Virus record (IMG/VR): IMGVR_UViG_3300025865_000006
Coordinates: 1 to 64,000 of that record
Strand: one strand, 5' to 3'
DNA length: 64,000 bases
Source: a virus
The notes beneath the pieces are model-generated. The model saw only the letters and a list, made by a program, of their open reading frames with translations, did no database searches and was not told the DNA's origin. The translations under genes were made by a program, and so were the position numbers. Below are positions 1 through 64,000 of this stretch, piece after piece. Each line of letters begins with the position of its first letter. Positions within the stretch are counted from its first letter, which is position 1.

Positions 1-57
1 GGCTATGCCGAAAAGGCCGGCATGACCAACACCGTCGTGAACAACGTAAGCGCATAG
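1..57 (+). CDS. C-terminal end of a gene cut by the window edge
   Basis: An open frame from base 1 encodes GYAEKAGMTNTVVNNVSA and ends with TAG at 55-57. The stretch is richer in G and C than the DNA that follows. Too little is visible to name the protein. It shows that the genome continues to the left of this window. Confidence 0.5.
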   Translation, partial: GYAEKAGMTNTVVNNVSA

Positions 58-105
58 GCGCTCTTGGAGGTTATCGTGCGCTTCAAAATAAGAGATAAAA
101 GTGAG

Positions 106-135
106 TTGAAGTGCTCACTCTGTTTATGTTATAGT
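106..135 (+). promoter_or_regulatory. Predicted sigma-70/A promoter for the tRNA region
   Basis: TTGAAG (106-111) lies 18 bases before TATAGT (130-135), and a TG at 127-128 makes an extended -10. Transcription would start near 142 and run into the first tRNA and its small genes. The rest of 58-244 holds no gene I can support; a short inverted repeat (GTGAG/CTCAC) lies at 101-118. Confidence 0.55.
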
Positions 136-244
136 ATGTATGTGGGATGAGAGAGCCGCAGTTGCAAATGGTTGAGTGCCTTTCTTCCACAACTAGATGC
201 CATATCTTTTGTTTGTTTTTCAACGGGCGAGGGTATGGCTTTAT

Positions 245-321
245 GGCCTCGTATCCCAATCGGTAGAGGAACCAGACTTAAAATCTGCACAGTGACAGTT
301 CGAATCTGTCCGAGGCTACCA
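245..321 (+). tRNA. tRNA-Leu(TAA), class I body
   Basis: A seven-pair acceptor stem, anticodon loop CTTAAAA with anticodon TAA, T arm GACAG/CTGTC around TTCGAAT, and encoded CCA. The variable loop is only about five bases. Bacterial leucine tRNAs normally have a long variable arm, so charging with leucine is assumed from the anticodon only. Confidence 0.85.
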
Positions 322-340
322 AATTTTGGAGGTAATTTAA

Positions 341-523
341 ATGGCTAATGTACAAACCGAAGCTGGTAAGAAATGGCTAAAAGATTTTCAAGGCTCAGAA
401 AAGCAAATGCGAGATAGAATTATCGCAATTGAGGATGAAATAAGACTAAAGGTATTAGCAGAAACTAGCCCATATCAGCATCAACAAGGCAATCCCCAAG
501 GGGGGCCAAGGAATAATCCGTAA
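341..523 (+). CDS. Hypothetical 60-residue protein
   Basis: Starts at ATG behind TTGGAGGT. The first 45 residues are charged and look helical; the tail is rich in Gln, Pro, Gly and Asn. It lies between tRNA-Leu(TAA) and the methyltransferase, whose ATG follows its stop codon directly (TAAATG). I do not recognise a family. Confidence 0.6.
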   Translation: MANVQTEAGKKWLKDFQGSEKQMRDRIIAIEDEIRLKVLAETSPYQHQQGNPQGGPRNNP

Positions 524-1075
524 ATGATCAAGTTAGACATAGGAAGCGGGGGTAAATCATCAGATTCCTCTTTTATAGGTATTGATGCATTTACCGAAGC
601 AGATGTAAATGCTCTTATGTGGGATTTACCCTATAAAGATGGGGAAGTTGATGTTATATATTGTGATAATGCACTAGAGCACGTATCTAAGTTTGAGATT
701 GTGCCCACTTTACGTGAGTGGAAACGGGTATTAAAAGTAGGGGGCAAGTTAGAGATAGTTGTTCCTGATTTAGAATGGGCCTGTGCTTGGTGGTTAAAGC
801 ACCAGCAAACTGATTGGAGTATGGATATTCTCTTTGGTAATCAGCGTCATGAGGGAGAGTTTCATAAGACAGGTTTTACTGTTGATATCATGCACCAGTA
901 TTTGGAAGTGTGCCGGGGATTTGAAATCAAGGATATCAAGTACATGGGTACTACTGTAGCAGATATCATGAATGATACGTTTCCAGCACTTGGTCCACAG
1001 GATGGATATCCTGAAAGCTTTATAAGAGTGACACAAAGATGCTTTGATTTTGAGATATTAAGGGTTACAGAATAA
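524..1075 (+). CDS. SAM-dependent methyltransferase, class I
   Basis: A 183-residue protein with a Rossmann-type methyltransferase pattern: LDIGSGG at residues 4-10 (motif I), an acidic residue in GIDAF near residue 20, the VDVIYCDNALEHV segment near 43-55 (motif IV region) and VLKVGGKLEIVVPD near 70-83. This matches the Methyltransf_11 type used on small molecules and glycans. Such genes often accompany phage sugar enzymes, and two follow at 4923 and 5650. The substrate (sugar, nucleotide or protein) cannot be read from the sequence. Confidence 0.8.
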   Translation: MIKLDIGSGGKSSDSSFIGIDAFTEADVNALMWDLPYKDGEVDVIYCDNALEHVSKFEIVPTLREWKRVLKVGGKLEIVVPDLEWACAWWLKHQQTDWSMDILFGNQRHEGEFHKTGFTVDIMHQYLEVCRGFEIKDIKYMGTTVADIMNDTFPALGPQDGYPESFIRVTQRCFDFEILRVTE

Positions 1076-1090
1076 AAACAGTTGAAAGAC

Positions 1091-1175
1091 GGTCCGGTGG
1101 TGGAATGGTATACACACCTGATTCAAAATCAGGCGCTTAAAATGCATGAGAGTTCGAATCTCTCTCGGACTACCA
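1091..1175 (+). tRNA. tRNA-Leu(CAA), class II
   Basis: Acceptor stem 1091-1097/1165-1171, anticodon stem CCTGA/TCAGG with loop TTCAAAA (anticodon CAA), a long variable arm as expected for leucine, T arm GAGAG/CTCTC and encoded CCA. Confidence 0.9.
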
Positions 1176-1193
1176 AAATTAGAGGATGATAAA

Positions 1194-1331
1194 ATGGAGT
1201 TTCAGCAGTTATCAATGTTTAACCTAAAGTCGGTAGTAACATCGGTAACAAAAGCAGAAATTCAGCCAAAGAAAAAAAGAGTTGTTAAAAAGCAACTGAA
1301 AGTTTGGCCTGATCTTAGGAGAGGAACGTAG
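1194..1331 (+). CDS. Small basic protein, 45 residues
   Basis: ATG at 1194 follows GAGG at a good distance; any longer reading would start inside the tRNA. The middle holds a Lys/Arg-rich stretch (PKKKRVVKKQ) resembling a nucleic-acid-binding tail. No family recognised. A perfect TTAGCC/GGCTAA hairpin lies downstream at 1342-1359, without a U-run. Confidence 0.5.
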   Translation: MEFQQLSMFNLKSVVTSVTKAEIQPKKKRVVKKQLKVWPDLRRGT

Positions 1332-1388
1332 TAGAGCATACTTAGCCCATTGTGGCTAACCAAAAGGTCAAGGAGTAACTTAAACTGT

Positions 1389-1465
1389 GGTTTCGTAGCC
1401 CAACTGGTAGAGGCGCTTGCCTTAGGAGCAAGTTAGTGAGAGTTCGAATCTCTCCGAAACCACCA
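1389..1465 (+). tRNA. tRNA-Leu(TAG), class I body
   Basis: Perfect acceptor stem GGTTTCG/CGAAACC, anticodon stem CTTGC/GCAAG with loop CTTAGGA (anticodon TAG, reading CTA), short variable loop, T arm GAGAG/CTCTC with TTCGAAT, encoded CCA. Like the TAA tRNA it lacks the long variable arm usual for leucine. Confidence 0.87.
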
Positions 1466-1491
1466 TTTTACCATGCTCGGAGTTGAGGTAA

Positions 1492-2046
1492 GTGCCCATT
1501 GAGAACAATAAAGATTACAAAGAAGACACAGTTGATACACAAAATTACGTAGATAGAAGAATAATTCACGAAAGGGAGCTTACTGATGCAAGGGATAAGT
1601 TTATAGACGAGAAACTTAGCTCTATTGAAGAGGCCCGTCGTCTTGCTAAAATAGAGCAAGATCGTAGACTCGATACTATGAATGAGTTTCGTGGACAACT
1701 TAAGGATCAAGCAGCTACTTTTATAACAAAAGATGCTGTAGAAGCTAAGCTTACTAGTGTAGAACTTGAAATAGATACTTTAAGTAAAGACTCTAATAAA
1801 TATATGACCGTTGAGAGATTTGATCAGTCGCATAAAGCTTTAATAGAAAAAATAGAGAGTAAGTTTGAGGTTTATGATAGTAAACTTTTAAATGAAGAAA
1901 AGGTTACAATTAGACAGGACGCTACGCAACAATTATTAGATAAACTTGCTGTTAATAGCCGTTGGCTAATTGGTTTATCTATCGCTACAGCTATATCACT
2001 TGCTGGTCTTTTGGTTGCTGTGATAAAGATATTTGCGGGAGTTTAA
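1492..2046 (+). CDS. Coiled-coil protein with C-terminal membrane anchor
   Basis: About 184 residues from GTG. Residues 1-150 are highly charged heptad-like helix; residues about 157-182 form a single hydrophobic segment (LIGLSIATAISLAGLLVAVI). The layout recalls XhlA/haemolysin-type phage membrane proteins but is twice as long, and the lysis genes lie elsewhere (40097-41241). The GAGG at 1485-1488 is only three bases before GTG, so the true start may be slightly downstream. Function unknown; a membrane-tethered sensor or exclusion protein is possible. Confidence 0.7.
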   Translation: MPIENNKDYKEDTVDTQNYVDRRIIHERELTDARDKFIDEKLSSIEEARRLAKIEQDRRLDTMNEFRGQLKDQAATFITKDAVEAKLTSVELEIDTLSKDSNKYMTVERFDQSHKALIEKIESKFEVYDSKLLNEEKVTIRQDATQQLLDKLAVNSRWLIGLSIATAISLAGLLVAVIKIFAGV

Positions 2047-2051
2047 TATAT

Positions 2052-2129
2052 GCGCCTGTAGCTCAACGGACTAGAGCAGGACGGTTCTAACGTCAAGGTT
2101 TGAAGGTTCGAATCCTTTCAGGCGCGCCA
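2052..2129 (+). tRNA. tRNA-Arg(TCT)
   Basis: Acceptor stem GCGCCTG/CAGGCGC, discriminator G, anticodon TCT at 2086-2088 in loop GTTCTAA, T arm GAAGG/CCTTT with TTCGAAT, encoded CCA. It reads AGA, a frequent arginine codon in AT-rich phage genes. Confidence 0.9.
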
Positions 2130-2147
2130 AACCTTCGGGGGTATAAA

Positions 2148-2342
2148 ATGATACTAGATACAGTTAATAATCAACTCCTGTTAAATAGGTATGACCTTGC
2201 TTGTAAAGAGATACGGGAATGTAAAGCCAAGGATAATGGTGGATCAGCAGCAGAGATACGTTTTGGTAAGTCCTATCAGAATTTAGTGAGAGCAGGATTA
2301 GCAATGCAGATTAAATCTAAGTATAGGAGCCATAATGGTTAG
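2148..2342 (+). CDS. Hypothetical 64-residue protein
   Basis: ATG at 2148 follows a G-rich ribosome site; a longer frame would begin inside tRNA-Arg. The protein is basic and helix-like, ending KSKYRSHNG. Its 3' end overlaps the next start at 2335, suggesting coupled translation. Family unknown. Confidence 0.55.
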   Translation: MILDTVNNQLLLNRYDLACKEIRECKAKDNGGSAAEIRFGKSYQNLVRAGLAMQIKSKYRSHNG

Positions 2343-2538
2343 TCTAGTAAGGGATGGAAGGCTTGTTTGGCCCTACTGCGTAGAGTGTGGTTGTAGATTA
2401 GACTTTAGGGTAATGGATGAGTGGACTTGGTTAATGCATTATGGACGTGGCCTTGTAGACCCAAGAGGCCATATGTGCAATAAGATTTTGGAAACTGCAT
2501 GGGTTGAAACAGACTCAATATATCAGGGTGTAGTGTAA
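2335..2538 (+). CDS. Small cysteine-pair protein, 67 residues
   Basis: ATG overlaps the end of the previous gene. A CVECGC motif near residues 15-20 and a later HMCN could form a small zinc site, with several tryptophans between. The last 15 bases run into tRNA-Pro. Compact zinc-site proteins of unknown role recur in this genome. Confidence 0.55.
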   Translation: MVSLVRDGRLVWPYCVECGCRLDFRVMDEWTWLMHYGRGLVDPRGHMCNKILETAWVETDSIYQGVV

Positions 2539-2598
2539 AGGACTGCACATGACGTTTGGGGCGTTACAGAGAAGGTTCGATTCCTTTCACCTTGACCA
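2524..2598 (+). tRNA. tRNA-Pro(TGG)
   Basis: Acceptor CAGGGTG/CACCTTG, anticodon loop TTTGGGG (anticodon TGG), T arm GAAGG/CCTTT with TTCGATT, encoded CCA. Its 5' end overlaps the stop codon of the preceding gene. Confidence 0.88.
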
Positions 2599-2664
2599 TT
2601 TTAATATAAGGAGGTTGTAACCTGAATTTAGCCCAATATTGGGTGCAAATCAGCAGTAATAATT

Positions 2665-3018
2665 ATGGTAAAGAAACGAAGAATGCGTACTTCGTGGTTA
2701 TTCGCGGCAAAGATAACCGGGAACTTTCCCTTCGACTTTCATTTCATGTGGGATGAACGGACCAATCAGATTCAATGCTCATATTGTGGAAGATTCCTTC
2801 CGCAGGATGAGGTAACGAGGGATCATGTATACCCTAAGAGTTTGGAAGGTACGTATACAACACCGAGTTGTAATCCCTGCAATATTGCCAAGGAGAATAA
2901 ATTGCCTATAGAATGGGCGGTATTTGCAACAGAGAATGGGATTGCGTTTGGAAAGGTATGGGTATCTAAAAGCAGAATAAAAAGGGAACAAGAACAACAA
3001 AGCGCCATTAATGTCTAA
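2665..3018 (+). CDS. HNH endonuclease, free-standing
   Basis: A 117-residue protein with a compact HNH/zinc core: C38-x2-C41, then RDHVYPKS (D53-H54) and SCNPCN (C69-x2-C72). These are the zinc knuckles and catalytic His of the HNH family, as in homing or packaging-associated nucleases. It sits among tRNA genes, far from the terminase, so a mobile or homing role is more likely than packaging. Upstream frames are closed by TAG at 2629-2631. The 3' end overlaps tRNA-Gly(TCC). Confidence 0.85.
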   Translation: MVKKRRMRTSWLFAAKITGNFPFDFHFMWDERTNQIQCSYCGRFLPQDEVTRDHVYPKSLEGTYTTPSCNPCNIAKENKLPIEWAVFATENGIAFGKVWVSKSRIKREQEQQSAINV

Positions 3019-3077
3019 CGGCAGCATGTCAGTCTTCCAAATTGAATGTGTCGGTTCGAATCCGGCATGGCGCACCA
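3002..3077 (+). tRNA. tRNA-Gly(TCC)
   Basis: Acceptor GCGCCAT/ATGGCGC, anticodon stem TCAGT/ATTGA with loop CTTCCAA (anticodon TCC), T loop TTCGAAT, encoded CCA. It begins inside the 3' end of the HNH gene. Confidence 0.9.
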
Positions 3078-3079
3078 AT

Positions 3080-3154
3080 ACTGTAGTAATATAACGGTTA
3101 TTATATTGGCTTGCCAAGTCGAAGATCGGGGTTCGACTCCCCGTTACAGTACCA
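3080..3154 (+). tRNA. tRNA-Gly(GCC)
   Basis: Acceptor ACTGTAG/TTACAGT, loop TTGCCAA (anticodon GCC), T loop TTCGACT, encoded CCA. Only two bases separate it from tRNA-Gly(TCC). Confidence 0.9.
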
Positions 3155-3161
3155 AACCCGC

Positions 3162-3235
3162 ATGGTGATGGTGTAATGGAAACATGATAGTCTCCAAAAC
3201 TATTGATCAGAGTTCGAGTCTCTGTCGCCATGCCA
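3162..3235 (+). tRNA. tRNA-Trp(CCA)
   Basis: Acceptor ATGGTGA/TCGCCAT region with discriminator G as in tryptophan tRNAs, anticodon stem ATAGT/ACTAT with loop CTCCAAA (anticodon CCA), T loop TTCGAGT, encoded 3' CCA. Confidence 0.88.
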
Positions 3236-3260
3236 AACTATAGAAAGCGAACAGTTATAT

Positions 3261-3335
3261 GCCGAGGTAGCTCATTGGTAGAGCGGTGGTTTGAAGGTCC
3301 GCGCGTAGTCAGTTCGATTCTGACTCTTGGCACCA
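3261..3335 (+). tRNA. tRNA-Phe(GAA)
   Basis: Acceptor GCCGAGG/TCTTGGC, D arm GCTC/GAGC, loop TTGAAGG (anticodon GAA), T arm GTCAG/CTGAC with TTCGATT, encoded CCA. One T-T mismatch closes the anticodon stem. Confidence 0.88.
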
Positions 3336-3356
3336 AATTTAAAGCGAGGTAAGGAA

Positions 3357-3689
3357 ATGGGAAACTATGATTATAGCTATACAATAAATAGTGATAGTGG
3401 AAAAGAAACACTGGTTACAAATAGTCTTACAGTAGATAGTACCTCTGGCACTTCAACTAGTTGTACCGTTTATGGGTGTGGTTGTACTGGATGGCATTAT
3501 TGGTATCCATATACTTATGGTTATACTACCCCTACTACTAAGTATTTATATCAAATCTTTTGCCCCAAGCCGTTATGCCCTGGAAAGTTTTGGGCCGAAT
3601 TAAATGAAGTTAAAGCTTGCCCAGTCTGCAAGTCTAGAATTAAGGTAACAGATAAAGAAAGTGATTATGAGGTAGCAGTTACAAAGTAA
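3357..3689 (+). CDS. Zinc-ribbon protein with Tyr/Thr-rich N-terminus
   Basis: 110 residues from ATG 3357, behind GAGGTAAGG; the longer frame starts in tRNA-Phe. The first 70 residues are rich in Tyr, Thr, Ser and Gly and contain two Cys (VYGCGCTGW). The C-terminal part holds CPKPLC and CPVCKSRI, which can form a zinc ribbon. Family and role unknown. Confidence 0.65.
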   Translation: MGNYDYSYTINSDSGKETLVTNSLTVDSTSGTSTSCTVYGCGCTGWHYWYPYTYGYTTPTTKYLYQIFCPKPLCPGKFWAELNEVKACPVCKSRIKVTDKESDYEVAVTK

Positions 3690-3693
3690 AAGC

Positions 3694-3768
3694 GCTGGCG
3701 TGTAGAAAGTCCGTAACATTTATCGGCATAGCGGTAGACAGTCCGACGTGCTCTGGATAGGGGCCAGT
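3694..3768 (+). ncRNA. Candidate structured spacer RNA (direct repeats, closing stem)
   Basis: The spacer between the zinc-ribbon gene and tRNA-Lys(TTT) can close on itself (GCTGGC 3694-3699 with GCCAGT 3763-3768, one G-U). It contains the direct repeat GTAGA-N-AGTCCG at 3702-3713 and 3734-3745, and a TCGG/CCGA pair. No Rfam family recognised. Confidence 0.35.
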
Positions 3769-3774
3769 AATTAT

Positions 3775-3849
3775 GGGCCGGTAACTCAATGGCAGAGTAA
3801 GGGACTTTTAATCCATAAGTTGGGAGTTCGATTCTCCCGCGGCTCACCA
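3775..3849 (+). tRNA. tRNA-Lys(TTT)
   Basis: Acceptor GGGCCG/CGGCTC region, loop CTTTTAA (anticodon TTT), T loop TTCGATT in a GGGAG/CTCCC stem, encoded CCA. It pairs with tRNA-Lys(CTT) downstream to cover both lysine codons. Confidence 0.88.
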
Positions 3850-3863
3850 AAAACTTTATTAGG

Positions 3864-3933
3864 TTTACATGCGAAAGAGACGATAAGGGTGCCACGCCTA
3901 TCGGGTAGAAGAAAGATGTAAATAGGGTCTACC
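3864..3933 (+). ncRNA. Candidate pseudoknot RNA between the two lysine tRNAs
   Basis: TTTACAT (3864-3870) pairs perfectly with ATGTAAA (3916-3922), and GGTAGA (3904-3909) pairs perfectly with TCTACC (3928-3933). The helices interleave, giving an H-type pseudoknot. A third hairpin, CGATA/TATCG (3881-3885/3899-3903), sits inside. There is no open frame of note. I cannot assign it to a riboswitch family. Confidence 0.45.
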
Positions 3934-3940
3934 AACTATT

Positions 3941-4017
3941 GGGCCAGTAGTTCAAATGGATGAACGACGGACTCTTAATCCGTGCGCATGAGGGTTCAAG
4001 TCCCTTCTGGCTCACCA
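3941..4017 (+). tRNA. tRNA-Lys(CTT)
   Basis: Acceptor GGGCCAG/CTGGCTC, anticodon stem ACGGA/TCCGT with loop CTCTTAA (anticodon CTT), T arm with TTCAAGT, encoded CCA. Confidence 0.92.
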
Positions 4018-4037
4018 AACTTCTTGGAGGTAACAAA

Positions 4038-4106
4038 ATGGAGCTATTAGTAATAGTCTTAATTCTCTTACTTGTCTTCGGTGGATTTGGAATTTCACGA
4101 AGATAA
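4038..4106 (+). CDS. 22-residue membrane peptide
   Basis: ATG at 4038 follows TTGGAGG (4024-4030) at a standard distance and stops at TAA 4104-4106. Residues 2-19 are almost wholly hydrophobic, ending in SRR, which favours a single membrane helix with a positive cytoplasmic end. It is the length of a one-helix bacterial micropeptide. It lies between tRNA-Lys(CTT) and tRNA-His. Confidence 0.5.
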   Translation: MELLVIVLILLLVFGGFGISRR

Positions 4107-4112
4107 TAACTT

Positions 4113-4188
4113 GGTGTTCTTAGTGTAATGGTTAGCACTTTAGTCTGTGGCACTAACAGTACGGGTTCAAGTCCCGTAGATCACCCCA
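4113..4188 (+). tRNA. tRNA-His(GTG)
   Basis: Anticodon stem TTAGT/ACTAA with loop CTGTGGC (anticodon GTG). It carries the extra 5' G (4113) opposite discriminator C (4185), the histidine identity pair. T arm ACGGG/CCCGT with TTCAAGT, encoded CCA. Confidence 0.9.
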
Positions 4189-4192
4189 ATAT

Positions 4193-4268
4193 CCCGCTGT
4201 AGTATAACGGTCTAGTACGTTTGACTGTCGATCATAAAGCGCCGGTTCGACTCCGGTCAGTGGGACCA
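4193..4268 (+). tRNA. tRNA-Asp(GTC)
   Basis: Acceptor CCCGCTG/CAGTGGG, loop CTGTCGA (anticodon GTC), T arm CCGG/CCGG with TTCGACT, encoded CCA. It begins four bases after tRNA-His. Confidence 0.88.
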
Positions 4269-4288
4269 AATTTTTATAGAGGATTAAA

Positions 4289-4495
4289 ATGGCTAAATGG
4301 TCTTTAGAAGAAGTCACTGCAAAAGTAGACTGGGAAGGTGGAGTTTACTCAGCTTTGCAGTGGGGTCTTAAATCGAGTGATATAGCGGATGAAGAGTTAT
4401 CGCCCCTTTGGGCTAAAATAGAGGAAGTCCTTCCTATTTTTGATAGGATAGAAGAAATCTTATCCGTTGTAACTATACCAGATGAATTATTATAG
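4289..4495 (+). CDS. Hypothetical acidic protein, 68 residues
   Basis: ATG follows GAGGATTAAA. The protein is acidic with Trp and Ile/Leu spaced for amphipathic helices (DRIEEILSVV). Its stop overlaps the first base pair of tRNA-Ile. No family recognised. Confidence 0.55.
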   Translation: MAKWSLEEVTAKVDWEGGVYSALQWGLKSSDIADEELSPLWAKIEEVLPIFDRIEEILSVVTIPDELL

Positions 4496-4568
4496 CCCTG
4501 TAGTTTAACGGTTAGAACGCTACTCTGATAAAGTAAAAATACAAGTTCGATTCTCGTTGGGGCTACCA
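4494..4568 (+). tRNA. tRNA-Ile(GAT)
   Basis: Acceptor AGCCCTG/TGGGGCT, loop CTGATAA (anticodon GAT), T loop TTCGATT, encoded CCA. The anticodon and T stems each have one mismatch. Confidence 0.85.
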
Positions 4569-4572
4569 CCTT

Positions 4573-4647
4573 CCGCTTATCGTCTAATGGTGAGGACGGT
4601 TGCTTCTCAGGCAGCAAATCAGAGTTCAATTCTCTGTGAGCGGACCA
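4573..4647 (+). tRNA. tRNA-Glu(CTC)
   Basis: Acceptor CCGCTTA/TGAGCGG, anticodon stem GTTGC/GCAGC with loop TTCTCAG (anticodon CTC), T loop TTCAATT, encoded CCA. It starts four bases after tRNA-Ile. Confidence 0.86.
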
Positions 4648-4651
4648 TCGC

Positions 4652-4725
4652 TGGCCCATCGTTTAATGGTAGGACGATTGGCTCTGGACCAATAAATTGA
4701 GGTTCGAATCCTTGTAGGCCAGCCA
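4652..4725 (+). tRNA. tRNA-Gln(CTG)
   Basis: Acceptor TGGCC/GGCCA with one mismatch lower in the stem, discriminator G, anticodon stem ATTGG/CCAAT with loop CTCTGGA (anticodon CTG), T loop TTCGAAT, encoded CCA. Confidence 0.87.
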
Positions 4726-4728
4726 AAA

Positions 4729-4809
4729 ATTATGCCGAAGATAGTCTGTATGAAAGCTCTTGAAAGATGGCTATAAGGTAGCGGGGGCCTTGTCACACAC
4801 CCACATAAT
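4729..4809 (+). ncRNA. Candidate structured spacer RNA abutting tRNA-Arg(TCG)
   Basis: The spacer is closed by ATTATG (4729-4734) with CATAAT (4804-4809), ending exactly one base before tRNA-Arg. Inside, ATAGTC (4741-4746) pairs with GGCTAT (4769-4774), and AAGG pairs with CCTT (4775-4791). No coding frame is evident. Confidence 0.35.
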
Positions 4810-4886
4810 GCGCTTGTAGCACAATGGATTTAGTGTAAGAGAGTTCGATCCTCTTGATGCGGGTTCGAATCCTGCCAAGCGCGCCA
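4810..4886 (+). tRNA. tRNA-Arg(TCG)
   Basis: Acceptor GCGCTTG/CAAGCGC, discriminator G, loop GTTCGAT (anticodon TCG), T arm GCGGG/CCTGC with TTCGAAT, encoded CCA. The anticodon loop also resembles a T loop, so the frame was fixed by the acceptor ends. Confidence 0.82.
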
Positions 4887-4922
4887 AACTTTTAGTAAGG
4901 CACAGGGGGTTGCTAATGACAA

Positions 4923-5648
4923 ATGGTAAAGGTATATTACTGGAAGAATAGAAAAAATTTTGGCGATCTTTTAACCTCCTTATTATTAACTAGATTTGCA
5001 CATTTAGATTCCGAGTGGTCTGAACCTGAGTATGCAGAATTGGTTATGGCTGGTTCTGTAATGGACAGACTTCCCAATGAGTGGGAAGGGGTTATTGCAG
5101 GGGCCGGAAAGTTACACGAGAAAACAGAACGTACCTTTCCAAATGCTAAAATTCTAGCAGCACGCGGACCCCTTTCGGCAAAGGGGCTAAAGGGAAATTT
5201 TGTTCTAGCTGATATCGGTTTATTAGCAGATGAGCTAGTACCAAGGGGAGAAAAGAAATATAACCTTGGACTTGTTCCACATTGGACAGATAATGTATTA
5301 GAACATGATCCTAGATTTATTAAGTTTAATCCTAAGATCATCCGCGTTGCAGACGATCCTCTAGATGTTATAAGAGAGATAGGGGAATGTAAAAAGATAG
5401 TTAGTTCATCTTTACACGGAATTATTTTAGCAGACGCCTTTGGTATACCGAGAAGAATTGAAATTGCTCCTAGAATATTAAGCCATGCACATCAAGAGGG
5501 TGGCTTATTTAAATGGTATGACTACTCAGCCTCCTTGAATATGCCCCTAGAAATAGGCTTGACACAAGAGGTAGATAGGAATATAGTAATGGAAAAGGAG
5601 TATGAGTTGTTTGATGTTATGGAAGAAGTTAAAGGGATACTTGGTTAG
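4923..5648 (+). CDS. Polysaccharide pyruvyl transferase-like enzyme
   Basis: 241 residues. NFGDLL near residues 12-17, AARGPLSAKGL near 77-87, a VLADIGLLAD segment near 93-102 and SSSLHGIILADAFGIP near 160-175 form the signature of the polysaccharide pyruvyl transferase family (PF04230). Family members add a pyruvate ketal to sugars of wall or capsule polymers, or act as GT-B-like sugar enzymes. In a phage it could modify a virion glycan or host surface polymer. The glycosyltransferase at 5650 follows after one base, so they probably act together. An ATG at 4916 leads to an 11-codon dead end. Confidence 0.8.
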   Translation: MVKVYYWKNRKNFGDLLTSLLLTRFAHLDSEWSEPEYAELVMAGSVMDRLPNEWEGVIAGAGKLHEKTERTFPNAKILAARGPLSAKGLKGNFVLADIGLLADELVPRGEKKYNLGLVPHWTDNVLEHDPRFIKFNPKIIRVADDPLDVIREIGECKKIVSSSLHGIILADAFGIPRRIEIAPRILSHAHQEGGLFKWYDYSASLNMPLEIGLTQEVDRNIVMEKEYELFDVMEEVKGILG

Positions 5649-5649
5649 G

Positions 5650-6510
5650 ATGTTTAGAAGATTTTTAGAGTTTTTTAGGTTTGGGGACTGGCGTCATGAG
5701 GAACCCCATAAGCATTATGAACGTCCCAAGATAAGTTTACTTATACCCTTTACTACTAAAAGTGCTGAGAGAAAAGCCGAATTTAAATGGCTTCTTAAAT
5801 ATTGGAGGCACGAACTTCCAGATGCAGAGATTATAGTTGGCGAATCCCACAATAAAGTATTCTGTAAAGGCGAAGCATTAAATCAAGCAGCTAGAAAATC
5901 AACTGGAAAAGTTCTAGTAATTCTTGATGCCGATGCCTATATATCGGGAAGAGTTATTGAACGATGTGCTAACCGAATTCTTGAAGAGATGCAAGACCAT
6001 CTATGGTATGTTCCATACCGTCATTTATACCGTTTAAAAAGGGAAGCGAGTAAAAAGATTATAGCTTCTGATCCAGAGCACCCTCTTAGATTACCTTCAC
6101 CCCCATTGATGGAAGATGTTGAAAATGGTAAACAGAGTAATTATGGTCATCGTTATGGCGCAATGATTATGATCTTTCCTAGAGAGGCGCTTGACGCGGT
6201 AGGTGGATGCTTTGATGAACGATTCAAAGGATGGGGCGGGGAGGATGTAGCATTACTTAGGGCACTAGATACCCTATATGGAAAACACAAGACTGTTAAT
6301 ACTGATATAATTCATCTCTGGCATCCTGTTATTGGGGATAGTTATAAGACCCGAATTTGGAAAGGCCAGAAAGGGTCGCAACCTAATAGTAACTTAGCAA
6401 TGGCTTATCATAGAGCTACAAGAAAGCCCGATCAGATGAGGGCGCTAGTAGAAGTAGGGTGTAGATATAGTAAACGTGGTCATTCTAGATTTAATCGAAA
6501 AGGTAAATAA
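5650..6510 (+). CDS. Glycosyltransferase, GT-A fold (GT2/GT7-like)
   Basis: 286 residues from ATG 5650, one base after the stop of the previous gene; a longer frame from 5602 would overlap it heavily and has no better ribosome site. ISLLIPF begins the nucleotide-sugar domain, VLVILDADAY gives the DxD metal site, and FKGWGGEDVALLRAL is the galactosyltransferase-type C-terminal motif. The role is transfer of a sugar to an unknown acceptor. It forms a pair with the pyruvyl transferase-like gene. Confidence 0.85.
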   Translation: MFRRFLEFFRFGDWRHEEPHKHYERPKISLLIPFTTKSAERKAEFKWLLKYWRHELPDAEIIVGESHNKVFCKGEALNQAARKSTGKVLVILDADAYISGRVIERCANRILEEMQDHLWYVPYRHLYRLKREASKKIIASDPEHPLRLPSPPLMEDVENGKQSNYGHRYGAMIMIFPREALDAVGGCFDERFKGWGGEDVALLRALDTLYGKHKTVNTDIIHLWHPVIGDSYKTRIWKGQKGSQPNSNLAMAYHRATRKPDQMRALVEVGCRYSKRGHSRFNRKGK

Positions 6511-6515
6511 TCATA

Positions 6516-6632
6516 GGGGTGTGCGAAGCTAATAACTTCCTCCGTAGAGTCTAGTCAGGACTTATACTAGAACGAGCCGGGTGTACAACAACTGTCAACA
6601 GTAATGACTATCTTAGGCTGGTTAGTCGCCCC
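6516..6632 (+). ncRNA. Candidate multibranched RNA upstream of tRNA-Tyr
   Basis: The 130-base gap has no convincing reading frame. GGGGT (6516-6520) can pair with GCCCC (6628-6632), enclosing TCTAGT/ACTAGA (6550-6571), ACTG/CAGT (6591-6602), GACTA/TAGTC (6606-6627) and GAAG/CTTC (6525-6539). A structured RNA or processing element is plausible; no known family recognised. Confidence 0.35.
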
Positions 6633-6642
6633 AATAAAATTA

Positions 6643-6728
6643 GGATCGGTTGAGCAATTGGCTGGCTCGCCTGACTGTAAATCAGGTCCCTTTAGGGCGT
6701 GTAGGTTCAAGTCCTATCCGGTCCACCA
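6643..6728 (+). tRNA. tRNA-Tyr(GTA), class II
   Basis: Acceptor GGATCGG/CCGGTCC, anticodon stem CCTGA/TCAGG with loop CTGTAAA (anticodon GTA), long variable arm, T loop TTCAAGT, encoded CCA. Confidence 0.93.
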
Positions 6729-6730
6729 AT

Positions 6731-6814
6731 GGGGTTGACTTAGAAGTTCCCACGGGGGGATTAAGTTCTTGCCAAAGGAAAAACTCGGGGGGCAGCGCCC
6801 CGACAACTCCACCA
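6731..6814 (+). ncRNA. tRNA-like element without a normal T loop or anticodon arm
   Basis: An 84-base unit between tRNA-Tyr and tRNA-Met, with only a few bases on each side. It has a complete acceptor stem (6731-6737 with 6804-6810, one G-U), discriminator A and encoded CCA. The T-stem position is occupied by a GC helix (6785-6790 with 6798-6803), but its loop is GGCAGCG rather than TTCGANT. The 5' part folds into one hairpin (ACTTA 6738-6742 with TAAGT 6762-6766) instead of D and anticodon arms. It is either a decayed tRNA or a tRNA mimic. Confidence 0.55.
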
Positions 6815-6815
6815 T

Positions 6816-6892
6816 TGCGGGATAGAGAAGTGGTCTATCTCATCTGTTTCATAAGCAGCTAATCGTGGGTCCGAATCCCACTCCCGCAACCA
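6816..6892 (+). tRNA. tRNA-Met(CAT)
   Basis: Acceptor TGCGGGA/TCCCGCA, loop TTCATAA (anticodon CAT), T arm GTGGG/CCCAC with TCCGAAT, encoded CCA. The first pair is T-A rather than an initiator-type mismatch, so it is probably elongator; an Ile reading through modified C34 cannot be excluded. Confidence 0.87.
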
Positions 6893-6917
6893 CTCTTTCT
6901 AGTAGTGAGGTCATACG

Positions 6918-7175
6918 ATGACAGAACTTAGACACAGTAGAGATATTACTAGATTTCAAAGAGACAGAATGATTAAAAAGCGAAAGCAGAATCCCATCGC
7001 GGAGTTCTTTAATGTCCCTTACGATAACTGGTATTCCAAGCACCACTTCTCAGATTGTAGTTGTGATATGTGTAAGAGCCCAAGATATATAAGACCTAAG
7101 TTTGATTGGCGTCGTGCTTTATACGATCAAGATTACGCAACATTAGAGAAGAGAATAATACAGAACGGTTGGTAA
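6918..7175 (+). CDS. Conserved-looking small protein with CDMC motif, 85 residues
   Basis: ATG follows GTGAGGT. The N-terminal half is basic; HFSDCSCDMCKSPRY near residues 43-57 carries three close cysteines suited to a metal knuckle, followed by a charged tail. It is the last gene of the tRNA region, directly before the 7180 terminator. Function unknown. Confidence 0.7.
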   Translation: MTELRHSRDITRFQRDRMIKKRKQNPIAEFFNVPYDNWYSKHHFSDCSCDMCKSPRYIRPKFDWRRALYDQDYATLEKRIIQNGW

Positions 7176-7179
7176 ACAT

Positions 7180-7205
7180 AAGCCCTGAGAAATCAGGGCT
7201 TTTTT
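7180..7205 (+). terminator. Rho-independent terminator
   Basis: AAGCCCTGA (7180-7188) and TCAGGGCTT (7193-7201) form a perfect nine-pair stem with a GAAA tetraloop, followed by a U-run. It separates the tRNA region from the packaging genes. Confidence 0.9.
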
Positions 7206-7219
7206 ATTTGGGGTTTGAA

Positions 7220-7882
7220 ATGGAAGAAGAACAGCACAAAATACCGGCAGGGTATGAAGGGAAGATAAAAAGACTTAGAAACATTCCTAGGTTCAAAGAT
7301 TTTACTGACTGGCAACTGTTTCAGATGATCTTACGTAAAGAGCAGATCAAGGAAGAACAGAAGTTAGTTACTCTTAGTGAACCTTCTGCTAAACTCGATA
7401 AGAGATTTGAGCAGAAACTTGCTAAACTACAAACAGAGTATGGAATCGATATGAACGAATCCAATGACTCAGAAGCACTAAAACAGTTAGTTAGATACCT
7501 TATCCAGCAAGAAGACTTTGATAAGGATATGACAAGTGTTAAAGAAACACTCAAAGCCGATCCTGTTAATCTTTCTAGAACGTTAAAATCTTACGGCGAC
7601 CTACAGCGCAGCCTAACAATGTCTATCAATGAATTACAGGATAGACTCGGTATTACACGGAAGGCGCGAAAGGAAAAGCAAGTAGATGATATTCCCCAGT
7701 ATATAGACTCTATCAGAACAAGGGCGCTAGAGTATTGGAAACGAACAACGACAGGAATTACTTGCCCTAGTTGCAATATAGAGTTGGCACGATACTGGCT
7801 CAATTTTCCAGACCAAGAAAGCAGTATTAATATTAATCTTGTCTGCTGGAAATGTAGTGAACAGGTAATATTTGTGAGATAG
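7220..7882 (+). CDS. Putative small terminase subunit or terminase partner
   Basis: 220 residues from ATG 7220, just after the terminator; longer frames run through the terminator. The body is charged and helical, with a coiled-coil-like stretch at residues 40-160, and the C-terminus has a zinc ribbon (CPSCNIEL, then CWKC). Position directly upstream of terL, whose ATG follows its stop at once, makes a small-terminase or packaging-adaptor role likely. No clear N-terminal HTH is visible, so the call is mainly positional. Confidence 0.6.
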   Translation: MEEEQHKIPAGYEGKIKRLRNIPRFKDFTDWQLFQMILRKEQIKEEQKLVTLSEPSAKLDKRFEQKLAKLQTEYGIDMNESNDSEALKQLVRYLIQQEDFDKDMTSVKETLKADPVNLSRTLKSYGDLQRSLTMSINELQDRLGITRKARKEKQVDDIPQYIDSIRTRALEYWKRTTTGITCPSCNIELARYWLNFPDQESSININLVCWKCSEQVIFVR

Positions 7883-9457
7883 ATGGAAGACGAAGAAGTA
7901 TTCGAACAGGAGTGGGCGCTGGCACAAATCCTTGCGCACCCAGTCCTATTTAGAGAATTTATAAATCAGGATGATCCTAACTGGCACGGCCTAGAGTTAC
8001 ACGAAAGGGCTTGGTCAACCTGTACATCTAGCTATGTTTCAATGTGCTGTGGGCGATCTGTGCACAAAACAACCACCATGATAGAGTTACTTTATTATTG
8101 GATGGTTAATAAGATGTTTATCCCCGGTGATCCGGGGCTTTTTGTTTTGGTTCCTAATAAGGCACAGAAGGATTTGGCGTTCTTTAGAATTCGATCAGCG
8201 TGCCTTACACACTGGCTTATAAAACAGTATGGTTCCTCAATAAATGTATCCGAAGGAAAGATAGACTTCGCCAACGGGTTCCAGCTATTGATGCGTATTG
8301 CGGGTTCAGCAGGATCGGAAGCAAACGTTATTGGTGTACACACATTCCGTATATGGGTAGACGAGGCTCAGGACTTGCCGTGGAGAACATGGCTCTCCCT
8401 ACAAAACTGTCTAAAGCCTGAAATAGATGGCTACCAGATGCTAACTTCTGGTGTACCTAATGGTGAACGAAGAGAAAACGTTCTCTATACAACAGACCAG
8501 TTAGATGAGAAGTATATTAAGTTTAATGCTCCCCAAACTATTATGAGTTGGTGGACCCCCGAACTAGAATATACAAGACGAAAAGAATATTTCTCACTCC
8601 AAGAAGATTCAGAAGATTTCAAGCACTACGTTCTTGGTCAGCACGGAGTACCTACATTCTCTGTATTCGATAGAACACGATTCCTAACCGATGATTACGA
8701 AGTACAGCTAATAGTACTTAATCACCATATGTTTGAAGGGTGCAAGAGAAAGGATATTGATGGGCAGGTACGCTACCACCTAGAGGAAATCCTCGCACCA
8801 CCGCCTATAGAGCCTTACAGAGGCGCTATACCGAGAGTCGGATTGGGATATGATGTAGGGTTCTCTCCTGATCCCGGTGTCTTTTTTATCATGTATGAAG
8901 ATTTACAGACAGGTAAATGGAGGAATCTTGCCCGAATAGTTATGCAACGTGTAGAGTATGCTTTACAGAGAGAGGTATTAATCTGGCTAGATAGAATATA
9001 TAAATTTGAATTCATCGGTATTGATATGGGTGGACCGGGCAAGGTTCAGTATCAAGACCTAGCCGGTGATCTAACCCAGTATGGAGAATATAACTATATT
9101 CAAAGACTATACCCTGTAGAGTTTGGTTCCTTTATTGTTGTTGCTGTTGATGAAGACGGCGTAGAGAAAAAGGAGCAGATGAAGAAGCACTCTGTTGAGA
9201 CATTATCTAGATGGGTACAGCAAGACAGGTCTTTCGTATTCTCAAAGGATGACGATAACCTGATGGCGGAACTGGAAAGAACAAAATTCCGACGAACTAT
9301 TACAGGAGAGCCGGTCTATTTCACAGACGATGACCACCAAATGGCCGCAATGATGTGCGCTGTTATGGCATATGAAAACTCATACGGTGTTCCCGTGTTA
9401 CATTTAAAGGAAGAAGTCAAAATTAGGCTCATACCTGCTAAGTGGTTAGTGGCTTAA
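7883..9457 (+). CDS. terL: Terminase large subunit
   Basis: 524 residues, a normal length. The ATPase has a variant Walker A (CGRSVHKTT, about residues 56-64) and Walker B IWVDEAQD near residue 157. The C-terminal RNase H-like nuclease shows acidic residues at GYDVG (about 322), IGIDMGG (about 380) and DDDHQ (about 481). It is the ATP-driven motor and headful or site-specific nuclease that packages DNA through the portal at 9476. Confidence 0.93.
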   Translation: MEDEEVFEQEWALAQILAHPVLFREFINQDDPNWHGLELHERAWSTCTSSYVSMCCGRSVHKTTTMIELLYYWMVNKMFIPGDPGLFVLVPNKAQKDLAFFRIRSACLTHWLIKQYGSSINVSEGKIDFANGFQLLMRIAGSAGSEANVIGVHTFRIWVDEAQDLPWRTWLSLQNCLKPEIDGYQMLTSGVPNGERRENVLYTTDQLDEKYIKFNAPQTIMSWWTPELEYTRRKEYFSLQEDSEDFKHYVLGQHGVPTFSVFDRTRFLTDDYEVQLIVLNHHMFEGCKRKDIDGQVRYHLEEILAPPPIEPYRGAIPRVGLGYDVGFSPDPGVFFIMYEDLQTGKWRNLARIVMQRVEYALQREVLIWLDRIYKFEFIGIDMGGPGKVQYQDLAGDLTQYGEYNYIQRLYPVEFGSFIVVAVDEDGVEKKEQMKKHSVETLSRWVQQDRSFVFSKDDDNLMAELERTKFRRTITGEPVYFTDDDHQMAAMMCAVMAYENSYGVPVLHLKEEVKIRLIPAKWLVA

Positions 9458-9475
9458 TAATAGGAGTGTTATATA

Positions 9476-11176
9476 GTGGAAGAGAAAGCAGTAGTTAAAC
9501 TGGCCAAAGCGTCGGTACTAAATGGCGCTACCTCTCCTTTCGAGGGGGGAGATTCATTTTATATGCCCGGTGGTATGGTAGATCAGCAGTTTCAGATAGC
9601 AGGACTATCCCCTGAGAAGCTGATTATTCCACGAAACTATCACTCCGTAATAAAGATGTGTTATGATTTCTATCAACGTGGGGGATCGGTTGGAACAGTT
9701 ATAAACCGTTTACAGGAATTCTCAATAACAGATATTAGAAACGGTCAAGTTAGAAAGACGACTGACGAGGCTAATGTTTTCTATAAGACTATTCTTACTC
9801 GTAACCCTTCTAAAATGTCTAGATTTCTTAGTAACATGGCCTTGGAATATTACCTATCAGGGCTGCTACTTCCTAGAACTGATTATCAAGAAATAAAGGG
9901 ACGTGACCTTTCTCCTGATCTAAAGCCTAACAAGACCTACAAGATGCCGACCTTTGATTGGTATCCACCCTTACTTACATACGTAGAGTGGATTGGGTGG
10001 GGAAAGCGAGCCTTCTTTGTAAAGGTACCTTCCACAGATATTAAATTGATACGCGGAAAGGACATAAAAAATCAGCAGCTTAAACAACGATTGAGTATGT
10101 ATGAAACGCAGTTTCCTATGTGGGTAGAGGATATTAGAAACGGTGCAGATAAGATTCAGATTCCTGAACCTGTTAACTATATAATGAGAAAGGAAACATC
10201 TTATAGTCCCTATCCTACCCCATATCTTTACAACGTTCTAGAGCCGCTTACATATAAGCAGCAACTTAGACGGATGGACTTTGCAGTTGCATCCCGAGTT
10301 ATCAATGCCATCCTTCTTGTTCAGGAAGGATCGGATATGTTCCCCCTTACAGAAGAGACAAGAGAGAATCTTGATGAGTTGAAGGCTCAAATTTTGGCGC
10401 GTGCCAATAATCCTAAACTCATGGAAAGACTATTCATCTTATTCTCTAACCATACCACACAACTAACGTGGATTCATCCAGACGTTTCTGCGATGTTAAA
10501 TCAGGACAAGTATCGTCAGGTTAATGAGGAACTATCCGAAGGATTAGGGTTCGCAGGAATTCTAGGCGGCGGCGGCTCGGGAGGTTCAGCGAGGGGAGCA
10601 GCAGCAGAGGTAAGTACGTGGGGAATACTCCCAATGATGGACCAGTTACGTGTTGAGTTAATAGACTGGGTTACAACGGAGTATGAACTTGTTGGGGATA
10701 TGAATGGATTTAGAAACATCCCTGTTCCTGAGTTTAGGCCCATCAAACTACAAGATGCTGTAAAGACAGCAGCGGTATTTGCTCAGGCATTTAAAGAGGG
10801 TAACATCAGTAGATCAACCAGAGATGATATGTTAGGACTTAACTTCACTTCTGAAATTGAATTAATGAAGGACGAGTTAGTCAGTATGAAAAACATGCCC
10901 CCATTCCCACCAATGCCTTATAGCCCACTTCCACCGGGAGGCGCGTTTGGGCAACCCCCACCGGGACAGGGACCGGGAGCAAAAACAATTAATGGTAGAC
11001 CAGTAGGGAAGCAGAATCCTGCGGTCAGTCCAAGGTCTACAGGCACACCTAAAATTGGTGCAGAGCTAATGGAAGATGAGGAAGTACTAAACTTAATAAA
11101 CAAGATAGCCTTATCTACGGGGATCGAGATTACAGATGAGAAGCTAGAAGCTATAGGCGGAATATTAGAAGAGTGA
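9476..11176 (+). CDS. Portal protein
   Basis: 566 residues from GTG, with TAGGAG at 9461-9466. Position between terL and the protease/scaffold gene, and the long helical central region, fit a portal: the dodecameric ring through which DNA enters the head. A Gly-rich loop near residues 362-372 (GGGGSGGSARG) and a Pro-rich stretch near 475-500 interrupt the fold; the tail (residues 535-566) is acidic. Other phage portals also have disordered termini. Confidence 0.85.
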   Translation: MEEKAVVKLAKASVLNGATSPFEGGDSFYMPGGMVDQQFQIAGLSPEKLIIPRNYHSVIKMCYDFYQRGGSVGTVINRLQEFSITDIRNGQVRKTTDEANVFYKTILTRNPSKMSRFLSNMALEYYLSGLLLPRTDYQEIKGRDLSPDLKPNKTYKMPTFDWYPPLLTYVEWIGWGKRAFFVKVPSTDIKLIRGKDIKNQQLKQRLSMYETQFPMWVEDIRNGADKIQIPEPVNYIMRKETSYSPYPTPYLYNVLEPLTYKQQLRRMDFAVASRVINAILLVQEGSDMFPLTEETRENLDELKAQILARANNPKLMERLFILFSNHTTQLTWIHPDVSAMLNQDKYRQVNEELSEGLGFAGILGGGGSGGSARGAAAEVSTWGILPMMDQLRVELIDWVTTEYELVGDMNGFRNIPVPEFRPIKLQDAVKTAAVFAQAFKEGNISRSTRDDMLGLNFTSEIELMKDELVSMKNMPPFPPMPYSPLPPGGAFGQPPPGQGPGAKTINGRPVGKQNPAVSPRSTGTPKIGAELMEDEEVLNLINKIALSTGIEITDEKLEAIGGILEE

Positions 11177-11436
11177 AATATCCAGTAGTTGTAGTATTAT
11201 GGGAGGATCACATTCACTTTGATCGAACCCCAATATTAGAAAGCCCTAGTGCGGCATTCACAACACCTGTTCTGACAGCAGGTATTTTATATAAAGAGGA
11301 TAAGAAAGCAATCATAGTTGTATCCGATATTGAGCGATACCAGGAGTATGACGATGCATCATACACAGTCATATTAAAGAACGCTATAATCGCTACCAAG
11401 GTTTTTGGTAAGGTCAAAATAAAGTCTTTACGATAA
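11173..11436 (+). CDS. Hypothetical 87-residue protein after portal
   Basis: GTG overlaps the portal stop (GTGA). The sequence is rich in beta-branched residues (YPVVVVLWEDH at the start, GKVKIKSL at the end), suggesting a small beta-rich fold. Its place between portal and protease suggests a role in the head, but no family is recognised. Confidence 0.6.
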   Translation: MKYPVVVVLWEDHIHFDRTPILESPSAAFTTPVLTAGILYKEDKKAIIVVSDIERYQEYDDASYTVILKNAIIATKVFGKVKIKSLR

Positions 11437-11516
11437 AATCGCCCAAGTTTACGATGTATTAAAGAATATTAATAGTGGGTGGCACTCACAGGTAACCATC
11501 TTTAAGGGGTGATTCA

Positions 11517-12581
11517 ATGAAGAGTTCAATTTTTAAGGTTGTGCTTGCGTCTATTGATGCTACACCAGCTATGAATAACCCATTCTTGGTTACTGCCAGA
11601 TTTATTTTTGCAGATGATCAACCGAATGAAAATAACATGGGAATTGAGTTTGATGATTTCTCTACAGTAGCGGCTAGCGCAATCAACATGCCTGTTAAGA
11701 TGAGATATCTTGGGGAGGGTGTTGGAAACCACGCTGGCTCAATCCCTATTGGGCATATCACTCATATGAGTATTGATGCTACTGGGGAAGTAAAGAAATT
11801 AATAGGCACAGCAGCACTTTATGCAGAAGAATATCCAGACGAAATAAGTTATCTTACGGATGCATTTAATGCTGGTGACGCTCCCGGTATATCTTGGGAG
11901 TTAGGATATGAGGACAGTATTTTAAAAAATGGAATACAGTGGCTTAAAGGCATAATTACAATGGCAGCCACATTTGTTAGACAGCCAGCATACGGAAAGC
12001 GAACAGCATTACTTGCTTTGGCTTCCGATCAAAAGCTAACTAACGAAGAATTGGATATTGAGATACTAAAACTTGCCGAAGTATCTGTACCTAAAGAAAA
12101 AACGGGAGGTAAAACAGTGAACGAAGAAGAACTAAAGGTAGAAGTTGAAAGACTAAAGGGAGTTCTGGCTGCAAAAGAAATAGAGTTGGCTACGAAGTCA
12201 GCAGATTTAACAACATTGCAGACTACTCACAGTTCGGTAGTAGAGGAAAACACTACGCTAAAAGAAAAAGTAGCGGCCAGTGAAAAAAGTGCACAGGCAG
12301 AAGAAAGATCAAGAAAGTACATTGAGGCTGGATTTACATTTGATGAGGATGCGCCTAAGGCCGCAGCAAAGAAGGAATTTCTTGCAAATCTCTCAGAGGA
12401 AGTATTTACAGAGTATGTTGCTGATCTTGTAACAGCAAAGGCATCGGCTAAACCCGGTTCGTCTGCGGCTGCTTCATTAAAGCTTCTGATTCCTAAGCCT
12501 ACTCTAGTAGATGGGGACAAGGAAATTACATTTGATGATCTACGTGCTCAGGTAAGAGAAGCAGCAAGATCAAATGACTAA
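11517..12581 (+). CDS. Prohead protease fused to scaffold
   Basis: 354 residues behind AAGGGGTG. Residues 1-180 are globular, with H71-containing GNHAGSIPIGHI and a GISWELGYE segment, like phage head maturation proteases. Residues 200-320 are a charged coiled coil (KVEVERLKGVL onward) followed by an Ala/Lys-rich tail, as in scaffolds. Position before the decoration and capsid genes supports this. A nested scaffold start is described at 12117. Catalytic residues are not proven by sight. Confidence 0.7.
   Translation: MKSSIFKVVLASIDATPAMNNPFLVTARFIFADDQPNENNMGIEFDDFSTVAASAINMPVKMRYLGEGVGNHAGSIPIGHITHMSIDATGEVKKLIGTAALYAEEYPDEISYLTDAFNAGDAPGISWELGYEDSILKNGIQWLKGIITMAATFVRQPAYGKRTALLALASDQKLTNEELDIEILKLAEVSVPKEKTGGKTVNEEELKVEVERLKGVLAAKEIELATKSADLTTLQTTHSSVVEENTTLKEKVAASEKSAQAEERSRKYIEAGFTFDEDAPKAAAKKEFLANLSEEVFTEYVADLVTAKASAKPGSSAAASLKLLIPKPTLVDGDKEITFDDLRAQVREAARSND
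12117..12581 (+). CDS. Nested in-frame scaffolding protein (internal start)
   Basis: Codon 201 of the protease gene is GTG at 12117, preceded by GGGAGGT at 12104-12110 with seven bases of spacing, a near-ideal ribosome site inside a coding region. Initiation there yields a 154-residue coiled-coil protein that is only the scaffold domain. Lambda C/Nu3 is the known precedent. The internal start is inferred. Confidence 0.65.
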   Translation: MNEEELKVEVERLKGVLAAKEIELATKSADLTTLQTTHSSVVEENTTLKEKVAASEKSAQAEERSRKYIEAGFTFDEDAPKAAAKKEFLANLSEEVFTEYVADLVTAKASAKPGSSAAASLKLLIPKPTLVDGDKEITFDDLRAQVREAARSND

Positions 12582-12604
12582 ATTCAAAGGAGGTTGAAGT
12601 ATAA

Positions 12605-13237
12605 ATGGTAGACGCAATTAACACTGTTAATCGAGTACAGACACTATTCGTAGTAAATAAGTACGATGATATCGATGGCAGCCGAGTAGCACAGGAAACA
12701 CCAAGAGGCCGATTCTGCTTTAGGGGAGCGGATGGGCGAATGCATCTTCCTGCAAGTGCAGGAGAGGCAGACTTGTCTATGTACCCCGTAGATTGGGCAA
12801 AGCCGCTAAATCCCCCACCGTATTTCGATGGAGCCGGACTTAACGGAGAAACACTATATCCATTTGATGATGGTTCAAAGGATTCATCTGAGTCAACGTT
12901 CCTAATGGACCCTGATTTGGCGTATCAGACACCTTGGCCAGCAGCAATCAAGGTGTACGAGTTGCCGCCAGCACTTTATGGTATTCCAGTAACATCTGGT
13001 AACAAGTGCTTGGTGTACGACGAAGGTACGTTCACATACGGCTCTGGAAACTATACTGGTTACATTGGTGACTATGCAATAGGATCAGTCGTATACGCAG
13101 GAAACGGAGCTACAGACGGCGGAAAACTTTCATATACAGCAAACGGCGCTTCCGTAACAGTTGGAGTAGTTGTTGGGCTAGAAATTTTCGGCGCAAAGAC
13201 CGTTACTGTTAAGACTAAGGGAACAAATGGTTTATAA
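12605..13237 (+). CDS. Putative capsid decoration protein
   Basis: 210 residues, with AAGGAGG a few bases before ATG, signalling high expression. Gly-, Tyr- and Val-rich beta pattern, with a C-terminal half such as GGKLSYTANGASVTVGVVVG that looks like a small beta barrel. It sits between scaffold and capsid genes, the usual place of head decoration proteins. Confidence 0.6.
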   Translation: MVDAINTVNRVQTLFVVNKYDDIDGSRVAQETPRGRFCFRGADGRMHLPASAGEADLSMYPVDWAKPLNPPPYFDGAGLNGETLYPFDDGSKDSSESTFLMDPDLAYQTPWPAAIKVYELPPALYGIPVTSGNKCLVYDEGTFTYGSGNYTGYIGDYAIGSVVYAGNGATDGGKLSYTANGASVTVGVVVGLEIFGAKTVTVKTKGTNGL

Positions 13238-13270
13238 TAATATAAATCTAAAAAAGGAGGCGAAGACTAG

Positions 13271-14281
13271 ATGAAGAAATTAACTCCCGAATTGCGAACA
13301 GCATTAGCTGAACTAGCAAAGAAGGATAAGAACGCTTTTGCGGCAATTATTACAGAGTATGTAGACCCCGTGTATTTGTCATTTGATCTTTTGGCCCAGT
13401 TCATGGGCACTAGAGAAATGCAATTTGGCGATATCTTGGTTAAGCGATTTAAGGGCAAGTACAATGTACAGCAAATCGTTCCCGGCCAGATCACGCTAGG
13501 TCAGCAGATTCAGGTACGAGACAAGGCTTTTAGCATTAACCTCGATATCTTGTCAGCAAAGGCAGAATATAACACACTAGAATTAGAGCACGGTGGACCG
13601 TCATTCACACCGGAAACAGTCCGAAGCGACATTCAGAAGGCGCTCAACGAAAAGTTGATCCTACGAACATGGAACGCTTTAGGAAATATCTGGAATGCCG
13701 GAAATGCAGCAGCACTAACACTACCGGGTTCCGCGTTTTCTAACTTTATAGATGCCGCAGGACCACTAACTTCTACTGCTCTTGACAACGCTATTGACCA
13801 TGTTAACTACTGGTCTGGTGGAGTAAAGGCAATTATAGGGACAGAGGCAGCGTTAGCACCACTAACAACATTCGGACAGTATAAGATATTTGCAGGAAAC
13901 GTTAACGGAGTAACGGGAACAGGCGATCAGTATGTAACAATTAATGGTCAGCCCCCACTTTCATTCAATAATGTTTCACCATTTGGCAATGGCACTAAGG
14001 GTGTCGAGTCATACAGAGGCGTAAGCAATATTGTACGACTAAAGCAGATTTTCGATCAGACTGAGTATCCGCCACTTCCTCTTCTACCGTCAGATTTTGT
14101 GCTGGTAGTAGGAGACAATATCGGAGAATTCATAACTTATGGTGGCCCACAGTATAAGGAATATGTCGATAATCGACCTACCCCTCCGTACTGGAACTAT
14201 GAGACATGGATTCAGTTTGGAATGATCCTTTGGAATGCTAGAGGAATAACCAAGGTTAAGGTTACATCTCAGGTTCCGTAA
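13271..14281 (+). CDS. Major capsid protein
   Basis: 336 residues with a very strong AAAAAAGGAGG ribosome site. Start with a short helical segment, then a mixed alpha/beta body (FGDILVKRFKGKYN, GPSFTPETVRSDIQKAL) consistent with an HK97-type fold of normal length. Position after scaffold and decoration genes and before a strong terminator fits the most expressed head gene. Confidence 0.85.
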   Translation: MKKLTPELRTALAELAKKDKNAFAAIITEYVDPVYLSFDLLAQFMGTREMQFGDILVKRFKGKYNVQQIVPGQITLGQQIQVRDKAFSINLDILSAKAEYNTLELEHGGPSFTPETVRSDIQKALNEKLILRTWNALGNIWNAGNAAALTLPGSAFSNFIDAAGPLTSTALDNAIDHVNYWSGGVKAIIGTEAALAPLTTFGQYKIFAGNVNGVTGTGDQYVTINGQPPLSFNNVSPFGNGTKGVESYRGVSNIVRLKQIFDQTEYPPLPLLPSDFVLVVGDNIGEFITYGGPQYKEYVDNRPTPPYWNYETWIQFGMILWNARGITKVKVTSQVP

Positions 14282-14321
14282 GCAGTCCCACAGTATGTGG
14301 TAATTGAATATTAGTAGATGG

Positions 14322-14364
14322 GGGCCATTCGGTCAGTTATGGCCGGATGGCCCTTTACTTTCTT
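14322..14364 (+). terminator. Terminator after the capsid gene
   Basis: GGGCCATTCGG (14322-14332) pairs over eleven positions, one G-U, with CCGGATGGCCC (14343-14353), followed by a T-rich tail. A smaller GCCGG/CCGGC hairpin follows before 14421. It would enrich capsid transcript over the downstream connector genes. Confidence 0.85.
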
Positions 14365-14420
14365 TATGTGCCGGTAGACCGGCTTGGATGCATCTTTAGG
14401 GTGCTAGGGAGATTTTTGAG

Positions 14421-14849
14421 ATGAGTGAGGAACTTACATTTTATAAGAAGAACGTACCTTTCAACGTGGGTATCAGATTTAATATACAGGACTCAACTGG
14501 AATGGTATTATCAAATGCCAACTCCTATGTTGCAATTGAGAACACCAAGTTACGCGACTTTAAGATGGCTAATAGACATGCCATTGAAAAAGGATTAATT
14601 CTTGAGTCTAAAGAACCCGCAATGAATATAGAAAATGCTAACACCATTGATGACGAACAGGCAGCAGTAATTGTTAAGAACGTATTTGTTCTTAAAAAGA
14701 AGCTGACTGAGATATCATCTGATACTGCTTTGCTTAAACTTTACACAGCGGCTAAGGCCGCGAAGCGTTCTAGCCAAGTGTTAGAAATGATTGAGAATCG
14801 TTTAGCGGAAGTATCGCCCATACTAATGCAGGGCGCAGGAGTGGAGTAA
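14421..14849 (+). CDS. Hypothetical head-tail region protein, 142 residues
   Basis: First gene after the capsid terminator. N-terminal beta-like part (VPFNVGIRFNI) and C-terminal helices with Lys/Ala. Its place next to the connector genes suggests a head or joining role. Family not recognised. Confidence 0.6.
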   Translation: MSEELTFYKKNVPFNVGIRFNIQDSTGMVLSNANSYVAIENTKLRDFKMANRHAIEKGLILESKEPAMNIENANTIDDEQAAVIVKNVFVLKKKLTEISSDTALLKLYTAAKAAKRSSQVLEMIENRLAEVSPILMQGAGVE

Positions 14850-14851
14850 AT

Positions 14852-15343
14852 TTGGAAAATATGCTAGATATAGTTCCGCCCTTTAAGCGGCACCTTGGGG
14901 TATACCAAGAGGCTAAGGATACTGATTCTACTTTAGCCGCCTATCTTTCCGACGCTGTAGAGGCACTACAGTTTAGATGGTCACGAACGTATGCAATTAC
15001 TTTTATTCCACCTAACTCGTATTCGGTAGAACCGATGATTGCAAGTAAGGATAAGCGGCCTATCATATTGATGGGATCAGTTATCTATAAGATGGGTAAT
15101 CTTCAACTTGCCAACTTCCGTGATCAGGATTTCTCGTATAACCCACAACAGGGCCGACAGAACCCTATCCAAGTAGACGTTGAGGAATTGGCACGATATC
15201 TACCAATATATAGACTGGCAAAAGCCGTTACTGCCCCACTAAATGGCTACAGCAACATATACTCGTCAGAAAGTTATAACAGTTTTATCGCTGGCCTAAT
15301 GAGCGATGGTGGAGCGATTTGGGATAACTACAGCCTATTCTAA
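14852..15343 (+). CDS. Putative head-tail adaptor
   Basis: 163 residues. TTG at 14852 follows GGAG by five bases; ATG at 14861 is an in-frame alternative giving 160 residues. Helical start (LAAYLSDAVEALQFRWSR) followed by beta-rich middle, as in gp6-like connector proteins. Assignment rests mainly on position two genes after the capsid. Confidence 0.55.
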   Translation: MENMLDIVPPFKRHLGVYQEAKDTDSTLAAYLSDAVEALQFRWSRTYAITFIPPNSYSVEPMIASKDKRPIILMGSVIYKMGNLQLANFRDQDFSYNPQQGRQNPIQVDVEELARYLPIYRLAKAVTAPLNGYSNIYSSESYNSFIAGLMSDGGAIWDNYSLF

Positions 15344-15358
15344 AAATGAGGTAAAGGT

Positions 15359-16012
15359 ATGGATGTTACAATTCTAGTTCCAACATATTTTGGAGCGCCC
15401 CTAGTTACTAACTGTGTTAATTCGATAATGCAGCAAGTCATAAATCCGCGCATTCTAGTCTATAAAAACGATATTGGATGGTTGAAAGCATGTAACGAAC
15501 TAATGTCTTCGACTTTAACGGATGTTATTGTATTAAACGATGATACTATTATTCTTTCTGATATTGTGCAAGAGATGAGAACCCTAGCTTATTCCGATCC
15601 CAAAATTGGAATTGTTGGGGGAAAGTCTATCTCTCCTGACGGGCAGCACGTAAATAATTATGGGATATTCATAGCACCTGACGGTAATACTGCCCATAAA
15701 TATTACGGGGAAGATAAAAGCAATGTTACCGAAGTTGTTACTCAAAAGTCTGTAGAGGGTTCCTGCATGTATATAAAACGGCAGGTAATCAATGATATAG
15801 GACTGTTCGATGAGAACTTTGGTATGGGCTATCGGGAAGAAATTGATTATTGCTATAGAGCTAGAGAGAAAGGGTATGACGTTGTATCCTGTCCCACCGC
15901 TGAGTACATACACTTGGTTGGACAAACCTCTGCAAGACTCGGTATATGGAGCAATAAGCACGAGTACTTCATGTCAAAATGGGGCGATAAACTCGCCACT
16001 GGAAAAATATAG
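15359..16012 (+). CDS. Glycosyltransferase family 2, inside the head-tail operon
   Basis: 217 residues. VTILVPTYFG opens a GT-A domain, VIVLNDDTII gives the DxD-type metal site, GGKSISPDG and GSCMYIKRQVINDIGLFDE are rhamnosyltransferase-type motifs, and GYREEIDYCYRAREKGY is the acidic acceptor motif. It would transfer a nucleotide-activated sugar. Position between connector genes suggests that a virion protein is the acceptor, though modification of DNA or host glycan is possible. SD is GAGGTAAAGG. Confidence 0.85.
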   Translation: MDVTILVPTYFGAPLVTNCVNSIMQQVINPRILVYKNDIGWLKACNELMSSTLTDVIVLNDDTIILSDIVQEMRTLAYSDPKIGIVGGKSISPDGQHVNNYGIFIAPDGNTAHKYYGEDKSNVTEVVTQKSVEGSCMYIKRQVINDIGLFDENFGMGYREEIDYCYRAREKGYDVVSCPTAEYIHLVGQTSARLGIWSNKHEYFMSKWGDKLATGKI

Positions 16013-16021
16013 GAGAAGGAA

Positions 16022-17002
16022 ATGGGCAAGGTTCCAGTTAAGGGTGATTTAGCCATGTTTTATGGTGATATGCCGAACAATGGCAGCTATGACAATGGTG
16101 TGTGGCTTGACATTTTACAGGTTCCATTCATACAAAAAATTGACGAAGCACGAGATTATAATACCGTCATCCGAACGCTGTGGATTGACGCGAGTGGGTG
16201 GAGTAAGGAATTACGTGCCAGATATCCCGAAATGGTACAGATAGGGTTATCAGATCATCCACTATCTTCTCATATAAGTCGGCTGCCAGCCGATAAACAG
16301 TTTGATTACATTACAGATTTACAGTATTTAAATGGGCTAATGGCTTTGACCGAAGAGGAACGAAGCTGGTATGCAAGTGCCGTTCCCAGTATTCCAGTAA
16401 TCAAAGTTGGTCTACCCTTCCCTGTAGAGAAATATACTATAAAGTATAGCCATCTACAGGACTCCAAGAAAGAGTACGTAGGGCTAGGTGTGGGTGCGGC
16501 AGACAATGATAGAAACTTTATCTCTAACCTCCTAATCTTTAGAGCTTTGAGAAAGGAAAATCCAAATCTTGTTGGGGTATTTTTATCCGTTCCAGATAAG
16601 TTGATGGCTTATTGTACTTACATGGCCGACCACTTTGACGGTGTTTATATCCATAAGCGAGAGAGCATGGATTCATATATGGAGATGCTATCAAGATGCA
16701 AACTCGTCATCAGTATGACAGATAGAAACTCCCCCGGCAGGGTACAGGGTGAAGCAGCGTTTTTTAAAATTCCTGTTGTTGGGTCTAATAGATTAGAGTT
16801 ACAAAATGAGTTGTATCCTAATTATTCTTGGAGTCCCTTTGATCTTGAACCGGCTTTTGAATCGGCGCGGTGTATTTTAAAGGATCAAGTATCAGCAGAT
16901 TTCTATTCGCAGATTGCGCATGATACTCTAGTAGCGAACTATGACTATGTACCAAGTAAGAAGAAGTTTATGGACTTCTTAGCCAAAGTAAGAGGCGATT
17001 AG
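16022..17002 (+). CDS. Putative GT-B-like glycosyltransferase
   Basis: 326 residues, ten bases after the GT2 gene. The C-terminal half has the features of a nucleotide-sugar binding domain: YVGLGVGAADNDRNF, then LSRCKLVISMTDRNSPGRV and GEAAFFKIPVVGSN, resembling the GT4 E-x7-E region. The N-terminal half is less clear. It probably forms a two-step sugar module with 15359. Confidence 0.65.
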   Translation: MGKVPVKGDLAMFYGDMPNNGSYDNGVWLDILQVPFIQKIDEARDYNTVIRTLWIDASGWSKELRARYPEMVQIGLSDHPLSSHISRLPADKQFDYITDLQYLNGLMALTEEERSWYASAVPSIPVIKVGLPFPVEKYTIKYSHLQDSKKEYVGLGVGAADNDRNFISNLLIFRALRKENPNLVGVFLSVPDKLMAYCTYMADHFDGVYIHKRESMDSYMEMLSRCKLVISMTDRNSPGRVQGEAAFFKIPVVGSNRLELQNELYPNYSWSPFDLEPAFESARCILKDQVSADFYSQIAHDTLVANYDYVPSKKKFMDFLAKVRGD

Positions 17003-17003
17003 T

Positions 17004-17471
17004 GTGCCCTACACATTTAAGATAAACAAGGCATGGATGGAGAGAACCATCGTTGCTGTACGGGAAACCATAGGGCGTAACGTTACCTTCTACAATGTTG
17101 CCAGAGCGTCCTGCGGCCTCTGTACGGCCTCTGGATACTATGACGTGACTAATGACACCACTTTCTTTTTTAATTGTCCTATATGCAGTGGCCAGTACTG
17201 GATTAATACAGAGGTTGGGACAGAGGTTTTAGCCAGAGTTAGATGGTCCAGCGATCAGGCAATTACAGCAACTCCGGGCGGGAGATACTATTTAGGAGAT
17301 GCTACTGCAACAATAGAAGATAAATATTTACCCATAGCAGAAAAGGCATTTGCAGAAACGGGCAAGGTAGTCGTGGATGATAAGGAGATGCAAATCATCA
17401 AAATCATTCCCGAAGGCGCTATGGCTATTAACAGATACAAAGTAATCTTGAAAGGTTACGGAGATAAATAA
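17004..17471 (+). CDS. Head-tail joining protein with zinc site
   Basis: 155 residues from GTG, two bases after the previous stop. CGLC near residue 37 and CPIC near residue 58 can bind zinc; the C-terminal part is beta-rich (VLARVRWSSDQ, INRYKVILKGYG). Virion proteins of similar build join head to tail in many siphophages. Positional assignment. Confidence 0.55.
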   Translation: MPYTFKINKAWMERTIVAVRETIGRNVTFYNVARASCGLCTASGYYDVTNDTTFFFNCPICSGQYWINTEVGTEVLARVRWSSDQAITATPGGRYYLGDATATIEDKYLPIAEKAFAETGKVVVDDKEMQIIKIIPEGAMAINRYKVILKGYGDK

Positions 17472-17485
17472 GGTGAGGTAAGGAT

Positions 17486-17743
17486 ATGCAAGCAAACATA
17501 GTAGTTTGTCCCCATTGTGATAAAGAGTTTGTTCATAATAAAGTAAATGGAATTTCTTTAATCCAGGGGGCACAAGATATAGAAGCAAGAAAACGAGTAT
17601 ATATAAAGTTAATGCTTGACATGCTAGAGAGTAGAACAGATGCTAAAGCCTTTCCGGCAATCAAGAAGATTGTTCTGGATCATTTCAATGATATGATTCG
17701 TGACGTTCACACAATCTTGGGCTTCGGTGTAGATGCTGAATAG
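17486..17743 (+). CDS. Hypothetical 85-residue protein with CPHC motif
   Basis: VVCPHCDKEF near residues 7-16 is a single CxxC; the remainder is helical and ends FGVDAE. Ribosome site is GGTGAGGTAAGG. It lies between joining and tail-completion genes; role unknown. Confidence 0.6.
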   Translation: MQANIVVCPHCDKEFVHNKVNGISLIQGAQDIEARKRVYIKLMLDMLESRTDAKAFPAIKKIVLDHFNDMIRDVHTILGFGVDAE

Positions 17744-17754
17744 GAGATGATCGT

Positions 17755-18450
17755 ATGCTATCGTATACAATCGATTATTCAGATACAGCGATGTTTCTAA
17801 GTAAGCTTGCTCTTGAATCCGAGGCAGCTACCAGACTATTTTTTGCAAGCGCTGCCGGGCGTCTAAAAGAACTTCTTATAGAAACTGTTATGGAAGTAAC
17901 ACAAGATGGATTTCCACCAATATATAAAGATCATTTAATAGAGGTTATCAATGCTACTCCACCCATTGTGCTAACAAGTGCAGGGGTTGATGTTGATCTT
18001 ATGCTGTTGGGCTCTTATGAAGATTACACCAAGGGATTCCACAGACATGCTATTGATACAGAAAAACAGAGAATAGAACTTCCTTATGCAGGTCAGGGAT
18101 TAAAAAACGATGTTACTACAAGAGCAACTTATTGGGAAGATGAAGTTGCTCCTACATTTCTTTATGATGATACGCTATATAATAGAATAGAAGTGTGGGG
18201 TGCTTTAGCACCTGAATGGTGGGTGCTTCAAAACGGGTCAGAGTATGAGCCTAACGTAGACCCACAACCATTAGCAGAATTAATTGCTGCTAAGGCAGCG
18301 TACGAATTACCCGCGTTGTATGAAGAAATGCTACAAGAAGCAGTTAACTTAGCAGATCAGGGATTGGGGGTTAGACCCGGCGGTGGAACATACCACAATA
18401 TCCGTGGTGGGTTTGCTCAGAATACTGGACAGTTTTCACCAAGGGGGTAA
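17755..18450 (+). CDS. Putative tail completion protein (gp10-like position)
   Basis: 231 residues, helical N-terminus (MFLSKLALESEAATRLFFASAAGRLKELL, seen in part) and Gly-rich C-terminus. It occupies the HK97 gp10-type slot between joining protein and tail terminator. A family match is not certain. Confidence 0.5.
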   Translation: MLSYTIDYSDTAMFLSKLALESEAATRLFFASAAGRLKELLIETVMEVTQDGFPPIYKDHLIEVINATPPIVLTSAGVDVDLMLLGSYEDYTKGFHRHAIDTEKQRIELPYAGQGLKNDVTTRATYWEDEVAPTFLYDDTLYNRIEVWGALAPEWWVLQNGSEYEPNVDPQPLAELIAAKAAYELPALYEEMLQEAVNLADQGLGVRPGGGTYHNIRGGFAQNTGQFSPRG

Positions 18451-18456
18451 TAAATT

Positions 18457-18897
18457 ATGCCAAGTAAGTACATGGAACGGCGTTCCATTAGAAACAAACT
18501 AGAGAGCAATCTAGGCTGGACTGGAATAAATTACAGGGAAGGCTTTCTCAAAGACGCTGAAATCGTTGTGCCGTGTGTATCTGTATTCTTTCTACCCTCT
18601 AACTTTAAGGCACTACAAATGGGGCACGATAGTACTAATAGCGTTACCCGTATAGTGCAGATAGATTGCTATATGGAGAGCGAACCAAGAGCAGACGCTA
18701 TCTCAGAAGCAATAGCAACCTATATAGAAGCTAACCCCATCTCTATCAAAGATCAAAATGAAAATGAGGTAGGAGTGCTCTCTTCTGATACAGAATCAAT
18801 AACTTGGCAAACCGTGCCCCCGATTTTAACTAATCCGAAGATTATTAGATGGCGATCTATAATTAGAGCTACATTTCATGCTTATTATTATGAGTAG
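18457..18897 (+). CDS. Putative tail terminator/completion protein
   Basis: 146 residues with an alternating beta/helix layout (RIVQIDCYMES, EAIATYIEANP) typical of the small tail-terminator proteins that cap the tube. It immediately precedes the tail tube gene. A weak AGTCCG/CGGACT hairpin follows its stop. Confidence 0.55.
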   Translation: MPSKYMERRSIRNKLESNLGWTGINYREGFLKDAEIVVPCVSVFFLPSNFKALQMGHDSTNSVTRIVQIDCYMESEPRADAISEAIATYIEANPISIKDQNENEVGVLSSDTESITWQTVPPILTNPKIIRWRSIIRATFHAYYYE

Positions 18898-18972
18898 TCC
18901 GATACACTTAATTGGGCGGACTCTTTAGGAAAGGAAAGGTCTTATTTAGAATTTTAAAGGAGGAAGAGTCAC

Positions 18973-20151
18973 ATGGCAAGACGCCCAAGAATACATAGTA
19001 GAGACATTCAGCCGCTTTTGGCTACACCACAAGGTATGGTAGCAGTTGCAAGAGTGCAGCGATTCGATTGGCCACTAACTCTACCTACCACAACTATCGA
19101 TGAGTTAGGTCGAAAGTTACACGTAGGAAAGACACAGGAAACACCAACCGTAACAGTAACAGTGGAAGCGTTTGACGTTTCCCATAATACAGTTTCGTAT
19201 CTTACTGGATACACTCCCTCAACATTTCCGGCATCTGGTGTATCAATTACCCAGTTAAAGAATGTTGATGTTATAGGACAGATTAGAGATTCAAGTACCC
19301 TAGGTATTGTTAATGCTTTGTATGTTCCAAGAGGAACAGTAACAGGCATGGATGCTTCATTCGGAGTTACAACAAACTCTACGGTTACTTATACAGTTTC
19401 AGCAAACGCTAAGAAAGAATTAAAGAACCCCGTATACTATGAGTTACTTACTACAGGATCGGGTACAGCAGCACTAACCAGAGCACCATCATGGTTGCCC
19501 GTCACATCTGGATATCTTCTAAGTGCATTTAGAACATCAACAAATGGACAGGGAGTTTATCTAGACAATGAAATAGACTATACTGTAACAGGAAGCAATG
19601 TTAACTTCATAGGCGGCGCAGCAGGGGATGTTACTTGGGTTACTTACACAAGCACAGCAAATCCAACAGTACTGTTCCAGCCTCTTAATGATACTGATAC
19701 TGCTGCTGTTCAGGGCAAGTACGTACCGCTATCTATTTCCGTAAGTAGCATTCCTAGAGTGCAGACTGCAACTATTAAACTAGCCTACGCAGTAGAAACA
19801 CTCTACGAAATGGGTGGACTAGGAAAGCCAATTGGTAATGAGCTAGGAGTACCCAATGTAACAGGTGACGTATCCGTATTCAAGACAGATAACGATCTTG
19901 TTAATATTCTAACCGGCACACCATCAGCAGTAGAAACAAATATGGAGTTTGCTAGAATGGACCTTCCATTAAAGGTTCAGTTGAAAGACCCAAGAAATAC
20001 TGCAAACGTATTACTTACTTACTACGTGCCTTCAATCACAGTAGTAAGTGAGAGCGATACATCTCAGGTTAACGCATCGGTAATGGAAACATTCGCATGG
20101 GAATCAACAACAGGAGAGCTATTCGTAGTATCCGGTGTTGGTCCTTGGTAA
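18973..20151 (+). CDS. Major tail tube protein
   Basis: 392 residues behind AAAGGAGGAAG. Thr-, Val- and Ser-rich beta sandwich pattern throughout, longer than minimal tube proteins and so likely carrying an extra Ig-like domain. Strong ribosome site plus a strong terminator straight after it match a highly expressed structural gene, and the chaperone and tape measure follow. Confidence 0.8.
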   Translation: MARRPRIHSRDIQPLLATPQGMVAVARVQRFDWPLTLPTTTIDELGRKLHVGKTQETPTVTVTVEAFDVSHNTVSYLTGYTPSTFPASGVSITQLKNVDVIGQIRDSSTLGIVNALYVPRGTVTGMDASFGVTTNSTVTYTVSANAKKELKNPVYYELLTTGSGTAALTRAPSWLPVTSGYLLSAFRTSTNGQGVYLDNEIDYTVTGSNVNFIGGAAGDVTWVTYTSTANPTVLFQPLNDTDTAAVQGKYVPLSISVSSIPRVQTATIKLAYAVETLYEMGGLGKPIGNELGVPNVTGDVSVFKTDNDLVNILTGTPSAVETNMEFARMDLPLKVQLKDPRNTANVLLTYYVPSITVVSESDTSQVNASVMETFAWESTTGELFVVSGVGPW

Positions 20152-20194
20152 GATTTATTAGCAGCTAATTGGATAGTTTAGGTTACTAAACTTT

Positions 20195-20237
20195 AAAGGG
20201 TAGTTGGGCGTGAGCCTAACTACCCTTTATTATTTTT
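20195..20237 (+). terminator. Terminator after the tail tube gene
   Basis: A 15-pair stem, 20195-20209 with 20214-20228, one G-U, GTGA loop, followed by ATTATTTTT. The AGGAGG for the next gene lies just beyond, so any read-through still translates the chaperone. Confidence 0.92.
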
Positions 20238-20250
20238 AGGAGGAAAAGGC

Positions 20251-20961
20251 ATGGGAAGTATTCAAGACCTATTTAAATATAAAAGACCAGTAGAAATAAA
20301 GGACCCAAAAGGAAATACCGTAATGACGTTATGGGTAAGACTCCTTGGTGATCATGATTTAACTGAGTCCTATAGAATGGGACGCCTCGCTTCAGCAAGG
20401 ACAAGAAGGGAATTACGTAATACTGAATCCGACGAGTATATTGCTGAGGTATCACTTATAGAGGAAGGAGCATCTAAAGATTTAATCGAGTTAATTAAAC
20501 AATCTCAACAATCTGATGTAGTAACACAGGCTTCCTCAGCCATAGATCGAGAGGATATTCCTAAGATAGAAAATTTTGCTACTGATCCTGACGCTCCCAC
20601 TCTTGAAGAACAGGAGAAAAGAGATATAGAAGAGTTACAGAATGAGTTAGATTACCAGAATAAGGTTCGTGAGTATATAGATACCAGAAATTTAGAGATA
20701 GTTGAAAGACTACAGGCTATGGATAGAGGGCAGTTAATAGACGAATCTCGAAAGGCCATGTCAAATTTAAGGGCCTTAACTACATTTATTCAAGAAGTAG
20801 TAAATCAAAAATCATTTCGAGGAACTTATTTAGATAAGGAATGTAAAAAGAGAGCCTTCCAAGATTATGATGATTATCTTAATCAGCATTCTTCCTTGAA
20901 GACACAAATTGAGGCTGCATACCAAGACCTAGAAGTTAGCCCGGACGAATTAAAAAACTAG
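20251..20961 (+). CDS. Tail assembly chaperone, short form
   Basis: 236 residues, charged and helical (residues 120-236 especially). Position between tube and tape measure is the chaperone slot. Such proteins bind the tape measure during tail assembly and are not in the virion. Its last codons are the slippery site at 20952, so a fraction of ribosomes makes the longer form ending at 21251. Confidence 0.75.
   Translation: MGSIQDLFKYKRPVEIKDPKGNTVMTLWVRLLGDHDLTESYRMGRLASARTRRELRNTESDEYIAEVSLIEEGASKDLIELIKQSQQSDVVTQASSAIDREDIPKIENFATDPDAPTLEEQEKRDIEELQNELDYQNKVREYIDTRNLEIVERLQAMDRGQLIDESRKAMSNLRALTTFIQEVVNQKSFRGTYLDKECKKRAFQDYDDYLNQHSSLKTQIEAAYQDLEVSPDELKN
20952..20958 (+). promoter_or_regulatory. 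Programmed -1 frameshift site (A AAA AAC)
   Basis: The heptamer reads AAA AAC in frame, directly before the TAG at 20959-20961. After a -1 slip the frame is CTA GCA GAG ... and stays open through ATG 20982 to the stop at 21251. A GTGGTA/TACCAC hairpin (20968-20973 with 20990-20995) lies nine bases downstream. This is the layout of siphophage G/GT chaperones. Confidence 0.85.
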
Positions 20962-21251
20962 CAGAGGGTGGTATACTTAATATGGCTATTACCACTCATA
21001 AAGAAACAGGGTTGCCGTTCATAAAAGATATTGAGACAACTTCCGAGTTACCCCACACTATTTCTTTTGCTATAATGTTTGCTGCCAAATTAAATTCTTT
21101 TAACGAGTTGCCCAAAGATAAGCAGCCCCCTAGAGGAATTTATGATAAGCCATATAGGTTAGAGCAGTGGTTTGATGAGGTATTTGACAATAAAAATCCT
21201 AGAGAAAAGGAGAACACATCGATTGAATTTGATCCAAATGAGGTGGAATAA
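20958..21251 (+). CDS. Tail assembly chaperone, frameshift extension
   Basis: Read in the -1 frame from 20958, it adds about 97 residues to the chaperone, giving a fusion near 333 residues. It could also start on its own at ATG 20982 (89 residues). The acidic tail fits T-domain proteins that bind the tape measure, whose GTG start follows at 21255. Confidence 0.75.
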   Translation, partial: LAEGGILNMAITTHKETGLPFIKDIETTSELPHTISFAIMFAAKLNSFNELPKDKQPPRGIYDKPYRLEQWFDEVFDNKNPREKENTSIEFDPNEVE

Positions 21252-21254
21252 TCT

Positions 21255-24200
21255 GTGCCTGATATTGCGTTTAGGTTAACATCAGCAGGAGCATCAGCGG
21301 TATTGTCTAGCGTGGGCGATGTTGCTACGTTTGTTAGAACACAGAATGAGGCTTTACAGGCTTCAGCTAAATCGATGTTTGGGGCGGGAATGGGGATTAG
21401 TGGTTTAGGTAGTCAGGTACAGGCTCTTGGACCCACAATCAGAAGTGCTAGAGTAGAGTTTGATGCCCTTAACAAGTCGGCCAAAGTTTTTCAAGAGACA
21501 GGAATAAATCTTCCAACTACTAAGGCGGGAGTATTTGATTTCATGTCCACTGGTTGGGTACAAACTGCGACTGTAAACAGTGAAAAAGTAATTGGGGCAA
21601 TGAAAGGTGTTTCTGACGCTTCTCTAGAAATGGAAAGAGTGCAGAAAACTGTTGCTGCATCGACTGCTGCGCCATACCAGTCACAGATTGCTGCACTTCA
21701 GCAATCAACCACTGCAAGAGCCAGTATATTAGCAGGCTCTAAAGCTGAGGTAGCCGCTTATCAAGCAAGTGGAAAAGAAGTTACCGCAGCGATGAAAGGC
21801 AGAGTGGGAGGACTTACAACCTTCCAAAATGCCGAAACTGCTCAATTAGTTGCCTTACAGACAGAATCGGCAGCAAAAGTTGCAGGAGCAATCGAGGTTG
21901 GTGGTACAGAACAAGCTGATGCTATTAAAGCGCAAGCAGAAAAAATAAGGTTAGCAGAAGCACAGATGAAGTCTGCATATATAACGGCTGCTAATCCCGC
22001 ACCTACCCCTGCAAATGTTTCATCCACTCTTGCAGCCTCTCCGCAACTATCCACCATGCTGCAAAAGGCTGGCTTACAAATGGGAAACCTTTCCGGCACT
22101 GCCAACTTCAACCAACCATATGAAGACTTAGTTAGAAACGTAACTAAGGTTGGTGGATCGTTCACAGATACGGCAGGAAAGGTAAAGAGTTTCGGAGCAG
22201 AAATTGGGGCTAATGGACAAGTTATTACAAGATTTGGTGGTCAGTTATCTGGTATGAGCAACTTCTTAGCTCAGATACAGAGAGACTTTGTAAAGGTTAT
22301 TGAGTGGACTATTGCTACAACCTTTGTTATCGGTGCATTAGGTGCTGCAATGGGTGGCCTTAAAAATATCAACCTGATAGATCAGTTAGTTCAGAAGCTT
22401 GGAATTACTTCCCAAATGAGTACCGCACAAGCTAGAACATATTTTGATACCGTAGCACAAGTGGCATATGAAACAGCAACCCCATTAAATGAGATGTTGT
22501 CTTCTGTTGACGATATAGCCTTAGCAACCAAGAGAGCCGGGCAATCAACTGATGAATGGCGTGCTCAAATGAATAACTTGATGTTTGCTGTAGGTGTTTA
22601 TACTAATATTGCTGGTGTCGATACTGTTGCAGCGACAGACGATTTAACTGCTGCTATGAAGCAGTTAGGCTTACATGCTGATGATATGATAAACGTTCTA
22701 AATAAAGTTTCAGCGGTTGCTAGTGGTCAGGCCAACGCTATTGCAGAAATTATGAAGGGCCTATCAGTAATGGGTGAAACTGCTTCAACAGCAGGATTAA
22801 GCCTTGATCAAATGATTGGCTTCCTACAGGTATTAGGTCAGGTAACAGGCAAGTCTGCATCAGAAGTTGCGGTTTCTTTCAAGAACCTTGTTGGATCAAT
22901 TGACTCTACTGCATCTATTAAGATGCTAGATAAATTTAAGATTCAGGTAAAGGATGCACAGGGAAATGCTAGAGACTTCCTATCTATTCTACAGGATGTT
23001 TATACCGCTATACAAACAGGAGAAATACCTGCGGGACAAGTAAAAGCAGTTGAAAAGGCTATGGCCGGTGGACCTAGACGAGCACCTGATTTAGCAGCTA
23101 TTCTATCAAACTTTGCACCAATAGCGGATTCAACGACAATTGCTGCCAATGCTCAAAACAATGCCTTGCTTGCAAATGCTAAGATACTTGAAACAAACAG
23201 TGCTAAAATAGTCCAACTAAAGACTAAGTTAGATTCCCTTATGTTCGATACCTTTGGCCCTGCTATTAGGGATGCTATTACAAGTGTTTCATCTGCAATA
23301 ATAAAACTTATTAATGTTATTCAGGGCATTCCTTCGGGATGGATAGAGGGCGCAGTAAAAGTTGTTGCCTTTATAGCGGCTATTAAGATAGCCCAAATAG
23401 CAGTAAGCTTAATAACAAGTACATATAATGGCCTTAGTGGAATGCTAACAGGCATAATAGCAAAGACAGCAGAGTGGGGTGTAACTCAAAAAGCTGTTGC
23501 AGCAGCAGCTATGGATACAGAAGGCTTTCTTGCTGGTGGAGCAATGGGCGCAGCAGCAGGAACAAGAACCGCAGCGCAGTTAGCAACAAAAAATACAGGT
23601 GCAGGATTCTCAGTATCAGGATTAGTAGGTATGGCATCTAAAGCAATAATGCCTGCAATGATTGGTGCAACAGCAGTACAAGCAGTAGGCGGAAATATGC
23701 TTCAAACAATTGGTGGAGGAATAGGCGCTGCTGGTATCGCAATGACTGGTGCGGCACTTACGGCAACTGGTGTTCTATCTCCACTTGGAATTGCACTAAT
23801 AGCAGCGGGTGGGGCATTAGCACTATTTGCAGGAGATTCCAAAAAGGCTTCGGATGCTTTAAACGGTACTTCGGATGCTGTTCTATCGGCCGCTACAGCG
23901 TACACTACGGCTAAACTTAATACTACCTTGTTAATAGATGAGCAAAATAGTCTAATAGCACAGGTTGGTCAGTTAGGATCAGCTAAAGATACAGCTTCTA
24001 TGTATGCTAAAATAGATGCTGAAACCAATTTAGCGGATGTTTCCGCTAAGTTATCTGTTGCCAATGATGATCTAACCAAATCATATAGTGACCTTAGTGC
24101 TGCTATGGCAGAATCGGGAGGAAATATCCCCGGAATGGGTCCGGGGTATGCCGATCTAATTGCAGCCGTATCAGCAGGAACAGCAACCGCAGAACAGATT

Positions 24201-26210
24201 TCTCAGGTATATTCAACGCTTCAATTGCTATATCTAAAGGCTGCTTATCCTAACATGTATGTTAGTCCAACAGAGTTAGGTAAAGGGCCACCAACGCTCA
24301 CATTCCAATCTAGTCTTCCTGACGCTATTCCTACGCCAGCACGCACCAGCCCCCAACTGGCCACCGATAACTTGGGAGATATACAAGGATTAACTGATGC
24401 ACAAAGGGCAGATATTATAAAGCACATGAATCCTGGTGCAACCTCACAGTCTCCGCTAGAAGCATTTAAATCTAGTTTTCAAGATAATGGATCAGGTGGC
24501 CTAAAATTAAACCCCGGAACAGTTATAGACAAGAGTTCAGCCGCTTCACTTTGGGGCGGAACTACTCAATTTGCAGATCAAATCTCTAATATGAAAGACT
24601 ATACAAATGCTTTAACTGATGCTAAGGTACCCACTGGTGATCTTACAGCGGCAACAGAGTATTTAGCGAAGGCTAAAGCGTATCTTAATACGGAAGTAAT
24701 CGCTGGCGTTTCCGGTATGACTCAGGATAAGGTTAACTTAGTAATGGGCAACCTTAGTTTTGCAAGTACTTTGCTAACCAAGCTAGAGTCCCAACCCATA
24801 AAGCCGGACTCTGCCGGTAGAGTCGATGCAACTACAACAAATAGTTCAATAAAAATGGTACAGGAGTACATGAAAGCGGTATCTACGTTAAATGGTGAGC
24901 CAATTAAAACAGACACCCAAGCTTGGAAAGACTTAGTAGCAGCCGAATCTTTAGTAAGTCCAGCATTTGGTAATATGGATTTACCCACACAGGTTATGAT
25001 GCTTAGAAACTTGGGCGCAACAGTTGACTATTTAGGAACAGCAACCAATCAAGCCGCAGTAGATTATAGTGTATTAGCACAAGCTATTGATGATTCCACA
25101 GTCGCCGCAAAAGGTAAAATAGCTGCGGACATATTAAGCGTAAAGTCGCAAGTAGTTAGTAAAGCAATAACTCCATCTGTGGGGGCATCACAGTTGAGTC
25201 AATTAACAGCCATGCAGACTGGCTATGCTAAATTAGATGCTGCCTTTCAAGAAAATACAGATATTGTCCCTGTCTTACAGGAGCAACTTGGAAGTCTAGC
25301 AGGGATGGAAAGCATATTATATGGTAAGACTGAGGATACTGGTATAGCAATACTAGATATGGCTAGAACGATGGGAATGACTGGGCCTCAAATAAATAAC
25401 CTTATAACAATGCTTATAAAGCTATCTACTGCTCTACAGCTAATCAAAGATACACCAGATATAGTTAAAACTATAACGGTACAAGTAAGTACGATAGGAT
25501 CAGCAGCAGGGAATAATCCTTCACCGGGCTTCCTGATCGGGGACCCGACCGTAATGGCCCTTATGGACAAGCAAGCAGCAGCGGTAGCCGCTGGTAAAAA
25601 AGCCGCAGCAGATGCAGCGAGTTACGAAAAAACACTTCAGGGGATGTTAATGAGTGGGGGTCCGATGAATGTTAGTACTAAAGCATCTAAAGCTGCCACC
25701 ACACCTAAGGCTGCTGCTCCTGCATTAGTTGTTCCCAGTACGGTCGAGATTCCCCAACAGTGGATAGATACAAAGATGAATATTATGGATACAATGAATA
25801 AAGCAATAGCTTGGGCTACGAAGTATGAGGCTGCTATCCCGAATGCAACAGCCGCCAGTAAAAACGACATAGTTGCAGTAATGGAAGGTAACACAAGAGT
25901 TCTACTAAAGGTAGGCTTATCATCCGATGCTCTAAGTAAGGGAATGGCTGCTCAAACAGACGCAATTAAAGCTAATACTGACGTTCTTACTAAGGCAGAT
26001 ACCATTCGTAGAATTCGTGTGGGAGCAGGAGACTTTGCAGCTTTGGCAAATGTTCCTACCAACAAGACAAGTGGAGTCAGCGTGGGTAGTCCACAGGGAC
26101 CAATCACAGTAAGCCTAAACATAACTGGTCAGGTTCTTACCAAAGCACAAATGGAACAACTAGGTAATGCCGTTGCTGCTGGATTAGGCAGTCAAATATC
26201 TGGCGGATAG
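21255..26210 (+). CDS. Tape measure protein
   Basis: 1651 residues from GTG, by far the longest helical protein here. Ala/Gln/Lys/Thr-rich helices run through it; hydrophobic segments lie near residues 348-370, 702-720 and 815-862, as in proteins that reach the host membrane during injection. The middle region (about 370-640) resembles TP901-type tape measures. The length would give a tail near 240 nm at the usual 1.5 Angstrom per residue; this is inference. Confidence 0.92.
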   Translation: MPDIAFRLTSAGASAVLSSVGDVATFVRTQNEALQASAKSMFGAGMGISGLGSQVQALGPTIRSARVEFDALNKSAKVFQETGINLPTTKAGVFDFMSTGWVQTATVNSEKVIGAMKGVSDASLEMERVQKTVAASTAAPYQSQIAALQQSTTARASILAGSKAEVAAYQASGKEVTAAMKGRVGGLTTFQNAETAQLVALQTESAAKVAGAIEVGGTEQADAIKAQAEKIRLAEAQMKSAYITAANPAPTPANVSSTLAASPQLSTMLQKAGLQMGNLSGTANFNQPYEDLVRNVTKVGGSFTDTAGKVKSFGAEIGANGQVITRFGGQLSGMSNFLAQIQRDFVKVIEWTIATTFVIGALGAAMGGLKNINLIDQLVQKLGITSQMSTAQARTYFDTVAQVAYETATPLNEMLSSVDDIALATKRAGQSTDEWRAQMNNLMFAVGVYTNIAGVDTVAATDDLTAAMKQLGLHADDMINVLNKVSAVASGQANAIAEIMKGLSVMGETASTAGLSLDQMIGFLQVLGQVTGKSASEVAVSFKNLVGSIDSTASIKMLDKFKIQVKDAQGNARDFLSILQDVYTAIQTGEIPAGQVKAVEKAMAGGPRRAPDLAAILSNFAPIADSTTIAANAQNNALLANAKILETNSAKIVQLKTKLDSLMFDTFGPAIRDAITSVSSAIIKLINVIQGIPSGWIEGAVKVVAFIAAIKIAQIAVSLITSTYNGLSGMLTGIIAKTAEWGVTQKAVAAAAMDTEGFLAGGAMGAAAGTRTAAQLATKNTGAGFSVSGLVGMASKAIMPAMIGATAVQAVGGNMLQTIGGGIGAAGIAMTGAALTATGVLSPLGIALIAAGGALALFAGDSKKASDALNGTSDAVLSAATAYTTAKLNTTLLIDEQNSLIAQVGQLGSAKDTASMYAKIDAETNLADVSAKLSVANDDLTKSYSDLSAAMAESGGNIPGMGPGYADLIAAVSAGTATAEQISQVYSTLQLLYLKAAYPNMYVSPTELGKGPPTLTFQSSLPDAIPTPARTSPQLATDNLGDIQGLTDAQRADIIKHMNPGATSQSPLEAFKSSFQDNGSGGLKLNPGTVIDKSSAASLWGGTTQFADQISNMKDYTNALTDAKVPTGDLTAATEYLAKAKAYLNTEVIAGVSGMTQDKVNLVMGNLSFASTLLTKLESQPIKPDSAGRVDATTTNSSIKMVQEYMKAVSTLNGEPIKTDTQAWKDLVAAESLVSPAFGNMDLPTQVMMLRNLGATVDYLGTATNQAAVDYSVLAQAIDDSTVAAKGKIAADILSVKSQVVSKAITPSVGASQLSQLTAMQTGYAKLDAAFQENTDIVPVLQEQLGSLAGMESILYGKTEDTGIAILDMARTMGMTGPQINNLITMLIKLSTALQLIKDTPDIVKTITVQVSTIGSAAGNNPSPGFLIGDPTVMALMDKQAAAVAAGKKAAADAASYEKTLQGMLMSGGPMNVSTKASKAATTPKAAAPALVVPSTVEIPQQWIDTKMNIMDTMNKAIAWATKYEAAIPNATAASKNDIVAVMEGNTRVLLKVGLSSDALSKGMAAQTDAIKANTDVLTKADTIRRIRVGAGDFAALANVPTNKTSGVSVGSPQGPITVSLNITGQVLTKAQMEQLGNAVAAGLGSQISGG

Positions 26211-26224
26211 GGAGAGAGATAATT

Positions 26225-26953
26225 ATGAGTCCTTTAGGTCCAGCGCAGCAATATCTTGCTCGTTATAACAATTACGTACTTCCCGGCTATGTTCAATCAG
26301 AGAGCTTTGACTCTATGATGAATGTTGTACAACATTATGGAGCTTACATCGACGGAAGCCCTTCAGAAGAGACTGGGTTAGCAAATAAAGTTATTTCTTT
26401 GACGTTACTGGTGTGGGAAACAGACTACCTAACCTGTAAACAACAAGTAGAGTTAGCTGCTACGTATCTACGAAGTTATAGAGGCGGATGGGCAAATTTG
26501 TACGTACAATATGCGGATAAACATTATTCTGCAATGGTTAAATCTATTACTACGGATAAGGCTACTGGAAGTTCTGTGCGCCAGCTTACTTATAAGGTAG
26601 ATTTTGAATGCCGCCCTTGGTTAATTGGTGAGGAACTTCATGTGATAAGTAGTGACACTGATGAAGTAGGGCGCACAATATATAGTGGAGGCTGGACACC
26701 TACTATCGTAACACTAACAGGGAATAGCATAAGCGGTATGACTGCGGATAGCCAGTCTACAGGCAGTATTGTAACAACTGGCGTTACCGGATTGGTTGTG
26801 GATACAGAAGCCTTCACGGCTACAATTGGGGGCGTTAATAAGAACGCGCTTGTTACTACAAAGGACTACCGCTTATATGTGGGGCCGGGAAGAACAACCT
26901 TTACAGTAGATGGATCAGCAAGTATAAGTTACTACGATCATTGGTACATATAA
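26225..26953 (+). CDS. Distal tail protein (Dit-like)
   Basis: 242 residues right after the tape measure. LPGYVQSESFDS near residues 19-30, TLLVWETDYLTCKQQVELAA near 58-77 and a DFECRPWLIGEEL stretch near 123-135 follow the Dit N-terminal domain pattern, with a beta-rich C-terminal domain. Dit forms the hexameric ring at the tail end. Its N-terminal 130 residues have a paralogue at the end of the giant protein at 27822. Confidence 0.78.
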   Translation: MSPLGPAQQYLARYNNYVLPGYVQSESFDSMMNVVQHYGAYIDGSPSEETGLANKVISLTLLVWETDYLTCKQQVELAATYLRSYRGGWANLYVQYADKHYSAMVKSITTDKATGSSVRQLTYKVDFECRPWLIGEELHVISSDTDEVGRTIYSGGWTPTIVTLTGNSISGMTADSQSTGSIVTTGVTGLVVDTEAFTATIGGVNKNALVTTKDYRLYVGPGRTTFTVDGSASISYYDHWYI

Positions 26954-26970
26954 AATAAAGGAGAAATATA

Positions 26971-27678
26971 ATGGCTGATACAAAAATTAGCGCTCTTACT
27001 GCTGCTTCCTCTGCTCTTGGTACTCAGGAAATTCCTGTCAACGAGGGTGGAACACCAAAGAAATTAACAGTTGCACAGATTCAGACGCTCTTTGGCGGCG
27101 TCTCGCCGGACACCCGGCCGTCATCGCCCAGTGCCTATGACAATGAGTTCGACACGCTCTCGGGCTGGACAACGCTCGGCACGCTCGACACGGCGAACGT
27201 CACCGACTTCCCGAGCCACGTCCACATCGGGCGGACGGCGGGGGAGTGGCGACTGGACGGCACCTACAAGGCGGCGCCCACGATGCCGTACACGGTGACG
27301 GCCAAACTCAGCGACACGACGGTGGGCGCCGACTATCAGTCCGCGGGCATCTTCGTTGGGGAGGCGTCGCCGGGCAAGCTGCTCACTTGGGGCCAATACT
27401 GGGAATCCGGCCGCGGATTGAGTCGCCAGATATGGACAGACCCGACAACGCGATTAGACAATGCCGCCTTTGCAGCGGGTTGGCCGCCGTTGTACCTGCG
27501 GATGATCGTCACGTCCTCGACTGACGTTGTGTGCCAATACTCCTATACCGGCTTCCTCTGGACGGAGGGGGCCGCCACAATCGACCCGGAGATGACCCTT
27601 GCCAGTGTCGGCTTCGTCGTGAGTGACTACTACGGCGCTAAGGTCGAAGCTGCCTTCGACTGGATCAGGTTCGTGTAG
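26971..27678 (+). CDS. Tail protein with a GC-rich, probably acquired beta-sandwich domain
   Basis: 235 residues. The first 40 (MADTKISALTAASS start, KKLTVAQIQTLFGG end) are the common tail-fibre anchoring segment and are AT-rich like the neighbours. From about base 27090 to the stop the DNA turns abruptly GC-rich and encodes a lectin/glucanase-like jelly roll (EFDTLSGWTTLGT, WPPLYLRMIVTS, AAFDWIRFV), as in carbohydrate-binding domains. This implies recent transfer of a receptor-binding module onto a resident anchor. Confidence 0.7.
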   Translation: MADTKISALTAASSALGTQEIPVNEGGTPKKLTVAQIQTLFGGVSPDTRPSSPSAYDNEFDTLSGWTTLGTLDTANVTDFPSHVHIGRTAGEWRLDGTYKAAPTMPYTVTAKLSDTTVGADYQSAGIFVGEASPGKLLTWGQYWESGRGLSRQIWTDPTTRLDNAAFAAGWPPLYLRMIVTSSTDVVCQYSYTGFLWTEGAATIDPEMTLASVGFVVSDYYGAKVEAAFDWIRFV

Positions 27679-27759
27679 TAGCCTGATAAACAAAGTTAAT
27701 AAGGTCAATTTAATGGCCTAAAACTCAATACAATGGGGATGGTTTGGTTGAATAACATG

Positions 27760-27798
27760 ATAGAAACCCTTGAAGGATATTCAGGGGTTTCTATTTTT
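27760..27798 (+). terminator. Terminator before the giant tail gene
   Basis: ATAGAAACCCTTGAA (27760-27774) pairs over fifteen positions, one G-U, with 27780-27794; a five-base loop and TTTTT follow. The 27679-27759 stretch holds no gene I can support. Confidence 0.9.
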
Positions 27799-27821
27799 AT
27801 GCCCAAATCAGGTGATTTGTA

Positions 27822-30800
27822 ATGTCTAAATATCTTCTTGAAGACAGTTCTGGTGGGTATCTACTTGAAGATGGTTCTGGCGTTTTATTGCTAGAGTCCG
27901 TAATTAGTAGTGTATACGCACAAACTGCTGTACAAGTACTATCTAATCAATCCTATTATGCTCAATCCCAAGGGCAGATATTAGTTACATATCGAAATAG
28001 TAGCCAGTCTCGGGTTAAAATAGCTGTAAGTAGTACTTTCCAATCTTATGCCCAAACTAATTCCCAAATTATTTATATTTATACTGCTCCATATGGAAAG
28101 GGGCAGGCGCAGGCACAGATCATCTCCTTTGACGTGCCCCAATATGCCCAGTCACAAACTAGTATATTAATTTCCCAACAAGTTTATGCCCAAGCAACTG
28201 CTTGGATATCAATCCAGCGGTATACTACTGTATTTCAGGATACGTTTAGTCGTACTACAACTGCGCCCCCATTTGCTATAGGTAATGCCGATACAGGGCA
28301 ACCGTGGGTCTGGTCAGGTTGGGATACTAGGTGGAATGCAAGTACTACCCCTATATATGTTAATGGCTCTGTGCTGGTTATGCCTATACCTAGTGGGCAA
28401 ACTTATGACTCCCTATATAATACTGGTGCTACTACAGGTAATAATGATGGCGAGTTCTTTATGGATATATGGATTCCTGCATCCGGTGATAATGGTGCTT
28501 ATACATATTGGTATGATCGTAACTGGTATTTTCGTGCAACTAATACTGAAACCTCCTACAATATATCAGGCCCCAATAGTAATGGATCATGGCCTATTTC
28601 AACTAGAAGTGCTTGGTACACAACACACGTTGTAATAAGTACTACAGATTCCAATCACGTTAAGATACATTTTTGGAAAGTAGGAGATACTGAACCTGTT
28701 ACGTGGACAGTAATTCAGACCTCATGGCCTGTAAATCAATTAGGCAGCAATAGCCCCGGCCTTCTTGATATCTATGAGTCTAGTGTTAATGAGGCTTCAA
28801 AGTTTGATAATATTATTGTTAAGGGTGTTGGCGCGTTCTTATATAATCAATCTAATGCTCAGGTTAACGCTAATATACTTGTCGTATCTAGTGTATTTTC
28901 CCAAGCATTAGCCGTAGTAAATCAATCACAGTGGGTTGGACAGGCACAAACAGATATTCTAGTATTTGATAATAATACTTTTTCCCAAACACAGGCATTC
29001 ATTAAAAAGGGCGCAGGATATGCTAATGCACAAGCATGGCTTGATATTGGCCCTTATAACAGCTATGCATATAAGGTAAAGCAAGACGGTGCTGTAAGCT
29101 TTTGGCCAATGGAGGGACCTAAATCTAGTGGCCCACAAGATATTATTGGTAATTATACTCTAACAAAATACTATGATAACTACTTTAATTACGGTTCCCC
29201 TTATGGTGGTATAAATCCCCCATATAGACAGGCTCATAGTTTCTATTATTACTACGGATATCTTTATTCCCCAACTTATTCTAGGTTCCAAGGTACCCAA
29301 TGGACGTTTGAAGGGTGGGTACAATTCTATACGGGTTATGGCATTTCAGGTAAAGCTCCAATATTCTCAATAGGCTCTAGTGTTGTTGTTGGACAGGGCG
29401 GAACCACCCCTAACTCGTTGGGTAACTATGTTACTACTATGTGGGGAAGTACCGTTTATAACTCTAATGTTACAGTAGATGCTGGTAACGGATGGTCTTC
29501 TTGGTACTATCTTGCTCTTACTTACGATAATGGAACAGTTACTTTCTATGTAAATGGTGTACAAACAAATCAATGGAATGGGTCTTCTGTTGCCGGTAAT
29601 TATTTCTATTTAGACTACTCACCTTATCAGGGTTCAAACGTTTCTCAAAACTATTACCCTATATATGACAGTATAGCCGCTTATAATACGGTATTAACTT
29701 CTGCTCAAGTAGCCGACCACTATATTGCAGGTAAGCTACAGGCTTATGCCCAAGCAGGGGCCTTAATTACTTGGCGTTGGGGATTTGCTGGTGCTTCTTG
29801 GTATATATATAACCTGACACCGGGAGCAATGAATATTTTCCAACAGATTAGTCAGGCTGCTGTTGCTATATTTGCTACCACTAATCACTATGCACAAGCA
29901 AGAGTAAAAGTAATATATAAAGATACTTCTAAGTCTGCACAGGCACAAGCTGCTTTTAATCCTTTCTATGTCCCAACATTCAATATGGGGTTGTATGTAA
30001 ATCAGGATGATACTACCTATTACATTGTAAATACACCCGGATGGCCTAACTTTCCTGAATACTCAATGCCTGATAATGCCCAGTGGTGGGCAACAGGAAC
30101 CTTCGTTGCTGATGTATCGGGTACATGGCAATTCCAAATGTTTGCCGACTATTCAGGGTATCTAAATATAGATGCCACCACTGTTCTAACTGCAAGTGCA
30201 GAAGTTGATGGTGGATATGCAACCGGCTCTATCTCCCTTACTGAGGGAACTACGTACCAAATCACTACAAATTGGTATGGGGATTGGACAATAAATGGCT
30301 GGATTGTACAATATATGCGACCAGCAGACACATATTGGAACATATTAACCAGTAACAATCCTCCGTGGACTCCCTATTATCTAGGGCTTTCACAATATTC
30401 ACAGGTTAATGCAGAGATAAGTTCCACCATTGCTCGCAGCCAAGCCCAAGTATACATAAAGGTAACAGATATTGCTGTATCTGGTCAGGCACAATTACAG
30501 ATCGGTGGATTTAGACCGGGCCAAGCAATTGCGCAAATTGGATACAATGTTCTAGGGTATAGAAAGGCTGTTCTTACTGATAGACCTATACTCTATTATC
30601 CGCTAGATGAAACATATTATGGTGGAGAAGTAGCTTATAGTGCTTATAACTTTTATGACGGAGGTTATTTACCAGAATTTGCGGCAGACGGTAATACCGA
30701 TAATGGTTGGGCAAGTGCAGGCTACACTATAGGTGAGTGGTGGCAAGTAACTTGGGGTGCTCCACAAAGCATACTAACAGTAAAAGTAACTAATAGGCCC

Positions 30801-33611
30801 GACTATACGTTTGGGTCTGGTAGAATTTTATATAGCAATGGTACTTCTTATAATGTAACATTCCCTTCTACTAGTGGGGAGGTTTCAACCTACACTGCCC
30901 CTGCTACAAATGTTACATGGATGCGTTTAATAAGCGATTCGGATGGAAATGGTGATCCTGGATTCTCAGAAGTAGAAGCCTATAATGGGGATGCAACAAA
31001 TCTTGTTAGATTTGCTTTGGGTGTTTCAGTAGGACAAGAGGCAGGTATTCTTCATACCTTAGTAGGTAGAGGGGATGCTGTTTGGAATAAAAGCGGTGCC
31101 ACTTTTGGTGTAACTGGTAGCCTATCAAATCAAGGAACATCAATCTTCTGGCCTTATGGTGGTGGGTGGGGTGTAGGGCAATTAAACGCACACAAGATAC
31201 TAGCTCAACAAATAGGAAGCGACTATGGATGGATTCCTACAACCGTTGGAAGTGCCATTACTGTTGAATTCTGGATGTACTGGACCGGAACAGACGATGT
31301 TGCGGCATATTATCTTGGTAGTAGTGGCTCCCCTTGGGGAGGTCTCTATTTCTATGGGGGCAACTACGGATTTAATTCAAATGGTGGAGATATTTACGGT
31401 CTTGCCTCAACAGGTCTTGATAATAAATGGCTCCATGTTGCAATGGTATGGTACTCAGGTCAAGACGAAGCAATAGCAAACAAGATTTATATTAATGGGG
31501 TTTCGCAAGCTCTATCGCAAGTGAGAGGGTCCCGTACTGCCAGAACCTTTGGGCAAGATGTGTGGTTAGGTTATGACGAATACTCATGGAATGGTGGATT
31601 GGATGAATTTGCGATCTTCGATCACGAACTGTCTGCCGGTCAAATTCTCACACACTTCCAAGCCCGAACAACGCGCCCTCCACAAACGTACAGTGGGTTT
31701 GGTCAGGCACAATTCTGGTACCTAACCCCTGTTGTAACGGGACAAGCACAGACTCGGATTAAGCAAACATATCCGTTAATGAGTATGGATACAAATTATG
31801 CCCTGACTACTATGGGTGCTACAGCAATAGATTCGATGGGGCAGTTAACCCCGATAAACGTTATAGATGGAAATGACGCCGGACCAGTGTGGGAAATCTT
31901 TGGTCCTCAAGCCTATTTCGAGAACGGTGTCTGGATTCAGGATGATGAATGGCTACAAATAGACTTTGGGCAAGATAGAACTGTTAACTATTACCGAATA
32001 GTTCCAGTTAGGTATGATGCTACTGTAAGTTTACAGTATTGGGATGGTGCTTGGCAGGAGCTTATACAGGGTATATCGTTTAACGTAGGAATCTTCGATC
32101 CGATTGATGCTTCAAAAGCTATAGCAGGGGAGCTACCTTCTATAACAACAAGTCTTTGGAGATTACTGGTAGATAATCTTGGTACAAATAATGGGGTATC
32201 TATTCTAACGTTTGAGTTAGGATTTGCTACAGTTAAATCTGGAACATTTGCTCAGGCACAAGCATCCTTTGGACACTTTGCTGTAGGACAAGCTGGAACC
32301 CTCTTGTGGCCCGCTTTTGGCCTTACCGCCTTTGGACAGGCCCTAGTAACTATTATCACTACGTACCAAACGAGCAGTCAATCCAATACATGGGTAATCC
32401 CACCTACAGTAACAGGACTTACCACTGTTGATATTTTACAAACATTTAATACATATAACCAAGCAAATACTTGGATTATACCCCCTACTGTTATTGCTAA
32501 TGCGCAAGCACGGATAATAGCTTATGATGTTTCTCAATTTGGGCAGGCTAAGGCTAGGGTATTGCAAACATATGTAAAGACAGGTTATGCAAAGGTATGG
32601 ATTACTAAGCCACAATGGGCTGGACAGGCCCTAGTAACTATTTTGGATAGGAGACACGGTAAAAGCTATGGTCAAACCAAAGTTTATATAGGCCACTTCC
32701 AATTTGCTAGTACCCAAGCATACATTACCAAGAACTGGAAATGGGCGCAAGCAAAAGCTCTTATTAGAGGGGTAGGTATACAGAGATACGCACAGGCAAC
32801 TGTATATATTTATCCTTGGCCTAGTTCCCAAGTACAGGCAGCTATTAGGCAAACCTATAGAGAAATTGGCGGGGCGGTAGCACTATTAAATACAGGTCTA
32901 GAAACAGCGCAGGCACAAGCAGATATGGTGCAAACCTATTATTCGGAGGGTAATTCACGAGTTTGGATTAAACAAGTATACTCTCCGATTGCACAAGCCT
33001 TGGCAGTGTTGTTTGAGAGACATTGGGTAGGGGCACAAGCCAGAACGCGGATATCCAAGCAATACAAAGTCACAGGACAAGCTATGGTTTGGGTAGGGTA
33101 CCATAAGTTTAGTCAGGCCCAAGCACGCATAATAGCCTTCAATGTCCCTAAATTTGGCCTAGCAGCGGGTTATATAGTAGTGGGACAGGCTATTCCCCCC
33201 GGTATAGGGCCAACTAGTGACTATTATACATATCTTGTGCGATTCAATGGTCACGACTTGCCGGGGTATGCCCAGTCAGAATCCTACTCAAATGAAGTAA
33301 GTCTTAACTCATATCCTGCACCATATATTGATGGTGCATTATCTGAAGATACAGGGCTTAAAAATACTGTAATAACAATAGAAATGCTTGTATGGGAACC
33401 AACCTATGAAGCATGTAAGGATAAGGTTAGATTAGCAGCTACAATTATGCGGTCAGCACGGGGATTTGCTCCGCTATATATACAGCATAGAGATAAGTAC
33501 TATTTAGCCATTGCAAACTCTTTGGCTGTTTCAAAGCAGGTACCAGAGAGTTCTACAATTCTAAAGTACACTCTAACATTCGAGGCACGTCCAGTTAAAA
33601 TAGATAGTTAA
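27822..33611 (+). CDS. Giant modular tail adhesin (LamG, F5/8C, PA14-like, Dit-like)
   Basis: 1929 residues. The start has the repeat YLLEDSSGG/YLLEDGSGV/LLLES found at tail protein N-termini. Sugar-binding-type modules follow: a jelly roll (about 133-330), LamG (413-642), PA14-like (718-842), a second LamG (913-1283) containing an F5/8C-like insert (940-1056), and another F5/8C-like domain (1320-1466). Between them run many short units with AQA-x-A-x-I cores, densest at 1475-1790. The last 125 residues copy the N-terminal domain of the Dit protein at 26225. It probably assembles at the tail tip and binds host glycans. Confidence 0.75.
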   Translation: MSKYLLEDSSGGYLLEDGSGVLLLESVISSVYAQTAVQVLSNQSYYAQSQGQILVTYRNSSQSRVKIAVSSTFQSYAQTNSQIIYIYTAPYGKGQAQAQIISFDVPQYAQSQTSILISQQVYAQATAWISIQRYTTVFQDTFSRTTTAPPFAIGNADTGQPWVWSGWDTRWNASTTPIYVNGSVLVMPIPSGQTYDSLYNTGATTGNNDGEFFMDIWIPASGDNGAYTYWYDRNWYFRATNTETSYNISGPNSNGSWPISTRSAWYTTHVVISTTDSNHVKIHFWKVGDTEPVTWTVIQTSWPVNQLGSNSPGLLDIYESSVNEASKFDNIIVKGVGAFLYNQSNAQVNANILVVSSVFSQALAVVNQSQWVGQAQTDILVFDNNTFSQTQAFIKKGAGYANAQAWLDIGPYNSYAYKVKQDGAVSFWPMEGPKSSGPQDIIGNYTLTKYYDNYFNYGSPYGGINPPYRQAHSFYYYYGYLYSPTYSRFQGTQWTFEGWVQFYTGYGISGKAPIFSIGSSVVVGQGGTTPNSLGNYVTTMWGSTVYNSNVTVDAGNGWSSWYYLALTYDNGTVTFYVNGVQTNQWNGSSVAGNYFYLDYSPYQGSNVSQNYYPIYDSIAAYNTVLTSAQVADHYIAGKLQAYAQAGALITWRWGFAGASWYIYNLTPGAMNIFQQISQAAVAIFATTNHYAQARVKVIYKDTSKSAQAQAAFNPFYVPTFNMGLYVNQDDTTYYIVNTPGWPNFPEYSMPDNAQWWATGTFVADVSGTWQFQMFADYSGYLNIDATTVLTASAEVDGGYATGSISLTEGTTYQITTNWYGDWTINGWIVQYMRPADTYWNILTSNNPPWTPYYLGLSQYSQVNAEISSTIARSQAQVYIKVTDIAVSGQAQLQIGGFRPGQAIAQIGYNVLGYRKAVLTDRPILYYPLDETYYGGEVAYSAYNFYDGGYLPEFAADGNTDNGWASAGYTIGEWWQVTWGAPQSILTVKVTNRPDYTFGSGRILYSNGTSYNVTFPSTSGEVSTYTAPATNVTWMRLISDSDGNGDPGFSEVEAYNGDATNLVRFALGVSVGQEAGILHTLVGRGDAVWNKSGATFGVTGSLSNQGTSIFWPYGGGWGVGQLNAHKILAQQIGSDYGWIPTTVGSAITVEFWMYWTGTDDVAAYYLGSSGSPWGGLYFYGGNYGFNSNGGDIYGLASTGLDNKWLHVAMVWYSGQDEAIANKIYINGVSQALSQVRGSRTARTFGQDVWLGYDEYSWNGGLDEFAIFDHELSAGQILTHFQARTTRPPQTYSGFGQAQFWYLTPVVTGQAQTRIKQTYPLMSMDTNYALTTMGATAIDSMGQLTPINVIDGNDAGPVWEIFGPQAYFENGVWIQDDEWLQIDFGQDRTVNYYRIVPVRYDATVSLQYWDGAWQELIQGISFNVGIFDPIDASKAIAGELPSITTSLWRLLVDNLGTNNGVSILTFELGFATVKSGTFAQAQASFGHFAVGQAGTLLWPAFGLTAFGQALVTIITTYQTSSQSNTWVIPPTVTGLTTVDILQTFNTYNQANTWIIPPTVIANAQARIIAYDVSQFGQAKARVLQTYVKTGYAKVWITKPQWAGQALVTILDRRHGKSYGQTKVYIGHFQFASTQAYITKNWKWAQAKALIRGVGIQRYAQATVYIYPWPSSQVQAAIRQTYREIGGAVALLNTGLETAQAQADMVQTYYSEGNSRVWIKQVYSPIAQALAVLFERHWVGAQARTRISKQYKVTGQAMVWVGYHKFSQAQARIIAFNVPKFGLAAGYIVVGQAIPPGIGPTSDYYTYLVRFNGHDLPGYAQSESYSNEVSLNSYPAPYIDGALSEDTGLKNTVITIEMLVWEPTYEACKDKVRLAATIMRSARGFAPLYIQHRDKYYLAIANSLAVSKQVPESSTILKYTLTFEARPVKIDS

Positions 33612-33618
33612 GGTAAGG

Positions 33619-36363
33619 GTGAATACGATTCTACAGATTAGGCTTTCGTTACCAAATTTTGCCAGCGGGGTAAGCTTTGTAGACCCGGTAATTATTGAGC
33701 GGGCGGAAAATGTTTCACTAGTTAAGACAGTAAGCTCTAGTGACGAAACTATTACATTTGAGATGCCCCTTAATGATCCCAAGATGCAGTATGTTACTTA
33801 TATCCGTTGGTGGGAATGTTGGGATACAGATACAAACGTGCGACTAAATTATGGGCCAATTACTGCAATTAGTTATACTAGTGGACAAACTAAAAAGATA
33901 TCTGGTCCCGGTAGATCGGCCTTACTGGAAGAGTTTTATAAGAGCACCCAAACATTCTATTATCCAATTAACCAGTTCTTTGATGACCTGCGTTACGAAA
34001 ATATTGCTGGTGAGCCTCGTACTTCAACTATCATTAACAAGGCTACTAGTTCTGATTACTACGGCTTAAGTCTACGTACCAAAGATTTTGCCATTGATGA
34101 GCAAACAGGGTTTATCTCTATTGGTAGAGATACGCCAGAGCGAGGAACAAAAAAGAGCGATGCTTTCTGGACAGGGATAGACAAAGCAGATTATCTTACA
34201 GTTAATCTAGGGGACAAGTATACCATTTCTAAAGCCCTAGTGTTACTTCCTTGGTGGGGTGGGCCAACAGTTTGGAATACTAGAACATACGAGTGGGATT
34301 GGTCACACTCAGATAGTCCTGATAGCGGATTTACTACTGATTTTACTACTGTTGGACCTCATGATGGTGCTTGGATGGACCCGGCTATTGGTGGGACACC
34401 TATTTACTATGGGGGGGAAACAGGATTTGATAATCATCAGATAGCGGTAGATGGGGATGCAGTAGAAGCACAATATTGGAAGGTAAATATAAGGGATGCA
34501 CATGCTTGGTATGGAAATGCCCTAGCTGGTGTCTCTTCTGATGAGTGGGGTTGGGAATGTGGGGAAAGTAATGTGCTGTTTGGAAATAGTGCTATTTCCC
34601 CAACAGTAAGTGGGGGAATTATTCCTAAAACTGACTTAAATCCATCAAGTAACTGCCATGCTTCGGTAGTAGAATTAGGTGTATATAGAAAAATTCTAGG
34701 TAGGGATAACATCCCTAACCTAGCATACCACCAAATACAAGATGATAATAGACAGATTACTTATTATCATGTACCCGACGCTAGTGAAATGATTAGTGCT
34801 GGTTCCGGTACTAAGTTTGAACCGGGTGGATTTTTTAGAAGGGTTACATACACATCTGGTGGGGGAAATATAGTAAAGAGTGAGTTTAATAATATTTTAT
34901 ATACAGGTGGAAGTTATACCTTATCGTGCCCCGCTTATTCTAGACTGCTGTTATTTAGCGATGCCTCTACCCAAGTAACGCAAGCTGACGCATGGATAAG
35001 TACTGTAGATGCCTTTTCTTATGGGGGAAGTTACTCCCACACTATTGTACAGAATGATACGGCTGTTCTACACTTTAGGGGAGTCTCACTAAAATGGTTT
35101 GCCACCATACCCGAAGGCTCTACAGCAGGTCGAGTATCCATTGAATTGCGATCCAAGGATGGTGCAGGTATATGGACTGACTGGGACACATTAGAAGCTG
35201 GTCTTACGCTTCCTGTAGGTGTTTCAGCAGAAAAGGTCTATGAGATAACCTATGAGTCTGCTCTACTTCAAGACGACACAAATTATGAATTAAAAATTAC
35301 CAATCTAAATGGTGGTTATGTATCTATTGATGCCTTTGCAGGATATTGGTCAGCCTCTTTCTCAGAAATTAATGAGGATGATAATAGGTTTGGAATAGCG
35401 GCGCTAACTGAAGCAACACAGCTTTTTAATTCAGCAGACTCCTTCGGTAGTGTATATGAGTTTAAGGATGTAGGGCATGTTGCGAAGATGGGCTTCACCT
35501 TTACAGGGGATAGGATTATTGTTTATGCTAAGAAGGGTCCGAACTCTGGCAAGATTCAGGTATTCTTATGGAATCCCTTTGGACCGGGTACGTATCCCAT
35601 TCCCGGTGGGGAAGCAGATGGCTCACTCATAGTTGACCTACAGAGTGCCTATGAGGTTCCACAAGTGGTCATCTTTGATTCTAATGATTTCTTTACTGAT
35701 ACCGGCTTACCTTGGGCACATCACCAACTTTATATTTGGAAACCGGATGATACTGCTCCTATGTATGTAGATGGCCTAGGGGTTCATGAGACAAGCGGAC
35801 TTAGCGTTAAGTTTGTAAACACAACACATCTAGAGATACTAAAAAATACATGTGAAGCACTACAACTAGAGTGGGATGTAACGGAAAACGGTATTTTAGT
35901 TGTCCCAAGAATTGGAACGGATACAGATGTAATCTTTGCAGAGGGCAGGGGAACTACGATTAGTATCCAAGATGATGAGGATTCTAGCCAAGTAGCAACT
36001 ATGCTTATATCTTCAGGCTCAGATATTGATGGATTACCCTTAACAACGGTAGTAGAGAACAAGGTAACTAGAAAGCTGTTTGGAAGAACCATTCAGCGTT
36101 TGTATGACTTTAGAAATATTGGAGATTACTTTACACTTATTGGGGCATCTAGAGCAGAGTTATTAAAGCGTAGAACACCGCAGAAGAAAATTATAGTTAC
36201 CTATGCCCCCGGTCCCCTACCTGTAAACTTAGGTGATAGTTTTATAGTCAAGAACACTGATTTGGAAGTTCGTGTTAGAGCAATAACAATTACAAGGAAT
36301 CAATCTTCCAGTGCGGGTACAGACTATTCAATGGAGTGTATAACATGGCCGCAGATCATATAA
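33619..36363 (+). CDS. Tail hub/tail-associated protein
   Basis: 914 residues from GTG. The N-terminal 110 residues (ERAENVSLVKTVSSSDETIT, then YIRWWECWD) and the C-terminal 130 (LEILKNTCEALQLEWDVTEN; GRTIQRLYDFRNIGDYF) resemble the baseplate hub domains of Tal-like siphophage proteins, with beta-sandwich insertions between. No peptidase motif is evident. It follows the giant adhesin and precedes the tip proteins, as expected at the tail end. Confidence 0.65.
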   Translation: MNTILQIRLSLPNFASGVSFVDPVIIERAENVSLVKTVSSSDETITFEMPLNDPKMQYVTYIRWWECWDTDTNVRLNYGPITAISYTSGQTKKISGPGRSALLEEFYKSTQTFYYPINQFFDDLRYENIAGEPRTSTIINKATSSDYYGLSLRTKDFAIDEQTGFISIGRDTPERGTKKSDAFWTGIDKADYLTVNLGDKYTISKALVLLPWWGGPTVWNTRTYEWDWSHSDSPDSGFTTDFTTVGPHDGAWMDPAIGGTPIYYGGETGFDNHQIAVDGDAVEAQYWKVNIRDAHAWYGNALAGVSSDEWGWECGESNVLFGNSAISPTVSGGIIPKTDLNPSSNCHASVVELGVYRKILGRDNIPNLAYHQIQDDNRQITYYHVPDASEMISAGSGTKFEPGGFFRRVTYTSGGGNIVKSEFNNILYTGGSYTLSCPAYSRLLLFSDASTQVTQADAWISTVDAFSYGGSYSHTIVQNDTAVLHFRGVSLKWFATIPEGSTAGRVSIELRSKDGAGIWTDWDTLEAGLTLPVGVSAEKVYEITYESALLQDDTNYELKITNLNGGYVSIDAFAGYWSASFSEINEDDNRFGIAALTEATQLFNSADSFGSVYEFKDVGHVAKMGFTFTGDRIIVYAKKGPNSGKIQVFLWNPFGPGTYPIPGGEADGSLIVDLQSAYEVPQVVIFDSNDFFTDTGLPWAHHQLYIWKPDDTAPMYVDGLGVHETSGLSVKFVNTTHLEILKNTCEALQLEWDVTENGILVVPRIGTDTDVIFAEGRGTTISIQDDEDSSQVATMLISSGSDIDGLPLTTVVENKVTRKLFGRTIQRLYDFRNIGDYFTLIGASRAELLKRRTPQKKIIVTYAPGPLPVNLGDSFIVKNTDLEVRVRAITITRNQSSSAGTDYSMECITWPQII

Positions 36364-36599
36364 TAAGAGTTGGGAATAAGATAAGGCGCTTTCAGGATGA
36401 GACAAGGGATACCACTAATTACATTGCTGAAAATCTTAACCTGATAGAAAAATCAAACGACTTACTTGGTGTTCTATACCCTTATACCCTGGAATTTAAA
36501 ATATATGGGGGCGGTAGTGCCTATCTAACTTTAACCTTTTACGAAAAATTTAGGTCGCTTAGAGCAATTCACCCTGCGGGTGTACTATGGACAAAGTAA
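36345..36599 (+). CDS. Short tip protein: attachment module only
   Basis: 84 residues from ATG 36345 with GGAG eight bases upstream; overlaps the hub gene by 19 bases. A helical stretch (VGNKIRRFQDETRDTTNYIA) followed by a beta segment (YTLEFKIYGGGSAYLTLTF) matches the first 60 residues of the next two proteins. It contains nothing else, so it may be an adaptor or a remnant. Confidence 0.6.
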   Translation: MAADHIIRVGNKIRRFQDETRDTTNYIAENLNLIEKSNDLLGVLYPYTLEFKIYGGGSAYLTLTFYEKFRSLRAIHPAGVLWTK

Positions 36600-37309
36600 A
36601 AGATACAGGCCAGAAAATAGATAAGATACGTAAAGAATCGGGACTTAATGCTAAGCGTATATCTGAAAATTTTCTACAGCCCCACAGAACAGTAGAGAAC
36701 TTTAATAAAATTACCCCTCATCTAACTACGTTTACTGCAACCCCCGGTTCATCTGCAATATTAAACCTTAAAGTAACAGAGTTTCCTATACTCTGCACAG
36801 TTAATCCTCCACTTCTTCATATTTCTACAGACGCAGCCTTTAGCTACTCTAATCCGGGTAGTGTAACAAGTCTCGCTAGTAGCAACCTAATAGACCCCCC
36901 TAATAACGATTTTGTACTAGCAGGGGGTGGGGTACAAGTACCTGTAGATGGTTGTTATAGTGTGTTTTGGACTTCTAATGCGTGGGGGATGGGATATTTT
37001 GATGATAAGGTTGTTAATGTAACAATAACAAGAATACGTGGGGGTTCCGTATATGGCATTAGAACAGTAGGACAAACTCCTACTGGTGTCCTTATTCTAT
37101 TCGGTCCGGGGATTTATTGTTATGCCCCTGCCTCACCAGTATGGGCGGTTGTAGAGTGCATGGCGGGGGATATTATTTCTGCTGCCTTGACAGAAAATGA
37201 TATAGGCCAAACGTATCCTTGGATTGGTGGTGGACTCGGGGGATTCTTCAGCGCCGGTTTAGGCGATAGTAACATGTTAATTACTCTAATAGCGGAGTTT
37301 GAAACGTAA
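36587..37309 (+). CDS. Tail tip protein with C1q/TNF-like jelly roll
   Basis: 240 residues, overlapping the preceding gene. Residues 1-65 are the shared attachment module (helix, then SSAILNLKV strand). The rest alternates beta strands with GGGVQVPVDGCYSVFWTSNA and ends MLITLIAEFET, the layout of C1q-like phage tip trimers. Likely part of the receptor-binding tip. Confidence 0.6.
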   Translation: MDKVKDTGQKIDKIRKESGLNAKRISENFLQPHRTVENFNKITPHLTTFTATPGSSAILNLKVTEFPILCTVNPPLLHISTDAAFSYSNPGSVTSLASSNLIDPPNNDFVLAGGGVQVPVDGCYSVFWTSNAWGMGYFDDKVVNVTITRIRGGSVYGIRTVGQTPTGVLILFGPGIYCYAPASPVWAVVECMAGDIISAALTENDIGQTYPWIGGGLGGFFSAGLGDSNMLITLIAEFET

Positions 37310-38409
37310 TGAAAAGATTAGATCAATTAGCCAAAGGAATTTCTAACACACGAAAAGAAGCAGCTTTAAATACAAGGCAGTATCAGACTAATTTTCCACT
37401 TGTAGAAAGAAAACTTGACATACTATCAAATAATAATAGCTATACTTTAGAATTTCCTCTGACCAAAACCAACCATTCCGCACTTCTTACCATAAATATA
37501 AAACCAGATAATTGCTGTGAGTGTGAGCCGGGAGCCGCAACAACGGGCAGAGATTGCGAAGGTTACTTTAAGGCGGAATCATTTGGACCCCCTGATGCAC
37601 TGGATTACGAGTTTAATAAGCCCTATCCAGCTATATACGAAGGGGATGCTACTCCTGCTTGGGAATATAACGTATGGGAGCCTACAACAACTAGAACTCA
37701 TATGGGGCTAATTCAAACAGGAGCTAATTTTAACTACGGGTATCAAAGTCCCTTTGTTGTTCCTATATATCAGCCTTTTGATGATATTGCAGGCTACTCT
37801 ATTGCCCCTAATGGAAGGATAAAAATACCAACTGATGGTGTCTACTCAGTTTTGTTCCAGTGTACCATAGGGGGAACAGCTATGAGTGACGCAGCCTTCT
37901 TTACTCAGTCAATTAGGGTAGATCGCTCAGATGCTTATCCCCTTATAGAAACCTTATCAAAAAAGATTTACTCGGTAGCCAATAATAAGCTTTCTTTTCC
38001 TACTAACTCTATTCTATACGCTACGTGCGTTAATCTCTATCAAGGCGATACAGTAGCGGGCTGGGTAGAAATTAATGATATTGCTGGATTTTCTGTTGGC
38101 TCCGGCTGGGGGGACGAGCAAAATAATACCCATATTAATTTGCTAGGAGTAGGTTATGGTTATTTAATAGGGCATGTTTACGATATAGCTAGTGGTACCC
38201 CATTAACGGGGGTAGCTATGTCATTTAGTAATCTGTTTGGTGGTCACGCTACAACAGATGAGTTTGGAGGTTATGGTTTTTATAGCCTAGCCCCCGGAAC
38301 GTACTCTGTTACAGCAACTTATGATGGCTACATAACCCAAACACAGTCAGCAACAGTTAGTTTTAATAATATAACAGAGTTAGATTATAACCTTACAGGG
38401 GGTGGTTAA
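37309..38409 (+). CDS. Tail tip protein: attachment module, C1q-like, carboxypeptidase-regulatory-like
   Basis: 366 residues, ATG overlapping the previous stop. The shared module covers residues 1-65; a C1q-like domain follows (GRIKIPTDGVYSVLFQCTIG near 170-190). The last 80 residues (GHVYDIASGTPLTGVAMSF, then TYSVTATYDGY) form a carboxypeptidase-D-regulatory-like beta sandwich, a fold often used in surface binding. A CCECEPG motif is near residue 70. Confidence 0.65.
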   Translation: MKRLDQLAKGISNTRKEAALNTRQYQTNFPLVERKLDILSNNNSYTLEFPLTKTNHSALLTINIKPDNCCECEPGAATTGRDCEGYFKAESFGPPDALDYEFNKPYPAIYEGDATPAWEYNVWEPTTTRTHMGLIQTGANFNYGYQSPFVVPIYQPFDDIAGYSIAPNGRIKIPTDGVYSVLFQCTIGGTAMSDAAFFTQSIRVDRSDAYPLIETLSKKIYSVANNKLSFPTNSILYATCVNLYQGDTVAGWVEINDIAGFSVGSGWGDEQNNTHINLLGVGYGYLIGHVYDIASGTPLTGVAMSFSNLFGGHATTDEFGGYGFYSLAPGTYSVTATYDGYITQTQSATVSFNNITELDYNLTGGG

Positions 38410-38410
38410 T

Positions 38411-38677
38411 TTGGCCTATCCGAGTGGCTTGAAAATATACATTGATGGTCAAGATGCAACTTATTTCCTTTTTAATTCTAATACGTTTAATCCTACATCA
38501 GAGAGAAACATTCTTCGTGATATAAACATAACCGCGTTCTTACGAAAGGCTACTTCTCCTATGAAGATAAAGGATCGTAATTATAAAGGGGACGCTGGAA
38601 ATTCCTCTGTACACACAATCGAGATTACTGCTGAGGATGGAAACGGCCGCGTGGAATGTCGTGTTGAAGTTAGGTAG
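38411..38677 (+). CDS. Small tail-end protein, 88 residues
   Basis: TTG at 38411 has GGGGG nine bases upstream and starts right after the previous stop; GTG at 38402 is an alternative. Beta-rich (GLKIYIDGQDATYFLF) with a DINITAFLRK segment. Small proteins of this type accompany tail tips; role unknown. Confidence 0.6.
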   Translation: MAYPSGLKIYIDGQDATYFLFNSNTFNPTSERNILRDINITAFLRKATSPMKIKDRNYKGDAGNSSVHTIEITAEDGNGRVECRVEVR

Positions 38678-38690
38678 GTAATGTGATACA

Positions 38691-38885
38691 ATGATTAAGT
38701 GGCAAATAGCGTCATCAATGGACCGAGACTATATACTTGAACTGGCAAAGTCCAAGGGGTGGCTTGAACAGCCTCCTAGGGTACAGGTAAAGAGGATACG
38801 GATGGATGAAGTATGGTGGGTAATAGAGCCTTATGAAGATGACTGCAACTGCCCTGATCTTGTTTATCCGGGGAGTTATGCATGA
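38691..38885 (+). CDS. Hypothetical 64-residue protein
   Basis: Charged N-terminus (DRDYILELAKSKGW), acidic C-terminus with DDCNCPDL. The stop overlaps the next ATG (ATGA). Not recognised. Confidence 0.6.
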   Translation: MIKWQIASSMDRDYILELAKSKGWLEQPPRVQVKRIRMDEVWWVIEPYEDDCNCPDLVYPGSYA

Positions 38886-40084
38886 GTGGTTTAAAAATTC
38901 TGTGGGTGGGTGATTCGCCTACAGTCAACACAGGCTTTGGGGTTGTTAGTAAAAATATACTAAAACAATTACATAATAGGGGATACAAAATTACCTGCCT
39001 CGCGGTGAATCACCACGGAGAACCATACAATAGGGAAGAATTCCCTTATGATATTCACCCATGTGAGAGTGGCGGGGGACCAGAAGGGATATATGGTATG
39101 AACAGGTTGTGGCATATACTGCCCCAAGTTCAGCCAGATTTACTATTCCTATTCAATGACCCTTGGATTATTCGTAGTTACTTAGAGCATCGTCCTGACA
39201 ATATCTCTGCCCCCTACTTGAAGACCGTGGGCTACTATCCCGTAGATGCTGGCCCAATAAAGCCTGACACAGCCCGTTTACTAAGCGAAGAATTAGATGC
39301 TCAGGTCTGTTACTCCCACTATGCCGAAAGAATTATCATAGAGGCAAATGATGGGAAGCGTCCAGATAATCTTCATCAAGTATATCATGGGGTAGATACC
39401 AAAGTTTATCGCCCCCTTAATCAACAAGCTGTTAGAGAAGAGTTAGGAATTCCCCTCGATTCGTGGGTTGTTGGAATGGTAGCAAGGAATCAGTATCGCA
39501 AGAGGTTTGATATCCTTATAAGTGCCTTCGCAAAGTTTGCCAAGGACAAGGATGATGCTAGACTATACTTACATACGGTGCTATCAGATGTAGGTTATGA
39601 TATCAACGACTTAATAAATCAGTTTAAGATAGGGGGTAAAGTCATACTTACACAAGGTATGAACTCTCCTGCTAAGGGTGTGTCAGATACCGAGTTGAAT
39701 CTTATCTATAATTCCTTCGATGCTAACGCACTGATCAGTCTTGGAGACGGTTTTGGACTTCCAGTAGCCGAGAGTATGGCCGTTGGATGCCCACAAATCG
39801 TAAGTGACCATTCATGTTTGAAAGAGTTAGTAGAGGGTCATGGCGGAATTACCGTTAAGAACGCTGCTTGGTTACTCCACACTGCCGGAATAAATACTTG
39901 GGGTGGGGTAACAGATGAAGATGATCTTGTGGCTAAGTTAGAGTGGGCTTATAGCCATAGAGATATTATGAGAAAGTACGGAGAAGAGGGGTACAAATTT
40001 ATTATGAAAGATCAATTTAATTGGAACGAAATAGGGGATAAATTCGATTCTATAATCAAGAATCTATTCCACATTATAAATTAG
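38882..40084 (+). CDS. Glycosyltransferase family 4 (GT-B)
   Basis: 400 residues, full length for GT4. ILWVGDSPTVNTGFGVV is the Gly-rich N-terminal motif; VYHGVDTKVYRP marks the linker; VVGMVARNQYRKRFDILISA begins the C-terminal donor domain; DGFGLPVAESMAVGCPQIVS carries the E-x7-E signature. It would transfer a nucleotide sugar. Position between the tail genes and the endolysin is unusual, and it may modify tail proteins or host wall glycans. Confidence 0.9.
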   Translation: MSGLKILWVGDSPTVNTGFGVVSKNILKQLHNRGYKITCLAVNHHGEPYNREEFPYDIHPCESGGGPEGIYGMNRLWHILPQVQPDLLFLFNDPWIIRSYLEHRPDNISAPYLKTVGYYPVDAGPIKPDTARLLSEELDAQVCYSHYAERIIIEANDGKRPDNLHQVYHGVDTKVYRPLNQQAVREELGIPLDSWVVGMVARNQYRKRFDILISAFAKFAKDKDDARLYLHTVLSDVGYDINDLINQFKIGGKVILTQGMNSPAKGVSDTELNLIYNSFDANALISLGDGFGLPVAESMAVGCPQIVSDHSCLKELVEGHGGITVKNAAWLLHTAGINTWGGVTDEDDLVAKLEWAYSHRDIMRKYGEEGYKFIMKDQFNWNEIGDKFDSIIKNLFHIIN

Positions 40085-40096
40085 GGGGTGAAAAGT

Positions 40097-40894
40097 ATGG
40101 TTCAAGCAAAAAATATTTTAGACAGATCGGCGCAGTTTCAATGGGATAGTGATTCTAATTGTAAAAGCACTAATTGTCGCCCTACTTCAGAAGCTATGAT
40201 AGCAGGGTACTATAAAGATACACATATTTCTCCTAACAGTATGCGACAAGCTATGGGCTATTCTAGCTGTGGCGGAACAGATACGGTCCACGGAGTAGCA
40301 GGATTGCAGCATTTTGGTGTTACTGCTTCATGGGGGCAATTAACATCTGCACAAGTTATATCCAAGGTTAATCAAAATATTCCTGTAGATTTAGCGGTAC
40401 TGTATAGCAAGATTCCAAGAAGCTATGTACAGGATACAGGTTTCTATGGACTACATTCAGTAGTCGCGTGTAAAAGGGCACTCTCAGGAACAACATATGG
40501 GTTGTTTGTTCGTGATCCTGATAGATGGGGTACGGGACAGGTAGACCACGTATTTTGGCCAGATAGTATCTGGATACCAGCATTTGCTGGTTCTAATTAT
40601 GTAGCAGTGTGGCCTAATAATACTAAGGTAATTACAGTAGCTACAGCAGCAAATTATAAGTTAACTATAGCTGCTAATACAAATGTAATGTTTGCAAGTT
40701 TAGGTACAGGAGGATGCATATCAGGGTGGTCTTATTATAAATGGGGACCAACTGCAAGTGCTGCACCAGCACAAGCACCTATAGTTAGAAAAGGATGCTC
40801 ATCTGGTAGCGCCACTACAGCTTACGTAACAGCGGGAGTATTCGCAGGAAAGCATGTAAGAATTGGTAATGGAACTAATATAGTAAAAATATAA
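40097..40894 (+). CDS. Endolysin, C39-type cysteine peptidase
   Basis: 265 residues from ATG 40097, behind AGGGGGTG. NCRPTSEAMIAGYY places C27 at a helix start, GLHSVVACK gives H120 and VRDPDRWG gives D140, the Cys-His-Asp triad of Peptidase_C39_2-like enzymes. The last 85 residues look like a small wall-binding domain. The gene precedes the holin, so cutting cell-wall peptide stems at lysis is the best inference. GTG at 40088 is an alternative start. Confidence 0.75.
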   Translation: MVQAKNILDRSAQFQWDSDSNCKSTNCRPTSEAMIAGYYKDTHISPNSMRQAMGYSSCGGTDTVHGVAGLQHFGVTASWGQLTSAQVISKVNQNIPVDLAVLYSKIPRSYVQDTGFYGLHSVVACKRALSGTTYGLFVRDPDRWGTGQVDHVFWPDSIWIPAFAGSNYVAVWPNNTKVITVATAANYKLTIAANTNVMFASLGTGGCISGWSYYKWGPTASAAPAQAPIVRKGCSSGSATTAYVTAGVFAGKHVRIGNGTNIVKI

Positions 40895-40908
40895 GGTGGT
40901 GATATATT

Positions 40909-41241
40909 ATGCCAAGTTTATTTGGCTGGTTAGATTCAATTCCGTGGTGGAGAGATTTATCTTATCCTGTCAAGGGTGCGCTACTAAGGGCACTAAAATC
41001 AGGTCTATCAGTAATTGTAGGAATTCTTTTAGCAGCAGCAACGGGTGGAGTACTATTTCCTGTAACATATAGTCCTTTAATAGTTTTAGTTGTTACAATG
41101 GTTCTACAATCTATTGATAAATTCTTACGAGAGACACAGGTTGTAAATGAGGTTAAGGCAACAGATTCGACTTTGGGACCCGTAGTGGGGGAGAATACTG
41201 TGGTTAACACGGATGCTACTGTGGTTACACCAAAAGTCTAA
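40909..41241 (+). CDS. Holin
   Basis: 110 residues. Two hydrophobic segments (SGLSVIVGILLAAATGGVLF and YSPLIVLVVTMVLQ, about residues 31-50 and 55-68) separated by a short turn, then a polar tail. Position right after the endolysin and a good ribosome site (TAAGGTGGTG) support holin function. Confidence 0.8.
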   Translation: MPSLFGWLDSIPWWRDLSYPVKGALLRALKSGLSVIVGILLAAATGGVLFPVTYSPLIVLVVTMVLQSIDKFLRETQVVNEVKATDSTLGPVVGENTVVNTDATVVTPKV

Positions 41242-41257
41242 GGGGAATTAATTATTG

Positions 41258-41286
41258 TTGAACTAATCCCTACAGATTGCTATACT
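41258..41286 (+). promoter_or_regulatory. Predicted promoter for the replication region
   Basis: TTGAAC (41258-41263), 17 bases, TATACT (41281-41286), with a TG extended -10 (TTGCTATACT). Transcription would start near 41292, between the holin and replication genes, and meets the terminator at 41331. Confidence 0.7.
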
Positions 41287-41291
41287 GTGCA

Positions 41292-41371
41292 ATATAGAGC
41301 AGAGTAACACTACTCTGTACAGGATAAAGAGAGGTTCTTATATATAAATATATATAGGGGCCTCCTTTTTT
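41292..41371 (+). ncRNA. Candidate 80-base short RNA or attenuator leader
   Basis: From the predicted start to the terminator there is no coding frame. CAGAGT/ACTCTG (41300-41305 with 41312-41317) forms a hairpin before the long terminator stem. The layout is that of a stand-alone regulatory RNA or of a transcription attenuator for the SSB-helicase operon. Confidence 0.5.
41331..41371 (+). terminator. Long terminator/attenuator before the replication genes
   Basis: GAGGTTCTTATATATA (41331-41346) pairs over sixteen positions, with G-U pairs, with 41349-41364; TTTTTT follows at 41366-41371. It stands between the promoter at 41258 and the genes it should serve. Confidence 0.8.
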
Positions 41372-41383
41372 CCAAATCTGACC

Positions 41384-41491
41384 GTGAAAGAAGGTGATGC
41401 GATTGACTTGAACCTCGCCCCGCGCAAAGTGTACTATCCAAAGGAAGCCCCGGCTAGTGGGCCAAATGATCAGCTAAAGGAGACAGCGTAA
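41384..41491 (+). CDS. Possible 35-residue leader peptide
   Basis: An open frame from GTG 41384 ends in TAATG, overlapping the SSB start by one base. It encodes DLNLAPRKVYYPKEAPASG and a short tail. The GTG lacks a ribosome site; an in-frame TTG at 41408 follows AGAAGGTG. It may couple translation to the SSB gene. Confidence 0.4.
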   Translation: MKEGDAIDLNLAPRKVYYPKEAPASGPNDQLKETA

Positions 41492-42243
41492 TGTCATTCT
41501 CAGACGAACTACAAACAAAATCTTTCGATGAAACTAGAAAGCGCACAGGCGCTCAGTATGTAAAGTTTACCGAAGACCACCGTACTGTCCTACGTATTCT
41601 TGATACACATGCAAGAACCGTATGGAAGCATTGGATTGGAGAAGCCAATGGTGGCAGGGGCATGATGGCAAACTGCCCAAATACTCCGAGTAACCGTATC
41701 TGTCCGGTATGTAAGCAGATTGATGGGCTATCAAATGATGATCCTACCAAGATGGAGCGTAAGGCAAAGCGTCGATTTATTGTTAACGCATTAGACAGAA
41801 CTCCAACCACAGTATGTACCTCCTGTAATACAGTTGTATCTGGAAAGGTTTGCTCTAACTGCCAAGCCAATCTTAAGAAGAACGATTTTGTTCCGCTGAA
41901 CAAGATCAAGATTCTTGAAGGTGGACCGAACCTATTTAACCAGACACTTAATGCTGTTGAAAAGATTCAGGCTGAGGATTTTGAGGTTGATATCACCGGC
42001 TATGATATTAATTTCACATCTACTGGTAAGTTGCGTGATCGAAAGATTGCCGCGCTGCCACAAAGTCCGTCTGAATTGTCAGAGGATGCATTAAATGATC
42101 CCGAGACAGATGAGCCGCAGAAGATTTATGATCTTGATTTACTTTCAGAGCCTACTCCTGTGGAAGAGATTGAAGCCATGTTGCGTGGTGCAACAATGGA
42201 CGAACTAAACGCTCTCCGTGGAGTGGTACCGACTCCTTTCTAA
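41491..42243 (+). CDS. Single-stranded DNA-binding protein (phage gp32-like)
   Basis: 250 residues with SD AAAGGAG. The pattern ILDTHARTVWKHWIGEANGG, CPNTPSNRICPVCK and later VCTSCN/VCSNCQ, then PLNKIKILEGG and ITGYDINF, matches the zinc-containing SSB family common in siphophages. The C-terminus is acidic (DPETDEPQ onward), the usual tail for recruiting partners. It coats single-stranded DNA for the helicase at 42838. Confidence 0.78.
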   Translation: MSFSDELQTKSFDETRKRTGAQYVKFTEDHRTVLRILDTHARTVWKHWIGEANGGRGMMANCPNTPSNRICPVCKQIDGLSNDDPTKMERKAKRRFIVNALDRTPTTVCTSCNTVVSGKVCSNCQANLKKNDFVPLNKIKILEGGPNLFNQTLNAVEKIQAEDFEVDITGYDINFTSTGKLRDRKIAALPQSPSELSEDALNDPETDEPQKIYDLDLLSEPTPVEEIEAMLRGATMDELNALRGVVPTPF

Positions 42244-42256
42244 TTAGAGGCTAGCC

Positions 42257-42640
42257 ATGACAGAGGATACAAAAAAATCTCTGTCACAATGGCGCTTTGA
42301 GATAAAAAGATTTGGAAAGCCTATTTGGAGTAAGTTCTATACTTCCCAAGTAGGCTTTCCAGTATCTAATTATCCTAGATTCTATCAGGCTCTTAATCGT
42401 TATGGGGAATCTATTCTCTTTGAGGCAATCCTATCTTCATCTGATCGTACCTTTGATAATGATCCTTTAGCCTACGTGCTAAAGGTAGCGTTTAATAAGT
42501 GGAAAGAGGCAGAGGATGAGGCGGATGCTAGTGAGGAATACGAAGAGGAAATAACCAAGGCAAAGAAAGAGAGCCGTCGCCAAAGTGACGCATTACAGAA
42601 GAGATTAGAGAAGGCGCGGAGAGTGAAGAGTGATAAATAA
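42257..42640 (+). CDS. Possible helicase loader or replication accessory protein
   Basis: 127 residues, strongly charged; N-terminal globular part (FEIKRFGKPIWSKFY) and a C-terminal Glu/Lys/Arg-rich helix. Lying between SSB and DnaB-type helicase, it is in the slot where loaders occur. No family motif is visible. Confidence 0.5.
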   Translation: MTEDTKKSLSQWRFEIKRFGKPIWSKFYTSQVGFPVSNYPRFYQALNRYGESILFEAILSSSDRTFDNDPLAYVLKVAFNKWKEAEDEADASEEYEEEITKAKKESRRQSDALQKRLEKARRVKSDK

Positions 42641-42860
42641 GTATGACCCATCGGATTGCCCCAAATGTGGTGATTGGCGTGACGGTCCACAATCTGATTG
42701 TGCTAATTGCGGTTATCATGGGCACCGTGCTTCCGAAGAGGATGATCGTGGTGGAGCAATGGACGCAAAGTGTATTGATTGTGGAGTAGTAATTTGGCGT
42801 TCAGGCTTTGGGCTTGTTGGTCCGTGGAGGGTAAAAATTGATAAACGAGATACCATTTAA
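42630..42860 (+). CDS. Small zinc-knuckle protein, 76 residues
   Basis: Three cysteine pairs: CPKCGDW, CANCGYH and CIDCGV. It overlaps both neighbours (11 and 23 bases), so translation is coupled within the replication operon. Nucleic-acid or protein binding through zinc is likely; exact role unknown. Confidence 0.65.
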   Translation: MINKYDPSDCPKCGDWRDGPQSDCANCGYHGHRASEEDDRGGAMDAKCIDCGVVIWRSGFGLVGPWRVKIDKRDTI

Positions 42861-44139
42861 CGAAGAGATGGAGCGGGCATTAGTTGTAGGCGTGTTACAA
42901 GACCCTTTGATCCTCCCGAAGATTATAACAGTAGTATCATCGGATGATTTCTTTAAAGAAGTCCACAGAGAAATATTTCGGGCTATAGAAAATAGCGAAA
43001 CAATAGATTCTCTTACCATAAAGAACGCATTGAAGCCAGAGACAAAAGAATACTTTCAGAAGTTAGTAGACAATGCAGATAGGTTGCTTCCCAATATTTC
43101 TAATATCTTCTATTACGCAGAAGAAATCCGGGGCAAGTCAAGGTTACGATCTGGTATCGAATTGGGTAGGCAGATAGCAACCTTGTGCTATGAGGAAGCA
43201 TCATCCGAAGAGGCGATGCACAAGTTAGAGGAAATGTTCTCATCATTCTTGTCACGTCAGGTAGTTAGCGACTACTTAGTGTCTACTAAGGAAGCGTTTG
43301 TCGAGTTTACAAAAGAGATTCACGAAAGAATTAAGAAGAAGGCTACGGGTATTGAGACAGGGTTTAATCAGATTGACCTGTTAATCAACAGACTAGAAGA
43401 TTTAGTAATCCTAGCAGCCCGGCCCGGAATGGGAAAAACAGCACTAGCAATCAACATCGCTAGAAATGTAGCAGTAAGTAAATCTGTTCTGTTCTTTTCA
43501 TTAGAGCAGTCTAGGGACCAGATATTTGAAAGAATTCTGGCAGCGGAATCAGAAGTAAATCATGAGGACATTAGAACTGGTGCATTTATTGCTGAACCGA
43601 AGGATAAAGAGAAGGTAGAGAAGGCGCAGGAAGCGCTCCTAAAGGTATTCGAAAGAATACATGTAGACGATAAGCCCGGCGTTAACGCCGCGTATATTGC
43701 CTCAGTTGCTAGACAAAAGAAGTATGAGTGGGGAGAGATAGGATTAATCATTGTTGACTATCTCCATATCATGCGCATGAGCGATAAGTTAAACACGGTA
43801 GAGGCTCTTGGAGAGGCTACTAAAGACCTTCGCAATCTAGGTAAGGAACTAGGTTGTCCGGTCTTGCTACTTGCACAGTTATCACGTCAGAATGAGAACC
43901 GGGAAGTTAATAAGAAACCTAATAAGCGGCCACAACTGTCAGACTTACGTGCTTCGGGTGAAATCGAACAGACAGCAGACATTGTAATGTTTCTCTATCG
44001 AGATAGTTACTATGATCTAGCAGGGATGGGTCCAGAAGATGACTCAATGGAAGTCATCGTGCAGAAGCATAGGAATGGACGCACAGGTATAGCAACAATT
44101 AGATGGCTTCCTCGCTTTGTCTTGTTTAAAGACTTTTAA
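42838..44139 (+). CDS. Replicative DNA helicase, DnaB type
   Basis: 433 residues from TTG. N-terminal helical domain, then RecA-like ATPase: Walker A ARPGMGKTALAI near residues 194-205, FFSLEQS (motif H1a region), Walker B IGLIIVDYLHIM near 300-311, and QLSDLRASGEIEQTADIVMF near the Arg-finger region. It unwinds the phage fork as a hexamer. It starts within the 3' end of the zinc-knuckle gene. Confidence 0.93.
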   Translation: MINEIPFNEEMERALVVGVLQDPLILPKIITVVSSDDFFKEVHREIFRAIENSETIDSLTIKNALKPETKEYFQKLVDNADRLLPNISNIFYYAEEIRGKSRLRSGIELGRQIATLCYEEASSEEAMHKLEEMFSSFLSRQVVSDYLVSTKEAFVEFTKEIHERIKKKATGIETGFNQIDLLINRLEDLVILAARPGMGKTALAINIARNVAVSKSVLFFSLEQSRDQIFERILAAESEVNHEDIRTGAFIAEPKDKEKVEKAQEALLKVFERIHVDDKPGVNAAYIASVARQKKYEWGEIGLIIVDYLHIMRMSDKLNTVEALGEATKDLRNLGKELGCPVLLLAQLSRQNENREVNKKPNKRPQLSDLRASGEIEQTADIVMFLYRDSYYDLAGMGPEDDSMEVIVQKHRNGRTGIATIRWLPRFVLFKDF

Positions 44140-44150
44140 CGAGGTAGATT

Positions 44151-44792
44151 ATGTATAATAAAAATCAAAGGGTAAGGAAGCAGTATAAGTGCAGTATATG
44201 TAGTAAGGTATATTACCGATGGCAAGCAATGTGTTCTGCTTGTAAGAAGGCAGGAACATTAGAAGTTGATAATCAGATTGTTCCTAAAGTTAAAGCATCT
44301 CCATCACAAAGATCATTGATACGAAGATCAAAGCAGTCGGAGCGTGATATTGGTAAGAGAATGCTGGATGCCGATGGGCCTGATCCTATGTTCTCTAAGA
44401 TTGCCTCTTCTACAGGAAGGGTAGGGCACATTACAAGCCTTAGATTTGATACTGTTTCTAGGACATACGCAACAGAGAATAAGAATAGGAAGTTACCTGT
44501 CTGGCTAATTAAAGCATGGATACTGATCCAACAACGGGCACACGATTTTAATAAGAACGCTCTGCTACATATAGAGCCACCTAACCTTCCAAAAACTGTT
44601 CCCATTAATGGGCAGCAGCTAAAGATGGGAAATATGGCTATCATAACTCAGGAGCATCATGAAGAATTAATACACCATGAACAGGCACTAGCAGCAGTGA
44701 TAGGGATTTTACAGGAAGAAACATCTTCACTTAACGACAAGTTCTCTAGGATCACCGGCTACCTATTAACTAGCGACCATCTAAAGAAATAA
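44151..44792 (+). CDS. Zinc-ribbon protein with PD-(D/E)XK-like nuclease motif
   Basis: 213 residues. N-terminal ribbon CSICSKVYYRWQAMCSAC (residues 15-32). The middle has SERDIGKRMLDADG, GHITSLRFDTVS and YATENKNRKLPVWLIKAW; a D then E-N-K spacing fits a small PD-(D/E)XK resolvase or nuclease. It follows the helicase, and a RuvB-like gene exists at 56314, so a Holliday-junction resolvase is a reasonable hypothesis. Confidence 0.6.
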   Translation: MYNKNQRVRKQYKCSICSKVYYRWQAMCSACKKAGTLEVDNQIVPKVKASPSQRSLIRRSKQSERDIGKRMLDADGPDPMFSKIASSTGRVGHITSLRFDTVSRTYATENKNRKLPVWLIKAWILIQQRAHDFNKNALLHIEPPNLPKTVPINGQQLKMGNMAIITQEHHEELIHHEQALAAVIGILQEETSSLNDKFSRITGYLLTSDHLKK

Positions 44793-44800
44793 ATCGGGAG

Positions 44801-44829
44801 TTGCATTGTACGCCCTGTTCTGCTAGAAT
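44801..44829 (+). promoter_or_regulatory. Predicted promoter
   Basis: TTGCAT (44801-44806), 17 bases, TAGAAT (44824-44829) with TGC just before it, an extended -10. Transcription would start near 44836 and drive the small-gene array from 44870. Confidence 0.6.
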
Positions 44830-44869
44830 AGGGGGAGCCAGAAAGGGCAAAGAAGAAAAGGAGCAGCAA

Positions 44870-45031
44870 ATGAAAGAAGACGATAGCAGGGTTATCGTAT
44901 TGCTTGATGACTTGCTACACGACCTGAGGTACCAGATCAATGCAGCCGATAGCGGCGATGTGATCCGGCTAATTTCAACACTGGAGAATTTTTTCGCAGA
45001 TATTCTAGCTACGCTTAACGAAAGGACGTGA
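44870..45031 (+). CDS. Hypothetical acidic protein, 53 residues
   Basis: ATG 44870 has AAAAGGAG upstream; the longer frame would overlap the predicted promoter. Amphipathic helices (VIVLLDDLLHDLRYQI). First gene after the 44801 promoter. Unknown. Confidence 0.6.
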   Translation: MKEDDSRVIVLLDDLLHDLRYQINAADSGDVIRLISTLENFFADILATLNERT

Positions 45032-45032
45032 A

Positions 45033-45263
45033 ATGAAATACAAAGCTGATATTGAAGTTGGAAATATATTTGGTTGGGCGGATGAAAAACGTCCCATGAT
45101 CTTTATAAAGAAGGGAAATCACATACTTATTCATGATGGATACTTTCTTGCACGTAAGCGCCCCCTACGTTGGTGGCACGTAGCATCTTGGTATCGTGTA
45201 TGCAAAGCCCTTTGGAAGATGCCTTTTGTGGAGGAAAGCAAGCCACTAAAGAGGGGGGTATAA
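45033..45263 (+). CDS. Hypothetical 76-residue protein
   Basis: Tightly follows the previous gene. Trp-, Lys- and Ile-rich with a strand-like core (RPMIFIKKGNHILIHDGYFL). Family not recognised. Confidence 0.6.
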   Translation: MKYKADIEVGNIFGWADEKRPMIFIKKGNHILIHDGYFLARKRPLRWWHVASWYRVCKALWKMPFVEESKPLKRGV

Positions 45264-45398
45264 ATGGAGCACATTAGGTTCGGAGACTATATTGGCAGAA
45301 TGCTGCACTACTTCAAAGGGGATATCCGTTTCTATGGTGTTATCACAAGCAAGTGGGGCTTTGGCGCTATTCATTGGATACGAAAGGATGATGAATGA
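45264..45398 (+). CDS. Hypothetical 44-residue protein
   Basis: ATG 45264 is preceded by GAGGGGGG and starts where the previous gene ends; its stop overlaps the next ATG (ATGA at 45395). The sequence (FGDYIGRMLHYFKGDIRFYG, then KWGFGAIHWI) is aromatic-rich. Too short for routine ORF calling but well placed in the operon. Confidence 0.6.
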   Translation: MEHIRFGDYIGRMLHYFKGDIRFYGVITSKWGFGAIHWIRKDDE

Positions 45399-45715
45399 AG
45401 ATAGTTTATATTGCTCATGCCCTAAGTGGAGCATGGGATGAAGGTATTTTAGCAGCCAAGCAGTATGCTTTACGAGCAGCGGTTCTTGGGTACATGCCTA
45501 TTGCTCCCTACATTCTTATGGACGGCGTTTTGGATGACACGGATATACAGGATAGAAACCTTGGGATGCAGTTAGATTTAAAGCAACTTACAAACTGCGA
45601 AGAAATCTGGCTCTGTGGGGAAAGAATTAGTAATGGTATGGAGAAGGAGCAAGAGTTAGCAGCCCTAATACATCTTACAGAAAAGAGATTTCTTAGCCCA
45701 TCGGAGTGTGTATGA
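45395..45715 (+). CDS. Nucleoside 2-deoxyribosyltransferase-like protein (DUF4406-like)
   Basis: 106 residues. VYIAHALSGAWDEGILAAKQ at the start, GYMPIAPYILMDGVLDD in the middle and IWLCGERISNGMEKEQELA at the end match the small deoxyribosyltransferase-like family, including the Glu in the SNGMEKE motif. A role in nucleotide salvage, or in sensing modified nucleotides, is inferred. Confidence 0.75.
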   Translation: MKIVYIAHALSGAWDEGILAAKQYALRAAVLGYMPIAPYILMDGVLDDTDIQDRNLGMQLDLKQLTNCEEIWLCGERISNGMEKEQELAALIHLTEKRFLSPSECV

Positions 45716-45924
45716 AAATCTGCGAAGACTTTTGGGATGAGTTTCTTGTTACAGCGAAGATGCTGTATTACATCGATAAGGAAGCAGAGGTCTATGACGT
45801 ATTCGAATTTATCCGCTCTCACCAGCAGGGTGCAAGTCCCTACGGTGTAAACTTTCTAAAGCGGATCGATGGGGAGATTGAGAAAGAGGAAGGACCATTT
45901 GAATATCACGGACTTATGGGATGA
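45712..45924 (+). CDS. Hypothetical 70-residue protein
   Basis: ATG 45712 overlaps the previous stop (ATGA). Acidic and helical (CEDFWDEFLVTAKMLYYIDK). Unknown. Confidence 0.6.
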   Translation: MKICEDFWDEFLVTAKMLYYIDKEAEVYDVFEFIRSHQQGASPYGVNFLKRIDGEIEKEEGPFEYHGLMG

Positions 45925-46192
45925 GGTAGAGACTTATCTTAGGCAAGTGAATGTGCATGAGGATGGAGAACACGTGTGGACTAACTACCAGAACGTGGTA
46001 GCCATTATCATGCGCCTACAGGAGATACACAATCAACTAGCACTAATGGAAGTAAAGAGTGAATCTACTGTAGAGATTAAAAGGTTTCGCACTATGATCG
46101 TTGATCCAACCATAGAACGTTTGGAAAAGGTAGCAGCGTTTGAGTCCCGCAAAATGACGGGCAAATCAATTGAAGCACAGTTAGAAAGGTAA
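45899..46192 (+). CDS. Hypothetical helical protein, 97 residues
   Basis: I place the start at TTG 45899, with GAGGAAGG just upstream; an ATG at 45869 would overlap the previous gene deeply. Predicted helices with many Glu, Arg and Leu. Unknown. Confidence 0.5.
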   Translation: MNITDLWDEVETYLRQVNVHEDGEHVWTNYQNVVAIIMRLQEIHNQLALMEVKSESTVEIKRFRTMIVDPTIERLEKVAAFESRKMTGKSIEAQLER

Positions 46193-46196
46193 AGAA

Positions 46197-46454
46197 ATGC
46201 AAACAGCCATGCGGAACACGGATCGAGTAGTTGTTGAAATGGATACCGCCAGTCGTTATAGCTATGTTATCAAGAAGCCAGTTGTTCGGGTAGAAATTTT
46301 AGACCTAGAAACAGGTTTACATGCTAATGGTAATGCTCGGTGTACTCCCGATGATGATTGGGACGAAGATTTTGGTATTAGCCTTGCTACTACACGGGCA
46401 ACTAAGCGGCTTTGTGGTAAGCAGGAAAAGTATTTAGTGCGAAGTACAGACTAG
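46197..46454 (+). CDS. Hypothetical 85-residue protein
   Basis: GAAAGGTAAAG precedes ATG. A small beta-rich start (VVRVEILDLETG) and a DDDWDEDFGISLATTRATKR segment near the end. Related-looking small proteins are common in phages, but I cannot name the family with confidence. Confidence 0.6.
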   Translation: MQTAMRNTDRVVVEMDTASRYSYVIKKPVVRVEILDLETGLHANGNARCTPDDDWDEDFGISLATTRATKRLCGKQEKYLVRSTD

Positions 46455-46466
46455 GAGATGCTGTTT

Positions 46467-46646
46467 ATGGCGAGGGAATTATCCAAGACTAAGATTGGCA
46501 AGCATTCTATGAATGCTTTTAGACTTACAAGCTTGGCTGGCCAATTAGGTCGCCAAGGGGTAAAAGGGCCGGTGGAATTATTTGATAAGGCGTCTAAGCC
46601 CCCTCGTCCAAAGAAGAAAAGAACGCCTAGGGCGAGGGCTAACTAA
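46467..46646 (+). CDS. Small basic protein, 59 residues
   Basis: ATG 46467 chosen for spacing to TAGGAG; ATG 46458 is in frame but too close to it. The C-terminus (KPPRPKKKRTPRARAN) is strongly basic and should bind nucleic acid. Unknown role. Confidence 0.55.
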   Translation: MARELSKTKIGKHSMNAFRLTSLAGQLGRQGVKGPVELFDKASKPPRPKKKRTPRARAN

Positions 46647-46909
46647 TGCAAAGAAGGTTCCCCATTGGATTCTTTACGATTTTTGGAGAGGCACTAGCAG
46701 CCAAGACCAAGGAAATGTTGGAGAATCCAAACAACACATATCAGATCAGAAAGAGTTCGACGGGAGGCAAGAAAGGTAGCTCTGCCGCCCCTAAAGATGT
46801 ATTTAATTTGGTGCAAAGGGTAACAGCCAGTGAGGCTGATCAGGTTATCCATACAGCACAGAAGTTGAAGAGAAGGAAGAAACACCGTGTCAAAAATTAC
46901 CAAGGCTAA
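46646..46909 (+). CDS. Small basic protein, 87 residues
   Basis: ATG overlaps the preceding stop (TAATG). Helical N-terminus, Ser/Gly/Lys linker and Lys/Arg-rich end (KLKRRKKHRVKNYQG). Probably DNA or RNA binding; no family recognised. Confidence 0.55.
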   Translation: MQRRFPIGFFTIFGEALAAKTKEMLENPNNTYQIRKSSTGGKKGSSAAPKDVFNLVQRVTASEADQVIHTAQKLKRRKKHRVKNYQG

Positions 46910-47183
46910 TTATAAAGCTATGACGGACACCCCCGGTAAAATCCAGTTGATTGCAGCCAACAGCATGTATGAGACTGTTATCTCTGATTCCTTGCAGTCT
47001 CTTTATAAGAGTGGTAGTAGGGTGAAGGCGCAGTTTTCCTTCAATGCAAACAAGCTTAACGTGCATCCGCTTACATACGTGTTCCTTGTTATTGGTGGGG
47101 ATATTACGGGAAGCTATTTATTGAAGCCCTCGATCACGGATATCACTGCTGTTCGTGCTCTCAATGTAGAGTGGGAGATTTAA
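46887..47183 (+). CDS. Hypothetical 98-residue protein
   Basis: GTG start within the end of the previous gene. Beta-rich middle (KLNVHPLTYVFLVIGGDITG). Unknown. Confidence 0.55.
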   Translation: MSKITKANYKAMTDTPGKIQLIAANSMYETVISDSLQSLYKSGSRVKAQFSFNANKLNVHPLTYVFLVIGGDITGSYLLKPSITDITAVRALNVEWEI

Positions 47184-47828
47184 ATGGGCTACCAGCATTG
47201 TATCTGTGGTTGTGATAGTAAGTATGAGCGGAGTCACATCGAACAGTATCTCAAAGGCTCGGATCAAATGATTGACGATGATACTGAGCGCAAGGGGTTT
47301 AAATCAGGCATTCAAAGTGCCCTTAACGAATTGGATATGATGATGCCAGCAGAAATTAAGAAGCAGCAGGAATGCCTCTGGCCGGAATTCGGATGTGCTT
47401 ACCTTCAGAAATTTTGGCCGGAGGGAGTTAAGGCTAAGGAAGAACCAATGCCTAAGGAAACAATGTGGGAGCCACAAATGCAAGAGAAAACATTAGTAGA
47501 AAAGGGATGGGAGTACGCAAAAATGTTATCAGATAGAGAGGATCAGGACCTATTCGGTATACTGGTTGGCCCTGATAGGTATAAATTTAAGGTTGAGGTT
47601 TGGAAAGGTGACTGGAATAGTTGTCCTCCCGAAGAGGAACCTATCGAGTTAAAGGTAACTCGTGCAATGAGTTGGAAGCTTAATGATTGGAATAACGATG
47701 AGAGCGGCGGTCCGGGCCTATTGTTTTCCTCTGTATTTGAGACTCCGAATGGAAAGCCTTATACCTTTAATGTTGTTATTCCTAAGGGTGATTTAATTAA
47801 GGCACTAGCAACGTTAGAGAGAGATTAA
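47184..47828 (+). CDS. Hypothetical 214-residue protein
   Basis: Starts right after the previous stop. The N-terminus holds CICGCDSKYERSHIEQYL, a possible metal site; the rest is acidic and Trp-rich (WKGDWNSCPPEEEP). No known family seen. Confidence 0.6.
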   Translation: MGYQHCICGCDSKYERSHIEQYLKGSDQMIDDDTERKGFKSGIQSALNELDMMMPAEIKKQQECLWPEFGCAYLQKFWPEGVKAKEEPMPKETMWEPQMQEKTLVEKGWEYAKMLSDREDQDLFGILVGPDRYKFKVEVWKGDWNSCPPEEEPIELKVTRAMSWKLNDWNNDESGGPGLLFSSVFETPNGKPYTFNVVIPKGDLIKALATLERD

Positions 47829-47834
47829 TGGTAC

Positions 47835-48269
47835 ATGCTCGCTATTAATGAGCAGTTAGAGATTGCCTATTTAGCAGGGTTTTTTGATGGGGAGGGCTGT
47901 ATACTTATAGCCAAAACTAAAACTAAGTTAGGTAGAGCCTCTTATGAATTAAGAATTGGTGCTACCCAAGTAGATACTAGACCGATATTGCTATTAGAAC
48001 AACAGTTTGGGGGGCTAGTTAGAAAAAGGACTTATAAAAATCAGCCGAAATGGAATGATCAGTATACGTGGAACCAAGTTTCACAAAAGGCTGCTTACAC
48101 ATTAAAATTACTACTACCATATTTGGTGGTGAAGTATGATCAGGCTGTATTTGCCCTAGAATTTGCTAATGTATGCAGTACTTATCATGCTAAAGTAAAG
48201 ACAGAAGAGGATTTAATTTGGTTCGAGGAACAAAAACGAATCCTTTCTAAGATGAAAGGAAGACTATAA
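47835..48269 (+). CDS. LAGLIDADG-type homing endonuclease, free-standing
   Basis: 144 residues with a single IAYLAGFFDGEGCILI motif near residues 10-25, the helix and acidic residue of LAGLIDADG enzymes; one-motif forms act as dimers. It lies between two phage genes with no intron or intein signal, so it is a stand-alone mobile gene. A relative lies at 51673. Confidence 0.85.
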   Translation: MLAINEQLEIAYLAGFFDGEGCILIAKTKTKLGRASYELRIGATQVDTRPILLLEQQFGGLVRKRTYKNQPKWNDQYTWNQVSQKAAYTLKLLLPYLVVKYDQAVFALEFANVCSTYHAKVKTEEDLIWFEEQKRILSKMKGRL

Positions 48270-48270
48270 G

Positions 48271-49056
48271 ATGGTTACACATGTAAGCTATAGTTGGCTT
48301 CATACTTTTGCTTGTCCATATGCAAATTTCCTAAGGTATGACGGAAAATTTCGTGGGTCTACCACTAGATTCCTTGCCTTAGGAAGCGCATTACACTTGG
48401 CGTTAGAGCTATGCCATACACCTGAAAAGGACTTCAATCTAACAGGAGCAATTAAAACATTCAAGACAGAGTTTAGTCGTATTATTCAGGATGAAGAAGT
48501 ATTCATTACGTACCCTAATATGATCAAGGCCAATGCAGAAGGTGCAGAGATGCTTGGTCTGTATCAGCATGGGCTAGACACAGGAAAGATTAATCCAATC
48601 CTCATTGATGTAGAGAAAGAGTTTGCTATTCCATTTGAGGGTATTGAGATTGTGGGTAAGATCGACAAAGTTGAGGGAACGGAAGACGGTTCAGGATATA
48701 GTATCGTGGACTACAAATCAGGAAGTAAGAAGCCTGATCCTTGGTTCCTAAATCACAATCTACAGTTTACCGCTTACGCATGGGCTGGTTTGTTGTCTTA
48801 TGGGGATTTGCCACAGAAATTAGTGTGGCACCATCTACGTACAGGAGAATTACTAGAGACTACAAGAACCCTACAGGATATTGAAGAGTTAAAGCAGATG
48901 ATCCGTGACACACAACATATGCGGGAGCAGGGTATTCGTTACCGTGTCTACCACGAGCAGGTATGTGGGTGGTGTGAATTCAAGGGACCAGTCTGTGACG
49001 ATAGAGAGCTAGAGAAGAAGATTCTAAATGGCCAGAAAACTTCTACCCGCCGATGA
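48271..49056 (+). CDS. RecB/Cas4-like exonuclease with probable Fe-S cluster
   Basis: 261 residues. C15 in FACPY and C232-x2-C235-x6-C242 at the end give the four-cysteine Fe-S arrangement of Cas4/AddB-type nucleases. LGSALHLALE supplies the motif I His, GKIDKVE the Asp, and VDYKSG (about 146-151) the D/E-x-K. It probably processes DNA ends for recombination or replication. No CRISPR array is nearby, so adaptation is not implied. Confidence 0.85.
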   Translation: MVTHVSYSWLHTFACPYANFLRYDGKFRGSTTRFLALGSALHLALELCHTPEKDFNLTGAIKTFKTEFSRIIQDEEVFITYPNMIKANAEGAEMLGLYQHGLDTGKINPILIDVEKEFAIPFEGIEIVGKIDKVEGTEDGSGYSIVDYKSGSKKPDPWFLNHNLQFTAYAWAGLLSYGDLPQKLVWHHLRTGELLETTRTLQDIEELKQMIRDTQHMREQGIRYRVYHEQVCGWCEFKGPVCDDRELEKKILNGQKTSTRR

Positions 49057-49270
49057 GTACCAAAGGATATTAGATAGTCAGGAAGGCTATTGTGCAATTT
49101 GTAGAATGTATAGATGTGGACACCCTTTGCGCCCGGATTATGACGCAGATGCCAAAATCGTTAGAGGTCTACTTTGTGATCGCTGTTCTCGTATTATATA
49201 TACTCTGTGGGAAAGTCCTACTGTCCTGCGTCAAGCAATTGGATATCTAGAGAAGTTTGGATGTGTCTAA
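49028..49270 (+). CDS. Endonuclease VII-like protein with altered active site
   Basis: 80 residues overlapping the nuclease gene by 29 bases. YCAIC (C22, C25) and RGLLCDRCS (C50, C53) keep the zinc ribbon and VRGLLC motif of Endonuclease VII, and the AIGYLEK tail is typical. The catalytic DHDH stretch reads D37-Y-D39-A, so both histidines are lost. A structure-binding protein without cleavage is possible. Confidence 0.7.
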   Translation: MARKLLPADEYQRILDSQEGYCAICRMYRCGHPLRPDYDADAKIVRGLLCDRCSRIIYTLWESPTVLRQAIGYLEKFGCV

Positions 49271-49361
49271 GATTAAGTGTAGCCATCCCCTACCTCTTAT
49301 GAAGTATGGCTACATTCGTTGGTGCGTTACATGCGGAAAGTGGTGGAACATAAATGGATAA
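49263..49361 (+). CDS. 32-residue cysteine-pair microprotein
   Basis: GTG 49263 overlaps the previous stop, and the TAA overlaps the next ATG by eight bases. The sequence has CSHPLPLMKYGYIRWCVTCG, giving C-x-H and C-x2-C ligands for one zinc. Coupled overlaps on both sides argue that it is translated. Confidence 0.5.
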   Translation: MSKIKCSHPLPLMKYGYIRWCVTCGKWWNING

Positions 49362-49902
49362 TCTACCCAAGCGATTAGAGCCTTACTTTAAGATAGCCCT
49401 AAAGGAAACTGATAAGTCTCCCTGCGTAAGACGTAAGTATGCAGCGATGATTGTTTATGATTGGTATGGTGACATTGGTGACGAGGGAACTGAATGGAAT
49501 CCTTGGCATCTAGCATATAATGAGGGAGTAACTAATCAATGTAAGGATCACTGTATTCGTGATCGTTACTCGACTGTTCATGGGCAAAATATGGAACGTG
49601 GAGCAGAAATCCATGCAGAGCAAGCCGCTCTGATCAAGGCAGGAATTCACCACCTTCATTCTTATTTTCTTGTTGTAGGAATAGGTAAGGAAGGAGTGGA
49701 ATTGCTTGGTAATTATAATCTTCCTTGCCATGCTTGTGCGGTAATGTTAAAGTGGGCAGGATATACGTATATCTATCACAAGGATGAGAACGGAGCAATT
49801 AGTCCCATTTCCGTTACTGACATTATCGAGTATCGGGAAGCTGAGACAGACGCCTTGTTAAGTAACTTCACATACAGGAAAGACGCTCCAAATGACTACT
49901 AA
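49354..49902 (+). CDS. dCMP/CMP deaminase family protein
   Basis: 182 residues. IHAEQAAL (about residues 85-92) provides the zinc His and catalytic Glu, and LPCHACAVML (about 124-133) the two zinc Cys. Deoxycytidylate deaminases make dUMP for thymidylate synthesis. It sits next to a dNMP kinase in a nucleotide gene group. An extra insertion (CKDHCIRDRYSTVHGQ) resembles the second zinc site of phage dCMP deaminases. Confidence 0.85.
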   Translation: MDNLPKRLEPYFKIALKETDKSPCVRRKYAAMIVYDWYGDIGDEGTEWNPWHLAYNEGVTNQCKDHCIRDRYSTVHGQNMERGAEIHAEQAALIKAGIHHLHSYFLVVGIGKEGVELLGNYNLPCHACAVMLKWAGYTYIYHKDENGAISPISVTDIIEYREAETDALLSNFTYRKDAPNDY

Positions 49903-50113
49903 GATGTATGAAAGTTTCTACGATTGTATGGTTGACCTAGGGAATACTTTAGGGATCAGCAAGGTAGAAGATTTGGATATAGCAATCAAGTTTATGGACC
50001 AGAATAACTTTAAAGAGATGGCTGACTACCTACGGAAACAGTCCCTTAAATTTGCTAGGCATACCAAAAAGGAGATGGAAGATGGGCCTTCGGTTACTAC
50101 ATGTCGAACTTAA
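49892..50113 (+). CDS. Hypothetical helical protein, 73 residues
   Basis: Starts inside the end of the deaminase gene. Charged amphipathic helices (DLDIAIKFMDQNNFKEMADY). Its end overlaps the next gene. Unknown. Confidence 0.55.
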   Translation: MTTKMYESFYDCMVDLGNTLGISKVEDLDIAIKFMDQNNFKEMADYLRKQSLKFARHTKKEMEDGPSVTTCRT

Positions 50114-50534
50114 GGAAGCTAATGCCTTCGTGGAAGAGTTTCATCGTCATCATCAGCGTGTTCAGGGCCATAGATTCTCGTTGGGTGCGTATGAAGAAGA
50201 TCACCTTGTTGGAGTGGCCATTGTTGGGCGACCAGTTGGTGGGCAGCACCAAGGCGATTGGCTTGAAATCACGAGACTTTGTACTGACGGTACTCATAAC
50301 GCTTGCTCCTTTCTATACGGCGCAGCAGCACGAGCAGGCAAAGTTTTGGGGTATAAACGCATTCAGACCTATATCCTATCGGATGAGCGAGGGACATCTT
50401 TACAAGCGGCTGGCTGGAAGTTTGATCGAATGTCGCATCCGATTGGGTGGCACCATGACGGTCCTACGCGATCTGCTCGGTCCGTTGAGCAACATTTGAT
50501 GGGGCCTAAGCAACTTTGGTATCGAGATATTTGA
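50082..50534 (+). CDS. XF1762-type GNAT-like protein
   Basis: 150 residues from ATG 50082, with AAGGAG upstream. The pattern FHRHHQRVQGHRFSLGAYEE, VAIVGRPVGG, TRLCTDGTHNACSFLYGAAA and TYILSDERGTSLQAAGW matches the XF1762 N-acetyltransferase-like family common in phages and mobile elements. Substrate unknown; a role against host defence or in base modification has been suggested only in general. Confidence 0.8.
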   Translation: MGLRLLHVELKEANAFVEEFHRHHQRVQGHRFSLGAYEEDHLVGVAIVGRPVGGQHQGDWLEITRLCTDGTHNACSFLYGAAARAGKVLGYKRIQTYILSDERGTSLQAAGWKFDRMSHPIGWHHDGPTRSARSVEQHLMGPKQLWYRDI

Positions 50535-50535
50535 T

Positions 50536-51084
50536 ATGTTAGCAACACCTAAACTGGCACCGGCAACCTATGTAAAACGGTATGCTTTCATGGGACCAAT
50601 GTGTTCAGGCAAGTCCTACTGCGCCGACTATCTTGTAGAAAACTACGGGTTTTACAAGATGGGCTTTGCCAGCAAGCTAAAGGCCATCGCCTATGACCTG
50701 TACGGGATCAAGGGAAAGGACGGCGACTCCCGTAGGATACTTCAAGAGTTAGCAGACGATTTAAAAAAGTACGATAAAGATTTATTTATTAAACACCTTT
50801 TATTTCGTGCTAAGAAGGAAGAAGATATGTCTATTGTAGTAGACGATCTTCGTTTCAAACCAGAAGCCGATGCTTTACGCAATAACGGTTTCAAAATCAT
50901 AAAGGTCACTTGTGAGGACTCACTGCGGCAGGAACGCATATCCCGCCTCTACCCTACGGCCCCACAGAGCGCGCAGGAGCACCGTTCGGAACAGGAGTGG
51001 ACCAGCATACCGGCGGACTATTCACTTGTGAGCAACAACATCAATGCAACATTTGACATGATCGATATGTTGGGGCTAGAATGA
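50536..51084 (+). CDS. Deoxynucleoside monophosphate kinase
   Basis: 182 residues. P-loop MGPMCSGKS (19-27), DLYGIKGKDGDSRRILQ acceptor region, VVDDLRF Walker-B-like segment and R-rich lid match phage dNMP kinases of the AAA_18/DNMK type. It phosphorylates dNMPs for replication. The DNA between about 50935 and 51010 is more GC-rich than its surroundings. Confidence 0.75.
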   Translation: MLATPKLAPATYVKRYAFMGPMCSGKSYCADYLVENYGFYKMGFASKLKAIAYDLYGIKGKDGDSRRILQELADDLKKYDKDLFIKHLLFRAKKEEDMSIVVDDLRFKPEADALRNNGFKIIKVTCEDSLRQERISRLYPTAPQSAQEHRSEQEWTSIPADYSLVSNNINATFDMIDMLGLE

Positions 51085-51713
51085 CGTACACGCGCATTGT
51101 ATTCGTTGGAAAGCGTAAGCAGACCATAGTGTGGGCGTCTAATTACTTGTATCGTCGCCACAAATTAGCGCGGTGGAGATTACTAGACGGTGTTGGTCGT
51201 ATTTTGAATTTGATCTACGGTCATATCAGATACTATAAGTATCCGTGGGAGAAAAGGTTTAATGTTTACAACGCTTTATACAAACACGATCACGAAGTTT
51301 GGGTGCAGTATCTTGAACGAAGGCTTCGGAAACTTTATAGGGGGGTTACTGTTGACGATCCTCATTATAGCAATGAAGTTAACTACCTTGCTGACAAGTT
51401 AGGGTTTGTCGTAGTTCGAATAACAGTGGACACAGATAAGAAACCCGCTATCGGTAGGGCTTTATTGGATTCCGAACCGGGTACTGTTCTGTTGCAGGAG
51501 TACTATGGGGGAGAGAAGATAGCATACAAGGTAGACTATTCTATCTCTGTATCAGATCGTAAAGGATTATACATAGCGTTAGACGACCTTATGGAAAAGT
51601 TGAAGTTAAGGAATCTTAACATGTATAATACAAAGGAAGGTTCCCAAGAGGAATCGATTTTGGAGGTTATACATGAAGAAAACGGAGATAGCGTGGGCGG
51701 CGGGCTTCTTTGA
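51081..51713 (+). CDS. Degenerate dNMP kinase-like paralogue
   Basis: 210 residues, ATG overlapping the kinase stop (ATGA). VDDPHYSNEVNYLADKLGF lines up with VDDLRFKPEADALRNNGF of the neighbouring kinase and the following beta strand fits too, but the P-loop position reads VFVGKRKQ and lacks GxxGxGK. It is probably catalytically dead or altered. A LAGLIDADG gene overlaps its 3' end. Confidence 0.5.
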   Translation: MTYTRIVFVGKRKQTIVWASNYLYRRHKLARWRLLDGVGRILNLIYGHIRYYKYPWEKRFNVYNALYKHDHEVWVQYLERRLRKLYRGVTVDDPHYSNEVNYLADKLGFVVVRITVDTDKKPAIGRALLDSEPGTVLLQEYYGGEKIAYKVDYSISVSDRKGLYIALDDLMEKLKLRNLNMYNTKEGSQEESILEVIHEENGDSVGGGLL

Positions 51714-52077
51714 TGGAGAGGGCTGTATCTTAATCCGTAGCCACCACCACGAAAAGTACTATAGTTTAGAGATAAAGATAAGTCAAAAGAGGTTAGCACC
51801 CCTTACTTACTTCGCCAAACTATTTGGGAATGGGGGTAGTATATGGAGAAGTCCCTTAGGGGTATATCAATGGTCAGTTGAGGGCGCGAAGGCTGCCCGT
51901 ATTCTAACAATTATGTATCCATACTTTCAGATTAAGAAAGAAGAAGCAGACGTAGCATTTAAATTTAGAGAGGGTGTTCCTCCTTATCAACGATGGACGG
52001 ATAAGCAAAGACTTCTTTCGGCCTCCTTTAAACAGCAACTATCTGATATGAAAAAGGAGGCTTACGCAAATGGTTAA
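51673..52077 (+). CDS. LAGLIDADG-type homing endonuclease, free-standing
   Basis: 134 residues with one AAGFFDGEGCILIRS motif near the start, GGAGGT upstream of ATG. It overlaps the previous gene by 41 bases, consistent with invasion that extended or replaced its 3' end. Related to the gene at 47835 (same FFDGEGCILI core). Confidence 0.85.
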   Translation: MKKTEIAWAAGFFDGEGCILIRSHHHEKYYSLEIKISQKRLAPLTYFAKLFGNGGSIWRSPLGVYQWSVEGAKAARILTIMYPYFQIKKEEADVAFKFREGVPPYQRWTDKQRLLSASFKQQLSDMKKEAYANG

Positions 52078-52543
52078 GAAAAGATCGGCGCATCTTACCA
52101 GAGTTTTAATAGAGGGTATATCAAACTTTTCGCCGTTCAAGGGAGGCCGCTTATCGTATGTTAGAGAATATGATTCGCAGCCAATGATTCAAATTGATCT
52201 AGCGACGAAAATGGATATTGAAAGAGCCATAAAGATACTCTATAAACGCAGGGAATTAAGTAAGCAAGAGATACAAATGTTACGCTATGTAATGTCCGAT
52301 GGAAGATTAAGTAGAAGAGATATTTCTGCTATGATCGAGAAGGACGAGGGATTCTATGTTGACCAGCGAACAATTAGTCGAAGGCTTGAATCTGCTTACC
52401 TTAAAATATCAAGGTTCCTTGGCTTCGACTATAGCGATGGTAGAGTCTTTAAGATGGTTGCAAGAAAATTGGGGTATCCCCCACCCTACGTGTTATCTGA
52501 TGAAGAAATTGAAAAGTATCAGACTATCATGGAGCGGGTTTAA
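52070..52543 (+). CDS. HTH protein resembling sigma region 4
   Basis: 157 residues. LSKQEIQMLRYVMSDGRLSR and QRTISRRLESAYLKISRFLG (about residues 62-120) form a helix-turn-helix like sigma-factor region 4 or ArpU-type late regulators. It may direct transcription of a phage gene class. It overlaps the LAGLIDADG gene end by eight bases. Confidence 0.55.
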   Translation: MVKKRSAHLTRVLIEGISNFSPFKGGRLSYVREYDSQPMIQIDLATKMDIERAIKILYKRRELSKQEIQMLRYVMSDGRLSRRDISAMIEKDEGFYVDQRTISRRLESAYLKISRFLGFDYSDGRVFKMVARKLGYPPPYVLSDEEIEKYQTIMERV

Positions 52544-52836
52544 TGGTTAGTAAATTTACATACTCTCCCGCAGCACAGAAGGAGTTTAAAGTGTTGGGTG
52601 GTGTAAGACCATCGGGTGCCAATGCTAGAGCGCAAGAGGCCCTAGAGAGTGCGCGTAAGCCAAGAGGTAGACCGCGTAAAGTCGTAATAGAAGTCCCACG
52701 GAATGGTAGTTTAGAGTTTGAAGTATCAAACATGCTATCTCATTTTTGTGGTATACCCGGATGCGGGCCTAAGTTTCATCTAGATGACGCATCAAGAGTA
52801 ATAGAGTTAGTAAGAAAAAAACTGGAAGGTGATTAA
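52543..52836 (+). CDS. AT-hook-like DNA-binding protein
   Basis: 97 residues; ATG overlaps the previous stop (TAATG). The middle has KPRGRPRK, a close match to the AT-hook core that binds the minor groove. A C-terminal CGIPGCG is present. Its place after the HTH protein suggests a regulatory or nucleoid role. Confidence 0.6.
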   Translation: MVSKFTYSPAAQKEFKVLGGVRPSGANARAQEALESARKPRGRPRKVVIEVPRNGSLEFEVSNMLSHFCGIPGCGPKFHLDDASRVIELVRKKLEGD

Positions 52837-53050
52837 AATTAGCCGCTGCGTCGTTTGTGAAAGGCCAACATCAGGATCATTAGAATTCTGTAAGAATCAT
52901 TACAATGAGTTCAAAGAAGAAATTTTAGACAAGAAGCCTTGGGTTAAGGCCCTAAAAAATGAGGCTCAAAGAGAGCGTAGACGTAGAGATAAAGAATACA
53001 GCGATGTATCTCTCGATGCTATGCTTGAAAGCCAAACAAATAATTATTAG
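52829..53050 (+). CDS. Small Cys-pair protein, 73 residues
   Basis: GTG start inside the previous gene. CVVCERPTSGSLEFCKNHY near the start offers C-x2-C...C-x2-H zinc ligands, followed by a basic helix (EAQRERRRRDKEY). Unknown. Confidence 0.6.
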   Translation: MIKISRCVVCERPTSGSLEFCKNHYNEFKEEILDKKPWVKALKNEAQRERRRRDKEYSDVSLDAMLESQTNNY

Positions 53051-53052
53051 TT

Positions 53053-53181
53053 ATGACAAATAACTTAAAGAAATATAAAACTAAAGTCAAACAAAAGGCT
53101 CTTAGAAATCATAAGGATTATAAGAGAGAGCTAAGAACTAAGAAGGATGAGTTATGTCAAAATGGACAGAGAAGGAGTTAG
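53053..53181 (+). CDS. Possible 42-residue Lys/Arg-rich protein
   Basis: ATG 53053 lies three bases after the previous stop, and the frame runs 28 bases into the next gene. Nearly half of the residues are Lys or Arg (KKYKTKVKQKALRNHKDYKR). No clear ribosome site, so translation would rely on coupling. Confidence 0.4.
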   Translation: MTNNLKKYKTKVKQKALRNHKDYKRELRTKKDELCQNGQRRS

Positions 53182-53915
53182 CCGCTCTAGATGAAGTAGA
53201 AGATGCCAGTATGGCGTCCTATCATAGATTTGGCGCACTAACAGATTACAGCAAGCCTTATAATGCTTTCGAAGTAAAGCGTAGACGAGTAGTTGGGGAG
53301 TCCCCTGCTAATATAAAAGCATCCGCATATGCTATTTCCCCTGAACAACTAGCACCCGTATTCTATAATGCTAGTTTTGGTAGCTTACAAACCTTTGTAG
53401 GATTAACAATGGGCTATTGGGATTTAGAGACAACGTTTTCTAATCAGCCCCTCGTTCTATGTGGGGCGATTGCTAACCAATTTGGGGATGTACAACAGTT
53501 TTCTAAAGGTAAGGATATAACTGACGATAAAAAGTTAGTGCATGATATAGCTGCCGCTTTGGGAGAGTATGATGTTTGGGTTACTTGGAATGGGAAGCTC
53601 TTTGACGTACCTGTGTTGAATGGTAGGCTCCGTTATCATGGGTTGCAGCCTCTTCCATTAGTAAAGCATATCGATGCTATGTACTATGCTACTGGCGGAT
53701 CGATGAGAATAGGGCGCAGATCGTTACAGTCGGTAAGTGAATACTTTGATGTACCCAACAGAAAGACTCCATTGACCGTTCGTAATTGGGACAAGGCAAT
53801 GAGCGGGGATAAAGAAGCTTATAACTTAATTTTAGAGCATAATTATGCAGACGTGCTTGTAACACGCGATGTATTTAATGTACTAAAAACACAAGTCGCA
53901 AACATACATAGGTAG
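53154..53915 (+). CDS. 3'-5' exonuclease, DEDD/RNase H-like
   Basis: 253 residues. MGYWDLETTF gives the first D and E near residues 90-92; WNGKLFDVPVL and HIDAMYYA follow; ILEHNYADVLVTRDVF closes with the last Asp of the DEDD set. It is a lone exonuclease without a polymerase domain and could serve proofreading or end processing. Confidence 0.8.
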   Translation: MSKWTEKELAALDEVEDASMASYHRFGALTDYSKPYNAFEVKRRRVVGESPANIKASAYAISPEQLAPVFYNASFGSLQTFVGLTMGYWDLETTFSNQPLVLCGAIANQFGDVQQFSKGKDITDDKKLVHDIAAALGEYDVWVTWNGKLFDVPVLNGRLRYHGLQPLPLVKHIDAMYYATGGSMRIGRRSLQSVSEYFDVPNRKTPLTVRNWDKAMSGDKEAYNLILEHNYADVLVTRDVFNVLKTQVANIHR

Positions 53916-53920
53916 ATTAT

Positions 53921-54262
53921 ATGGAAATAGGAATAGCTATCATAGTTGTATTGGTTGTTATACTGCTTGGTGTACTCCTGGTGGAGACAAAAGAATACAG
54001 CGAGCATAAGAAAATAGTTGTGCGTTATAATGAAGCAAATTTGCAGTTTATTGCGGCCTTTGAAACTGTCAAGGGCGCAATAAATCACAACGCTGATATC
54101 CAGAAGGATGTATTGGAAAAAGTAATGGTCCTAGAGAAGGCGATGGAAGTAGTGTTCACAATACTGGACCTACACGACAAAGCACTAGGACAGAAAGTAG
54201 CAACTAATCTGAAACGGATGTTAGATGAACCGTTTCTACCGCTTAAAAAGCTAGAAGATTAA
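53921..54262 (+). CDS. Membrane-anchored helical protein, 113 residues
   Basis: One hydrophobic helix at residues 3-21 (IGIAIIVVLVVILLGVLLV), then a long charged helix. Last gene of the rightward unit. An inner-membrane role such as superinfection control is possible but unproven. Confidence 0.65.
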   Translation: MEIGIAIIVVLVVILLGVLLVETKEYSEHKKIVVRYNEANLQFIAAFETVKGAINHNADIQKDVLEKVMVLEKAMEVVFTILDLHDKALGQKVATNLKRMLDEPFLPLKKLED

Positions 54263-54264
54263 AA

Positions 54265-54298
54265 AAAGAGAGCCGGGATCAAAACCCCGGCTCTCTTT
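54265..54298. terminator. Bidirectional terminator between convergent units
   Basis: AAAGAGAGCCGGG (54265-54277) pairs perfectly over thirteen positions with 54286-54298. A-runs lie on the left and T-rich sequence on the right, so it can end the rightward replication unit and the leftward operon. Confidence 0.9.
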
Positions 54299-54302
54299 CT
54301 GT

Positions 54303-54560
54303 TTACCTGTATTGCTCAATCCAGTCTTTTACTTTCTCGGGTGATCCCCAACATCCCTGAGGGGCTTCATTGAAAAGCCATTCAGCCCATACATACATGT
54401 TTGCTTTATTAGTCCGGTCGGCTCTGCCGAATGCCTCTACTAGTTGATTACAGAGAACTGCATAAAGAAAGTCTCCGGGGGCTCTTCCCAATTCAATATA
54501 TTCCCGTGCAGCACTCTGCATATGTTCGGGAAGGTTGCTATAATTAATATCTGTGCCCAT
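54303..54560 (-). CDS. Conserved-looking phage protein, 85 residues
   Basis: Helical protein (LPEHMQSAAREYIELGRAPG, then NMYVWAEWLFNEAPQGCWG). I have the impression that similar small proteins are widespread in environmental phages; function unknown. Last gene of the leftward operon. Confidence 0.75.
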   Translation of the reverse strand: MGTDINYSNLPEHMQSAAREYIELGRAPGDFLYAVLCNQLVEAFGRADRTNKANMYVWAEWLFNEAPQGCWGSPEKVKDWIEQYR

Positions 54561-54772
54561 TACTCAACCTCAAATTGTTCCATGACTTTTTGCAGCAACT
54601 CATCATAGTTTCCGGCTGTTGCCTCAACAAAGAAATCATCCCTTATGTCTTTGTCTACTCCTGCCCTCTTCATGGCTCTATCACAGATGCCAAGGATGGA
54701 GAAGGCATTGCCGTTGGCCCCTACAATTTTAACCTTAATCCTTTCTCCATTTCTATCCAGTATTGGCTCCAT
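54560..54772 (-). CDS. Hypothetical 70-residue protein
   Basis: Start at ATG 54772, six bases after AAGGAGG; the ATG at 54778 touches that ribosome site and is less likely. KIVGANGNAFSILGICDRAM suggests a small globular fold. Unknown. Confidence 0.6.
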   Translation of the reverse strand: MEPILDRNGERIKVKIVGANGNAFSILGICDRAMKRAGVDKDIRDDFFVEATAGNYDELLQKVMEQFEVE

Positions 54773-55028
54773 TGTCATCCTCCTTGTTTAGGACTTCCTT
54801 ATAAAACACTACCATGCCATGAAGAAAATCCTCATAACAACCTGCTAGGTGAAAGTAAAGCGGACGCTGTAGAGCAGCAGCTACGATAATGTACTTCTCG
54901 TTTTCCTCTCTAATAATGGAGGTACTACAATGGTAACAAACCACTGTCAGGTCGGACTCCATTGATGGGGGTGTTGCAAAATAGATTTGGTACTTGTTGT
55001 AGTCACGATCCCCGCCATAATTATACAC
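54753..55028 (-). CDS. Hypothetical 91-residue protein with CYHC motif
   Basis: GTG start overlapping the previous TAG (TAGTG). CYHCSTSI near the middle and a later AGCYED could bind metal. Unknown. Confidence 0.6.
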   Translation of the reverse strand: MYNYGGDRDYNKYQIYFATPPSMESDLTVVCYHCSTSIIREENEKYIIVAAALQRPLYFHLAGCYEDFLHGMVVFYKEVLNKEDDNGANTG

Positions 55029-55183
55029 TACGCCTCCTGCGTTTTATGCGGCTTGGGCTTCCGGCTCATGCGTCGGCAGTTGCAGCGTTCACCCATCCAG
55101 ATAACGGAGCACGATCCGGTGGCACCGGACGGGTGCCACCAATGCCCACAGTTGGGGCAGCTTATTAGGTTGCGCGAGTCCAT
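55028..55183 (-). CDS. GC-rich zinc-ribbon protein, 51 residues
   Basis: ATG 55183 has AGGAGG nine bases upstream; the stop overlaps the next GTG. Ligands: CPNCGHWWHP, then C25 and RCNC. The gene is sharply GC-rich compared with both neighbours, suggesting recent arrival from a high-GC phage or host. Role unknown. Confidence 0.65.
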   Translation of the reverse strand: MDSRNLISCPNCGHWWHPSGATGSCSVIWMGERCNCRRMSRKPKPHKTQEA

Positions 55184-55187
55184 CGGA

Positions 55188-55595
55188 TCAATCCTCCTGC
55201 GTGTCCATCATGCGGCGGCCCCGCAGCCCTGCCCAAATCTCTGCAAAAGAATCTGGATTGCCTAGATCAATGTTGAAGTGACCGTTATCTCCATTGTCAC
55301 CATCGCTCTCATTAATACCAAGATAGATATCATGGCTGATCCGATGCTTATCATTCGTTACAGCCCAATACTTATCTACATTGAAGAGAAAGTCACAGGT
55401 AACTGTTCGAGGTTCAAGTCTATCAAGAGGCTCATAACCATAGTCTCCGCTCGCAGCAATCTCATCAGTCAAATCCTTGGCATAGTTGATCCCTGCCTCT
55501 ACAAAATCTGTACCGCCCCAATGACTAAAGATCACTGGGGCATCAAAATCATTTTCCTTGCTGTTAGTAAATCGAATGCTAACCCTGTCACCCAT
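55188..55595 (-). CDS. Hypothetical 135-residue protein
   Basis: Acidic, beta-rich (VSIRFTNSKENDFDAPVIFS, then GGTDFVEAGINYA). ATG overlaps the previous gene end. Unknown. Confidence 0.65.
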   Translation of the reverse strand: MGDRVSIRFTNSKENDFDAPVIFSHWGGTDFVEAGINYAKDLTDEIAASGDYGYEPLDRLEPRTVTCDFLFNVDKYWAVTNDKHRISHDIYLGINESDGDNGDNGHFNIDLGNPDSFAEIWAGLRGRRMMDTQED

Positions 55596-55686
55596 TATAC
55601 TGCCTTCCGTACTTAATTCGCCAAGGACAGTAAGTTAGATGGTAAAACCACCACCCACTCTTAGTGTCACAAATACAATCCTTCAT
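55588..55686 (-). CDS. 32-residue cysteine-containing microprotein
   Basis: ATG 55686 overlaps the stop of the upstream gene (ATGA), and its stop overlaps the next gene. Three Cys, in KDCICDTKSG and TYCPWRI. Perfect operon fit on both sides argues for expression. Confidence 0.5.
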   Translation of the reverse strand: MKDCICDTKSGWWFYHLTYCPWRIKYGRQYNG

Positions 55687-55895
55687 TCTTTAAACCATTC
55701 CGTATCATCTTCTAGATCGTCCAAAAACTCTGGATCACAAGCCCCTACCATATAGGGCTGTCCCTCAGTTTCCTCCCCCTCTTCACCTGTTTCTAGATAG
55801 GTATTATAAAATTGCTTAGCTTCTTCTAGACTTTCAGCTTGAATTAGATATCGTCGATGCCAACGCTCTGCTTGGCTAACCTTAAAGAGTGGCAT
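55683..55895 (-). CDS. Hypothetical acidic protein, 70 residues
   Basis: N-terminal RRYLIQAESLEEAKQFYN resembles a small alpha/beta fold; the C-terminal half is very acidic (EFLDDLEDDTEW). Unknown. Confidence 0.65.
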   Translation of the reverse strand: MPLFKVSQAERWHRRYLIQAESLEEAKQFYNTYLETGEEGEETEGQPYMVGACDPEFLDDLEDDTEWFKE

Positions 55896-56102
55896 TTAAT
55901 CCTCTTTCAGAGTAATTTCCCAAATTCCTGCGCCCAAGTGCTTACCAACAATAAGCCACATGGCTCCACAGGCCAGTATTCTTCCTTGTTCAGCCAGCAT
56001 TACCTTACGATAGGTTTTAATGTCAACGACGGCTCGATAATATCGGGGCAGTCTAAAAGCGTTATCAGGTAATCGTCCATCAACAATATCAATTTGAGCC
56101 AT
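55896..56102 (-). CDS. Hypothetical 68-residue protein
   Basis: Abuts the next gene with no gap. Mixed alpha/beta with hydrophobic core (GRILACGAMWLIVGKHLGAG). Unknown. Confidence 0.6.
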   Translation of the reverse strand: MAQIDIVDGRLPDNAFRLPRYYRAVVDIKTYRKVMLAEQGRILACGAMWLIVGKHLGAGIWEITLKED

Positions 56103-56104
56103 AC

Positions 56105-56314
56105 TTACTCACTCTCTTTCTCAAACTCAAAGCGATGAAGCTCTTTTCCGTCACGATACACCGTGACATATCCTGATCCATCCCTATGAATGGTTGCGGT
56201 TGTAAACGTTCTCCATGTATTAGCCTGTGCTTCGGCCCATTCAGAACCTAGTCTATGAGTTTCCTTGATGCGGGAGCTATCGTATCCGATAGCCTTAGCG
56301 ATTGTTGCTGCCAT
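56105..56314 (-). CDS. Hypothetical 69-residue protein
   Basis: ATG at the end of the RuvB-like gene, with AGGAG upstream. Beta-rich C-terminus (GSGYVTVYRDGKELHRFEFE). Unknown. Confidence 0.6.
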   Translation of the reverse strand: MAATIAKAIGYDSSRIKETHRLGSEWAEAQANTWRTFTTATIHRDGSGYVTVYRDGKELHRFEFEKESE

Positions 56315-57207
56315 TAGATTTCTCCTAACTTAACTCGTCCTCTACCTGTCCTATCAATCAAGCCTGTTTGCATGAGATAGGGTTCGATTTCTGTTTCGAT
56401 TGTAACTACGTCCATGCTGGTGACTGCTGAGATATACTGAATACCAACAGGTCTATCGTCAGGCATGGCCGCAAGATATTGCTTATCCCTATCAGTAAAT
56501 CCAAGCTTGTCAACCCCAAGCCTGTAGAATACGCTATCAGTAACATACTTGTTGATTACTCTGGTAGAGGTTACTGCCATATAATCAAAGACTGTGGCAA
56601 GATACATCAATCCAGTTCTTGGATTGAACCTACTGCGTGCTGCAATTCCTGTCAACTCATCATTAGGCTCGTAGCCCTTGCGTCTTGTAGTGTAGGCTAG
56701 GATAGTTGCAATATCACTTACACTGTACGGAGTTAAATTCACAGCCCTAAATCTACTTCGAAATGCCGATGATAGAAGCCCCGGATTTGTTGTGCATCCA
56801 ATGATGCTTAGTTTGCCACTGTCAATTACAAGGTTCAAACTATCGGCTGTCTCAGGATTTAGGTTGTGAATTTCGTCTACGATGATCGTGCCTTTAGTCG
56901 GAGTGGCACGGTTGACCGCCGCTGCGTCAAACAGGGCACCAGAGCCATTGTAGGCCGTCAGGGCGAGCCGCGCAAGGGTGGTCTTGCCCGTGCCGTACGG
57001 CCCTGTTATCATAATGTTGGGGAGAAGACGATGTTCAATCTTAGCCGCATCAATAATGATACGAATAATATCTTTCGCATTCTCTTGGCCAACATAATCC
57101 CCAAAGGTTTGGGGGGCAAAGATATCTGTAATTGGTTCTACATAACGTACCTTGTGTTGTACTGCGCTTTTATTTAGATTGCTGAGATACCTGTCTCGGA
57201 ATGTCAT
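56314..57207 (-). CDS. ruvB: RuvB-like Holliday junction branch-migration ATPase
   Basis: 297 residues from ATG 57207; GTG 57231 is an alternative. FGDYVGQENAKDII is the RuvB start motif, Walker A GPYGTGKTT (69-77), Walker B IIVDEIH (108-114), sensor GCTTNP (137-142), Arg finger FRSRF, and a winged helix ending EPYLMQTGLIDRTGRGRV, the RuvB C-terminus. It would drive branch migration. No RuvA is seen. DNA around 56900-57010, near the Walker A codons, is unusually GC-rich. Confidence 0.85.
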   Translation of the reverse strand: MTFRDRYLSNLNKSAVQHKVRYVEPITDIFAPQTFGDYVGQENAKDIIRIIIDAAKIEHRLLPNIMITGPYGTGKTTLARLALTAYNGSGALFDAAAVNRATPTKGTIIVDEIHNLNPETADSLNLVIDSGKLSIIGCTTNPGLLSSAFRSRFRAVNLTPYSVSDIATILAYTTRRKGYEPNDELTGIAARSRFNPRTGLMYLATVFDYMAVTSTRVINKYVTDSVFYRLGVDKLGFTDRDKQYLAAMPDDRPVGIQYISAVTSMDVVTIETEIEPYLMQTGLIDRTGRGRVKLGEI

Positions 57208-57343
57208 TGACCGGGCAACCTTTCTGCCCACAATTAACAGTTTTGCAAAACGTATGTGGGTTTGCTTCTAGGTGACGTTGATTATGTCTATCCATTGGTT
57301 CTTTAACCCACTTAAAACAGGTGGGACATGGTTGCCCACTCAT
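57170..57343 (-). CDS. Zinc-finger-like microprotein, 57 residues
   Basis: ATG 57343. CPTCFKW, then CKTVNCGQKGC supply Cys ligands, with HNQRH between. It overlaps the RuvB-like start by 38 bases, which implies translational coupling. Confidence 0.5.
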   Translation of the reverse strand: MSGQPCPTCFKWVKEPMDRHNQRHLEANPHTFCKTVNCGQKGCPVNDIPRQVSQQSK

Positions 57344-57346
57344 ACT

Positions 57347-57478
57347 TCACTCTTTCTTAGATGCCGTGTCTAAACTTTGATTGTTGCATAGCTTAATGTG
57401 CCAGAGCCATCCGTCAAGTGACCATCGCTTTGAGTAGCCACACTTGGGACAAACTAAGTCTTTCGACTTCCTACTCAT
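57347..57478 (-). CDS. Zinc-finger-like microprotein, 43 residues
   Basis: ATG 57478 overlaps the preceding stop (ATGA). CPKCGYSKRWSLDGWLWHIK then C36 gives a C-x2-C...H...C site as in small zinc fingers. Three bases separate it from the next gene. Confidence 0.55.
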   Translation of the reverse strand: MSRKSKDLVCPKCGYSKRWSLDGWLWHIKLCNNQSLDTASKKE

Positions 57479-57672
57479 ACCTCACTCTTCTTCTTTACTG
57501 GCTCAATGAAATCGTGTTCCTTAACACAAACTTCATGAAAGGACTCCAAATCAGGCACACTTACAATGGTTCCCCCATCCTTAGGGCATTGCTTAATAAC
57601 CCAACCATATTTATGACCTCTAAATGCAGAAGAAACTGCAACTTCTACAAAAGTTCCGTTCTTAATTGTCAT
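57475..57672 (-). CDS. Hypothetical 65-residue protein
   Basis: Small beta-rich protein (GTFVEVAVSSAFRGHKYGWV) like an SH3-type barrel. Overlaps both neighbours. Unknown. Confidence 0.6.
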   Translation of the reverse strand: MTIKNGTFVEVAVSSAFRGHKYGWVIKQCPKDGGTIVSVPDLESFHEVCVKEHDFIEPVKKKSEV

Positions 57673-57983
57673 TTGATTATAATCTTTGTCGCTTCGGAGG
57701 GGGGAACATGAACAAAGAAGCCTTGAAGTTGTAGCTGCTCACAAATCTCGTTAATATCACCGTCCTCACCCCAACCAATATAGAATGCCCCTCCAAACGG
57801 AAACATCCCATCGATAAGATGCTCTGTATCCTGAGTAACATAGTAAACGTACTTATTGGTATGAAATTCGGATGTAGAGCAGGTATTACAATCCCCTGTC
57901 GTATTGACTTCGTAACCCTTACTCTTTAGGGTAGCGAAAGCAAGATCGACTCGGGCAAGATCAGACAACTGCATTTTCGGCAT
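57669..57983 (-). CDS. DUF6891-like protein
   Basis: 104 residues: LARVDLAFATLKSKGYEV helix, NTTGDCNTC, then VYYVTQDTEHLIDG and FYIGWGEDG. The YxxxQDTE pattern and strand order resemble the DUF6891 family. Function unknown. Confidence 0.55.
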   Translation of the reverse strand: MPKMQLSDLARVDLAFATLKSKGYEVNTTGDCNTCSTSEFHTNKYVYYVTQDTEHLIDGMFPFGGAFYIGWGEDGDINEICEQLQLQGFFVHVPPSEATKIIIK

Positions 57984-58410
57984 CCCTCTTTTCCTTTCGC
58001 AGAATTTTGAATGCGTGCTGCCTTGCCTCTCTAATATACTTATCGCAAAAAGCGCGTGAATGGTAAGTGTTTTCCGGTTCGGCCCACTTTACTTTGCAGA
58101 TAAAGCGCATCTCTTCCGCAGCAAGCTTATCACTATACCGCTGACTAAGAGTTTCCCCACGAGTCTGAACAATCCAAGTCTCGCTGCCGGGCGATCCCCA
58201 CATAAGGAAATCTTCGATATTAGTTACATGGTATCCCCTCACACACATCATTAAAGGTAGCTTTACTGCCGGAAGCCAAGGACCGGGCTCATTCCTACTG
58301 CCAAGCCAGCCCTCATATTTAAAGAACGAATATGGGCCTATATGCTTTCCGGCCCAAGTCGAAGCGAGAACCTTAACGTACAGATTGCAATCATCTTTGC
58401 GCATTTTCAT
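57961..58410 (-). CDS. Hypothetical 149-residue protein
   Basis: MCVRGYHVTNIEDFLMWGSP in the middle looks like the core of small phage proteins of the DUF7666 type, followed by a helical basic C-terminus (YIREARQHAFKILRKEKR). Overlaps neighbours at both ends. Unknown. Confidence 0.6.
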   Translation of the reverse strand: MKMRKDDCNLYVKVLASTWAGKHIGPYSFFKYEGWLGSRNEPGPWLPAVKLPLMMCVRGYHVTNIEDFLMWGSPGSETWIVQTRGETLSQRYSDKLAAEEMRFICKVKWAEPENTYHSRAFCDKYIREARQHAFKILRKEKRDAENAVV

Positions 58411-59171
58411 TATCCTCTCAAAAGATTTCCATTACCGTGAGTACCACCAGCACCCATGCCCTGTTTGAAGGAAATTGTTTTGCCTGTTTCTTTTCCTGAA
58501 TTATACGCAGACCCGTACAAATTAAAGTTAGAGGAAGAGTTGCTTAGTCGTGGCCAAGTAGCCTTAACATATCGCTCAACTTCTTTATCGTTAAAGACGA
58601 TAACCGCGTTGATATTCTTATCCTCGCTTAGATTCTTCTTAGTCTCATTAAGGCGCTCCCCAATCGTATTGAGAGCACCATAATAGAAAGAATTCTTCCA
58701 AGTCTTGCCGTGGATATAACGCAGCGAGTAGTCTGTAAATAGACCTTGGCCGTACTTATCTTCAAGACTACGAAGCTTTAGAATGTCATTCCAACGCTTG
58801 GCACAGATATCTTCAAGGTCACGCGCCAAAGTTTCCCAAAGAAATTGCGCAACTTCAATATTACTTTTCTTTCCAATCCAAATAAGACTACGCCCGCTTG
58901 TTAGAATCCTACAGAGATTAGCACTAGAAACGCTGTTTGCAAGATCAACCTTCCAGTTAATCTTATTCTGTTGGAAGATTTCCTGATACTCGTGACTAAC
59001 CCGTTCTCGCTTTTCAAAGTCTGCCGAATCAATACGAGACATATCCAGATTATACTGGATGAGCAGCGCTTGCGCCTTTGCAGCCGCAGCAGCAGCCTCA
59101 TTCTCGTTGCTATTCTTCTTTGATAGCGCCAGAAGCTTCTTGATCTTTAGAATGATACTATCTTCAACCAT
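58410..59171 (-). CDS. DUF2786-domain protein
   Basis: 253 residues. KIKKLLALSKKNSNENEAAA followed by AKAQALLIQYNLDMSRID is the DUF2786 N-terminal signature. The rest (NSFYYGALNTIGERLNE and a Gly-rich tail GMGAGGTHGNGN) is typical of longer members. Common in phages; role unknown. Confidence 0.8.
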   Translation of the reverse strand: MVEDSIILKIKKLLALSKKNSNENEAAAAAAKAQALLIQYNLDMSRIDSADFEKRERVSHEYQEIFQQNKINWKVDLANSVSSANLCRILTSGRSLIWIGKKSNIEVAQFLWETLARDLEDICAKRWNDILKLRSLEDKYGQGLFTDYSLRYIHGKTWKNSFYYGALNTIGERLNETKKNLSEDKNINAVIVFNDKEVERYVKATWPRLSNSSSNFNLYGSAYNSGKETGKTISFKQGMGAGGTHGNGNLLRG

Positions 59172-59174
59172 ATC

Positions 59175-59279
59175 CTAACTTTCCTTTCGTCCACGTTCGT
59201 ATCCTAGTGAGTAACAGTAGATGCCCACATTAAGGGACGTAAATAAAACCATGAGCAGGAGAAAAGTTCCGTCACTCAT
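59175..59279 (-). CDS. 34-residue membrane micropeptide
   Basis: ATG 59279 overlaps the previous stop (ATGA). One hydrophobic segment (TFLLLMVLFTSLNVGIYCY) then a basic end (YERGRKES), suggesting a single membrane helix with the tail in the cytoplasm. Confidence 0.55.
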   Translation of the reverse strand: MSDGTFLLLMVLFTSLNVGIYCYSLGYERGRKES

Positions 59280-59605
59280 TCAATTCTCTCAACACAGCCA
59301 CAATAATAGGTATCAACTTGCCTTCCCGGCATATACCGGAACATATTCAGGCTTAGGTTTGATTGAGTCTCGCCATGCCGAATTCCACCGGGCTGTTCAC
59401 CCACCCAACATGCAGCCATTCGACTGCGCAATGCTTTTAGCGGTACAATGGTTTTAGCCTCTTTACGAGACTCTGCATTGGCATAGGTAGCGGTATAACA
59501 CTTACCACAGACTGGCGATCTATTTCCTTCGGGGTCAGTATAATTTGAGTCAGAAACATGCCCGCAAGCCATAAGGCTGCGCAATGACAAAGTGTAATTA
59601 TCCAT
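59276..59605 (-). CDS. Hypothetical Cys-rich protein, 109 residues
   Basis: GGAG precedes ATG. Possible zinc ligands: ACGHVSDS, VCGKCYTATY and YYCGCVER. Probably a small metal-binding protein; unknown role. Confidence 0.65.
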   Translation of the reverse strand: MDNYTLSLRSLMACGHVSDSNYTDPEGNRSPVCGKCYTATYANAESRKEAKTIVPLKALRSRMAACWVGEQPGGIRHGETQSNLSLNMFRYMPGRQVDTYYCGCVERIE

Positions 59606-59657
59606 TTCTCCAAACCGATTTAGCTAATTTTTTGGGGGAGTAATTTTCCCTAGTTTT

Positions 59658-59963
59658 TCAATCTACCACAACAATTCTGCCAATTCGAATCCAATGACGA
59701 GTCATATCGTTTGCTTCTAGACGCATCGCCTCATAGTATTCTTTTTGAATCTCCCTCGGCACATCAGGCTCATCAATCATTCCAGCGATTTTTGCGCCAA
59801 TATACAATTCGTGATAATGCTCTTTTTCAGTCTCATTGGTAATTCGGGCACTTTCAGCATCATAGAAGTAGCCGCAATTATTACAGCGCCAAAGACCGTC
59901 CTCGATCATTGTAGCGCCCCATTCACCTTCGCATTTTACACAGCTAACGGTATATCTATCCAT
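59658..59963 (-). CDS. Zinc-ribbon protein, 101 residues
   Basis: ATG 59963 chosen, after AAAGGA. CVKCEGEWG and CNNCGYFYD form a zinc ribbon; the rest is helical (EIQKEYYEAMRLEANDM). First gene after the promoter at 60024-60052. Confidence 0.65.
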   Translation of the reverse strand: MDRYTVSCVKCEGEWGATMIEDGLWRCNNCGYFYDAESARITNETEKEHYHELYIGAKIAGMIDEPDVPREIQKEYYEAMRLEANDMTRHWIRIGRIVVVD

Positions 59964-59972
59964 ATCATCCTT

Positions 59973-60009
59973 TCCGCAAAGTACCCTCTGAAAAGTCCGC
60001 AAAATACCC
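59973..60009 (-). repeat. Direct repeats in a leader (possible operator)
   Basis: On the minus strand GGGTA-Y-TTTGCGGA occurs twice, at 59973-59986 and 59996-60009, 13 of 14 positions alike, period 23 (about two helical turns). They lie between the predicted promoter and the first codon, where a repressor or RNA-binding protein could act. Confidence 0.5.
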
Positions 60010-60023
60010 CCTCGGACGCCCTG

Positions 60024-60052
60024 AGCGTATCACAAAACGTAGTGGGTGTCAA
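60024..60052 (-). promoter_or_regulatory. Predicted promoter inside the leftward operon
   Basis: On the minus strand TTGACA (60047-60052), 17 bases, TACGCT (60024-60029) with TG two bases before, an extended -10. It would serve genes from 59963 leftwards. The -10 is weak, the -35 perfect. Confidence 0.5.
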
Positions 60053-60234
60053 GACTTTTCATTTTCCGCTGATTTAAGGTGCCACAAGAGGTCGGCCAAA
60101 CCGATTTCGGTAAAACCGTCCTTCTGTAACTCAACAATTGTTGCCCTTACATCATTAAGGTTAACCCTAACAAGATTTAGAACTCTATAATTAGGATCAT
60201 TGGGATCAATTTCTGTCACTTTAAGTTTCTCCAT
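60049..60234 (-). CDS. Hypothetical 61-residue protein
   Basis: Start at ATG 60234, overlapping the previous gene; the longer frame is a shadow. VLNLVRVNLNDVRATIVELQ suggests a small helical fold. Unknown. Confidence 0.6.
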   Translation of the reverse strand: MEKLKVTEIDPNDPNYRVLNLVRVNLNDVRATIVELQKDGFTEIGLADLLWHLKSAENEKS

Positions 60235-60790
60235 ATTTAGCCCAACGTTCTGCTTCCCATTCTGCTTCCCACTTATCCTCCCATGCTTGGGCTTCTGCAA
60301 GGGATTTGGGGGCACCCATAGTATAAATCCCTGTATACTTGTCATTATGCTCATGAGTCAATTGACGCCATGAATGCCAAAATGTAGGCTTAATCCCATC
60401 ATTGAGATAGCCAAAAGTAATCATTCCGTATCTAGGTTTACAGGTTGATACAATACCCTCTTCCATGACAGAGTGCCAAAATCTATAAACATAGCTTAGA
60501 ACCGGCCATTTCATCCACGGAATATGGTTATATAGAGAGAATGTGATTTTAAAAACTTTCATGCTGCGATCAGAGTTACGTCTAGCAGCAGGAGACATAG
60601 AATTACGCAGGCTATCCCAATTAAAGGGTGTATATCTGGTCCAGCCGCAAATGCCACACTCAATCTCTTCGGGCATATCTTTGGCACAAACATGCTCATT
60701 TATATAGCATTCCACACACACGTCTGGCGAAGGCTCACCTACATGGTCGTGTGTTGCTCTATTCGCATCTTCTTGTTCAATCTCATTCAC
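60221..60790 (-). CDS. Hypothetical 189-residue protein with Cys motifs
   Basis: DVCVECYINEHVC then ECGICGWTRY (residues 24-55) look like a zinc site; C-terminal WEDKWEAEWEAERWAKYGE is a charged helix. Family not recognised. Confidence 0.65.
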   Translation of the reverse strand: MNEIEQEDANRATHDHVGEPSPDVCVECYINEHVCAKDMPEEIECGICGWTRYTPFNWDSLRNSMSPAARRNSDRSMKVFKITFSLYNHIPWMKWPVLSYVYRFWHSVMEEGIVSTCKPRYGMITFGYLNDGIKPTFWHSWRQLTHEHNDKYTGIYTMGAPKSLAEAQAWEDKWEAEWEAERWAKYGET

Positions 60791-60791
60791 G

Positions 60792-61022
60792 CTATTCTCC
60801 TAAATGCTCTAAAAGATTTTCAATTGCGGCTGCTGGTCCGCGTCTAAATTTTTCTGTGCCCATTCCATCAAACCCGTATATGCGAGGATTACTGGTACGA
60901 GAAGGATTTACTACCCATATTGTCCAGTTCCCTCCAATACTTCGACGTAAATTAATCTCCCACCCTTCTATTTTTCGGTGTAGCCTAATCTCTAAGAGAG
61001 CCATTGCTTCATCTAGACTCAT
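60792..61022 (-). CDS. Hypothetical 76-residue protein
   Basis: ATG 61022, with GTG 61031 as alternative. SLDEAMALLEIRLHRKIEGW helix and GNWTIWVVNPS strands. Overlaps the upstream gene end. Unknown. Confidence 0.6.
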   Translation of the reverse strand: MSLDEAMALLEIRLHRKIEGWEINLRRSIGGNWTIWVVNPSRTSNPRIYGFDGMGTEKFRRGPAAAIENLLEHLGE

Positions 61023-61200
61023 GTTTATCACACAACGGTCCTATATAAATACCATTACTCATCAACCAATGAGCGTGTTTTCGCGCAATATGAAGATAAA
61101 ACTCTTTGGATGGGCAATCCTCCCATTTATGGGGATACTCCTTAGTTGCACAGCCTTTATGTAAGATTACCTGTGCATAGGTAATAAGATACGGAGTCAT
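61009..61200 (-). CDS. Hypothetical 63-residue protein
   Basis: ATG overlaps the previous stop (ATGA). Cys and His residues (HKGCATKEYPHKWEDC; CDKHESR) could bind metal. Unknown. Confidence 0.6.
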   Translation of the reverse strand: MTPYLITYAQVILHKGCATKEYPHKWEDCPSKEFYLHIARKHAHWLMSNGIYIGPLCDKHESR

Positions 61201-61370
61201 ATAATCTTCTTGAAGGAGCGACGAATATTGATAAACACTTTAAACTCAATGGCGAAGAGATACTTAGGTTTATGGGAAGGGGCAGTTTCCAGCACCTTAA
61301 ATAGGAGCGGACCAAACCAAAGATAAGCTGCTCCAAAGGAGGGAGATTTTGTAACGTGTAGAGCAATCAT
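61197..61370 (-). CDS. Hypothetical 57-residue protein
   Basis: ATG 61370 overlaps the previous stop (ATGA), so the longer frame is not needed. Hydrophobic middle (FGAAYLWFGPLLFKVLE) may associate with membrane. Unknown. Confidence 0.55.
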   Translation of the reverse strand: MIALHVTKSPSFGAAYLWFGPLLFKVLETAPSHKPKYLFAIEFKVFINIRRSFKKII

Positions 61371-61537
61371 TTTATATGCGGCCACGCCATGAGGGACATA
61401 ATCACTCCCCAAAACGCCCCACTAATAAGGCAAAAAATTTCATATGGCATAAATGGGGGATGGAAAATCGCCCCTAATAGACCAACTATAGCTGGCCAAA
61501 TAAGGAAAACTGCCACTCTCTTAATTGCTACTTTCAC
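61367..61537 (-). CDS. Membrane protein, 56 residues
   Basis: GTG 61537 overlaps the previous stop (GTGA), and its stop overlaps the next ATG. Two hydrophobic stretches (VAVFLIWPAIVGLLGAIF and IFCLISGAFWGVIMSLMAW) with a short PPFMPYE turn give a two-helix hairpin. Too short for usual ORF calls. Confidence 0.6.
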   Translation of the reverse strand: MKVAIKRVAVFLIWPAIVGLLGAIFHPPFMPYEIFCLISGAFWGVIMSLMAWPHIK

Positions 61538-61833
61538 AGTTGCCCTGCCATTTCAAACTTACAGATACAATGATCAAGACAGTTTCCACAATTAGTGCAG
61601 TGGTCACTGGTGTAGTAAGTAATATATGCCCTATTACAGTCATCGCACTGACCAACATACTCCATATCATAATGCTCTTTATTGTCTCCATATTCATCGG
61701 AGACAAAGAGAATAGAGGCACCAGCATTCCTACTGGTTGCATCGTCAAGCATTCCCCATGCTTGCTTTGCAGCATCTAGACTGTTTTCTGCTTCCACAAT
61801 AACAGACCACTCAACACAAAATGTAGTTTCCAT
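61534..61833 (-). CDS. Cys-rich hypothetical protein, 99 residues
   Basis: N-terminal WSVIVEAENSLDAAKQAW fold, then a zinc-type region (CDDCNRAY, CTNCGNC, HCIC). TAATG overlap with the upstream gene. Unknown. Confidence 0.65.
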   Translation of the reverse strand: METTFCVEWSVIVEAENSLDAAKQAWGMLDDATSRNAGASILFVSDEYGDNKEHYDMEYVGQCDDCNRAYITYYTSDHCTNCGNCLDHCICKFEMAGQL

Positions 61834-62048
61834 TAATCATCTTCCCCATTAAATTCTTCTGGACCAAAATACTCATCTAGATGCGTCTGGCAGAAAATCT
61901 CTTTCCTAAATTTCCCTCTTTTACAGTCCTTTTCCTCACATAGCGGTTCGTCACATCTACACGTACCATTAGCTCGGTAGTGGGACGGAAGAAGGATTAC
62001 CATAGGGCATCTCATAATGTCTTTAATGTTAATAATCTTGATTTCCAT
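61833..62048 (-). CDS. Cys-rich hypothetical protein, 71 residues
   Basis: AAAGGAG precedes ATG. CRCDEPLCEEKDC and FCQTHLDEYFG suggest zinc binding. First gene after the 62071 terminator. Confidence 0.65.
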   Translation of the reverse strand: MEIKIINIKDIMRCPMVILLPSHYRANGTCRCDEPLCEEKDCKRGKFRKEIFCQTHLDEYFGPEEFNGEDD

Positions 62049-62070
62049 TTTTTCTCCTTTTTGGGTAAAT

Positions 62071-62098
62071 AAAAAGGGCCGAAAACTCTTCCGGCCCT
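62071..62098 (-). terminator. Leftward terminator after the first early gene
   Basis: On the minus strand AGGGCCG and CGGCCCT (62092-62098 and 62075-62081) pair, followed by TTTTTATTT. It would limit read-through from 62139 into the rest of the operon. Confidence 0.8.
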
Positions 62099-62138
62099 CT
62101 TTACTTTGTAAGTGGGAATACCGTGGAATTGTTGGAAA

Positions 62139-62708
62139 TTACTGGTTGCCCATCGCTGCGTTAACCGCTGCACGAAGGCGAGAAAGAGCCTCAGGGTTAA
62201 TTCCCTTAAGAGTAGTCTCATCGATATCGTCCAGACTATCGAGGCGGAAAATCTTCCGCTTGGGACCACGCTTTTTCAGGAGATTGCGATTAGCCTTATA
62301 ATTGGCAACCGCATCCTTAAGATATGCGGGAGTCTTAGAGGTATTATCCTCAACAGACCCGCGCCAATACTGGACCATGAGTGCCGTAATTGCAGCCACA
62401 TCTGCAAAATCGGCAGGAGCCTCACCCTGCACCCAAAAGAGTGTAGGAATGAGTTCCAGACGCCGATTATGCTTGCTGATATCCTCGACAATGGTATCCA
62501 CATCGTACTGCGGATCACACGTCAGACTATCAACAAAAACACCCTCCGGCGTCACCCGGAAACTAGCACGCGCCCCAAACAGGTGATAAAGGCCCTGCCA
62601 AGCGGCAAGGATTGCACTACCCTTATCGGGACCGTAAAACTTGACCGGAGTACCATCAACCAAAGTCTCGGTATCGGTAGCCGGTGCGGGAGCAGTAGAC
62701 CTAGCCAT
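62139..62708 (-). CDS. Hypothetical 189-residue protein, first leftward gene
   Basis: AAAGGA lies eleven bases before ATG. Low-complexity start (ARSTAPAPATDTETL), a globular middle and a basic C-terminal part (NLLKKRGPKRKIFRLDSL) with a helix ending AAVNAAMGNQ. Its own terminator and promoter-proximal place suggest high early expression, as for abundant DNA-binding proteins; this is inference. GC content is above its neighbours. Confidence 0.65.
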   Translation of the reverse strand: MARSTAPAPATDTETLVDGTPVKFYGPDKGSAILAAWQGLYHLFGARASFRVTPEGVFVDSLTCDPQYDVDTIVEDISKHNRRLELIPTLFWVQGEAPADFADVAAITALMVQYWRGSVEDNTSKTPAYLKDAVANYKANRNLLKKRGPKRKIFRLDSLDDIDETTLKGINPEALSRLRAAVNAAMGNQ

Positions 62709-62782
62709 TGGAATAAATATCCTTTCTTTAGATATCTACTTCCAACTTTCCCACGGTATTCACTTGTTAAGTTTCGACGGCT

Positions 62783-62812
62783 ATCGTAGCACTCGATATC
62801 TAGGAAGATCAA
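62783..62812 (-). promoter_or_regulatory. Possible proximal early promoter
   Basis: On the minus strand TTGATC (62807-62812), 18 bases, TACGAT (62783-62788) preceded by TGC. It lies about 75 bases upstream of the 62708 start. Confidence 0.4.
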
Positions 62813-62911
62813 CTCCTGAGTTTTGTAGATCGATACTTGTTTGTTTGATCGACCCTATTCACGAGAGCTACTTTCTAGCGTTTTCGAGCCATCCCCGCCG
62901 CTGTAAGAGGT

Positions 62912-62940
62912 ACACTAGCACAACGGGTTATGAGCGTCAA
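62912..62940 (-). promoter_or_regulatory. Possible distal early promoter
   Basis: On the minus strand TTGACG (62935-62940), 17 bases, TAGTGT (62912-62917) preceded by TGC. Near-perfect -35, weak but extended -10. Confidence 0.45.
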
Positions 62941-63227
62941 CATTTTCTTTCAAAGTAGCCTTTAGGCGTGGCTTATTTCCTAATTAGAGTTACGACGAAC
63001 TTTCTGTTACCATTTGGTAGTTCATTTATGATTTTAGAGTATAAAACTTTCTGCTGTTACCCTGTGGAAACTGGGAATAATTATAGGCTGTAAAAACATT
63101 TCTTTTTACCACTCATTTTTTCCCGTACAATAGCTCAGGCTTCTATTCCTATACTATTACGTATCACCTAAGCCTAGGCAAATTTACAGTCGAACTTTCC
63201 AGTCCACAACCTCCCTCGCGCGGGCGC

Positions 63228-63253
63228 ATAAACTGCTCCCGCGTGCAGTTTAT
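63228..63253. repeat. Perfect inverted repeat, possible operator
   Basis: ATAAACTGC (63228-63236) and GCAGTTTAT (63245-63253) are perfect nine-base arms around TCCCGCGT. No U-run follows on either strand, so it is not a terminator. A dimeric repressor site or RNA hairpin is possible. Confidence 0.5.
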
Positions 63254-63323
63254 ATGGCACGCCGTTGTCAGTTCCCATTTCTAGGCAATTGTTGCGAACT
63301 ACAAAACATCCCCCTATTGTCTA

Positions 63324-63351
63324 TTGACATGGCGGATATTTGTGGTATGAT
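63324..63351 (+). promoter_or_regulatory. Predicted strong rightward promoter
   Basis: TTGACA (63324-63329), 16 bases, TATGAT (63346-63351). TGTC/GACA arms (63318-63321 and 63326-63329) surround the -35 and could be an operator. It should drive the gene at 63445. Confidence 0.7.
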
Positions 63352-63444
63352 TCTCGTAGAGATTTGATCTGGTGGTATTGCAGCGTTTCTACGGCGGGAA
63401 AAGCCGGTCGGCCATAATGTTGAGAAAAAAGAAAGGGAATATAA

Positions 63445-63999
63445 ATGACACCGCAAGAAATGGCTGATTTGCTGAAAAACTATGGTACTCAGCAAAGGAC
63501 TGTGGAAAAGCAAATTGTCCATCGGTTGTATAATGTTGTGATTAGGGACGGCAATCATAGCATTGTGGAAATCGAAGAGTTGGTTTCTCTGCGAAAGGCC
63601 CGAGAAATCAAGAATGAGGCTCATGCAAACGGATGTACAGCCGATATTCTTGAAGATTGGACCATTGATTGCAATGATCGAGAAATCAATCCGAAGCCGA
63701 TTATTTGCAGTCCTATTCCTGCACCACGGGTTACGGCAATGAATACGCCGAGAATTCCCGAAAAGAAAGGACAACTTCGAACTCAGCAGAATATGGCTAA
63801 GGCTCAGGATAAGTTTTCTCGAAGCCATAAGAATGTGGAAAGCGAATTCCACATGTTTCGCATTGTGAATAAGGTCTTAGAAATCGATATCCAAGATACT
63901 GAAGCGAAGATTGCTGAGTATCTGGATGGGCGCAAGGATATCAAGGACTTCAAGATCATCTATTGTGGAATTGCAACTTCGTGGGGAGTGGATGCATAA
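63445..63999 (+). CDS. Hypothetical 184-residue protein
   Basis: GAAAGGGAAT precedes ATG, behind the 63324 promoter. Charged helical N-terminus (EMADLLKNYGTQQRTVEKQI), Pro-rich middle and an alpha/beta end (DFKIIYCGIATSWGVDA). No family recognised. An opposite-strand frame at 63268-63852 is judged a shadow. Confidence 0.65.
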   Translation: MTPQEMADLLKNYGTQQRTVEKQIVHRLYNVVIRDGNHSIVEIEELVSLRKAREIKNEAHANGCTADILEDWTIDCNDREINPKPIICSPIPAPRVTAMNTPRIPEKKGQLRTQQNMAKAQDKFSRSHKNVESEFHMFRIVNKVLEIDIQDTEAKIAEYLDGRKDIKDFKIIYCGIATSWGVDA

Positions 64000-64000
64000 A

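What the first reader, a model, noticed from the sequence alone, without database searches (positions are those of the whole stretch)
6731..6814. tRNA-like RNA with acceptor stem and CCA but no T loop or anticodon arm
Seen: between tRNA-Tyr and tRNA-Met, within two or three bases of each, lies an 84-base unit with a seven-pair acceptor stem, discriminator A and encoded CCA. The T-stem slot is a GC helix with loop GGCAGCG, and the 5' half is a single long hairpin. Known: RNase P and CCA-end processing act on flanking tRNAs, so this piece would be released with mature-like ends. Inference: a decayed tRNA, or a tRNA mimic that titrates a tRNA-targeting host factor or serves as a primer or decoy.
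Basis: partly seen in the sequence, partly recalled or inferred. Interest (0 to 1): 0.8.

Follow-up and report, generated by a model that had tools for sequence, protein, structure and literature searches.

The report
Phage-encoded stripped-down tmRNA (tRNA-like half)
This phage carries, between two of its tRNA genes, a diverged copy of the tRNA-like half of tmRNA (the RNA bacteria use to rescue stuck ribosomes) without the message half; relatives sit unannotated in many phages and probably act as decoys that jam the host's rescue system.

Summary
6731-6814 is an 84-nt tRNA-like unit: 7-bp acceptor with G3:U70, A73 and CCA, a 6-bp T-position stem with loop GGCAGCG, and one hairpin in place of the D and anticodon arms. 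It is not a decayed tRNA. The same slot in related phages (terminase 85-86% identical) holds an 88-89-nt homologue with a normal T loop (UUCGACU) whose best Rfam match is tmRNA. More distant relatives carry 118-125-nt versions just before tRNA-Met. The window copy differs from these in stems but keeps all 13 pairs through changes on both sides, so it was selected as RNA for most of its history. Pattern scans found similar 73-133-nt units in about a dozen unrelated phage lineages, including the cultured Arthrobacter phage Elezi. None was found in 84,980 prokaryote genomes. They match a kind reported once for phages: the 'TLD only' tmRNA of mycobacteriophage DS6A; a similar molecule strongly inhibits tmRNA, perhaps by titrating SmpB. 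Best reading: a phage decoy against trans-translation. The window copy is an aberrant variant, having lost both halves of the elbow contact (D-loop GG, T-loop UUC). New variant of a known but barely described kind.

The parts
6731..6814 (+). 84-nt TLD-only tmRNA-like element (whole unit, acceptor to encoded CCA)
   Evidence: homologues in the same slot in L002, L005, L019, L028, L012
6731..6737 (+). 5' acceptor strand GGGGUUG; G3 pairs with U70
   Evidence: 7 of 7 pairs; G3:U70 in all 21 family members tabulated; pair 5:68 changed on both sides against L002, pair 6:67 against L005
6738..6784 (+). 47-nt insert in place of D and anticodon arms: hairpin, ending in AAAC before the T stem (tmRNA has GGAC there); D-loop-like GG motif of relatives is missing
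   Evidence: folds; relatives have 8-9 nt with GG, one hairpin, then NNAC
6785..6803 (+). T-position arm: 6-bp stem UCGGGG/CCCCGA with loop GGCAGCG (relatives: UUCRACY)
   Evidence: two stem pairs changed on both sides against L002 and L005, all kept
6804..6814 (+). 3' acceptor strand CAACUCC, discriminator A73, encoded CCA
6643..6728 (+). flanking tRNA-Tyr(GUA)
6816..6892 (+). flanking tRNA-Met(CAU); the element lies just 5' of tRNA-Met in all six lineages of this phage family that have it
7180..7201 (+). terminator-like hairpin plus T run, the first downstream in this orientation apart from a match inside tRNA-Met
   Evidence: consensus match only

Best explanation
The element is a phage-borne tmRNA reduced to its tRNA-like domain: acceptor, T arm and a short P2-like hairpin, with no tag reading frame and no pseudoknots. 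It is co-transcribed with its tRNA neighbours and trimmed to mature ends by RNase P and tRNA 3' processing (inferred). The host AlaRS can charge it through G3:U70 and A73 (inferred from known identity rules). It then occupies SmpB and/or other trans-translation factors without offering a message, so that host trans-translation is blocked during infection (inferred; reported in the literature for a similar molecule). The window copy belongs to this family by descent and position but has lost the D-loop GG and T-loop UUC that form the elbow, so it is either a specialised or a weakened version.
For: Same-slot homologues in L002/L004/L006 and L005 give tmRNA RF00023 as best Rfam family (19.9 bits E 9e-7; 21.7 bits E 1.5e-7), matching both ends of the model; for the window itself the best matches are alpha_tmRNA and permuted tmRNA. 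L149, of the same build, scores 45.5 bits, E 1.4e-17, with 303 model positions absent and the tmRNA motifs GGGUUCGACGG and CCGGAC in place; L151 26 bits. Across ten members all 130 pair cells of acceptor and T stem are paired, with 26 changes on both sides; slid controls pair 50-63%. G3:U70 in all 21 members; outside the window family the search patterns fixed the outer acceptor letters, so there the free test is pairs 5:68 and 6:67 and the T stem. D-loop-like GG, a single hairpin and an AC before the T stem recur in most members. Scan control: 12 hits in viral contigs, all with paired stems, against 14 hits in 84,980 prokaryote genomes, none with stems. No full tmRNA above cut-off in 18 related records, no smpB in the 8 searched. 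Literature: DS6A 'TLD only'; a similar molecule, chargeable or not, strongly inhibits tmRNA, perhaps by titrating SmpB (PMC4131195; PMC11915505, both citing Mao et al. 2009).
Against: No expression or binding data. The window copy lacks the T-loop and D-loop letters expected for elbow formation and SmpB contact, and scores only 26 bits with a model made without it. The DS6A sequence and the Mao et al. paper were not in the collections, so the comparison rests on two later papers' sentences. Most members have a 13-bp acceptor/T stack where tmRNA has 12 (Elezi has 12). The benefit to the phage is not shown.
Confidence: 0.6

Rival explanations
1. Decaying relic: the ancestor was a working TLD-only tmRNA (as in L002/L005), but the window copy has lost function; loss of the T loop and D-loop GG is the first stage of decay.
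For: Both halves of the elbow are gone; the element is 54-60% identical to its homologues while the flanking tRNA-Tyr is 72-86% and tRNA-Met 61-69%.
Against: Six stem letters differ from L002 and from L005, yet all 13 pairs are kept; simulated drift with as many stem changes keeps all 13 in well under 0.2% of cases. Acceptor with G3:U70, A73, CCA and the AAAC before the T stem are intact.
Confidence: 0.2
2. Alanine-accepting minihelix decoy for something other than SmpB: the window copy keeps all AlaRS determinants but not the elbow, so it would tie up AlaRS, feed alanine to a non-ribosomal acceptor, or bait a tRNA-targeting defence factor.
For: G3:U70 with A73CCA on an intact helix is enough for AlaRS by established identity rules; the phage carries its own broad tRNA set, and other phage tRNAs in the group have altered T loops, as if T-loop recognition were being avoided.
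Against: The homologues are plainly tmRNA-like, so SmpB or the ribosome is the simpler target; no candidate acceptor enzyme was sought in the whole genome.
Confidence: 0.12
3. Ordinary tRNA gone wrong: a decayed tRNA-Thr or tRNA-Ala.
For: Some relatives have tRNA-Thr(UGU) between Tyr and Met, and tRNA-Ala shares G3:U70.
Against: The phage has intact tRNA-Ala and tRNA-Thr elsewhere; in the homologues the tmRNA model beats the tRNA model of the same clan; no anticodon arm in any member; the 8-9-nt D-loop-like segment cannot hold a D stem.
Confidence: 0.05
4. Attachment-site footprint: the 3' half copies the end of a host tmRNA gene used for integration.
For: Phages that integrate into tmRNA genes carry such 3' ends (general knowledge; PMC10865867).
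Against: Members have the matching 5' acceptor strand that co-varies with the 3' strand; the unit lies inside a tRNA cluster.
Confidence: 0.03

Closest known systems
TLD-only tmRNA of mycobacteriophage DS6A (Mao et al. 2009, as cited in PMC4131195 and PMC11915505)
   Same: Phage-encoded tRNA-like domain of tmRNA with no tag reading frame; similarly small by those papers' account
   Different: DS6A was a single case; its sequence could not be fetched, so no alignment was made. The window copy lacks a normal T loop and sits in a tRNA cluster
CDS-less mitochondrial tmRNAs (RF02544) and ~65-bp Mallomonadaceae plastid tmRNAs (PMC11915505)
   Same: tmRNA that lost the message part
   Different: Organellar; mitochondrial ones usually permuted, and co-occurring with a nuclear smpB
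Standard tmRNA (RF00023)
   Same: Acceptor with G3:U70 and CUCCACCA, D loop without stem, stem from D loop to just before the T arm, AC before the T stem
   Different: No pseudoknots, no tag, 73-133 nt instead of ~350-400; T stem mostly 6 bp instead of 5
tRNA-Ala
   Same: G3:U70, A73, CCA
   Different: No D stem, no anticodon arm

Membership tests
TLD-only (CDS-less) phage tmRNA, DS6A type | tmRNA-like acceptor with G3:U70, A73 and CCA end | tested here: met
   window; G3:U70 and A73 in all 20 relatives, a few of which encode UCA, CCU or CAA at the end
TLD-only (CDS-less) phage tmRNA, DS6A type | both ends of the tmRNA tRNA-like domain in one short contiguous unit, message and pseudoknots absent | tested here: met
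   84 nt; L002, L005 and L149 match tmRNA model positions 1-374 with the middle missing
TLD-only (CDS-less) phage tmRNA, DS6A type | tmRNA/tRNA T loop UUCRANY and D-loop GG forming the elbow | tested here: not met
   window loop GGCAGCG and no GG in the D segment; met in the same-slot homologues
TLD-only (CDS-less) phage tmRNA, DS6A type | no conserved tag reading frame | tested here: inconclusive
   the longer L019 and L028 loops differ by an indel, so any short frame is not shared (sequences, read by eye); no formal test
TLD-only (CDS-less) phage tmRNA, DS6A type | sequence similarity to the DS6A element itself | not testable with these tools
   no DS6A record under the accessions tried
TLD-only (CDS-less) phage tmRNA, DS6A type | inhibits host trans-translation / binds SmpB | not testable with these tools
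   needs experiment; literature statement only
Standard tmRNA RF00023 | reaches the family's gathering score (47 bits) | tested here: not met
   no tmRNA match to the window at gathering score; closest member L149 45.5 bits
tRNA | D stem, anticodon arm, T loop; ARAGORN or RF00005 match | tested here: not met

The most novel reading that the evidence does not exclude
The window copy has been re-tooled: it keeps the alanine-acceptor half under selection while its elbow (T-loop UUC with D-loop GG) has been replaced, giving an alanine-accepting decoy aimed at a different factor from SmpB, for example AlaRS or a T-loop-recognising defence or modification enzyme.
Probability: 0.15. Interest if true: 0.75.

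Novelty: new variant of a known kind. Interest (0 to 1): 0.6.

Why it matters
TLD-only tmRNA was reported for one phage. Finding the same build in about a dozen lineages, several lying just upstream of terminase genes and one in a cultured phage with a laboratory host (Elezi on Arthrobacter globiformis), suggests that blocking or diverting ribosome rescue is a common phage strategy that annotation misses: ARAGORN reports no gene at these units, and those tested stay under the Rfam cut-off. It makes directly testable the question of how phages deal with trans-translation.

Tried and rejected
Decayed tRNA: no relative has a matching tRNA. Encoded tag: a GGN-ACN-CRN-stop frame in L002/L005 and an AU-rich frame in L019 were considered by eye; not shared across members. 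attP footprint: rejected because both acceptor strands co-vary. Hits in Streptomyces, mycobacterial and other phage intergenic regions: only T-arm-like matches without a tmRNA-like acceptor. Genome-contig hits: all chance. Viral hits L152, L154, L155, L156, L162, L163, L164, L167: T stem and/or acceptor not fully paired, chance. L120 and L109: genuine full-length tmRNAs by Rfam; Wakanda annotated as tmRNA; L170 and L172 flagged by ARAGORN as permuted tmRNAs. L099 4819-4912 and L158 5200-5273: uncertain, not counted. DS6A genome and Mao et al. 2009 could not be obtained. A MAFFT alignment of all members misplaced the 5' ends and was not used for counts.

Full report
Observation. Acceptor GGGGUUG/CAACUCC pairs fully and contains G3:U70, which with A73 is the alanine identity element (established knowledge). 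The T-position stem is six pairs, the loop GGCAGCG. ARAGORN and Rfam at gathering score see nothing. Its folding energy alone is only modestly unusual.

Relatives in the same phage family. The terminase found 30 loci and then 41 with a profile. In L002/L004/L006 and L005 (85-86% terminase identity) the Tyr-Met gap holds 88-89-nt units with the same acceptor design, a 6-bp T stem and a normal T loop UUCGACU. More distant L019, L028 and L012 have 118-125-nt units ending just before tRNA-Met. Others lack it; some have tRNA-Thr(UGU) between Tyr and Met. So this is not an ordinary tRNA decayed here.

What it is. Against Rfam the homologues score best with tmRNA (19.9 and 21.7 bits, below the cut-off of 47), matching model positions 1-374 with the middle missing. 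The common architecture is acceptor, an 8-9-nt stretch containing GG, one hairpin, NNAC, T arm, acceptor. That is the tRNA-like domain of tmRNA with helix P2 closed on itself.

A wider family. Degenerate patterns over IMG/VR found the same build in about a dozen other lineages: L113/L116/L118/L119, L114/L115, L117, L110, L149, L150, L151, L153, L157/L161, L159, L160, L165, L166. L149 carries textbook tmRNA motifs and scores 45.5 bits. Those patterns fixed the outer acceptor letters and, the T-stem length, so the free test is pairs 5:68 and 6:67 and the T-stem letters. The first pattern over 84,980 prokaryote genomes gave 14 hits, none with stems. Covariation over ten members: 130 of 130 cells paired, 26 changes on both sides, slid controls 50-63% paired (without the window 117 of 117). 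Among named phages, Arthrobacter phage Elezi has an unannotated unit at 42,676-42,755 (33.4 bits); its T stem is five pairs.

The window copy. It differs from each homologue in six stem letters, yet all 13 pairs hold; neutral simulation with as many stem changes keeps all in well under 0.2% of cases. A model trained without it ranks it first in its own genome (26.4 bits, E 0.0026). It has lost the D-loop GG and the T-loop UUC together, the two sides of the elbow contact. That is either re-tooling or recent loss of function.

Mechanism. [quoted passage not shown] PMC11915505). No smpB was found in the eight phage records searched and no full tmRNA above cut-off in eighteen, which fits a decoy acting on host machinery. 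Shown here: anatomy, homology, covariation, distribution. Inferred: processing, alanylation, SmpB titration, benefit to the phage.

Setting. Units recur near packaging genes: the window family about 1.1 kb before the large terminase gene, L110 about 0.9 kb before the small terminase gene, L153 0.14 kb before the large one, L113-L119 about 1.5 kb before terminase genes, Elezi at the genome end whose other end begins with terminase. Others (L150, L160) lie in or beside tRNA clusters.

Verdict. A real, selected RNA; a diverged member of a barely described kind; probable anti-trans-translation decoy, with the window copy's own activity uncertain.

Noticed in passing
genome record G000 100716-100799 (L037:16716-16799): tRNA-Ser(GCU) with T loop AUCGUCA, missed by ARAGORN. 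The same AUCGUNN loop, an exchange of U54/A58 for A54/U58, occurs in tRNA-Asn of G014 (9853-9928), tRNA-Asp of L014 (3138-3212) and tRNA-Pro of L017 (1650-1726).
   Followed up: partly
L171:449-528 (Arthrobacter phage Elezi 42676-42755): Unannotated TLD-only tmRNA-like unit in a cultured phage, near the genome end between two HNH endonuclease genes.
   Followed up: partly
window 7883-9457 and L110, L113-L119, L153, L171: In several unrelated lineages the element lies within about 1.5 kb upstream of terminase genes; cause unknown.
   Followed up: partly
L169:160-530 (Mycobacterium phage Reindeer 56438-56808): Looks like an unannotated full-length tmRNA (GGGGCUG ... CAGCUCC, 371 nt) between tRNA-Trp and tRNA-Asn; ARAGORN misses it.
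   Followed up: no
window 6511-6642, 3690-3774, 3850-3940, 4726-4809: Gaps of about 85-130 bases in the tRNA cluster without recognised tRNAs that look structured (for example UUUACAU...AUGUAAA around 3864-3924); not identified.
   Followed up: no
L113:3021-3461, L116:8637-9077, L118:663-1103, L114:6335-6760, L117:9964-10425: A small HExxH (SprT-like by eye) protein gene lies beside the element in this group; no PHROG match for the three tested, and none in Pfam for two.
   Followed up: partly
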